NCBI GenBank assembly: GCA_903873655.1
Contig: CAIQPH010000265.1
Location: forward strand, 1 to 33,067
DNA length: 33,067 bases
Reading direction: 5' to 3'
From: an uncultured Holophagaceae bacterium
GTDB taxonomy: Bacteria; Acidobacteriota; Holophagae; Holophagales; Holophagaceae
Shown here: positions 1 to 33,067 of the stretch, in pieces
Layout of the letters: each line of letters starts with the position of its first letter
Position numbering within the stretch: the stretch's first letter is position 1
Notes under the pieces: model-generated
Databases searched by the model: none
The model's input: the letters and a program-made list of their open reading frames with translations, nothing else
Told to the model about the DNA's origin: nothing
Made by a program: the position numbers and the translations under genes

Positions 1-58
1 AAGGCTTACACATTGGCACAACCCTCGATTGGACAAGTTTGCCTGAAAGGAGGCAATC

Positions 59-373
59 ATGTCCAATCGCTTCGCTTCCATGGCCTTGGCCCTTGCCTTG
101 GCCTTCCCTCTCCTGGCCGCCCCGGACCGTGCTCCCCGGGCGCCCCAGCGACCCGTGAACCTCAATACGGCGACCGTCACTGAACTGATGCAACTGCCCC
201 GCGTGGGGCAGAAGACGGCCGAACGGATCGTCGCTTTCAGAAAACAACACGGTGGCTTTTTGCGGCCGGAAGAGTTGATGAACGTCAAGGGCATCGGCGA
301 GAAGGCCTTCGCCAAGCTCAAGCCCTTCCTGTCCGCCGCACCGGCACCAAACCCTGCGACCCCCGGCAAGTAG
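59..373 (+). CDS. comEA: ComEA-like helix-hairpin-helix DNA-binding protein (exported)
   Basis: A 104-residue protein with an N-terminal hydrophobic signal segment (about residues 5-21, ending in LLAAP) and a short Pro/Arg linker. A double helix-hairpin-helix fold follows at about residues 33-93. The family hallmarks NLNTA, LPRVGQKTAERIV, FRPEEL-like and VKGIGEKAF are all visible. ComEA-family proteins bind DNA non-specifically outside the inner membrane during natural transformation, and short single-domain versions like this one are common. The start has a strong AAAGGAGG site 6 nt upstream. It is followed 8 bp later by a pseudopilin gene, which supports a role near a type IV pilus or DNA-uptake apparatus. 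The family call is secure; an actual competence role is inference. Confidence 0.88.
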   Translation: MSNRFASMALALALAFPLLAAPDRAPRAPQRPVNLNTATVTELMQLPRVGQKTAERIVAFRKQHGGFLRPEELMNVKGIGEKAFAKLKPFLSAAPAPNPATPGK

Positions 374-381
374 GCGCGGCC

Positions 382-879
382 ATGGCTCCGGATCGCTCCC
401 GCCAGTACGGCACTTCCCTGCTGGAACTCAACCTGGTGTTGGTCGTGATCGCGATTCTCGGCGCGACCTCCATTCTCGGCTTCGACTGCGGGAGCACCGA
501 GTTGACTGCGGCCCACCAGGAGATCACCGGGAGCCTCTATGAGGCCTTCGCCCTGGCCCGGGCCCGGGGCACCAACGTCACGGTGGCGCTGGGCCAAGCC
601 ACCGGCGCGGGAGAACACTTGGCCGTGCAACTCGGCAGCAAGGTGAAGTGGGGGAAGCCCGAGAGCATCCCCCTGCCCCCGGACATGGATGCACCCATCG
701 TTGCCGCCAAGACCGGGGAGGCCCATCCCATCATCAGCGTGACGCCGAGGCACACCACGCTGGCGAGCCTCTGGTTCCTGAACGATGGGCAGGAAGCGCT
801 GTGCATGCGCCTCTCCGGACAGGGCCATCTGTACGTCCTGCGCTGGCGCCGGGACCTGAAAAAGTGGACGAGGCTGTGA
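382..879 (+). CDS. Type II/IV pseudopilin (GspH/FimT-like)
   Basis: A 165-residue protein with a class III (prepilin) signal near its N-terminus. A short basic leader (MAPDRSRQYG) precedes the sequence TSLLEL, with Glu at mature position +5, followed by a hydrophobic helix of about 20 residues. Cleavage after Gly10 by a PilD-type peptidase is expected. The C-terminal part is a small beta-rich domain like those of GspH/FimT minor pilins. The stop overlaps the start of the next gene (ATGA), so the two are probably translationally coupled. The downstream gene is a divergent copy of this one. Role: minor pilin or pseudopilin in a pilus or secretion system; the specific system cannot be named from this window. 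Confidence 0.75.
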   Translation: MAPDRSRQYGTSLLELNLVLVVIAILGATSILGFDCGSTELTAAHQEITGSLYEAFALARARGTNVTVALGQATGAGEHLAVQLGSKVKWGKPESIPLPPDMDAPIVAAKTGEAHPIISVTPRHTTLASLWFLNDGQEALCMRLSGQGHLYVLRWRRDLKKWTRL

Positions 880-1325
880 TGTCCGTAACCACGTCCCTTT
901 TTCTGCAACAGGTCTCCCGCCTCGCGGCCATGCTCATGCCCCCGCCCCTCTGCCGACCACTCCGGGCCGCCCAGGCGGAGCTAAGCCGAGGCCTCCACCT
1001 GGCCTTCCGGTTGGCCTCAATCCACAATCGCGCTGTGGTGCTGGAGCCCTTCCGCCAGGCCACCAAGGGGCGTATCTCCCTGAGGCTGCCCGCAGGTGTC
1101 CGCTGGGGGAGACCCGCGGCCGTCCCCCTCCCACCGAACCTCGTGGACAGCGGCTGGTGGGGCGGCCGCCCGCGGCCCATCACCGTCATGCCGAAGTATC
1201 GGGCCTTGGCGAATGTCTGGTTCCTCCATCACGGCCGGCAAACGCTCTGTCTCCGACTGAACCTGCTCGGGTCCGTGGAACTGCTCCGTTACCGGCCGCT
1301 CCTGGGCGTGTGGATCGATTGTTGA
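879..1325 (+). CDS. Pseudopilin-like paralogue without a prepilin signal
   Basis: A 148-residue protein that starts on the ATG overlapping the stop of the preceding pseudopilin (ATGA). Its C-terminal half is clearly related to that neighbour. Both have a xxxPLPPxxxD segment, a P-I-x-V-x-P-(R/K) strand, an A-x-(L/V)-WFL segment and a (C)-L-R-L stretch, in the same order and spacing. The N-terminus differs: there is no GTSLLEL-type cleavage site and no uninterrupted 20-residue helix, only a weakly hydrophobic LAAMLMPPP stretch. It may be a tandem duplicate that lost its membrane anchor, or a partner subunit of the first pilin. The next gene (radC) begins 23 bp downstream. Confidence 0.6.
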   Translation: MSVTTSLFLQQVSRLAAMLMPPPLCRPLRAAQAELSRGLHLAFRLASIHNRAVVLEPFRQATKGRISLRLPAGVRWGRPAAVPLPPNLVDSGWWGGRPRPITVMPKYRALANVWFLHHGRQTLCLRLNLLGSVELLRYRPLLGVWIDC

Positions 1326-1348
1326 ATGGCCTTCCTGCGGAACTCCCC

Positions 1349-2029
1349 ATGCGCATCCTCGATCTGTCCCCCGATCAACGCCCCCGCGAGCGCCTCCTGG
1401 CTGGACAGGGAGAAGGCCTGGCCGATGCTGAACTCCTGGCCCTGCTCTGGGGCACGGGACGCCAGGGTCAGAGCGCCGTGGAATTGGCGCAAGCGGTGCT
1501 GGGTCGATCCGGCGGCCTCGCCGGCCTGATGGCGCTCGGTCTGCAGGATTGGTTGGATCAGCCAGGTCTCGGCCCCGCGAAAGCCGGCCAGTTGTGGGCT
1601 GCGCTGGAACTGGCCCGGCGCGCCCAGCGCAGCGCCGAACGGCCCCGGATCACCAGCCCAAGGGCTGCCGGCGCCTACTTGCTGCCGCGCTGCCAGGGTT
1701 GGACCGAGGAGCATTTCGGGCTGCTTGCCTTGAATGCCAAGGGCGACCTGCTGGCCGAGCGCATCCTCAGCCAGGGAACGACCACGGCGACCCTCATCAG
1801 TCCCAGAGAGTTCTTTCGCGAGGCCTTGCGCTATGGCGCCACCTCCGCCCTGGCCTACCATAACCATCCCAGCGGAGACCCCACGCCCAGCCGCGAGGAC
1901 ACGCAGCTAACCCGGCGCCTGCAGGCCGCCGGTGACTCCCTGGGTGTCCCTTTGGCCGATCACCTGATCCTTGGACAGGACAGCTACCACAGCTTCCGGG
2001 CAGCTGAAGGTTGGGACCAGCATGGGTAG
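1349..2029 (+). CDS. radC: RadC-family JAB/MPN domain protein
   Basis: A 226-residue protein with an N-terminal helix-hairpin-helix-like region (about residues 15-85) and a C-terminal JAB1/MPN-like RadC domain. The JAMM-type metal motif is intact: His171-Asn-His173-Pro-Ser-Gly, followed by Asp184 in the PTPSREDTQL segment. I chose the ATG at 1349 because conserved RadC sequence (LSPDQRPRERL) starts right after it. The frame is open upstream to 1157, but that part lies inside the previous gene. RadC is not the repair protein it was once named for, and its biochemical role is unsettled. It is induced with competence in some bacteria, which makes its position after comEA and pilin-like genes suggestive. 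Confidence 0.9.
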   Translation: MRILDLSPDQRPRERLLAGQGEGLADAELLALLWGTGRQGQSAVELAQAVLGRSGGLAGLMALGLQDWLDQPGLGPAKAGQLWAALELARRAQRSAERPRITSPRAAGAYLLPRCQGWTEEHFGLLALNAKGDLLAERILSQGTTTATLISPREFFREALRYGATSALAYHNHPSGDPTPSREDTQLTRRLQAAGDSLGVPLADHLILGQDSYHSFRAAEGWDQHG

Positions 2030-2089
2030 GGGCTCGATTCACCATGGCAAAGGAACTTGCTTTTTGCGACTCTGGTACCAGACTTGCCC

Positions 2090-4714
2090 ATGCCGCTCGC
2101 ACCCGGATCCCGCCTTGGCACCTACGACATCGTGGGGCAGATCGGCGCGGGCGGCATGGGTGAGGTCTACAAGGCCAGGGACACCAAGCTGGACCGGTTC
2201 GTGGCCATCAAGGTGCTGCCGCCAGCCCTGGCAGAAGTCACGGATTTCCTTGCCCGCTTCGAGCGGGAGGCCAAAGCCGTGGCGGCCCTGAGCCACCCCG
2301 GCATCCTCGGCATCTTCGATTTCGGCACCTTTGAAGGCACTACTTTCGCCGTGATGGAACTGCTGGAGGGCGAGACCCTGCGTGACCGACTGCGCGCCGG
2401 TCCGCTCCCCCCCAGGAAGGCCGTCGACTTCGCGTGCCAGATCACCCAGGCGCTGGCGGCTGCTCACGGCAAGGGCATCGTCCACCGGGACCTGAAGCCG
2501 GAGAACCTCTGGATCACTCAGGCCGGCCGTTTAAAGATCCTAGACTTCGGCCTCTCCCGCCAGCTGCCTGCGGCCCTCGGGGCCAGCGGCAGGTCGCAAC
2601 TCCCCACCCAGGCCCTCGCGACTGGCAGTGAACCGGGATTGCTACTGGGCACGGTGGGCTACATGTCGCCGGAGCAAGTGAAGGGCGAGCCTGCCGACGC
2701 GCGGAGCGACATCTTCAGTTTCGGGGTCGTGCTGTACGAGATGCTCTCGGGTTCTACGCCTTTCAAGGGCGACACGCCGGTGCAGACTCTGAATGCCATT
2801 CTGGAACATGAACCCGTGGAACTCGTTACAACCAAGGGAGACTTGCCGCCCGCCCTCGAGCGGATCGTTTTCCACTGCCTGGAGAAACATCCGGAAGCCC
2901 GCTTCCAATCCGCCCGGGACCTTGGCTTCGCGCTCAGTGCCCTGTCCACCACCAGCGGAACAGGCTCCGGCCTTCCCGGGAAGCACAGCCCTCGAACTCG
3001 CGAAATCAACACGGTCATCGCGGCGGCCCTGCTGGGGGCCATGACGCTCGGAGCCGTCTGGTTCTACCGTCAGAGAGCTTCCTCCTTACCGGTGAGGTTC
3101 ACCGCGCTCACGCAGCGCGAAGCCCTGACGACAGGAGCCCGCTTCACTGGAGGGGGCAAGTCGGTGGTGTTCAGCGAGGCCCCCTCCTGCTGGAGCGATC
3201 CGGACACCTTCCTCGCCTCGCTCGACGAGCCCTTGAAGCACCGAAAATTGGTGGAGGGTCCCACGAGCCTCGCCGGGCTTTCCCCTAGCGAAGACCTCGC
3301 TGTCATCGAAAAACCTGGCTTCCTGAACGGCTGGCCCCACTACTTCAGCGGCGACCTCAGCGTCGGCCGCCTAGGCCAGAGTGAGCCCAGACAAGTGCAG
3401 GACGACGTTTCGGCGATGGACTGGTCCCCGGATGGCAAGACCATGGCCATTCTGCGCCGCCAGCGGCCCCGTGGCATGACCGTGGAGTGCCCGCCCGGCA
3501 AGGTCCTGGGCACCACCGAAAGCTGGTTCTCGAACCTGCGGTTCAGTCCCGACGGCAAGCGCCTGGCTTGGGCCCTCCATCCCATCGCCGGTGACGACGG
3601 CGGGACCTTCCAGGTTCTGGAACTGGGCAGCGGCCAGCCCGCGAAGGCCATCGGTGAAACCTGGAGCCGGGCCAACGGGCTGGCCTGGCACCCCCTGACC
3701 GGAGAGCTCTGGGTCGGTGGATCGGACGCGTACACTGGGGAACTCGCAGCCTACGACTTGGCCGGCCACAAGCGTACCGTGATTTCACTGCCCTACGTAA
3801 CCTTCCTCTACGACATCGACGTAAAGGGCAGAGTGTTGATGGGGCAAGGCATGATTGCGATTGCCTGCACCATCGTCGACGCGGACGGGAAAACCACTCC
3901 CCTGGGTGGGGATTTCGTCCAACTCATGGCCGCAACCCGGGATGGGCGGTACTTCCTGCTGAGCGATGTCACCAGCTGGAAGGACTTCACCATGGAGGTT
4001 CACCTTCAGCAGCGGGGCAAGGAACTACCCCGCATCCTGGCGCGCACGGGCTGGGAGCGAGGGGCCTTCTCGGCCGATGGCTCGACGGCGGTTCTCTGCG
4101 TGAACGACGGGGACGCTCTGAAGCTTCGGCTATTCCCGGTGGCGGGCGGCACCTCCAGAGACCTGTCCTTGGGCTCGCTGGCCGAAGTGCTGCACTTCGA
4201 GTGGGATGCCAAGGGGCGCATCTGGGTTCTGGGTCGGCCCAAGGGAGGTGCCCTCGGCCTTTACCAGGTCGAGGCCGGGAAAGAGCCGCGTGCGCTCCCG
4301 ACCGCCTTGCCGACAGACACCCTCGATTTCTCCATCCCGCCCGGTACTTCCGATGCCATCGTCGCAGTCCGGGGTCAGAACCTCCTGCGGCTGCCGCTGG
4401 ACGGCGGGGCGACGAGCACCCTCGGGACTTCCCTCACCAGCCTGCTCATCACTCCTTGGCCCATGGAGAACGGCGAACGTTTTCTGGGCTGGGAGGACTC
4501 GGGCAAGGCCTTCTTCACCTCCAAAGACAGCCGGGCCCCAGTACACGTGGAGCGGGTGGCCCTGGCCGATGGCAAGCGGACGCCCTACCGCACCTACCAG
4601 AACCCGGATACGAATTGGGCGGTGCCCTACACGGTGGTGGATGGAGGCCGCACCCTGGTGGCCATCAGGCCCCGCTTTTCCATGCAGCTCTTCCTGGCTG
4701 AGGGACTGAAGTAG
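2090..4714 (+). CDS. Receptor-type Ser/Thr protein kinase with C-terminal beta-propeller sensor
   Basis: An 874-residue membrane kinase. The Hanks-type kinase domain spans about residues 9-290, with glycine loop GAGGMGEVY, catalytic Lys41 (VAIKVL), catalytic loop His132-Arg-Asp134 followed by LKPEN, Asp152-Phe-Gly, and the segment TVGYMSPEQ. One transmembrane helix follows at about 306-326. An extracytoplasmic region of about 540 residues carries repeated W/F-S-P/A-D-G-K motifs typical of TolB/WD40-like propellers. This layout is abundant in Acidobacteriota. The ATG at 2090 begins close to the kinase fold; a TTG at 2057 is possible but unlikely. It ends 275 bp before the convergent carboxypeptidase gene. 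Its substrate and ligand are unknown. Confidence 0.88.
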   Translation: MPLAPGSRLGTYDIVGQIGAGGMGEVYKARDTKLDRFVAIKVLPPALAEVTDFLARFEREAKAVAALSHPGILGIFDFGTFEGTTFAVMELLEGETLRDRLRAGPLPPRKAVDFACQITQALAAAHGKGIVHRDLKPENLWITQAGRLKILDFGLSRQLPAALGASGRSQLPTQALATGSEPGLLLGTVGYMSPEQVKGEPADARSDIFSFGVVLYEMLSGSTPFKGDTPVQTLNAILEHEPVELVTTKGDLPPALERIVFHCLEKHPEARFQSARDLGFALSALSTTSGTGSGLPGKHSPRTREINTVIAAALLGAMTLGAVWFYRQRASSLPVRFTALTQREALTTGARFTGGGKSVVFSEAPSCWSDPDTFLASLDEPLKHRKLVEGPTSLAGLSPSEDLAVIEKPGFLNGWPHYFSGDLSVGRLGQSEPRQVQDDVSAMDWSPDGKTMAILRRQRPRGMTVECPPGKVLGTTESWFSNLRFSPDGKRLAWALHPIAGDDGGTFQVLELGSGQPAKAIGETWSRANGLAWHPLTGELWVGGSDAYTGELAAYDLAGHKRTVISLPYVTFLYDIDVKGRVLMGQGMIAIACTIVDADGKTTPLGGDFVQLMAATRDGRYFLLSDVTSWKDFTMEVHLQQRGKELPRILARTGWERGAFSADGSTAVLCVNDGDALKLRLFPVAGGTSRDLSLGSLAEVLHFEWDAKGRIWVLGRPKGGALGLYQVEAGKEPRALPTALPTDTLDFSIPPGTSDAIVAVRGQNLLRLPLDGGATSTLGTSLTSLLITPWPMENGERFLGWEDSGKAFFTSKDSRAPVHVERVALADGKRTPYRTYQNPDTNWAVPYTVVDGGRTLVAIRPRFSMQLFLAEGLK

Positions 4715-4757
4715 CCCCACCGGCGCGGGACTGATGATTCTGTGACTTCGAATCACC

Positions 4758-4777
4758 CTCTCACCACCAAGTGAGAG
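4758..4777. terminator. Weak hairpin in the kinase/carboxypeptidase convergent gap
   Basis: A 7-bp perfect stem (CTCTCAC/GTGAGAG) with a 6-nt loop lies 43 bp after the kinase stop codon. No T-run follows on either strand, so it is only a candidate terminator. The rest of the 4715-4989 gap shows no gene and no clear repeat. Confidence 0.3.
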
Positions 4778-4989
4778 CTCGCCTGGCAGGGATGAGGATG
4801 AGCGATCAGGGGGACTCCCTCCAGGACCACCGCCCCGCGTCGTCCCTACCGGCCGCACGAGATGCTGGTAGGCCACTTCACGCCTCTGGCAATGGCACCA
4901 GCCGACCGCAGCGAAATGGAGCGAGGACAGGACGGAATCCGCGAAGCGGATGGCCGCCCGAAAGGCGAGGTGCGGACCTTGAGGGTGCG

Positions 4990-7533
4990 CTAATCGAGGC
5001 CGCCCCACTGGACTGAGTTCAGAAGGAATCGGAAGGTCACTTCGCTCTGAGCGCGGAACACAGGATCGAAACCCAATAGAACGAGACGCCCCTTGCCAAC
5101 GGTCAAGGCCACGGCGTTGGCGCGTCCCGCGAGCCGTTCCCCGCCCTTGATCCAGCCACTGGCCAGCAAGTCCTTGGCGTCCTCAGGATAGGAGGAGAGC
5201 ACAGCACGGCTCATGGACGTGGGTCCGGCCAAGGTCTGGAGGACGACGGGACCGTCGGGGATGAGGGTGAAGGTTTCAGGAATACCCCAGGTGACGGGGT
5301 GGTCCTGAACGCGCTGGGAGAACAGCAGCGGACCAGGGGCGCTGAACTCGGTCGGTTTCAGTTTGGCGATGGGGTTACGCAGCGGCAGATTCCAATCCTC
5401 CACCGCGAGATTGCAGGCCTGACCCTGCAGGACAAGGGTGCCACCCTCTTCCACAAAGGTCCTCAAGGCTGCGGTTCCCTCTTTGCCGATTCCCCCTCGG
5501 TATTCGGGGGGCAGATCCTCCCAGTACCAGCCTTCCAGGTCCTCCGCTTTGGGCTTGCCCTCCACGAGCAGGCTCTTCTCGAGCGGCGGCAGCACGATCA
5601 CGTCGAAGGATTTGTGCAGTGCGCCCTTCTGGACCCGCTTGGGCTCCAGGGGTTCCGGCTTGTAGCCATGGCGCTCTAGTACGAGTCGAGTCCATCCCTC
5701 TTCAGCGCCCGGCCACCAAGGTTTGTAGAGCCCCACTCTGGGTGCACGTAGAGACGCGAGATTCGTCGGGAGTTCCGACAGAGCCAGAAACCGCTGGCGA
5801 AAAGCGCGGGCGATGGACTCCAGGTCCCCTCGCGGTGCCACCAAGGCCGTGCCGGCTGGGAAGGAGTTCCCGGCGATCTGGAACGGTGCCCGGGCCATCT
5901 GCACCACATGCCCCTTGGCGAGCAGGTCGTTGACACACGCTGCTGTGGCATTGCCCGTGGGAAGCATGGCATACAGCTTCGCTGGACCGGTCTCGAGACC
6001 CCCAAGCGGGCCGTCCTCCTCCTTCAGGGGACGCAATCCCTTGACCTGGTTGACACTGGCGGCCTGCTTGACAACCGTGACTCCCATTAGCATGGGCAGA
6101 TTCCAGGCCGTAACGTCATAAGGCGGCAGGATCGGTGCCCCCGGCATGGGGCGGATCTCCAGATATCGGTGAGGCTCCAGCATCTCGACAAGGAAGCGGG
6201 CCAGTGGCTGGGCCGCGGGGAGCCAGAAATTCCCTTCAGCATCCGCCTGCACTTCAGCGCCGTTTTCTTGGAGCAGTCGTGCGAGGCGCAGGCCCCCTGC
6301 GGGGTTCCGCTGCAGAAGCGGGTTCATGGAGATGGAATACCAAAGGCCTGCCGGAGCCTTGGCCACGGCGTCGAGAGCCATGAGGGCGCGGTTGCGAAGG
6401 AGGCTCGTACGATGCAGGACGGCCCCCTCCAGGAGGGCCTCGGCCGCCGTGCGCTGATAGTCCATGATGTCCCGGAGCCGCCACGACCCGCCCTTCCAGG
6501 GGTTCGGGTAGTTGACCTGCACTTTGTTCTCGGCGAGCCCCTTCTCGCCGCCGACCAACTCCGTGGACTCTACCTTCACGGGTGTCGCCAGACGGCAGGA
6601 CGCCACTTCCGTCAGCATGCCCACCGTGTTCTTCCAGTAGCCCGTCTCGGAGGAGGAACCCGGCCAGTACACGTCAAACGCATAGCCGTAGCCCACACCG
6701 GCTTTGCCCGACTCCTCGAGGCGCATGCCCATGAGCGTTCCCAGCAGATCGGTGGTCCGGTGTACCAGGGGATGCATGAAGGGGGAGACGGGATTGGTGT
6801 AGGGCGGCACAAACATCCGCGGTCCGCTTTCCCCCATTTGATGCATATCAAGCCAGACCTGGGGGAACCACTCATGGTAGACCATGCGGTTCACCGCCTG
6901 GGATTCCTTGAGGTTGAGCATGAACCAATCGCGGTTGTTGTCGTGGCCCGCCACCACATGCCAAGGCCAGGGCGGCTCGCTGCCTTCGTACGGCGTTCCC
7001 AAGTGCTTCCGGTACCAATCCACTTCGATGTCAATGCCGTCGGGGTTGAGGCTGGGGACGAGCAGCAGGATCACATCGTCCAGTCGCCGGTCCTTGCCGG
7101 TACTGAGAGCGTGGGCCCATTCCATGGCCATCTGACTGGCACCGATCTCGTTCGAATGCTGGCTGCAGGTGATGAGCAGGATCGTCTTGCCTTCCTGGGC
7201 CAGAGCTTCGATCTGAGCGGCGTCAAGCCCTCTGGGATCGGCCAGCTTCCGGGCGATGCCCTGGTAGTGGGCCAGATTGGCCAGGTTCTCTGGACTGCTG
7301 ATAATGGCCATGAAGAGATCGCGCCCCTGGGTGGATGACCCGAGGGACTGGAACTTCACACGGTCAGAGTTCGCCGCAAGGGCCTTGAAGTAGGACGTGA
7401 TCTGACCGAAATCCGCCAGCATTCGGTCAGTTCCTACCGTGAACCCTAGGTAGACAGAGGGACTCGGAGCCTCTGCAGCCATGCCGCCGGCAAGCGAGAA
7501 CAGAAACACTAAGGCTGGGGCCATCAAACGCAT
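4990..7533 (-). CDS. M14-family zinc carboxypeptidase (exported)
   Basis: An 847-residue exported metallopeptidase. The ATG at 7533 is preceded by GAGGGA and starts a typical signal peptide (MRLMAPALVFLFSLAGG, cleavage near AAEA). The M14 catalytic domain lies at about residues 30-330: His126-Ser-Asn-Glu129 supplies two zinc ligands, His231 in LDMHQMG is the third, and Glu309 in the MLTEVAS segment fits the general base. The remaining roughly 500 residues are much longer than classical carboxypeptidases and end in a segment (KGRLVLLGFDPVFRAQ) resembling glutamine-amidotransferase-like domains found in large M14 proteins of this kind. The open frame continues upstream to 7776, but only through integron repeat sequence. 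Substrate unknown; extracellular peptide or peptidoglycan turnover is plausible. Confidence 0.85.
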   Translation of the reverse strand: MRLMAPALVFLFSLAGGMAAEAPSPSVYLGFTVGTDRMLADFGQITSYFKALAANSDRVKFQSLGSSTQGRDLFMAIISSPENLANLAHYQGIARKLADPRGLDAAQIEALAQEGKTILLITCSQHSNEIGASQMAMEWAHALSTGKDRRLDDVILLLVPSLNPDGIDIEVDWYRKHLGTPYEGSEPPWPWHVVAGHDNNRDWFMLNLKESQAVNRMVYHEWFPQVWLDMHQMGESGPRMFVPPYTNPVSPFMHPLVHRTTDLLGTLMGMRLEESGKAGVGYGYAFDVYWPGSSSETGYWKNTVGMLTEVASCRLATPVKVESTELVGGEKGLAENKVQVNYPNPWKGGSWRLRDIMDYQRTAAEALLEGAVLHRTSLLRNRALMALDAVAKAPAGLWYSISMNPLLQRNPAGGLRLARLLQENGAEVQADAEGNFWLPAAQPLARFLVEMLEPHRYLEIRPMPGAPILPPYDVTAWNLPMLMGVTVVKQAASVNQVKGLRPLKEEDGPLGGLETGPAKLYAMLPTGNATAACVNDLLAKGHVVQMARAPFQIAGNSFPAGTALVAPRGDLESIARAFRQRFLALSELPTNLASLRAPRVGLYKPWWPGAEEGWTRLVLERHGYKPEPLEPKRVQKGALHKSFDVIVLPPLEKSLLVEGKPKAEDLEGWYWEDLPPEYRGGIGKEGTAALRTFVEEGGTLVLQGQACNLAVEDWNLPLRNPIAKLKPTEFSAPGPLLFSQRVQDHPVTWGIPETFTLIPDGPVVLQTLAGPTSMSRAVLSSYPEDAKDLLASGWIKGGERLAGRANAVALTVGKGRLVLLGFDPVFRAQSEVTFRFLLNSVQWGGLD

Positions 7534-7679
7534 TGGGAGTCCCTCGGAGGAATTCCGAGCATAACCCAGATGCCTTTGTGGACCAGAAACGACCCCACGG
7601 GGAGAGGCGAAATATAGGGTTGGCCCAACAAAGGCAGACCGATGAGTAAGAGCATGGTCAAGGGAAGTGCCATCTTCAT
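7524..7679 (-). pseudogene. Truncated distal integron cassette ORF (signal-peptide remnant)
   Basis: A 51-codon open frame starting with ATG 7679, preceded by a strong AAGGAAGGTG ribosome site. It encodes a plausible signal peptide (MKMALPLTMLLLIGLPLLG) and then about 30 residues without recognisable similarity. It begins 34 bp after the last attC in the same orientation and with the same spacing as the other cassette genes. It has no attC of its own and runs 10 bp into the carboxypeptidase gene. The best reading is a cassette whose 3' part and attC were deleted. A genuine small secreted peptide gene is the alternative. Confidence 0.45.
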
Positions 7680-7712
7680 ATTTCACCTTCCTTGGATTGA
7701 TTGACGATTGAC

Positions 7713-7836
7713 GCCTAACGGATGAAGCTAACCGGCCCCGCCTGCACCGAGGTGCTGAGCGGAGCCGAGATAGCATGAAGTTGAGAGAGAGCGAAAGGCA
7801 ATGCAGGCGGGGTCCGACTTGAGCGGAGGGTTAGGC
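7713..7836 (-). repeat. attC site 1 (distal)
   Basis: A 124-bp integron recombination site with outer boxes GCCTAAC and GTTAGGC and inner arms GCTAACCGG and CCGACTTGAGC. It follows the PAS-protein stop codon by 5 bp. The inner arms carry one mismatched pair (C opposite C-type arm) compared with the fully complementary sites 2-6. It is the last attC of the array. Confidence 0.93.
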
Positions 7837-7841
7837 GGCCG

Positions 7842-8471
7842 TCAGTCACGCGACCGCTTGATGGCCTCAATCTCGGAACGCAAATTTAGCGCGCACTCAG
7901 GGCAAATGCCGTGGCTGAACACAGCCTCTGAGCGGCGTGTGATGTAGCCTTCCATCTGTTCCCAGTTCCCCTGGTCGTCTCGGATCTTCTTGCAGGTAGC
8001 ACAAATTGGCAACAGTCCATCCAACACCCTGATGTGGGACTGCGCCTCCTGTAGTTCTAGGTGAAGACGTTCTTTCTCACGCTCTACCTGCTTGCGTTCC
8101 GAAATGTCGCGGTGCTGCCAGATTCGTCCGTAGTTCTGGCCATCCACATCGATGGGGGCGTAATCCACAAGTATCTCCCTCCCATTTTTCAATCGGGTCT
8201 CAACCCCTAGGATTGGCCCACCGCGTAAGACAATTTCCTGAATGAGTCGGAGCGTCCCCGGTGGATCTTCGTAGGCTGGCAGAATTTTGGTCAAAGTGGC
8301 CTCGGCCGTGAGTCCGGTGATCTCTTCGGCAGACACCTCCAGGCCCAACTGATTGCAAAAGCGCTCGTTCACGAATGCAATATGTTCATCTGCCCCCACC
8401 ACAAGAATCCCATAGTTCAGGTGGGACAGTATGGTGTGGTAGAGGCGGACGACAGCATGGACGTTTTGCAT
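7842..8471 (-). CDS. Cassette 1: PAS-domain protein with C-terminal Cys/His cluster
   Basis: A 209-residue soluble protein. A PAS domain occupies about residues 10-122 (GILVVGADEHIAFVNERFC, ending RIWQHRDISERK), then a charged coiled coil at about 123-148. The C-terminal module has Cys157-x2-Cys160 and His187-Gly-Ile-Cys190-Pro-Glu-Cys193, a likely metal-binding cluster seen at the end of many bacterial sensor proteins. There is no kinase, cyclase or DNA-binding domain, so it must signal through a partner or by itself through the Cys module. A GGTGAG ribosome site precedes the start. The stop lies 5 bp before attC site 1. The same Cys/His module with identical spacing ends the membrane protein at 29750-30328. 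Confidence 0.85.
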   Translation of the reverse strand: MQNVHAVVRLYHTILSHLNYGILVVGADEHIAFVNERFCNQLGLEVSAEEITGLTAEATLTKILPAYEDPPGTLRLIQEIVLRGGPILGVETRLKNGREILVDYAPIDVDGQNYGRIWQHRDISERKQVEREKERLHLELQEAQSHIRVLDGLLPICATCKKIRDDQGNWEQMEGYITRRSEAVFSHGICPECALNLRSEIEAIKRSRD

Positions 8472-8599
8472 ATCTCACCATCATAGACGCTGTGTCTGCG
8501 ACAATCTTGCTAAATACGAGCTATCAATTCTAATCAATAGTAGAAATGTAGAAATGACCACGGCTAAAAAATTTGGGCAATCTTGGACAGCCCCAAGGC

Positions 8600-8723
8600 G
8601 CCTAACGGAAGAAGCTAAGCGGCCGCGCCTGCCCCTTGGCGATGAGCGGAGCCGGGATAGCAAATTGCTGAAAGAGAGCGGAAGGCAATGCAGGCGGGGT
8701 CCGACTTGAGCGGAGGGTTAGGC
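8600..8723 (-). repeat. attC site 2
   Basis: A 124-bp attC with GCCTAAC/GTTAGGC boxes. The inner arms GCTAAGCGG and CCGACTTGAGC pair perfectly except for two unpaired bases on the right arm. It closes cassette 2 and lies 155 bp beyond the stop of its gene, the longest such gap in the array. Confidence 0.93.
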
Positions 8724-8878
8724 ACCACCCGACAATACTCCGCCATCGTCTTATTTAAGTAGGACATCGCATTCCTTGATACGCCTCGTCAACCTTAACC
8801 CTAACAGCCCGTGGTGCCAGTGGCCGTTAGCGGGTATGAGCTCTGCCCGAGTGCTGAACAAACGCCTGGCATGCCAGC

Positions 8879-9697
8879 TCAGCGGCTGAAGCGCTGCTGC
8901 AGTTCAGCGTACGGGATGGCGCCTTGGGCGAAACCGAAAGTGCCGTGATCTGCCATCTCGCGAGCGGCCTGGTCGACTAGGGTAAGGACAGCGCGAGTTA
9001 GGGTGCCGCCAACGCTGATCCGGGCGACGCCGAGCGCGCGCAGGGTGGCAGCGTCCAGCACCGGCTCGACCAGCCCGGACACGACGTTCACCGGCGCACC
9101 GATCGCGGCGGTAAGCCTGCCAATCTCTTCGGCAGCTGTGACACCGGGAACGAAGATACAGTCGGCTCCGGCTGCCAGGTAGCGCTCGGCCCGGTGCACC
9201 GTCTCAGCGAAGGCGTTCGGGTGCCTGATCATGTAGGGGTCGGTGCGCGCGTTCAGCACGAACGAACCGGCTGGTGCGGCAGACCGCGCCGCCTCCAGAC
9301 GCTCGCAGGCAGCCTCGACTGGGAGCAGTTCCCCAGGCTGAGTCACGTCCTCCAGATTGCCTCCGACCACCCCTAGCTCCACGGCAGCGGCGACCGTTGC
9401 TGCAACATGCTTCGCGGTAGCCCCGTAACCGGACTCCAGGTCGGCGCTCACCGGGCAGGCGACAGCCGACACGATCCGCGCGATGCAATCGAGCATCTCA
9501 GGCCACTCCATGGTGCCATCGGCGGCACCGCGGCTGAAGGCAATCCCGGCGCTTGTGGTGGCGATCGCGGCGAACCCAGCCTGTTCGAGGATCCGTGCCG
9601 AGCCACCATCCCAGGCATTCGGCAGAATGAACCCGGCGCCAGGTCGGTGCATCGCCAGGAACGCCGCCGCGCGGCTCGGGGTCGCGGATCCAGTCAT
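8879..9697 (-). CDS. Cassette 2: isocitrate lyase/PEP mutase-family protein
   Basis: A 272-residue protein of the ICL/PEP mutase superfamily, which cleaves or forms C-C or C-P bonds next to a carboxylate using Mg2+ in a TIM barrel. Visible hallmarks are FILPNAWDGGSARILEQAGF near the N-terminus, TTSAGIAFSRG, the metal-binding segment PVSADLESGYG, NLED, and NARTDPYM in the middle. The typical PEP mutase or isocitrate lyase active-site loop (KKCGH-like) is not obvious, so it belongs to the broad group of uncharacterised members often annotated as phosphonomutases. The gene is visibly GC-richer than the other cassettes and has only a weak ribosome site. About 185 bp of leader separates it from attC site 3. 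Confidence 0.82.
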   Translation of the reverse strand: MTGSATPSRAAAFLAMHRPGAGFILPNAWDGGSARILEQAGFAAIATTSAGIAFSRGAADGTMEWPEMLDCIARIVSAVACPVSADLESGYGATAKHVAATVAAAVELGVVGGNLEDVTQPGELLPVEAACERLEAARSAAPAGSFVLNARTDPYMIRHPNAFAETVHRAERYLAAGADCIFVPGVTAAEEIGRLTAAIGAPVNVVSGLVEPVLDAATLRALGVARISVGGTLTRAVLTLVDQAAREMADHGTFGFAQGAIPYAELQQRFSR

Positions 9698-9882
9698 GCG
9701 CCTGATTCTACGGCAACGCCCTCGGTCACGCCATCAAGCACCGGGTCAGTGCGACAGCAATCGTCGGCCTTCAGTTGCGCCTTACTGCCGTTAGACGCAA
9801 GAAATGAAATCGCCAAATTTGCATGGTCCTCGTAGTCTAAAGCCGTAGCCGATACCTACCTCGTCAAGGCCGCTCGCGTGGT

Positions 9883-10006
9883 GCCTAACGAATGAAGCTA
9901 AGCGGCCACGCCTGCGCCGAGGCGATGAGTGGAGCCGGGATAGCAAAATGCTGAGAGAGAGCGGAAGGCAATGCAGGCGGGGTCCGACTTGAGCGAGAGG
10001 TTAGGC
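9883..10006 (-). repeat. attC site 3
   Basis: A 124-bp attC with GCCTAAC and GTTAGGC boxes. The inner arms GCTAAGCGG/CCGACTTGAGC are fully complementary apart from the two unpaired bases. It lies 31 bp after the stop of the VOC gene. Confidence 0.93.
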
Positions 10007-10037
10007 CGCAGCTCGAAACCTTAAATGTTGAACCTGC

Positions 10038-10424
10038 TTATTGGCCTTGGGGCGGTTGCCATAGCTCGATTTTGTTTCCCTCCGGATCAATGACCCAGCC
10101 GAACACTCCATACTCGGATTCCTCAATCTTCTCGAGCACATTGCAGCCTTCTTCCTTTAGGGCTTTGACCAGAGCTTGGAGGTCTTCCACTCGGTAGTTG
10201 ACCATGAAGGGAGCAGAACTCGGAGCAAAGTGATCGCTTTCTTGCGGATTGATGCACCAGGCCGTTGTGCCCCTAACCGGCTTGCCCTCAGGGTCGGACC
10301 AATCGAAAGCAGCCCCGCCCCAAACTTGAACATCGATTCCCAAGTGGAGCTTGTACCAAGCCCGGAGTGATGGAGCATCTTTGGCCTTGAAGAAGATGCC
10401 ACCGATACCAGTGACTCGTTTCAT
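10038..10424 (-). CDS. Cassette 3: VOC (glyoxalase/bleomycin resistance) family protein
   Basis: A 128-residue single-unit VOC protein with two beta-alpha-beta-beta-beta halves. The N-terminal half begins GIGGIFFKAKD with the helix PSLRAWYKLHLGI. The C-terminal half ends GVFGWVIDPEGNKIELWQPP, in which Glu of KIELW is the usual metal ligand. Members include glyoxalases, dioxygenases and antibiotic-binding proteins, and the substrate cannot be told from sequence. An ideal GGAGGT ribosome site precedes the ATG, and only 44 bp separate the start from attC site 4. VOC proteins are recurrent integron cassette cargo. Confidence 0.88.
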   Translation of the reverse strand: MKRVTGIGGIFFKAKDAPSLRAWYKLHLGIDVQVWGGAAFDWSDPEGKPVRGTTAWCINPQESDHFAPSSAPFMVNYRVEDLQALVKALKEEGCNVLEKIEESEYGVFGWVIDPEGNKIELWQPPQGQ

Positions 10425-10468
10425 GTAACCTCCGATGCGTGATTATGGAGAGGAATGTTTATTCTGCG

Positions 10469-10592
10469 GCCTAACGAACAGGGCTAACCGGCACCGCCTG
10501 CACCGAGGCGCTGAGCGAAGCCGAGGAAGCAGGGAGACGAGAAAGAGCGGAAGGCAATGCAGGCGGGGTCCGAGTTGAGCTAAGGGTTAGAC
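10469..10592 (-). repeat. attC site 4
   Basis: A 124-bp attC with outer boxes GCCTAAC and GTTAGAC. The inner arms GCTAACCGG and CCGAGTTGAGC pair perfectly apart from two unpaired bases, the alternative compensatory combination to sites 2 and 3. It lies 64 bp after the stop of the membrane-protein gene. Confidence 0.93.
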
Positions 10593-10656
10593 CGCACTGT
10601 TGACCATAAATCGTGCCTTGCAATGAGTGGAGTATGAAGCCGTTTTCTCGGATAAC

Positions 10657-11034
10657 TCAAAAAAGAAATCCAGTGATTATGACAGTGCCTCGCAGCCATA
10701 CCCACAATAAGCAGAGTAGCAGTGGCAATTGGAGTAGATGGACCATCATTCTCCCGCGGAAGGCAACGAACGATATTGCTATGAGCCCGAGTGGGATGAC
10801 CATGAGAATGGTGAATGGACGAGCCCAAATGTCGTTTGCGTGATGCGTGAGGTAGACCATCCATGCACCTAGGTAAAACAAGGCGATCACAATTCCGTAT
10901 GCGGAGGCCAATACACGGCGGGCGAAGGATTGCGTTGTGGCGCTGGATCGGAAATAGGCCACACTGATCAGTGCCGCGCCGACTGCTGGAAGATGGAAGT
11001 CTCGTGACCACCTCCAAAACACATCCAAGTCCAT
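10657..11034 (-). CDS. Cassette 4: small integral membrane protein, unknown function
   Basis: A 125-residue protein of mostly hydrophobic character with about four predicted transmembrane helices (roughly residues 15-30, 42-62, 72-90 and 98-122). A short conserved-looking loop HHANDIWARP lies between helices 2 and 3. I do not recognise the family. The ATG is preceded by AGGAG and sits 17 bp from attC site 5. The gene is clearly lower in GC than the flanking chromosome. An overlapping frame at 10580-11017 has no hydrophobic pattern and is a shadow. Confidence 0.7.
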   Translation of the reverse strand: MDLDVFWRWSRDFHLPAVGAALISVAYFRSSATTQSFARRVLASAYGIVIALFYLGAWMVYLTHHANDIWARPFTILMVIPLGLIAISFVAFRGRMMVHLLQLPLLLCLLWVWLRGTVIITGFLF

Positions 11035-11051
11035 CGCGGGCTCCTGGTGCG

Positions 11052-11175
11052 GCCTAACGACTAAGCTAACCGGGCCCCGCCTGCACCGAAGCGCTGAGCG
11101 AAGCCGAGAAAGCGGAATGAAGAGAAAGAGCGGAAGACAATGCAGGCGGGGTCCGAGTTGAGCGGAGGGTTAGGC
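11052..11175 (-). repeat. attC site 5
   Basis: A 124-bp attC with GCCTAAC and GTTAGGC boxes. The inner arms GCTAACCGG/CCGAGTTGAGC are fully complementary apart from the two unpaired bases. It follows the stop of the cassette 5 gene by 20 bp. Confidence 0.93.
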
Positions 11176-11195
11176 CACGAACCGGGCAGAATGGG

Positions 11196-11639
11196 TTAGC
11201 AACCATCATTGCCCACTACCTTGAAGGTGGTTGTAGATTTTCCGAGTGAAAGCACCAGATGGCCTTCATATATTGTGGCCTCAGTCCCGATAGCCTTGAT
11301 TCGGTATTTCAAAGTAGCCTTCAGTTCGCCATCAGAGCAAACCTGTTCGAACGAATCTCCGATCTTTGCTTTCTGTTTTGCGGTGGTTGAAGAGGTTTCA
11401 CGGAGAATCTTTAGGTGATGTAGCTTTCCATTGACTCGTATCAACCAGCCGCCGCTCTCTTTATCAACGGCCATAGCCTGGGGAGATGCAGAGCCTTGAG
11501 TTGGTGGAATTGTGTAGAAGCAAAGTTCAGTGAATTCTTCTGCTTCTCCCGGCCTCAAGGGATCGATCGTGATTCGGACTTGAGCATAGGAAGTGGTGAT
11601 CGAAAATATTATCGGGGCGATGAATGGCAGTCCGCGCAT
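11196..11639 (-). CDS. Cassette 5: secreted protein of unknown function
   Basis: A 147-residue protein with a signal peptide (MRGLPFIAPIIFSITTSYAQ). The mature part is a probable beta-rich domain with three cysteines (FTELCFYTIP, EQVCSDGEL and the C-terminal Cys). I recognise no family. Its ATG lies only 6 bp from attC site 6, so the whole leader is recombination-site sequence and the only ribosome-site-like bases are the AGG inside the GTTAGGC box. It is low-GC compared with the chromosome. It presumably acts in the periplasm or outside the cell. Confidence 0.68.
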   Translation of the reverse strand: MRGLPFIAPIIFSITTSYAQVRITIDPLRPGEAEEFTELCFYTIPPTQGSASPQAMAVDKESGGWLIRVNGKLHHLKILRETSSTTAKQKAKIGDSFEQVCSDGELKATLKYRIKAIGTEATIYEGHLVLSLGKSTTTFKVVGNDGC

Positions 11640-11645
11640 AGAGTG

Positions 11646-11769
11646 GCCTAACGGAGGAAGCTAACCGGACCCGCCTGCGCCGAGGCGCTGAACGGAGCCG
11701 TGGAAGCAGGGAGATGAAAGAGAGCGGAAGGCAATGCAGGCGGGGTCCGAGTTGAGCTGAGGGTTAGGC
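11646..11769 (-). repeat. attC site 6
   Basis: A 124-bp attC with GCCTAAC and GTTAGGC boxes. The inner arms GCTAACCGG/CCGAGTTGAGC are fully complementary apart from the two unpaired bases. It closes cassette 6, 24 bp after the stop of the SnoaL-like gene. Confidence 0.93.
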
Positions 11770-11793
11770 CTGAATAGACGGCCGTTGGTCTGT

Positions 11794-12318
11794 TTACTTT
11801 TTGATTTCGGAAGGCCGAGGAGAACCAGGCGGCAAAACACCGAGCTGTCGGTACATTCCCAATTCATCCCAGTCCACCCAGACCTCGACCATTTTGCCGC
11901 TCTCGAACCGGTATATCACTGTCTCAGAGAATCGAACAGCACGGCCAGTTGGAGGAATATTCTCAATCACTCCCTTTTGGGTGCCCGTCCAGGTTGTTCG
12001 AAGGACCACTCTGTCGCCTTCCGCAATCACATCATCGATGACAACGTGTGTATCCGGAAAAGCGGAAAGCCACCCTTTCATTGCGGCTGCCTCTATCTGG
12101 GGACTCCAGGGAAATGTGTTTCCACCCATCCACCACTTTCCCTTTTCAGCAATGAAGTCGGTCAGGCGAGAAGTGTCACCTTTGTTCCACGCCTCGAGAC
12201 CCATCACGGCGACCTTCTTGTTTTCTGCAAGGTCGTGTTGTTTCGACTGTGAATGGAGAGGTGGGGTGGAAACGATAACGCCGACAAGAATTCCCGGAAC
12301 GAGGATGCGAAAATTCAT
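11794..12318 (-). CDS. Cassette 6: secreted SnoaL-like/NTF2-fold protein
   Basis: A 174-residue protein with a signal peptide (MNFRILVPGILVGVIVSTPPLHS) and one SnoaL-like domain. The alpha+beta cone pattern is visible: helix with EAWNKGDTSRLTDFIAE, then WSPQIEAAAMKGWLSAFPD, then strands VVIDDVIAEGDRVVLRTTWTG, AVRFSETVIYRFESGKMVE and VWVDWDELGMYRQLG. Most relatives are polyketide cyclases, ketosteroid-isomerase-like enzymes or non-catalytic binders; catalysis cannot be assumed. Export is unusual for the family, though common in environmental genomes. A GAGGGG ribosome site precedes the ATG. Confidence 0.82.
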   Translation of the reverse strand: MNFRILVPGILVGVIVSTPPLHSQSKQHDLAENKKVAVMGLEAWNKGDTSRLTDFIAEKGKWWMGGNTFPWSPQIEAAAMKGWLSAFPDTHVVIDDVIAEGDRVVLRTTWTGTQKGVIENIPPTGRAVRFSETVIYRFESGKMVEVWVDWDELGMYRQLGVLPPGSPRPSEIKK

Positions 12319-12381
12319 GGTTGCCCCTCTTGGATGGCGCCGATAAATGCGTGTTGGTTGGAACGGTGAATATTGAAATGG

Positions 12382-12506
12382 GCCTAACGAAGGAAGCTAA
12401 CCGGGCCCCGCCTGCACCGAGACGATGAGCGGAGCCGAGGTAGCAAAATGATGAGAGAGAGCGAAAGGCAATGCAGGCGAGGTCCGACTTGAGCGGAGGG
12501 TTAGAC
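12382..12506 (-). repeat. attC site 7
   Basis: A 125-bp attC with GCCTAAC and GTTAGAC boxes. Inner arms GCTAACCGG and CCGACTTGAGC carry one mismatch, as in sites 1 and 8. It closes the toxin-antitoxin cassette, 37 bp after the antitoxin stop. Confidence 0.93.
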
Positions 12507-12543
12507 CGCGTATCGACCCGATTCGAATTTGGAATCTTGGATT

Positions 12544-12828
12544 TCAATGCGCAGGAATAGCGTGAAGTTTGACACCCAATGCCGCTACAAGTTTGAGAAC
12601 AGTGTCGTACCGAGGTTTGGCACCTGGGCTAAGGGCTTTATAAAGGCTCTCACGCCCAAGTCCAGAATCTTTGGCAAGTTGAGTCATGCCTCGAGCCCGG
12701 GCGATATTTCGAACAGCCATGAGGAATATGTCAGGATCAGGATCTTCGAGGGCGACGGAGAGGTACTCAGAAATGACCTCTTCATTGTCGAGGTAGTCGG
12801 CGACATCAAAGGGTGCAAGCTTAGCCAT
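12544..12828 (-). CDS. higA: Cassette 7: HigA-like antitoxin (HTH)
   Basis: A 94-residue putative addiction-module antidote protein. It has an N-terminal segment (FDVADYLDNEEVISEYLSVA) typical of this family and a helix-turn-helix at about residues 48-84 (ARARGMTQLAKDSGL, ESLYKALSPGAKPRYDTVLK). It follows the toxin gene by 3 bp and has its own strong AAGGAG ribosome site. Toxin-first order is the HigBA arrangement. It should neutralise the toxin and repress the shared promoter, for which an inverted repeat is visible upstream of the toxin. Toxin-antitoxin cassettes are thought to stabilise integron arrays against cassette loss. Confidence 0.88.
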   Translation of the reverse strand: MAKLAPFDVADYLDNEEVISEYLSVALEDPDPDIFLMAVRNIARARGMTQLAKDSGLGRESLYKALSPGAKPRYDTVLKLVAALGVKLHAIPAH

Positions 12829-12831
12829 GGG

Positions 12832-13131
12832 TTACTCCTTGGGAATGGACTTGAGCAGGGTTTTGGCGTGCTGGATATCTCGCGCCTGAGTGGATTTGTC
12901 ACCACCGACAAGGAGCAAGTAGACAATCTCAGCTCGCCGCGTGTAATAGATCCTGTAGCCTGGACCAAAGTCGATGCGCATTTCCGAGACACCGCCGCTC
13001 AAGGCCTTGGAGTCACCAAAATTGCCTTTGGTTGCCCGGTCAAGGCGATTGAAGATGACGGCTTTGGCCCGGGAATCCTTCAACCCTCCAAGCCAGGCGC
13101 GGAATTCGTCGGTTTGGAGGAGAGTGTTCAT
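12832..13131 (-). CDS. higB: Cassette 7: HigB/RelE-superfamily toxin
   Basis: A 99-residue addiction-module killer protein. Family hallmarks are FRAWLGGLKDSRAKAVIFNR near the N-terminus, GVSEMRIDFGPGYRIYYTRR in the middle and LLLVGGDKSTQ near the end. These toxins are ribosome-associated mRNA endonucleases, and the Arg/Tyr-rich GPGYRIYY segment lies where their active site is expected. I chose ATG 13131, with TTAAGG upstream, because family members start at this point. An in-frame ATG at 13173 lies within the promoter and has no ribosome site. It is coupled to the antitoxin gene 3 bp downstream. Confidence 0.87.
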   Translation of the reverse strand: MNTLLQTDEFRAWLGGLKDSRAKAVIFNRLDRATKGNFGDSKALSGGVSEMRIDFGPGYRIYYTRRAEIVYLLLVGGDKSTQARDIQHAKTLLKSIPKE

Positions 13132-13138
13132 GGCCTTA

Positions 13139-13166
13139 AGTGTATCCCTACGGATACGCTCGTCAA
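13139..13166 (-). promoter_or_regulatory. Candidate higBA promoter with embedded operator
   Basis: On the minus strand TTGACG (13166-13161) and TACACT (13144-13139) are separated by 16 bp, a plausible sigma70-type promoter. An inverted repeat GTATCC-N4-GGATAC (13142-13157) fills the spacer and touches the -10, the expected place for a HigA-type autorepressor. The predicted start would fall right at the toxin ATG, suggesting a leaderless or very short-leader message. This is the only cassette promoter with such a clear signature. Confidence 0.5.
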
Positions 13167-13183
13167 GTGGCATTCGTTCAGCG

Positions 13184-13307
13184 GGCTAACGAACAGGGCT
13201 AACCGGCCGCGCCTGCACCGAGGCGATGAGCGAAGCCGAGGAAGCAGGGAGATGAGAGAGAGCGGAAGGCAATGCAGGCGGGGTCCGACTTGAGCGAGAG
13301 GTTAGGC
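13184..13307 (-). repeat. attC site 8 (integrase-proximal)
   Basis: A 124-bp attC with a GTTAGGC box at one end and the degenerate GGCTAAC at the other. Inner arms GCTAACCGG and CCGACTTGAGC carry one mismatch. It lies 9 bp after the stop of the cassette 8 gene and is the attC nearest the intI relic. Confidence 0.92.
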
Positions 13308-13316
13308 TGCCCATTG

Positions 13317-13706
13317 TCATTGGACCACCCAGTCGGCGGGAAATGGAATGCGTTTGCCTTCGATTGTGAGTGTGCCCCTGTTGCCTTTGACGGACACCTT
13401 GAATGACTTTGGAAGTGCGGGATCACCCGGATTCACAAACTCGGCCTGAAATCGCTGCTTCTTGGTATCGCACAGAAGGAATTTGAACTGCCGTTGCTGA
13501 AGAACCGCTGGTTCTTTGACTGCCGGTGAGATGAATCGGATTGGCCCGACAATGGAATGAGCTTCAAGTGAAACGGCCATGCTGAGCCCGTACTCGCCAG
13601 CCTTGAAATCGAGCGAACCAGTCGCCATGGCTGTGCTGGCCGCCAAGACCGAGAAAGCCACAACCTGGACGAGTCGGGTGTGGCCACCACCATGATCTAT
13701 ACCCAT
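13317..13706 (-). CDS. Cassette 8: secreted protein of unknown function, N-terminus possibly rebuilt
   Basis: An open frame of 129 codons. About the first 10 codons from ATG 13706 are antisense to integrase sequence, so they are not original cassette sequence. A GTG at 13664 would give a hydrophobic start (AFSVLAASTAMATG), which looks like the tail of a signal peptide. The rest is a small beta-rich domain (LDFKAGEYGLSMAV, IVGPIRFISPAVKEP, GTLTIEGKRIPFPADW) with no family I recognise. The deletion that removed the integron platform probably cut into the 5' end of this gene. Whether it is still expressed and exported is uncertain. The stop is 9 bp from attC site 8. Confidence 0.6.
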   Translation of the reverse strand: MGIDHGGGHTRLVQVVAFSVLAASTAMATGSLDFKAGEYGLSMAVSLEAHSIVGPIRFISPAVKEPAVLQQRQFKFLLCDTKKQRFQAEFVNPGDPALPKSFKVSVKGNRGTLTIEGKRIPFPADWVVQ

Positions 13707-13769
13707 GTGCTGAATCGCGGTGGGCGCGAGGTTCCGAGTCCACTCGATGCATTGGGGCGAAAGTCATGA
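13677..13769 (+). pseudogene. intI: Integron integrase (IntI) 3'-terminal relic
   Basis: In one plus-strand frame, 30 codons plus TGA encode the C-terminus of an integron-type tyrosine recombinase: ATTMIYTHVLNRGG followed by SPLDAL. The Tyr of IYTHV (13698-13700) is the catalytic nucleophile of this family, and the RGG...SPLDAL tail is characteristic of IntI rather than XerC/D. Similarity stops abruptly upstream of 13677, where cassette 8 sequence begins on the other strand. The orientation (opposite to the cassettes) and place (integrase side of the array) are those expected of intI. The 5' nine-tenths of the gene, attI and the Pc promoter are missing. Confidence 0.85.
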
Positions 13770-13960
13770 GGCCCTAGTGCACGAGAACCTCTGCCAATGG
13801 ATAGTCCTGGCCTCTTGCGCATCCCATGAGAGCTGAGCAGGGTGCCCACAGAACCTGCTCAACCCCGCACACCATGCGGCTTGTGCAAGTCCAGACTGGC
13901 ATCTGTCAGAAGTCCCAGATGTATGGGTATAAGTCATGGGTATATTGGTTGAATAAAAGT

Positions 13961-13984
13961 AAGCCCCTGATTTCGCAGGGGCTT
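13961..13984 (-). terminator. Intrinsic terminator of tRNA-Ser(GCU)
   Basis: A perfect 9-bp stem AAGCCCCTG/CAGGGGCTT with a 6-nt loop, followed on the minus strand by ACTTTTATT. It lies 12 bp beyond the tRNA 3' end. Transcription escaping it would enter the cassette array in the sense direction. Between it and the intI relic (13770-13960) I see no gene, only a 7-bp inverted repeat GAGCAGG/CCTGCTC at 13835-13860. Confidence 0.82.
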
Positions 13985-13995
13985 GGTGCTGCTTC

Positions 13996-14088
<93 letters not shown>

Positions 14089-14171
14089 AAGGCCTTTCAG
14101 ATTACCGTTGGGAGCGGCATGACACAAGGCTTCTTGCCTCCGGCTAGGCCCCGCCTTCAAGATGGAGGCAG

Positions 14172-14261
14172 GGAGGGATGGCCGAGCGGTTTAAGGCACC
14201 GGTCTTGAAAACCGACGTGGGTGTGAGCTCACCGCGAGTTCGAATCTCGCTCCCTCCGCCA
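14172..14261 (+). tRNA. tRNA-Ser (anticodon UGA)
   Basis: A 90-nt class II tRNA with encoded CCA. The acceptor GGAGGGA pairs with TCCCTCC, the anticodon loop CTTGAAA carries UGA (reading UCA/UCG), and a long variable arm GTGGGTGTGAGCTCACC precedes GAGTTCGAATCTC. It is divergent from tRNA-Ser(GCU). Confidence 0.95.
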
Positions 14262-14265
14262 GTCA

Positions 14266-14286
14266 GCGCCCCGCGATGCGGGGCGC
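14266..14286 (+). terminator. GC-rich hairpin after tRNA-Ser(UGA)
   Basis: A perfect 9-bp stem GCGCCCCGC/GCGGGGCGC with a GAT loop starts 4 bp after the tRNA CCA. Only a short AT-rich ATTCATG follows, so it is a terminator without a proper T-run. The rest of 14287-14512 holds no gene that I can support. Confidence 0.6.
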
Positions 14287-14512
14287 ATTCATGTGTCTGG
14301 CGCGAGGTCTCGGTTCAGGTTCAGCAGGGTCCTGCGGAGCCTGGCGACTGCGCAAAGAGAGGGTCGTCAAGGTCGAGGTCGTGGATTCCTGGCTGGGCAA
14401 CAAAAAATGGGGACCGTTTGGTTGCGTATGCAGAGCAATAGCCAGACAATTGCCCGACGCAGTCGTTACTCACCCAAGAAGGCTCAAGTTCCGAAGGTGC
14501 CCAGGAGGCAGG

Positions 14513-16549
14513 ATGTCACCCCGAAAATCGCCGTTGAACATGCGCACGGACCTTCTCTTGTCTGGCGCTCGGATCGTGCTGGTTTCCCTCATGGCTTTCA
14601 CGGCAGGGGGACTCCAGGCTGAAGACAAAGAAAAGGAAAAAGAGAAGGACAAGCCCAAGAAGGCTGAGCCCGCGCATCCCGCCCCGGCACCGAAGCCCGC
14701 GCCCCCGGCTCCAGCGCCCAGGCCTGCGCCTGCCCCGGAACGGGCGCCTAAACCTGCCCCGCCCGCACAGCCTGTCCAGCCTGCACCCAGGCCGGCAGCG
14801 CCAACTCAGCCTTCGCCCAGACCTGCTGCTCCGCCAGCCCAGCCTGGGCAGGCGCCGAATGCTCCTGCCCGGACTCCGCCCGAGACTCACCCGGCGACCC
14901 CAGGAAGGCCTGGCGCACCCGGCACACCGGCCTCGCCCGGCAACCCAGTCCACCCTGTCGCTCCTGGTCAAGCCGCTCCAGGGCGTCCGGGGGCAGCGCC
15001 TGCCGCTCCGATGCCGGGCCGCGATTATAGCGCACGCCCCGGGGACTCTGGGCACCCCGTCGCGCCCGGTCAGGCAACCCCAGGGCATCCGGGGGCAGGA
15101 CCTGCAACTCCGACGCCGGGCCCCGCGCATGCCACAGCCCCGGTCCCCGGCCATGGCCAGCCAGAGGCCCGCCCGGGCAGCCCTGGAAGGCCTGAACCGC
15201 CGCGCTCGAACATGCCCGGAAAGCCCGAGCGCATTCAGGTCGGTCCCCCCGGGAGGCACATTCCTGAGCGGGAAGTGGTGCGCCCACCTCATGGTGGGGA
15301 GATCCACCGGGCACCCTCGGGCGCAGTCCGCGAGGTCCGCACCCCCAGCGGGGCCATCATCCATCACGAACCGAGTGGCGTGAGGCGGGTCGAAATCGTG
15401 CGGCCGGGCGGCCACGTCATCGTGGCGAACGCCACAGGGCGGTCCGGCTACATCCAGAGGCCCCTCGTTTCCCATGGTCACACCTATGTGCAGCGGACTT
15501 ACGTCTACAACGGGGTCGCCCATGCGGCGATCTATCGCCCCTGGTCCCATGGCGGCCGGGAATACGTCATCTACATGCCCCGCCACTACTACCATCCGAC
15601 CTTCTACACCTATGTCTACACCCCATGGGCGGCCCCAGTGACCTACTCGTGGGGCTGGCACTCGAGGCCCTGGTACGGCTACTACGGCGGCTACTTCTCC
15701 CCCTACCCGGTATATCGCAGCCCGGCCTTCTGGCTGGCCGACTTCATCCTCGCGGCGACGCTGGAAGCCGCCTACATCTCTCAGAACGCCTCGGCCAGCG
15801 CCCCACCAGTGGCCTACAGCGCCGGCCTCACGCCCGAAGTGAAGGACGAGATTGCCCGGGAGGTGAAGCGGCAGATGGACCAGGCCCGAGCCGATCAGGC
15901 CTATGCCCAGTCCGGTGGACCCACCACGCCACCGGCGATCTTTTCCGCGAACGGCCCCAAGGTGTTCCTGGTTTCAAGCGGTGTGATCGGCTATGCGAAC
16001 AACCAGGAATGCCCGCTCTCCTCGGGGGACGTCCTCGCACTGGTCCAGACCCCCGCACTGGGGGCCGAATGGGCTGAAGTCAAGGTGCTCGCAAGCAGGT
16101 CGAGTTGTCCGGCCGGGAGTTACCTCTCCGTGCGGACGATGGACCTGCAGGAAATGCAGAATCAGCTGCGGGCCAGCGTCGACCAGGGCATGGCGAAACT
16201 CCAGTCGGACCAGGGGAAATCCGGAATCCCGTCGCTCCCGCCCCAGGCGGTCGGCACGGTCAACGCTTCCTACACCAATGACCTCGTCCCTGATACGAAT
16301 GCCCAGGCCGAGCTGTCCAGCGCCGTGGGCGAAGCGAACCGGTCGGAACAGGCCATCATCAACGATGGCGGGGCTCCCCAGTCCAGCCCTGGTTCGGGTG
16401 CAACGGTTTCGCTCGGCATGACCATTGCCCAGGTCGAGGCGGCCCTCGGAGCGCCAAAGAGCACCGTGGACCTCGGCAAGAAAAAAATCCTCGTCTACAA
16501 CGACCTCAAGGTGACTTTCCTCAACGGCCGGGTCAGCGACGTGCAATAG
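14513..16549 (+). CDS. Large exported Pro-rich protein with Tyr/His-rich region and BamE-like C-terminus
   Basis: A 678-residue protein. The ATG at 14513 has AGGAGG upstream; in-frame sequence before it runs back into the tRNA terminator region and is not coding. A signal peptide ends near residue 36 (LQA). Next come a Lys/Glu block (EDKEKEKEKDKPKK), about 180 residues of Pro/Ala and collagen-like Gly-x-Pro sequence, and PSGAVREVRTPSG-type repeats. A Tyr/Trp/His-rich section follows with YRPWSHGGREYVIYMPRHYY. The C-terminal 50 residues (SLGMTIAQVEAALGAP ... LKVTFLNGRVSDVQ) look like a SmpA/BamE-type fold found in envelope lipoproteins. It is probably surface- or wall-associated. No catalytic motif seen. 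Confidence 0.75.
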   Translation: MSPRKSPLNMRTDLLLSGARIVLVSLMAFTAGGLQAEDKEKEKEKDKPKKAEPAHPAPAPKPAPPAPAPRPAPAPERAPKPAPPAQPVQPAPRPAAPTQPSPRPAAPPAQPGQAPNAPARTPPETHPATPGRPGAPGTPASPGNPVHPVAPGQAAPGRPGAAPAAPMPGRDYSARPGDSGHPVAPGQATPGHPGAGPATPTPGPAHATAPVPGHGQPEARPGSPGRPEPPRSNMPGKPERIQVGPPGRHIPEREVVRPPHGGEIHRAPSGAVREVRTPSGAIIHHEPSGVRRVEIVRPGGHVIVANATGRSGYIQRPLVSHGHTYVQRTYVYNGVAHAAIYRPWSHGGREYVIYMPRHYYHPTFYTYVYTPWAAPVTYSWGWHSRPWYGYYGGYFSPYPVYRSPAFWLADFILAATLEAAYISQNASASAPPVAYSAGLTPEVKDEIAREVKRQMDQARADQAYAQSGGPTTPPAIFSANGPKVFLVSSGVIGYANNQECPLSSGDVLALVQTPALGAEWAEVKVLASRSSCPAGSYLSVRTMDLQEMQNQLRASVDQGMAKLQSDQGKSGIPSLPPQAVGTVNASYTNDLVPDTNAQAELSSAVGEANRSEQAIINDGGAPQSSPGSGATVSLGMTIAQVEAALGAPKSTVDLGKKKILVYNDLKVTFLNGRVSDVQ

Positions 16550-16585
16550 CAGCACGCTTCCTCCAAGCCTATGAATGCCCCATGG

Positions 16586-16607
16586 GAAGCCGCCGAAAGG
16601 CGGCTTC
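16586..16607. terminator. Bidirectional terminator between convergent genes
   Basis: A perfect 9-bp stem GAAGCCGCC/GGCGGCTTC with a stable GAAA loop, followed by TTT on the plus strand. It lies 36 bp after the Pro-rich protein stop and 20 bp from the stop of the convergent lipoprotein gene, and can serve both. Confidence 0.82.
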
Positions 16608-16627
16608 TTTGATTGCGGACAGGGGCC

Positions 16628-17998
16628 TCACGGCGTCCTGAACCGGTGGTAGCGATCGGGGGGAATGCCGTCGTAGTGGCAGGGGTCCGGGCGACCAGGA
16701 CTTGAGAAGGCCAGGATGGACCAGCGGGTGGCCCGCAGTTCGCCGTTCAGGCGATACCTGGCCCGCACCGACCAGAGGTACTCGGTGTTCGGTGCCAGGG
16801 GTTCATCGAGCCGGTGTTCCACGAAAGAAACTGGTGCTGCCGTCGGAACCCCTTCCTTTGCGTCCTCTGGGGCCGAGAGCGGCTCGGTGCGAGCTTCCAG
16901 GTTCAGGTTCAGCCGTTCGTAGACAAGGTCACCGGGCCCCCCACCCGCCGAGGACCAGATCCGCAGGTCGTACCGGATGTCCGTGATGTTGGGGAATTCA
17001 GGGTTCACCCTCGGCTCACGCGGAGCCTGAGACGGGAAGGCCTCCCACTGGAGGGCGGGAAGGACACCCTTGACCTTCGGCACCGGTCGCAGGAGATGCT
17101 CCGGCTTGCCATAGTTCCAGATCAGCATGCCCCTCATCACTTGAGACGCGAAGGTCCAGTTAGAGCAAGGTGGATTCCGATGCACGAGGCCACAGGATGA
17201 AGGCGCCCCGCTCCCTGGTTCGACCTTGAGATCCTGGATCAGGAATGCCGTATCGGTGATCACCTCAGCGGCGGCCTGCAAGGCATCCAGCAGGGCCTTG
17301 CGCAGGGGCGCCCCGCCCTCGGCGCTCCACTCGGCTAAGGTGCGGCGCCCACCCCCAACTTCGAAGGACCTGTTCTGGAACCCCTTGCCGTCCGGCTCGG
17401 ACAACTGATAGGACACGTAAGCCGAAAAGGTGGTGATGGGATCGCCGCCGCTGCCACCGTGCAGTCCCCAGGAGCTGATGGCAACATCCATCCGCAGGTC
17501 CGCCGCAGCCTCGGAGTCCGCCAGCACCTTCCCGGCCATGGGCACGCGGTCGCGGACCCGGCGAGCCAGCTCGGTGGACAGGTCGATCTGATTCCGGGCC
17601 AGCACCGCCTGCATGTCCTCGACCGGCTTGGCTGAGGTGGAGGTCGCGTAGCCTACCACAGCCCCTCCAGCGGCCCCGACCACAGTGCCACCCACAACCA
17701 GGAAGGGCATCAGAATGATGCCAAGGGGCCCTGCTCTCACAGAGGCTTCGAGCCCTACCCAGGCACCTCCAACAGCCCCGTGCGCCGCGCCTTCCCCAGT
17801 CCCCTTCCCCTTGCCGACGGTGCCGCCCACCTGCAGCGTACCTTCTCCAGAGGGGGCGACCACCACCTGCACCGTGCGGACAGCCGGTCGCACCGGTGGT
17901 GGGGGAGGAGGAGACGGAAGGCTGGCGGGAGGCGGCACGCATCCCAGCGCCAGTACCAGGCCTCCCACGAAGAGTGGGCCGAAGCAGCGTCCTGGCAT
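16628..17998 (-). CDS. Exported lipoprotein with glycine-zipper segment and fibronectin-like C-terminus
   Basis: A protein of 456 residues from ATG 17998, which has GAGG 5 nt upstream; an ATG at 18016 is possible but sits directly behind a stable hairpin. A lipobox-like LVLALGC lies at about residues 15-21, followed by a Pro run. A glycine-rich segment (GGTVVGAAGGAVVGYA) resembles glycine-zipper membrane segments. A central region of about 150 residues follows, then a C-terminal part with (L)xPNTEYLWSVRARYRLNG, typical of fibronectin type III-like strands. I recognise no named family for the whole protein. Role probably in the cell envelope; specific function unknown. Confidence 0.7.
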   Translation of the reverse strand: MPGRCFGPLFVGGLVLALGCVPPPASLPSPPPPPPVRPAVRTVQVVVAPSGEGTLQVGGTVGKGKGTGEGAAHGAVGGAWVGLEASVRAGPLGIILMPFLVVGGTVVGAAGGAVVGYATSTSAKPVEDMQAVLARNQIDLSTELARRVRDRVPMAGKVLADSEAAADLRMDVAISSWGLHGGSGGDPITTFSAYVSYQLSEPDGKGFQNRSFEVGGGRRTLAEWSAEGGAPLRKALLDALQAAAEVITDTAFLIQDLKVEPGSGAPSSCGLVHRNPPCSNWTFASQVMRGMLIWNYGKPEHLLRPVPKVKGVLPALQWEAFPSQAPREPRVNPEFPNITDIRYDLRIWSSAGGGPGDLVYERLNLNLEARTEPLSAPEDAKEGVPTAAPVSFVEHRLDEPLAPNTEYLWSVRARYRLNGELRATRWSILAFSSPGRPDPCHYDGIPPDRYHRFRTP

Positions 17999-18023
17999 CG
18001 TCCTCGCGTTGGACATGCAACCC

Positions 18024-18060
18024 CCGCAGCAGCCCGGGTGCTTGGCCCGGGCTGCTGCGG
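18024..18060 (-). terminator. Perfect 15-bp hairpin between ilvE and the lipoprotein gene
   Basis: CCGCAGCAGCCCGGG and its exact complement, separated by 7 nt, start 1 bp after the ilvE stop codon. No T-run follows. It lies just ahead of the lipoprotein start region. It should stop transcription from ilvE or shape the leader of the next gene. Confidence 0.7.
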
Positions 18061-18061
18061 A

Positions 18062-19174
18062 TTATCCGACGATTTTCTTCATCCAGCCATGGGTGTCCGG
18101 CGCGAGGCCATGCTGCATATTCAGGAGGGTCTCGCGGAGTTTGGCGGCCACGGGGCCGGTCTCGCCGTTGTGGATGGTCCAATTCCCGTGGCGGGACTTC
18201 ACGTGGCCAACGGGCGTGATCACGGCCGCGGTGCCACAGGCGAAGGCTTCGGTCATGCGGCCCTCCTGGATGGCGGAGCGCCACTCGTCCACGCTAATCT
18301 TGCGCTCCTCGGCGTGGAAGCCCTGCTCCCGGGCCAGCTGCAGGAGGCTGTCGCGGGTGATGCCCGGCAACAGCGTGCCCGTGAGTTCCGGCGTCACGAC
18401 GACGGTCTCGCCCTTTTCCTGATAGACGAAGAAGATGTTCATGCCACCCATCTCCTCGATGAACCGGCGATGCACGGCATCGAGCCACACGACCTGGTCG
18501 CAGCCCTCACCCTGAGCCTGGCGCTGGGCCACGAGGCTGGCGGCGTAATTGCCGGCGCACTTGGCGAAGCCGGTGCCCCCGGGCGCGGCGCGGACATAGT
18601 CATCGGAAATCCAGACAGTCACGGGCTTCACGCCGGCGGGGAAGTAGGCGCCGCTGGGGCTGGCCAGGAGGATGAACAGGTACTCGCTGCTGGGACGCAC
18701 GCCCAGGGCGGGCTCCGTGGCGATCATGAGCGGACGCATGTAGAGGCTCTCGCCAATGGCACCGGGCACCCAGGCCTGGTCCTGCGTGATCAGGGCCTTG
18801 GCCGCGCTGAGGAAGATCGCCTCAGGCAGCTCGGGCATGGCCAGGCGCGCGGCCGATGAGTTGAACCGTCGGGCATTGGCTTCGGGGCGGAAGCAGGCGA
18901 TGCCGCCGCCGGGCTGCTTGTAGGCCTTGAAGCCCTCGAAGATGGCCTGGCCGTAATGCAGCACCGAGGCCGCGGGATCCAGCTCGATGGGCGCGTAGGC
19001 CCTCAAGACGCCCTTGTCCCAACCGCTTCCTTCCCGGTAGTGGACGACGACCATGTGGTCCGTGAAGATCCGACCGAAGCCGGGGTTCGTCATGCGCTCC
19101 GCCCGCTGTTCGGGGCTGGCGGCGTGGGCGGAAGGGCGGATCTCGATGGTGGCTTCGTTCGCGGTTGGACTCAC
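18062..19174 (-). CDS. ilvE: Branched-chain amino acid aminotransferase
   Basis: A 370-residue fold-type IV PLP aminotransferase of the longer (class II/eukaryotic-like) BCAT group. It interconverts Leu, Ile and Val with their 2-oxo acids using 2-oxoglutarate/Glu. Visible features are LHYGQAIFEGFKAY near residue 75, RRFNSSAARLAMP, the PLP Lys205 in GFAKCAGNYAAS, the segment FIEEMGGMNIFFVY and the cofactor-binding stretch GTLLPGITRDS. The C-terminal ACGTAAVITPVG is intact. It lies 30 bp after the MocR-type gene on the same strand, implying one transcript. A branched-chain amino acid transporter is encoded 4 kb away. Confidence 0.94.
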   Translation of the reverse strand: MSPTANEATIEIRPSAHAASPEQRAERMTNPGFGRIFTDHMVVVHYREGSGWDKGVLRAYAPIELDPAASVLHYGQAIFEGFKAYKQPGGGIACFRPEANARRFNSSAARLAMPELPEAIFLSAAKALITQDQAWVPGAIGESLYMRPLMIATEPALGVRPSSEYLFILLASPSGAYFPAGVKPVTVWISDDYVRAAPGGTGFAKCAGNYAASLVAQRQAQGEGCDQVVWLDAVHRRFIEEMGGMNIFFVYQEKGETVVVTPELTGTLLPGITRDSLLQLAREQGFHAEERKISVDEWRSAIQEGRMTEAFACGTAAVITPVGHVKSRHGNWTIHNGETGPVAAKLRETLLNMQHGLAPDTHGWMKKIVG

Positions 19175-19204
19175 GGCAGCTCCTTGTCGAATAGAATGAC
19201 TGGT

Positions 19205-20674
19205 TCAGACCCGATGGACCAGATGGCCGAGCCGCGCGATGGCGTCCCGGGTGGTTGCCGGGTCGTGGGTGGAGAAGTTCAGGCGGAGGCAGTTGGTGCC
19301 TCGGCCGTCGGCGAAGAAGAGCGGTCCGGGAGCGAAGCCGAGGCCGTGCTGCAGGGCATCGCGATGCAGATCCAGCGCCGAGAATTCCTCGGGCATCACC
19401 ACCCAGAGGTGCATGCCGCCCTTGGGTTCGGACACCTGGGTGCCCGGCGGGAAATGCTCCGCCAGGGCCTCGACCATGGCGTCGCGGCGTTCCTTGAGGG
19501 CGCGACGGAGCCGGGCCAGATGGCGGCGGAAACCACCGTCATCGAGGAACCGCGCCACCACCGCCTGCATGAGGGGCGGCTGGGCGATGGTCTGCACTTC
19601 CTGGATGGGCGCCATGCGGCGCAGCAGATCGTGCTTCGCGATGAGGTAGCCCAGGCGGAGGCCCGCCGCCAGGGACTTGGAGAAGCTGCCCAGGTGGATG
19701 ATGTGGTCCGCCCCTTCGAGCCTGCGGAAAGGCGGCAGAGAGCTGCCGGAGAACCGCAGGTCGCCATAGGCCGAATCGGTCACCAGGAGCACGCCGTGCA
19801 CCCTCGTCAGCGCCAGCACCCGCTCCCGGCGCGCCTTGGACTGGGTCATGCCGGTGGGATTGTGGAAGCTGGGCACCGTGAAGAGCAGCTTCGCCTCGCT
19901 GCGCTGGAGGGCCGAGGCCAGGCGATCCGGGTCCAGGCCCTGCCGGTCCACGGGCACGGGTACCGCCTCCCGGCCCAGGGCTCGGATGAGCGCGAGGATG
20001 CCCACGTAGCAGGGGCTTTCCACCAGTACGCGGTCCCCCGGCACCGTGAAGGATTCCAAGGCCAGGGCCAGCCCCGACTGGGCACCCGGCAGAGCCCGGA
20101 TGCCCCAGCCCTCGTCGATGGGCTCGCCCTCGGTGGCCAGCCAGCGGCCCACGGCGTCCAGGTAGGGCGCGAACCCTGCGGGCGGGGAATAGACCCAGGC
20201 TTCGGAACCGAGTTCCTTCAGCACCTGGGCGGTGAGCCGCCGCAACTGCTCGCCCGGGACCAGGTCGGAAGGAATGAAGCCGGCGGAAAAGCTCACCAGG
20301 TGGCGGTCCTGCACCCGCTCCAGGGTCTCACCCAGCCAGGAGCCCAGCTCGCCATCGTGGACCAGCAGGGACGAGCCCTCGAAGGGGAACTCGCTGCTGG
20401 CCCGCAGGCCCGAGGCCTCCGGCAGCCTCGGCGAAACGAAGCTGCCCCGGCCCTGCACGGTCTGGATCCAGCCGGTGCGCTTCAGGCCCGCGATGGCCTT
20501 CAGCACGGTGAGGCGGTGAACGCCCCAACGCTGGGCCAGCTCCGGCACAGCGGGCAATCGGGAGCCCGGGCGCCACTCGCCCTCCTGGATCAGGCCGCGC
20601 AACCGCCGCTGCAGCTGCAAATAGAGGGGGCTGGACGCGCCGGGATCGAGGGTGGGATCGAGAGCCATCTCCAT
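19205..20674 (-). CDS. MocR-type GntR regulator/PLP aminotransferase
   Basis: A protein of about 489 residues from ATG 20674, with an alternative ATG at 20668; the frame is open to 20725 but the GntR domain begins at SSPLYLQLQRRLRGLI. The winged helix has PGSRLPAVPELAQRWGV and RLTVLKAIAGL, and a linker follows. A fold-type I aminotransferase domain carries GAQSGLALAL, SPCYVGILALI, PSFHNPTGMT and PLP Lys333 in LGSFSKSLAAGLRLGY. MocR proteins sense amino acids or PLP through the aminotransferase domain. Close relatives are also true 2-aminoadipate-type aminotransferases, so regulator and enzyme are both possible. Position 30 bp before ilvE suggests a role in branched-chain or related amino acid metabolism. 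Confidence 0.88.
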   Translation of the reverse strand: MEMALDPTLDPGASSPLYLQLQRRLRGLIQEGEWRPGSRLPAVPELAQRWGVHRLTVLKAIAGLKRTGWIQTVQGRGSFVSPRLPEASGLRASSEFPFEGSSLLVHDGELGSWLGETLERVQDRHLVSFSAGFIPSDLVPGEQLRRLTAQVLKELGSEAWVYSPPAGFAPYLDAVGRWLATEGEPIDEGWGIRALPGAQSGLALALESFTVPGDRVLVESPCYVGILALIRALGREAVPVPVDRQGLDPDRLASALQRSEAKLLFTVPSFHNPTGMTQSKARRERVLALTRVHGVLLVTDSAYGDLRFSGSSLPPFRRLEGADHIIHLGSFSKSLAAGLRLGYLIAKHDLLRRMAPIQEVQTIAQPPLMQAVVARFLDDGGFRRHLARLRRALKERRDAMVEALAEHFPPGTQVSEPKGGMHLWVVMPEEFSALDLHRDALQHGLGFAPGPLFFADGRGTNCLRLNFSTHDPATTRDAIARLGHLVHRV

Positions 20675-20736
20675 CAGGATCGGCCGAAATGTCAGACAAA
20701 TCAAAAAAATCGAAACACAATTCACAGCCTGGGACA

Positions 20737-20748
20737 GACCATGTGGTC
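20737..20748. promoter_or_regulatory. Candidate MocR operator in the divergent promoter region
   Basis: The 168-bp gap between the divergent MocR and phosphofructokinase genes holds an inverted repeat GACCA-TG-TGGTC, nested within wider GGGAC...GTCCC. An autoregulatory site is expected in this position, but no consensus can be checked from one copy. Confidence 0.3.
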
Positions 20749-20842
20749 CCGAATCCCAACAATAATCGATTCCATAGACGACCCCAGACCGGACAATCGT
20801 CTTCCCCCGGTGCTAACCTCAGACCCTCGCCGGAGGCCAGTT

Positions 20843-22126
20843 GTGAGCCACTCCAAGAGACTTGCCATCCTCGTCGGCGGAGGGCCGGCGCCGGGGATCA
20901 ATAGCGTCATCAGTGCCGCCACCATCCGGGCCAACCTCGAAGGCGTCGAGGTGTTGGGCGTCAGGGACGGCTTCGAATGGGTCATGCAAGGGGACATCAG
21001 CCATGTCCAGGTCCTCGACATCGACGAGGTGAGCCGCATCCACTTCCGGGGCGGGTCCTTCCTTGGCATCTCCAGGGCCAATCCCACCCGGGATCCCCAG
21101 CATCTGGAGAACGTGGTGATTTCCCTGCTCCGCCTGAACGTCTCCATGCTCATCACCATCGGCGGAGACGATACGGCCTACTCGGCCATGCGGGTGGAAG
21201 AGAAGGCCGGTGGGCGCATCCACGTGGTACATGTGCCCAAGACCATCGACAACGACCTGGACCTGCCCCCATCGGTGGACACCTTCGGCTTCCAGACCGC
21301 GCGTCACATCGGCGTGGACATCGTGAAGAACCTGATGGTGGATGCCCGGACCACGTCGCGCTGGTACTTCGTCATCGCCATGGGCCGGAAGGCGGGGCAT
21401 CTGGCACTGGGGATTGGGAAGGCCGCCGGCACTACCCTGACACTGATCCCTGAGGAATTCGGGAGCGGCAAGATTCGGCTGAAGACCCTGGTGGACACCC
21501 TGGTGGGTGCCTACATCAAGCGCCTTTCCTATGGCCGCCGGGACGGAGTGGCCATCCTGGCGGAGGGGCTGATGTTGTCCATTGCCCCCGAGGACCTGGC
21601 CCAGTTGGAGGGGGTCGAGCGCGATTCCCACGGAAACCTGCGCCTTGCGGAGGTGAACCTGGGGGAGATCCTGAAGGCCCAAGTGCAGAGTCGTCTGCAG
21701 GGTTTCGGCATCAAGTCCACCATCGTGGCAAAGAACATAGGATACGAACTGCGTTGCGCCGATCCCATCCCCTTCGACATGGAATACACACGGGACCTGG
21801 GCTATTGCGCGGCCAAAGCGCTGCTCTCCGGCGGCAACTCCCTGATGGTGTCCATGCAGGGCGGCCACTTCGTGTCGGTGCCGTTCTCGCAGATGTTGGA
21901 TCCCAATACCGGGAAGGCGAGGCTGCGCCTCGTGGACATCCACTCCACCCGCTACGCCATCGCGCGTCGCTACATGATCCGCCTCCGCAGGGACGACTTC
22001 GAGGATCCCCACGAATTGGCGAAATTCGCCGCCACCATCGGACTTAGCCTCCAGGATTTCCGGCGGGAATTCGAAGACCTCATCGCCGCCGAGCCCCCGC
22101 CCCTGGTTCTCAAACCAGAACTGTAG
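20843..22126 (+). CDS. pfp: 6-phosphofructokinase, probably pyrophosphate-dependent
   Basis: A 427-residue phosphofructokinase starting at GTG 20843, with GGAGG 7 nt upstream. It phosphorylates fructose 6-phosphate to the 1,6-bisphosphate. Visible signatures are the N-terminal GGGPAPGIN phosphoryl-binding loop, the catalytic segment P132-KTIDND138, FGFQTARH and MGRKAGHLAL. The motif Gly107-Gly-Asp-Asp110 has a second Asp where ATP enzymes have Gly (GGDG), the classic sign of pyrophosphate use. That would make glycolysis reversible at this step. In-frame sequence upstream to 18956 is antisense to ilvE and the MocR gene and is not coding. Confidence 0.9.
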   Translation: MSHSKRLAILVGGGPAPGINSVISAATIRANLEGVEVLGVRDGFEWVMQGDISHVQVLDIDEVSRIHFRGGSFLGISRANPTRDPQHLENVVISLLRLNVSMLITIGGDDTAYSAMRVEEKAGGRIHVVHVPKTIDNDLDLPPSVDTFGFQTARHIGVDIVKNLMVDARTTSRWYFVIAMGRKAGHLALGIGKAAGTTLTLIPEEFGSGKIRLKTLVDTLVGAYIKRLSYGRRDGVAILAEGLMLSIAPEDLAQLEGVERDSHGNLRLAEVNLGEILKAQVQSRLQGFGIKSTIVAKNIGYELRCADPIPFDMEYTRDLGYCAAKALLSGGNSLMVSMQGGHFVSVPFSQMLDPNTGKARLRLVDIHSTRYAIARRYMIRLRRDDFEDPHELAKFAATIGLSLQDFRREFEDLIAAEPPPLVLKPEL

Positions 22127-22240
22127 CCTTGGGCTCGCCCGTCCCCAGAGGGCCTTCGCAGACGTGTCGCTGCGCTCAATTCCACCCGGCCTCAACCCTT
22201 CTCTGTCCCGGGGCGTCCATACTGATGCACCGGAGGTTCC

Positions 22241-22780
22241 ATGCGCGTCCTGCCCCTGTCTGCCGCCCTACTTTCTCTGGTCCTGCTTGGGGCCTGCAGC
22301 AGCTACAACGTGACTTACGACTACGACGTGACGGCCTCCTTCGCCCGCTACAAGACCTTCGACTACTACACCTCGAAGAAGGGCACCGGCGGCACCACCA
22401 CCCTCATGGACAAGCGCGTAAGGGCCGCCGTGGCAAAGGAACTGCAGGCCAAGGGTTTCATGATGGAGACCAAGGCCGACCCCGATTTCCTGGTCACCTA
22501 CTACCCCGTCGTGCAGAACCGGAAGGTCCGCACCAATGTCCGCACGGGCTGGGGCTGGGGCTACCGGCCCTTCTACGGCGGCGTGAGCACCACCACCAGC
22601 CAGGTGCGGAACCACAAGGAAGGCACCATCGTCATCGAGATCGTGGACTACAAGACCAACCAGATGATCTGGCAAGGTGCCGCGGCCGGAGCCCTCACCG
22701 ATCTGAACAGCCCCGAGGACGCCAACGAGGTGGTACCCAAGGCCGTCCGGGATATCCTGGCCAAGTTCCCGCCGAAGTAG
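22241..22780 (+). CDS. DUF4136 lipoprotein
   Basis: A 179-residue lipoprotein. A signal peptide ends in the lipobox LLGAC (Cys19). The mature part begins SSYNVTYDYD followed by SFARYKTFDYY, and ends with VPKAVRDILAKFPPK, the typical start and end of DUF4136 domains. A WGWGYRPFYGG segment and TIVIEIVDYKTNQMIWQGAA are also characteristic. Function is unknown; relatives are envelope lipoproteins widespread in Gram-negative bacteria. The ATG has GGAGG upstream. The 22127-22240 gap before it shows no terminator that I can support. Confidence 0.88.
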   Translation: MRVLPLSAALLSLVLLGACSSYNVTYDYDVTASFARYKTFDYYTSKKGTGGTTTLMDKRVRAAVAKELQAKGFMMETKADPDFLVTYYPVVQNRKVRTNVRTGWGWGYRPFYGGVSTTTSQVRNHKEGTIVIEIVDYKTNQMIWQGAAAGALTDLNSPEDANEVVPKAVRDILAKFPPK

Positions 22781-22802
22781 CCCGGAACGACTCTGGTTGC
22801 TC

Positions 22803-23744
22803 CTACAGTGAGCGCTTCAGCAGGCGCCCCAGTTCACCCACGAACCCGCGGCGGAAGAGCAGCACGCAGATCACGAAGATCCCGCCGATGATCACCGTGA
22901 TCCAGGCGCCGACTGAGGTCAGCTCGGACTGGAGGGTCACCACCGTAAAGGCTCCGGCCAGTGGACCGAGCACCGTGCCGACGCCGCCCAGCAGGGTCAT
23001 CAGCACCACTTCCCCGGAAGTGTGCCAGCTCACATCGGTCAGCGAGGCCAACTGGAAGACCAGCGCCTTGGTCGCGCCCGCCAGCCCGGCGATGGCCGAA
23101 GAGATCACGAAGGCCATCAGCTTGAAGCGGTCCACCTTGTAGCCCAGCGAGACGGCCCTCGGCTCGTTTTCCCGGAGGCCCTTCAGCACCTGGCCGAAGG
23201 GCGAGTGGATGGTCCGGTAGATGATCCAGAAACCGAGGCAGAACACGGCGAACACGAAGTAGTAGAGGTTGAGCGCGAGCGGCTTGCCGCCCACCACATG
23301 AACCCGATTCAGGTCGATCAGCCCGAACAGGAAGCCCCGGGGGATGCCCTGGAGCCCGTCCTCCCCGCCCGTGAAGGGGGCCTTCAAGGCGATGAAATAG
23401 ACGATCTGGGCGAGGGCCAGGGTGACCATGGCGAAGTAGATGCCCTGCCGCCGGATGGCGAGGCTGCCGACCAGATAACCCAGCAGGGCCGCGAACAGAG
23501 TGCCTCCCAGGATCCCCAACTCTGGGGTCAGGCCACTGTTCCGAATGAGATGGCCGGTGATGTAGGAGGCCCCGCCGAAGAAGGCCGCGTGACCGAAGGA
23601 CAGCAGCCCGGTGTAGCCGAGCAACAGGTTGAAAGCCAAGGCGAACAGCGCGAAGCAGAGCAGCTTCATCATGAACACGGGGTACACCACGAAGGGCGCC
23701 ACCAGGCCGAGAACGAAGAGGAGTATCCAGACGTACCGGTTCAT
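22803..23744 (-). CDS. livM: Branched-chain amino acid ABC transporter permease LivM
   Basis: A 313-residue inner-membrane permease with eight or more hydrophobic helices. Family signatures are LLLGYTGLLSFGHAAFFGGASY near residue 40, and FGQVLKGLRENEPRAVSLGY, the coupling loop that contacts the ATPases. GGVGTVLGPLAGAF is near the C-terminus. The start codon directly follows the livH stop (TAGATG), so translation is coupled. It forms the membrane pore with LivH. It is the last gene of the minus-strand liv operon and ends convergently with the DUF4136 gene, 22 bp away. Confidence 0.94.
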   Translation of the reverse strand: MNRYVWILLFVLGLVAPFVVYPVFMMKLLCFALFALAFNLLLGYTGLLSFGHAAFFGGASYITGHLIRNSGLTPELGILGGTLFAALLGYLVGSLAIRRQGIYFAMVTLALAQIVYFIALKAPFTGGEDGLQGIPRGFLFGLIDLNRVHVVGGKPLALNLYYFVFAVFCLGFWIIYRTIHSPFGQVLKGLRENEPRAVSLGYKVDRFKLMAFVISSAIAGLAGATKALVFQLASLTDVSWHTSGEVVLMTLLGGVGTVLGPLAGAFTVVTLQSELTSVGAWITVIIGGIFVICVLLFRRGFVGELGRLLKRSL

Positions 23745-24650
23745 CTAGGACTCCCGCCCAAACAGGCCGGCCGGCTTCACCAACAGGACGATGACCATGA
23801 TCAGGAAGATCACGGTGCTGGAGGCCGGCGCGTAGACGACCTTGGTGAAGCCCTCCACCATGCCCAGCAGGAGGCCCGTGACGATGGAGCCCATGATGGA
23901 CCCCATGCCGCCGATGACCACGACGGCGAACACGGTGATGATCATCTCTGAGCCCATGACCGGACTGACCGAATAGATGGGTGCGGCAAGCACCCCTGCA
24001 AAGGCGGCCAGCGCAACGCCATAGCCATAGGTGAGGGTGATCATGAGCGGCACGTTGACACCGAACGCCTTCACCAGCTCCGGGTTCTCAGTCCCGGCGC
24101 GGAGATAGGAACCCAGTTTGGTCCGCTCGATGACGAACCAGGTGGCGAAACAGACCAGCAGGGAGATCGCGATCACCCAGAGCCGGTACTTGGGGAACAT
24201 CATGAAACCTAGATTGACTGCCCCATTCAACGCTTCCGGCTTGGCTTCGTAGGCATCGCCGGAAACGTTGAAGTAGTTGGTGAAGACGCCCTGGATGATG
24301 AGGGCCAGGCCGAAGGTGAGCAGGAGCCCGTACAGGTGGTCGAACTTGCGCAACCTGCGGAGCATGGTCCGCTCGACCCCGACCCCAAGCAATCCCACCA
24401 CCAGGGGTGCCACGATCAAGGCGGCCCAGTAGTTGAGATGGAAGTCCGGCTTCCCGAGCAGCGGTCCGAGCATGGTGTAGCCCAGGAGCGCCACGTAGGC
24501 GCCCAGCATGTAGAGCGCCCCGTGGACAAAGTTGACGATGTTCAGAAGGCCGAAGATCACCGCCAGGCCGAGGCTCAGAATGGCGTAGAAGACGCCATTG
24601 TTGAGCCCCAGCATGACCTGTGACATGACGGTCTGAAACGACAGCTCCAT
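23745..24650 (-). CDS. livH: Branched-chain amino acid ABC transporter permease LivH
   Basis: A 301-residue inner-membrane permease. LivH-type features are GLNNGVFYAILSLGLAVIFG and NFVHGALYMLGAYVA near the N-terminus. The coupling segment ERTKLGSYLRAGTENPELVKAFG is in the middle, with VVVIGGMGSIMGSIVTGLLLG near the end. AAGGA precedes the ATG. The gene is 42 bp downstream of livK and abuts livM. With LivM it forms the transmembrane channel for Leu/Ile/Val-type substrates. Confidence 0.94.
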   Translation of the reverse strand: MELSFQTVMSQVMLGLNNGVFYAILSLGLAVIFGLLNIVNFVHGALYMLGAYVALLGYTMLGPLLGKPDFHLNYWAALIVAPLVVGLLGVGVERTMLRRLRKFDHLYGLLLTFGLALIIQGVFTNYFNVSGDAYEAKPEALNGAVNLGFMMFPKYRLWVIAISLLVCFATWFVIERTKLGSYLRAGTENPELVKAFGVNVPLMITLTYGYGVALAAFAGVLAAPIYSVSPVMGSEMIITVFAVVVIGGMGSIMGSIVTGLLLGMVEGFTKVVYAPASSTVIFLIMVIVLLVKPAGLFGRES

Positions 24651-24692
24651 GATCGGATCCTTCGGATTACTAACTTGTAACGGTGGTGAGAC

Positions 24693-25916
24693 CTACTTCT
24701 TGACCAGCGGGCTGGTGCTTTCAGAAAGCGGCATGAAGGCCTCATCGCCGGGCACGGTCTTGACGATCCTCAGGAGATCCCATTCGCCCTTGGACTCTGA
24801 AGGCTTCTTCACCTCCATCAGGTACATGTCGTGCACCATGCGGCCATCGACCCGGATCTTGCCGTGCACGGCGAAGAAGTCGCTGATGTCCATGGCTTTC
24901 AGCTTCGCCATGACCGCGTCGGGATCATCGGTGCCGACGGCCTTGATGGCCTTGAGGTAGTTCATGGTGGCGGAGTAGGCTCCCGCCTGGTCCATGGTCG
25001 GCATGGCCTTGTGGATGGCGAAGAATTTTTTCGCGAAGGCTCGGCTGGCGTCATCCCGATCCCAGTAGAAGCCAGAGGTGAACTGCATGCCCTGGGCCAC
25101 GTTCAAGCCGAGGCTCTTGATGTCGGTATCGAAGATCAGGAGGCCGACCAGCTTCTGTCCCTTCTGACCGATGCCGAACTCCCGCGCCTGTTTGATCGCA
25201 TTGGTGGTGTCGGTGCCGGCGTTGGCCAGGCCGATGATCTGGGCACCGGAAGACTGAGCCTGGAGCAGGTAAGACGAGAAGTCCGCCGTGGCGAGGGGGT
25301 GGCGCACCGAACCGACCACCTTGCCGCCGAGGGCGGTCACGAATTTGGTGGTATTCCCTTCGAGCGACTGGCCGAAGGCGTAGTCGGCGGTGATGAAGAA
25401 CCAGGACTTGCCGCCGGTCTGGACGACGGCCTGCCCGGTCACCTTGCCGAGGGCATAGGTATCGTAGACGTAGTGGATGCTATAGGGGGTGGAGGCCTTG
25501 TTGGTCAGATCAGTGCTGGCCGCGCCGGTGTTCATGGTGATCCGATGCTTGTCGCCCGCGACTTTCTGCACGGCCAGGGCGCACCCGGAGTTCAGCAGGC
25601 CGGTGATCATGTCCACCTTCTCATTGTCAAACCACTCCCCGGCCTTGGCAGAGGCGATGTCCGCCTTGTTCTGATGATCCGCGCCGATGACCCGGATGGG
25701 TTTGCCCAGGACCGTGCCGCCGAAATCCTTGACGGCCATTTCCACAGCCACCTGCGTGCCTTTCCCGCCGAGGGTGGAGTACGGCCCGGACATGTCGGTC
25801 AGCACTCCGATCTTCACGACCCCGTCAGAGATCTTTTCGGTTGGCGCAGCGGCCATCCCGCTCGTGCCGACCAGGGCTGCAAGCAGCAGGGTTGCACGGG
25901 TAAAGGAGGTTTTCAT
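24693..25916 (-). CDS. livK: Branched-chain amino acid ABC transporter substrate-binding protein
   Basis: A 407-residue periplasmic binding protein with a signal peptide ending near residue 23 (GTSGMAAA). The type I periplasmic-binding fold shows VVKIGVLTDMSGPYSTLGGKG at the start of the mature chain. GLLNSGCALAVQKVA and WFFITADYAFGQSLEGN are in the middle, and MDQAGAYSATMNYLKAIK near the end. The ATG has AAAGGA 8 nt upstream. It lies in the middle of the transporter operon, between the ATPase genes and the permease genes. Substrate could be branched-chain amino acids, amides or related compounds; the family does not decide. Confidence 0.92.
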   Translation of the reverse strand: MKTSFTRATLLLAALVGTSGMAAAPTEKISDGVVKIGVLTDMSGPYSTLGGKGTQVAVEMAVKDFGGTVLGKPIRVIGADHQNKADIASAKAGEWFDNEKVDMITGLLNSGCALAVQKVAGDKHRITMNTGAASTDLTNKASTPYSIHYVYDTYALGKVTGQAVVQTGGKSWFFITADYAFGQSLEGNTTKFVTALGGKVVGSVRHPLATADFSSYLLQAQSSGAQIIGLANAGTDTTNAIKQAREFGIGQKGQKLVGLLIFDTDIKSLGLNVAQGMQFTSGFYWDRDDASRAFAKKFFAIHKAMPTMDQAGAYSATMNYLKAIKAVGTDDPDAVMAKLKAMDISDFFAVHGKIRVDGRMVHDMYLMEVKKPSESKGEWDLLRIVKTVPGDEAFMPLSESTSPLVKK

Positions 25917-25946
25917 GATGGAAGTCCTTTCCTTGAATGGACCTGG

Positions 25947-26651
25947 TCACACGCCCAGGTAATGGTTGAGTTTCTCCGTGTTGGACGGGAGTTCGTCCCT
26001 GGTGATCATGTCGGCGATGACGCCGCGATCGATCACGTAATGGCGGTCGGCGAGGTCCGCGGCGAAGTGGAAGTTCTGCTCGACCAGAACGATGGTGAAG
26101 CCCTTCTCTTTCAACTGCCTGATCAGCAGCCCGAGCGTCTGGACGATGACCGGAGCCAGACCCTCGGTGATTTCATCCAGCAGCAGGAGCTTCGCCCCGG
26201 TGCGGAGGATCCGGGCCATGGCCAGCATCTGCTGCTCCCCACCCGAAAGGCGGGTTCCCATGCTCTTGCGCCGCTCTTGCAGGTTGGGGAACATCTGGTA
26301 GAGCTCAGACAAGGGCATGCCGCCCTCTTTGATTACCCGCGGCAGCAACAGGTTTTCCTCCACGGTCAGGTTGGCGAAGATCCCCCGTTCCTCGGGACAA
26401 TACCCGATCCCGAGGCGGGCGATCCTGTGGGTGGGCATCCCGATGGTTTCAATCCCCTTGACCGTGATTGATCCGCTGCGCCGCCCCACCAGTCCGATGA
26501 TCGCCTTGAGGATGGTGGTCCGCCCGGCGCCGTTCCGTCCGAGGAGGGTGACGACCTCCCCCTCGCCCACGCTCAGATCTATACCGTGGAGGATGTGGGA
26601 TTCATCGTAGAAGGCATGCAGATCCTTGATCCGCAGCATCTCCTCAGGCAT
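25947..26651 (-). CDS. livF: Branched-chain amino acid ABC transporter ATPase LivF (Walker A Lys replaced by Arg)
   Basis: A 234-residue ABC ATPase of the LivF type. Walker A reads GRNGAGRTT, with Arg where the invariant Lys is normal. The signature LSGGEQQMLAMAR, Walker B LLLLDEITEGLAP and switch His region are intact. It overlaps livG by 8 bp, and GGGGAG precedes its ATG. It pairs with LivG to energise uptake. The Arg variant does occur in some natural LivF lineages, so loss of function should not be assumed. Confidence 0.92.
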   Translation of the reverse strand: MPEEMLRIKDLHAFYDESHILHGIDLSVGEGEVVTLLGRNGAGRTTILKAIIGLVGRRSGSITVKGIETIGMPTHRIARLGIGYCPEERGIFANLTVEENLLLPRVIKEGGMPLSELYQMFPNLQERRKSMGTRLSGGEQQMLAMARILRTGAKLLLLDEITEGLAPVIVQTLGLLIRQLKEKGFTIVLVEQNFHFAADLADRHYVIDRGVIADMITRDELPSNTEKLNHYLGV

Positions 26652-27396
26652 GGGCGCTCCCCATATAAGCCTCCAGCACCCGTGGATCCTGCGAAACCTC
26701 CGCGTAGGTTCCTTCCGCGAGGATGGCTCCCCGCTGAAGCACCGTGATGCGGTCCGCCAGGGTCGCCACCACCTTGAGGTTGTGCTCGATCATCAGGATG
26801 GTGCGGTTGGCGGAGGCCTTCTTGACCAGGGCGGTAATTTTTTCGACGTCCTCCACGCCCATTCCCTGGGTCGGTTCATCCAGCAGCATGAGTTCCGGTT
26901 CCAGGGCCAGGGTGGTGGCGATCTCCAGCGCCCGCTTGCGACCATAGGCCAGCTCGCCGGTGATCTCACCGCTGAACTCCGCCAGGCCCACCGACTCCAG
27001 CAGGGCCATGGCCTGCCCCTCCAGGGCGTGGAGGCAGTGGTCGCTTTTCCAGAAGTGGTAGGAAGTGCCCGTGGCGCGCTGCAAAGCCAGTCGGACGTTT
27101 TCAAGCGGGGTCAGATTGGGAAAGACAGCGGAGATCTGGAAGGAGCGGATCACGCCGCGCATGGCGATATCGGCGGGTTTCTCGCGGGTGACGTCGATAC
27201 CCTTGAACAGGATCGTTCCGGTGGTGGGCGTCAGGAACTTGGTCAGCAGGTTGAACACGGTCGTCTTGCCTGCACCGTTGGGTCCGATGAGCGCGTGGAT
27301 GTGTCCTTGCTCGACCTGCAGGTCCAGGCCGCTGACCGCCATGAAGCCCTTGAACTCCTTGGAGAGCTTCCTGGTTTCGAGAATGTACTGCGGCAT
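26644..27396 (-). CDS. livG: Branched-chain amino acid ABC transporter ATPase LivG
   Basis: A 250-residue ABC ATPase starting at ATG 27396, which has GGGAG upstream; the frame is open to 27462 but those 22 codons look non-coding. It carries Walker A GPNGAGKTT, a Q-loop region with GVIRSFQISAVFPNLTPLENV (LivG hallmark), signature-like LAYGRKRALEIATTLA and Walker B LMLLDEPTQGMGVED. Its Walker A is canonical, unlike that of its partner LivF. It is the first transporter gene of the operon, 68 bp after the universal stress protein gene. Confidence 0.93.
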   Translation of the reverse strand: MPQYILETRKLSKEFKGFMAVSGLDLQVEQGHIHALIGPNGAGKTTVFNLLTKFLTPTTGTILFKGIDVTREKPADIAMRGVIRSFQISAVFPNLTPLENVRLALQRATGTSYHFWKSDHCLHALEGQAMALLESVGLAEFSGEITGELAYGRKRALEIATTLALEPELMLLDEPTQGMGVEDVEKITALVKKASANRTILMIEHNLKVVATLADRITVLQRGAILAEGTYAEVSQDPRVLEAYMGSAHA

Positions 27397-27464
27397 CAGG
27401 TAAATCTCCCTGCTTTGATCAAACATCAGCCCCTGGGGTCCTTGGGTTGGAATCCGGATCAACG

Positions 27465-28259
27465 CTAGTGGGACATCAGGACCGGGATCGTCATTTCCCT
27501 GAGCAATTGACGGGCGACCGTCCCCAATTCCAACTTGCCATCCTTGCCGTGAGCGTAGGCGCCCGTCACCAGGAGGTCGAAACCCTCATCGCAGGCTCGG
27601 TTCAGGAGCACGTCACTCAGTGGGGCGTTGCCCGCCGATAACCTGCTGGTATGGGCTGCCACGCCGTGACGGGACAGATGGGCCCGGACCTCGGCGCTGA
27701 GGTCTTCGCCATCCGCGCCGCTGGTCTCCAGGCCATATTTGGCCAAAATTTCCACGCGCAGGGCCCGTTTCAGGATGGGAATGGCGTCGTTCAGGGCGCG
27801 CGTCGACTCGCGCCCGGCCTTCCAGGCCACGAGTACACGCTCGCCGACCGAGGCGAAGGATCCGGCATAGGGCACGATCAGCACAGGCAGGCCCGACTCC
27901 AGCACGAGGCTTTCCGGCAGGTCGAAGGGCACTCCCACGTTCGCGGAATCCCTGGAACCCTGGCCGATGACCAGCAAATCATGGCCATGGGCCTCGGCAA
28001 GGATCGTCTCGGTCATGCCGAGGACGGACCCTGAACCATCCACGCATTTCCACTGACCTTCAACACCCCCCAGTGCCACCTGCTGCTCGAACAGGTCCTG
28101 AGCCGCCAGGACCGCTGCCTCGGCAGGATACTGGTGCCTGATCACCATGAGCCCGCTCAACCGCGACTGGTGCCGCTTCGCCAAGCCTACCGCCACCTCA
28201 AGCCTGGTGGCCGAACTCACATAGTGGTCAAGGTGGACGAGAATATCTGTCAACTCCAC
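27465..28259 (-). CDS. Tandem universal stress protein (UspA family)
   Basis: A protein of 264 residues from GTG 28259, which has a strong AGGAGG 5 nt upstream; ATG 28376 is in frame but its product would add a basic non-conserved tail. Two Usp domains are visible. The first begins ELTDILVHLDHYVSSATRLEVA and contains HDLLVIGQGSRDS. The second begins GERVLVAWKAGRESTRALNDA and ends FDLLVTGAYAHGKDGK with TVARQLLREMTIPVLMSH. The C-terminal G-x2-G-x(9)-G-(S/T)-type ATP site is recognisable only in a weak form. It lies upstream of the liv operon on the same strand and may be co-transcribed. Confidence 0.85.
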   Translation of the reverse strand: MELTDILVHLDHYVSSATRLEVAVGLAKRHQSRLSGLMVIRHQYPAEAAVLAAQDLFEQQVALGGVEGQWKCVDGSGSVLGMTETILAEAHGHDLLVIGQGSRDSANVGVPFDLPESLVLESGLPVLIVPYAGSFASVGERVLVAWKAGRESTRALNDAIPILKRALRVEILAKYGLETSGADGEDLSAEVRAHLSRHGVAAHTSRLSAGNAPLSDVLLNRACDEGFDLLVTGAYAHGKDGKLELGTVARQLLREMTIPVLMSH

Positions 28260-28409
28260 CGATTCCTCCTGCTCAATCGGTACAGGTCGGGCTTTGGCCG
28301 CGCTTTCCTGTCGAGTCGCACGCAGTCGGCTCCGTTTGTCTGTGGGTTTGGGATTCAATGGCTCCATTTTGACCATAGCCGGCGGAAGAGGGCCAGCGAA
28401 ATGGGTGGA

Positions 28410-28425
28410 CTACCCTCCTGGGTAG
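28410..28425 (-). terminator. Hairpin after the rhodanese gene
   Basis: A perfect 6-bp stem CTACCC/GGGTAG with a 4-nt loop lies 24 bp downstream of the rhodanese stop on the minus strand. It is followed by ATTTCGCTGG rather than a T-run, so it is a weak terminator candidate. Confidence 0.4.
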
Positions 28426-28448
28426 CGGGCCAGACCGTGCAGGCCCCA

Positions 28449-28850
28449 TCACGACTTGTGCTTGCTCTCCTTGATCCCCGTGGGCGCGCCGGCATCCTTC
28501 CAGGCGCTGAAGCCGCCTTCGATGTGGGCCACGGAGGTAAGCCCCATGTCCTGCACGGTCTTGGTGGCCAGTGCGCTGCGCCAGCCGGCGGCGCAGAAGA
28601 AGATGAATTCCTTCGTCTCGCCGAACACCGGTTTGAAATAGGGCGAATCGGGATCGACCCAGAATTCCAGCATCCCACGCGGGGCCGAGAACGCCCCCGG
28701 AATGATGCCTTCGCGTTCCAACTCGCGGACATCGCGGATATCGACGAACAGCACCTTCGGGTCGCCGTATTTCGCCTGCGCTTCCTTGACGGTATAGGTC
28801 TTCACATGAGCCATCGCCTCGTCGACGAGTGCCCGATACCCTTTTTTCAC
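28449..28850 (-). CDS. Rhodanese-like domain protein
   Basis: A single-domain rhodanese of 133 residues from GTG 28850. I prefer this start to ATG 28880 because it has GGGGGA upstream and the conserved family N-terminus (KKGYRALVDEA) begins there. Visible are VDIRDVRELEREGIIPGAFS, the APRGMLEFWVDPDSPY segment and the active loop Cys86-Ala-Ala-Gly-Trp-Arg-Ser, with an intact nucleophilic Cys. HIEGGFSAWKDAGAP closes the fold. Such proteins move sulfane sulfur. The physiological partner is not evident from the neighbours. Confidence 0.9.
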   Translation of the reverse strand: MKKGYRALVDEAMAHVKTYTVKEAQAKYGDPKVLFVDIRDVRELEREGIIPGAFSAPRGMLEFWVDPDSPYFKPVFGETKEFIFFCAAGWRSALATKTVQDMGLTSVAHIEGGFSAWKDAGAPTGIKESKHKS

Positions 28851-28917
28851 CGTGTCCCCCAGTGGCTTGGAAGGCCCCATTGTGAGCAGGGCCCTGCAGG
28901 GAAGACCAGCGAAAAGA

Positions 28918-28936
28918 GGGGCGGGCCACCTGCCCC
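28918..28936 (-). terminator. Terminator after the queuosine-precursor transporter
   Basis: A short GGGGC/GCCCC stem with a 9-nt loop on the minus strand is followed by TCTTTTC. It lies 16 bp after the yhhQ-type stop codon. Flanking AGACCAG/CTGGTCT arms may extend the structure. Confidence 0.5.
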
Positions 28937-28952
28937 GGAGCGTCTGGTCTCC

Positions 28953-29672
28953 TCATGCGTCCTTCACAAAGGGACTGAAATTGGTCCCCTCGTCATACAT
29001 ATCCACCCCCTCCTCGCGCTTGAGGAAGGCGACGATGGCATAGGTGATGGGTGTGGCTGCAGCCTCGTAGAGCACCTTGAACAAGTAGCCACTTCCAACC
29101 ATGACGAGGATCGTCTTCACCGGCAGCGTAAAGGCGAAGAGGCCGAAAGTGACCACCAGGCTGTCCACCGCCTGACCAGCCACCGTGCTGCCGATGGTGC
29201 GGGTCCAGAGCCACTTCCCGCCGGTCCAGAGTTTCATCTTCGCCATCACGTAGCTGTTGACGAACTCCCCGATCCAGAAGGCGGCCAGGCTCGCCAGGAT
29301 GCCCCGGGTGGTCGCGCCGAAGACGATCTCGAAGGCCCGCTGGTTTTCCTTCGGCCAGGCCGGGGCCGCCGGAAGCCAGACCATGAACAGAGCGAAGAAC
29401 CCCATCAGCACGTTGGCCAGGAAGGCGATCCAGATGGCCCGCCGGGCGCCGCCATAGCCGTACACCTCCGTGAAGATGTCGCCGAAGATGTAGGTGATCG
29501 GAAACAGCAACTGGGCGCCGCTGAAGATGAATGGCCCCACCTGGGTCGGCTTGGGGCCGACGAGGTTGCTGATGAGCAGCAGGACCACATAGACGTGGAC
29601 CAGCAGTTCGTAGTGCCGGAAGGCGGCCAGGCGCTGGTCCCGAGCGGTGATCTTCTGCAGCAGGACTTGCAA
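28953..29672 (-). CDS. yhhQ: Queuosine precursor transporter (YhhQ/VUT family)
   Basis: An integral membrane protein of 239 residues from TTG 29672, which has GGAGG 4 nt upstream. Another TTG at 29726 extends the frame by 18 codons without a ribosome site. Six or so helices are visible, with the family segments FSGAQLLFPITYIFGDIFTE, WIGEFVNSYVMAKMK and RTIGSTVAGQAVDSLVV. The family imports queuine or preQ precursors for tRNA modification. No que genes are in this window. Confidence 0.88.
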   Translation of the reverse strand: MQVLLQKITARDQRLAAFRHYELLVHVYVVLLLISNLVGPKPTQVGPFIFSGAQLLFPITYIFGDIFTEVYGYGGARRAIWIAFLANVLMGFFALFMVWLPAAPAWPKENQRAFEIVFGATTRGILASLAAFWIGEFVNSYVMAKMKLWTGGKWLWTRTIGSTVAGQAVDSLVVTFGLFAFTLPVKTILVMVGSGYLFKVLYEAAATPITYAIVAFLKREEGVDMYDEGTNFSPFVKDA

Positions 29673-29749
29673 GGCGCCTCCGGGCCGGTTGTCACAGACT
29701 ACATCAACGGCCCCGGCCAGCTTCAAGGAGGCCAGAAGGCTTAGGCGGT

Positions 29750-30328
29750 CTAGGGTTGGTTCGTAACCGCCTCAGGCGGCTTTTGCTTGAACTCCACCTG
29801 GGCTTTCTCACGACATTCGGGGCAGATGCCATGGCTGATCTTGGCGCCCTTCTGTAGGGCGAGATAATCCTCGATCTGGTTCCAGTAGCCCTTGTCGTCC
29901 CGGACTCGCTTGCACCAGGCGCAGATGGGGAAGAGATCTTCCAGAGTCTTGACCTCGTTTAGGGCCCGTTTGAGCGACTCGGCGATGGCCTGCTGTTCGA
30001 CCAGCGCCGAATGAAAGCGATCCACGAGCCAGGCCATAAAGCCGAATGTCGTGACATCGTTACCCATGGTCCAGAAGCGATACCCCACCTGATCGTAGAC
30101 GGCAGCGGTGGCATAGTTCCCGATACCCCAGCAAACGGCCCCGAGAAAGGCCGCGAGAAGCCCCCAGCGGATTCCTCCTGCCCAGGCGGCCAACGCCACC
30201 GGGAAGAGGTAGAGGTTCCCGAAGCTCAGCTGGTCCGGAGTCTTGACCTCGACCACGCAAATGGCACCCATGAAGGCCATACAGGCGATCAAGGTCTTGA
30301 ACTTGGGTAGATTGTAGAAGGCATGCAT
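29750..30328 (-). CDS. Membrane protein with C-terminal Cys/His cluster
   Basis: A protein of 192 residues from ATG 30328; the frame is open to 30598, but that part is antisense to the tpx start and lacks hydrophobic or conserved features. Three or four transmembrane helices occupy about residues 7-100, including YLFPVALAAWAGGIRWG, which resembles MASE-type sensor membrane domains. A short coiled coil then leads to Cys136-x2-Cys139 and His166-Gly-Ile-Cys169-Pro-Glu-Cys172. This C-terminal module matches that of the first integron cassette protein in spacing. It is probably a sensor or signalling adaptor without an output domain of its own. Confidence 0.75.
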   Translation of the reverse strand: MHAFYNLPKFKTLIACMAFMGAICVVEVKTPDQLSFGNLYLFPVALAAWAGGIRWGLLAAFLGAVCWGIGNYATAAVYDQVGYRFWTMGNDVTTFGFMAWLVDRFHSALVEQQAIAESLKRALNEVKTLEDLFPICAWCKRVRDDKGYWNQIEDYLALQKGAKISHGICPECREKAQVEFKQKPPEAVTNQP

Positions 30329-30529
30329 GTCGGCGCGTGGTTCCCCGGGCTTGCAGTTTGCGAATGGAATGGGGTTGGTTTTGGTCGTAATTGTCCCAGT
30401 GCCGACGCAAAGGTGGACAGACATGAGTGAAGGGAGTTTATACGGACCGGCGCCCGGAGGCCATGCCATTCCGTCTGATCGAAGTGGGTCGGGGGCGTTA
30501 AACTGGAGGTTCATCCTCAGGAGTCCCCC

Positions 30530-31027
<498 letters not shown>

Positions 31028-31040
31028 GGGATAGAAATTC

Positions 31041-31110
31041 ACCACGAAGACAGAAAGACCACGAAGAAGACAGGATTGTCTTCCTTTGTGGTCTTGGTGG
31101 TCTTCGTGGT
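31041..31110. terminator. Long imperfect inverted repeat (ACCACGAAGAC type) between tpx and the MFS gene
   Basis: Two arms of about 32 bp, beginning ACCACGAAGAC on each strand, face each other across a short loop near 31073-31077. The arms are mostly complementary, and the region is poorer in GC than its surroundings. It fills the gap between convergent genes and can act as a bidirectional terminator. Confidence 0.6.
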
Positions 31111-31126
31111 TAATACTGTTGTCTGA

Positions 31127-32380
31127 TTATTCGATCCTATCCATCTTCCGCAGTTCTGGCACTCTCCAGGCGGTGGTGGCCACCACCAGTAGGGTCATGC
31201 AGCCGCCGAAGACCACCGAGGGCACCAGGCCCATGAGGCGCGCGGCCAGACCGCTTTCGAAGGCGCCGATCTCGTTGCTGGAGCCTATGAACACCTGGTT
31301 CACGGAGGACACGCGGCCCAGCATGTGGGCGGGTGTCACCATCTGGAGCAGCGTGGAGCGGAGCACCACGCTCACGTTGTCCACGGCCCCGCTGGCGACC
31401 AGGAGGAGCAGACTCAGGGAAAAGCTGTGGCTGAAGGCGAAGGCGATCATCGTCACGCCAAAAGCCGCCACGCAAAGGAGCAGCGTCCGTCCTGCCCGGC
31501 GCATGGGCGGGAGATGGGCCATGGTGAGCCCCATGAGCACCGAGCCGATGGCCGGCGCGGCGCGCAGGGCGCCCAGGCCCTGGGGACCGGTCTGCAGGAT
31601 CTCCTTGGCGAAGACGGGCAGCACGGCCACAGCTCCGCCGAACAGCACGGCGAAGAGGTCGAGGCTGATGGCCCCCAAGAGCAGCTGCTGTGAGAAGACG
31701 AACCGGAGTCCTTCCCCGAGGCTCGCGAAGATCGAACCCTCGCTGGGTCGGACTGGTTTCGGGACGTAGTGGATGAGCAGCATTCCGATGCCCCCCGCCA
31801 GCAGCAGGGTCAGCACGCAGGCATGGGCCGCCACCTGGCCCCGCCACGCATAGACGAGGCCGCCCAGCGCCGGGCCGAGCACCATGCCCGCATGGAAGAC
31901 CGAGATGCGCCAGGTGGAACCGTTGGCATAGCGTTCCCTTGGCAGCAGATCCGTGCCCAGGGCCAGGTTGGCGGGACGGTAGAAGGCCCGCACGAGCCCC
32001 GTGAGGAAGATGATTCCGTAGATGGGCAGCACCGACTTGGATAGGGGCCCCATCAGTGACTGCCAGGTGAAGAGACACAGCAGGGCGGAGCAAACCGCCA
32101 GACTCAGGATCGAGGCCAAGCAAAGGCGGAGCCGGTTCAACCGGTCCGCCGCGTGGCCGCCGAAGAGCGCCACGCCGAGGAAGGGGACAGCCTCTGAAAG
32201 GCCCACCAACCCCAGAGCCAAGGGATCCCCGGTGCGGTCGTAGACTTGCCAGGCGACCACCACCCCCTGCATTTGGAGCCCCAGGGTGATGAGCCCCATC
32301 GAGGTGATGAACCTGCGGTAGTCCGGGCTCCGGAGGGCGGCGTAAGGATCGTGCGGCAGTCCGCCAGGGTCATCCGTCAC
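31127..32380 (-). CDS. MFS transporter, probable exporter
   Basis: A 417-residue major facilitator with about 12 helices, starting at GTG 32380, 3 bp after the stop of the upstream ABC permease. The family resembles enterobactin-exporter-like MFS_3 proteins: a PYAALRSPDYRRFI start, then VAWQVYDRTGDPLALGLVGL and FGGHAADRLNRLRL, the loop 2-3 motif. Substrate is unknown. Tight coupling to a MacB-like permease suggests an export-related operon. Confidence 0.88.
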   Translation of the reverse strand: MTDDPGGLPHDPYAALRSPDYRRFITSMGLITLGLQMQGVVVAWQVYDRTGDPLALGLVGLSEAVPFLGVALFGGHAADRLNRLRLCLASILSLAVCSALLCLFTWQSLMGPLSKSVLPIYGIIFLTGLVRAFYRPANLALGTDLLPRERYANGSTWRISVFHAGMVLGPALGGLVYAWRGQVAAHACVLTLLLAGGIGMLLIHYVPKPVRPSEGSIFASLGEGLRFVFSQQLLLGAISLDLFAVLFGGAVAVLPVFAKEILQTGPQGLGALRAAPAIGSVLMGLTMAHLPPMRRAGRTLLLCVAAFGVTMIAFAFSHSFSLSLLLLVASGAVDNVSVVLRSTLLQMVTPAHMLGRVSSVNQVFIGSSNEIGAFESGLAARLMGLVPSVVFGGCMTLLVVATTAWRVPELRKMDRIE

Positions 32381-32383
32381 AGA

Positions 32384-33067
32384 CTACTCGTACCTCAGCG
32401 CGTCGATGACGTTCAGCTTCGCGGCCTTCAAGGCCGGCAGGAAGCCCGCCACCACCCCCACCAGGCCGCTGAAGCCGAGGCCCAGCATGACCGCCCAGGA
32501 CTCGGTGACGGCCGGAATCTGGAATTTCTGGAGGATGGCGACCGTGGCGAAGGCAAACGCAACGCCGATGAGTCCCCCCAGGAGGGACAGCACGATGGCC
32601 TCCACCAGGAACTGCCAGAGGATGGCCCGCTGGGTGGCGCCCAGGGCCCGGCGCACGCCGATCTCCCGGGTGCGCTCGGTGACGCTCACCAGCATGATGT
32701 TCGAGATGCCGATGCCGCCCACCACGAGGGAGATGCTGGCGGCCACGGCCAGGAGCGCCGTGAGGATGCCCGCCTGCTGGGTCTGCATCTGCACGATGTC
32801 GTCCTGCTTGCGGATCATGAAGGGATCGTCGTCCTTGGGGGCGGTCTTCATGCGCTGGCGCAGGAGGGCCGTGATCTCGGTCTGGGCCGATTCGGCCTTC
32901 CCGTCCTGGGCGCTCACCATGATCCGCTGGATCTTGTCGCGGCCCATGATCTTGCGCATCACCGTGGTGTAGGGCGCCACGATGAGATCATCCTGGTCGC
33001 CGAACATGCCCGCGCCCTTCTTCTCCAGCACGCCCACCACGATGAAGGGCAGCGGCCCCACGCGCAC
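32384..33067 (-). CDS. MacB-type ABC transporter permease, partial
   Basis: The C-terminal 227 codons of a FtsX/MacB-like permease; the gene continues beyond the right edge of the window. A periplasmic MacB-like domain precedes three transmembrane helices. The first contains SLVVGGIGISNIMLVSVTERTREIGVRRALGAT, the hallmark of this family, and the end reads GFLPALKAAKLNVIDALRYE. Such permeases work in tripartite export or mechanotransmission complexes. Only this partial copy is visible, so the cognate ATPase cannot be assigned. Confidence 0.9.
   Translation of the reverse strand: MRVGPLPFIVVGVLEKKGAGMFGDQDDLIVAPYTTVMRKIMGRDKIQRIMVSAQDGKAESAQTEITALLRQRMKTAPKDDDPFMIRKQDDIVQMQTQQAGILTALLAVAASISLVVGGIGISNIMLVSVTERTREIGVRRALGATQRAILWQFLVEAIVLSLLGGLIGVAFAFATVAILQKFQIPAVTESWAVMLGLGFSGLVGVVAGFLPALKAAKLNVIDALRYE

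What the first reader, a model, noticed from the sequence alone, without database searches (positions are those of the whole stretch)
7842..8471. Same Cys/His module in cassette 1 protein and a chromosomal membrane protein
Cys-x2-Cys...His-Gly-Ile-Cys-Pro-Glu-Cys ends both this PAS protein and the product of 29750-30328. The distance from first to last Cys is 36 residues in both, and about 22 of 38 positions are identical. In both, the module follows a sensor region and coiled coil, with no known output domain. It may be the signalling output, perhaps a metal- or redox-binding unit.
Basis: seen in the sequence. Interest (0 to 1): 0.55.

Follow-up and report, generated by a model that had tools for sequence, protein, structure and literature searches.

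The report
Unnamed zinc-type bacterial signalling output module
Two otherwise unrelated sensor proteins in this window end in the same small four-cysteine module, which turns out to be a widespread bacterial domain without a name in the libraries searched; it sits where signalling proteins normally carry their output part, and what it acts on is still unknown.

Summary
Both genes are on the minus strand; the modules share 21 of 37 residues from first to last Cys (two-protein BLAST E 4e-20). The module is not private to this genome: seven clear copies in the assembly, and matches in 74/199 sampled genomes of the window's phylum, 46/99 of Desulfospira's and 23/200 of a Halieaceae genome's. No Pfam, NCBIfam or PHROG match was convincing. 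In 171 of 172 distinct modules whose reading frame ends inside the locus it is the C-terminus; the exception runs on into GGDEF. Partners seen are sensors or a receiver: PAS, REC, Cache, GAF, MASE, 7TM, Reg_prop. A REC-module protein with nothing else exists. In the same genus the second window protein's membrane sensor is fused to this module (13 of 15), GGDEF (1) or a hybrid histidine kinase (1), so the module replaces known outputs. Four Cys and one His are near-invariant. AlphaFold gives a zinc-knuckle-like arrangement; its nearest solved structure, not significant, is PerR with its Zn(Cys)4 site. Best reading: an unnamed Zn(Cys)4 output domain acting through a protein partner. Metal, partner and effect are untested. 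The first protein is an attC-bounded integron cassette.

The parts
7842..8471 (-). PAS + helix + Cys4/His module protein (P0001, 209 aa), integron cassette gene
   Evidence: translation; PAS; attC sites
8106..8444 (-). PAS domain of P0001 (residues 10-122)
   Evidence: Pfam PF00989, 23.0 bits against cut-off 22.6; NCBIfam TIGR00229, 37.1 bits against 22.9, residues 10-132
8034..8108 (-). predicted long helix (probable coiled-coil linker), residues 122-146
   Evidence: AlphaFold model of residues 121-209: helix 2-26, pLDDT 94 and 98 in its first two blocks, 73 in the third
7872..8015 (-). Cys4/His output module of P0001 (C157, C160, H187, C190, C193)
   Evidence: HMM match 4.4e-28, a seed of the profile; alignments A1, A3, A8
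29750..30328 (-). membrane sensor + helix + Cys4/His module protein (P0002, 192 aa; a longer in-frame GTG start at 30598 is open)
   Evidence: translation; ORF list
30128..30289 (-). membrane sensor region of P0002 (residues 14-67), weakly DUF4118-like
   Evidence: PF13493, 22.2 bits, below the cut-off of 28.4; homologues with other outputs
29792..29935 (-). Cys4/His output module of P0002
   Evidence: HMM match 1.4e-27, a seed of the profile; BLASTP to P0001 4e-20
7713..7836 (.). attC site directly after the stop codon of P0001
   Evidence: R''/R' boxes GCCTAAC...GTTAGGC, 124 bp; repeat family D1
8600..8723 (.). attC site on the other side of the P0001 cassette

Best explanation
The shared C-terminal stretch is an independent domain of about 45-50 residues, widespread in bacteria and unnamed in the libraries searched. 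It serves as the output part of one-component and response-regulator type signalling proteins. Shown here: it is C-terminal, follows sensors or a receiver domain, usually through a helix, and stands where GGDEF or histidine kinase stands behind the same sensor. Inferred: the four cysteines hold one zinc ion in a knuckle-hairpin-helix arrangement, with the near-invariant His and the conserved W/E/Y residues forming a docking surface. Signal changes the sensor dimer, the helix turns or opens, and the module exposes or hides that surface to a protein partner encoded elsewhere. Small size and a negatively charged core argue against an enzyme or a plain nucleic-acid binder.
For: C-terminal in 171 of 172 distinct modules whose ORF ends inside its locus. 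Pfam partners are sensors or receivers: in the 58-protein set all 25 families are listed and the only classical output is one GGDEF; in the 100-protein set no output family is among the 25 most frequent of 60. A histidine-kinase core query found nothing in 181 module ORFs at E<=1, a GGDEF query found only L033. Response_reg in 13 of 100; L071 is REC-module only. Same sensor as P0002: module in 13 of 15, GGDEF in L287, HisKA-HATPase-REC in L296. In 90 copies not found through a motif pattern: the four Cys 90, 90, 89, 90; His 90; Pro 90. All 19 weak-scoring members read keep both CxxC pairs although the spacing moves from 25 to 35. Same strand/helix order in two predictions. Core net charge median -2.
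Against: L033 carries the module before a GGDEF domain, so it is not always the last element. No metal was measured. No partner gene is shared: among 75 same-strand neighbours 7 have REC and 6 HATPase (5 of them also HisKA-type counts), other listed families match at most 2 (25 of 138 families shown). Two of 19 divergent members lack the His (L254, L255).
Confidence: 0.6

Rival explanations
1. Redox or metal sensor: the Cys4 site itself senses peroxide, thiol stress or zinc, and the module is an input that modulates the PAS, REC or membrane part.
For: Top solved structure in the module-only search is PerR-Zn, whose entry title speaks of a Zn(Cys)4 structural redox switch (2fe3_B). A FurA abstract seen in a search listing says lack of a structural zinc lets FurA, with two CXXC motifs, develop disulfide reductase activity (PMC8229018).
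Against: The module sits after the sensors and replaces GGDEF or kinase; without it the proteins listed have no recognised output. The PerR match is not significant (E 0.19).
Confidence: 0.17
2. Nucleic-acid binding zinc finger: the module binds DNA or RNA directly, making these one-component regulators.
For: Small Cys4 fingers often bind nucleic acid (general knowledge); conserved K13, K14, R16 next to the first knuckle.
Against: Core net charge median -2, range -6 to +1; these basic residues are lost in several divergent copies.
Confidence: 0.12
3. Purely structural cap: the module only stabilises the helix dimer, and output is by the sensor dimer itself.
For: Fur-family Zn(Cys)4 sites are commonly regarded as structural (recalled); the module follows a helix in the P0001 model and a heptad-like stretch in most aligned members by eye.
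Against: Many conserved polar residues (K, R, D, D, Q, E, H, S) beyond what a structural site needs, though some vary in divergent copies; in L071 it directly follows REC without a long coiled coil.
Confidence: 0.08

Closest known systems
HalOD2 and TackOD1 (archaeal response-regulator output domains, PMC5847659; passages read)
   Same: Cys-rich, predicted zinc-finger-like domains attached to receiver domains, function unknown; HalOD2 has two CXXC motifs at its C-terminus
   Different: [quoted passage not shown] here 29 residues lie between them in the typical form, with near-invariant H and W, in bacteria. TackOD1 has 11 conserved Cys. No sequence comparison was possible
Zn(Cys)4 site of the Fur/PerR/Zur dimerisation domain (PF01475)
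   Same: CxxC, strand, helix, strand, CxxC order; PerR 2fe3_B is the top Foldseek hit of the module-only model (E 0.19; VIA Z 2.1, rmsd 3.1 over 36 residues); hhalign probability 32%, score above 197 of 200 column-shuffled controls
   Different: Not significant; the local hhalign match covers 10 columns only; no DNA-binding domain; longer spacing in Fur; P0001 and P0002 have no FUR hit
Anti-sigma factors Fin (PF10955) and Gin (PF10764)
   Same: small Cys-rich proteins that act by binding a protein partner (recalled); weak Pfam matches in 8 and 6 of 87 modules, best 5.9e-4 and 0.024
   Different: Weak matches in a minority of members; no fusion to sensors is known to me
GGDEF and histidine-kinase output domains
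   Same: same slot behind sensor and helix; direct exchange behind the P0002-type sensor
   Different: No sequence or size relation; module is about 50 residues without a recognisable catalytic motif
S-helix coupled signalling proteins (PMC1592074; passages read)
   Same: helix between sensor and output
   Different: Whether the linker here is an S-helix was not tested

Membership tests
Fur/PerR/Zur family (PF01475) | winged-helix DNA-binding domain plus dimerisation domain, Pfam FUR match | tested here: not met
   P0001 and P0002 have no FUR hit at E<=10; FUR is not among the 25 of 56 families shown for 87 modules
Fur/PerR/Zur family (PF01475) | Zn(Cys)4 knuckle fold of the dimerisation domain | tested here: inconclusive
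   Foldseek E 0.19, VIA Z 2.1 with rmsd 3.1 over 36 residues; hhalign probability 32% over 10 columns
DksA/TraR zinc finger (PF01258) | Pfam match / profile similarity | tested here: not met
   hhalign probability 4.6%; no hit for P0001 or P0002 at E<=10
Output domain of two-component / one-component signalling proteins | attached to a receiver or sensor domain, in place of known outputs | tested here: met
Output domain of two-component / one-component signalling proteins | its activity changes with the input state | not testable with these tools
   needs biochemistry
Zinc-binding Cys4 domain | two CxxC pairs retained across members | tested here: met
   90, 90, 89 and 90 of 90 copies not found through a motif pattern; 19 of 19 divergent members read
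Zinc-binding Cys4 domain | binds zinc | not testable with these tools
   no metal measurement
HalOD2 | two CXXC motifs 20-25 residues apart after a HalX-like part | tested here: not met
   29 residues between the motifs in all 119 regex-found copies, a few of them repeats of one gene; 25-35 in 19 divergent ones, one at 25; the HalX-like part was not tested
Anti-sigma Fin/Gin | Pfam match to the family | tested here: inconclusive
   weak matches in 8 and 6 of 87 modules at E<=1, best 5.9e-4 and 0.024; none for P0001 or P0002

The most novel reading that the evidence does not exclude
The module is an unrecognised general bacterial output domain, comparable in use to GGDEF or histidine-kinase transmitters, that couples very diverse sensors to one common cellular target (for example a sigma factor or RNA polymerase, in the manner of small Cys-rich anti-sigma factors), and that is also passed on in integron cassettes.
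Probability: 0.15. Interest if true: 0.85.

Novelty: new variant of a known kind. Interest (0 to 1): 0.6.

Why it matters
Signalling proteins of the kinds found here (PAS, Cache, membrane or receiver domains with nothing recognisable behind) have no known output. This module supplies a candidate output for them in many genomes of the window's phylum, the Desulfospira phylum and others, with up to 19 copies per genome. Naming it and finding its target would turn these orphan sensors into testable pathways.

Tried and rejected
Known families: Pfam and NCBIfam on the two proteins at E<=10, and NCBIfam, Pfam and PHROGs on 87 modules, gave no convincing model for the module (for Pfam 25 of 56 and for PHROGs 25 of 32 families are shown). 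DUF3039 matches 80 of 87 members, best 0.0012, and in P0001 covers only 11 residues around the first CxxC. phrog_38508 matches 25 of 87, best 0.0017; phrog_1474 (unknown function) covers residues 13-48 of the P0001 module piece at 0.0044. None was followed further. PDB sequences: no hit for the module alone. The profile's best hits are glutamate dehydrogenases (E from 0.073), judged chance; a PerR came at 0.49. Viral structures: best E 0.22, nothing usable.

DksA/TraR: considered because it pairs a coiled coil with a Cys4 finger (recalled); hhalign 4.6%, rejected. Fur homology: suggestive only; the local hhalign match covers 10 columns at the second CxxC, the global mode misaligned the Cys pairs, and 3 of 200 shuffles scored as high locally and 6 of 200 globally.

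Genomic partner: nearest same-strand neighbours within 400 bases of module genes in the named loci (75 proteins) share no family beyond two-component ones such as REC, HATPase and HisKA among the 25 of 138 families shown; 49 opposite-strand neighbours were listed but not scanned, and no background control was run.

Output motifs by regular expression in 181 ORFs: no HisKA, EAL or chemoreceptor pattern, one GGDEF; loose patterns hit 15 (N-box), 1 (G1) and 1 (PP2C) and are not informative. That HisKA pattern would have missed the kinase of L296, so I repeated the test with sequence queries.

Literature: motif strings searched anywhere in 5.39 million open papers gave no relevant paper. Term searches showed no description of this module in their listings; only PMC5847659 and PMC1592074 were opened, and only in passages. 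Two reviews on response-regulator output domains (PMC1482966, PMC3086695; Galperin 2006 and 2010 by the reference list seen) are not held; CDD, InterPro and SMART are not on hand. So 'unnamed' means unnamed in what was searched.

Ascertainment: the 80 named loci were found by a pattern that itself contains the His and two of the Cys, and the viral loci by patterns of that kind, so they say nothing on the invariance of those residues. An earlier count of 96 still held some of these; removes them and leaves 90 of 175 rows, mostly best-scoring ones. Likewise 181 ORF strings became 178 after dropping three that run off their locus, and 172 distinct modules after merging copies of one gene. Weak own-genome hit G000:C232 (E 0.028) reads like an acetyl-CoA carboxylase beta zinc finger (recognised by eye) and is not counted.

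Full report
The thing itself. P0001 (7842-8471, minus strand) is a 209-residue protein: PAS domain, predicted helix, then the module. P0002 (29750-30328, minus strand) is a 192-residue membrane-type protein ending in the same module. From first to last Cys, 21 of 37 residues agree and BLASTP gives 4e-20.

It is a family. In the window's own assembly seven clear copies occur, plus one weak hit that is not counted. Judged by eye, and by Pfam for L004 (dCache_1, HAMP), they stand behind PAS-like, membrane and Cache-HAMP sensors. A profile of these seven (A1) matches at E<=0.001 in 74 of 199 sampled genomes of the window's phylum, 1 to 19 copies each; in 46 of 99 of the phylum of Desulfospira joergensenii; and in 23 of 200 of the phylum of a Halieaceae genome. 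Each tally includes its centre genome, which was known to have the module. The window's genus appears to be Geothrix: a same-genus genome (G150) shares exact match coordinates with the genome of Geothrix sp. SG200 (G207).

Conservation. In 90 aligned copies that were not found through a motif pattern, the four Cys are kept in 90, 90, 89 and 90, His and Pro in 90, Trp in 88, Tyr in 90. Nineteen weak-scoring members were read. All 19 keep the two CxxC pairs while the spacing moves between 25 and 35 residues (29 is typical); 17 of 19 keep the His, L254 and L255 do not; the basic and acidic residues of the typical form are lost in several.

Position and partners. Of 181 distinct module ORF strings three run off the end of their locus. 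The remaining 178 hold 172 distinct modules; in 171 of them the frame ends within 63 residues after the profile match, and one, L033, continues into a GGDEF domain. A histidine-kinase core and a GGDEF domain from the same genus, used as queries, found no kinase in the 181 at E<=1 and only L033 for GGDEF; some of these ORFs are cut at their N-terminal side by the locus ends. Pfam partners in 100 full proteins: PAS families, Response_reg (13), Reg_prop and Y_Y_Y, dCache, HAMP, HisKA_7TM (a membrane sensor region), GAF, MASE3, TPR; only the 25 commonest of 60 families are shown. For 58 of them the complete list of 25 families contains one classical output domain, the GGDEF of L033. For 26 long ones 25 of 43 families are shown, none of them an output. 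The other 16 were seen only in the joint scan. L071 is a receiver domain followed at once by the module.

Exchange with known outputs. The membrane part of P0002 was searched in 41 genomes of its genus, its own included. Fifteen matches were found in 11 genomes, P0002 itself among them: 13 end in the module, one (L287) in GGDEF, one (L296, the weakest match, E 3.2e-4) in HisKA-HATPase-REC after further sequence. The module therefore stands where a known output can stand.

Structure. AlphaFold of residues 121-209 gives a long helix and then strand, CxxC turn, strand, strand, short helix, strand, CxxC at the start of a helix (pLDDT 82.8, pTM 0.51). The module alone gives the same order (pLDDT 78.0, pTM 0.60). 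Foldseek finds nothing significant. For the module alone the best hit is B. subtilis PerR-Zn (E 0.19, probability 0.51); VIA-align gives Z 2.1, rmsd 3.1 over 36 residues, model 2-53 on PerR 88-145. Nmd3 chains rank slightly higher there (best Z 3.0, rmsd 6.4 over 60). For the longer model a Fur chain, a cyanobacterial zinc-quota sensor (Zur by recall) and another PerR also appear among the weak hits, beside Nmd3 and a PHD finger. Profile comparison with 14 Fur-family zinc segments gives 32% over 10 columns, with a score that 3 of 200 column shuffles reached; DksA gives 4.6%. A shared Fur-type zinc knuckle is a lead, not a finding.

Mechanism. Inferred: sensor state is carried through the helix to a small zinc-held domain whose conserved face docks on a partner. 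No partner is encoded nearby as a rule: of 75 same-strand neighbours 7 carry REC, 6 HATPase and 5 HisKA, and the other families listed match at most two. Weak similarity to the anti-sigma factors Fin and Gin (8 and 6 of 87 members, best 5.9e-4 and 0.024) is the only hint to a target class, and it may be chance.

Mobility. P0001 lies between attC sites 7713-7836 and 8600-8723. Seven sites with matching end boxes were found and the repeat family has eight copies of 134 bases. Full-length relatives (76-77% identity) occur in only 2 of 24 other same-genus genomes examined. An attC-like piece (91 bases, 82%) lies near one of them (L009/L274) and none was detected near the other (L273). So at least here the output module sits in a gene cassette.

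Novelty. Zinc-finger-like output domains of response regulators are a known kind in archaea (HalOD2, TackOD1; PMC5847659, passages). This bacterial module differs in spacing, conserved residues and range, and no library or open paper searched here describes it (and the term searches). The subscription literature, CDD, InterPro and SMART were not searchable.

Noticed in passing
window 7706-13310: Integron cassette array: eight copies of an attC-type repeat (seven with matching end boxes) and minus-strand genes; no integrase gene was noticed in the window's ORF list, but none was searched for. Pfam: PEP_mutase (8879-9697), Glyoxalase_6 (10038-10424), SnoaL (11794-12318); three of eight cassette proteins scanned have no Pfam match at 0.001.
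   Followed up: partly
window 12544-13173: Toxin-antitoxin-like pair in one cassette: probable addiction module antidote (PF21716, 1.9e-37) next to a Gp49/DUF891-like protein just below its cut-off.
   Followed up: no
L033:4794-5882: The only module protein seen in which the module is followed by another output: module, then a repeated helix segment, then GGDEF.
   Followed up: partly
L250-L254, L259, L262: A divergent sub-family of about 200-250 residue proteins with a longer module (35 residues between the CxxC pairs) and, where read, a PAS-like N-terminus by eye; most come from genomes of the phylum reached through a Halieaceae locus, L259 from one reached through a Verrucomicrobia locus.
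   Followed up: no
genomes G000, G027, G040, G053, G013: None of the 5 sampled genomes of the window's class has a DksA/TraR zinc-finger match at E<=1e-5, while 49 of all 60 sampled genomes of the phylum do.
   Followed up: no
L179-L181: Three IMG/VR contigs labelled viral carry module proteins; they may be host sequence.
   Followed up: no
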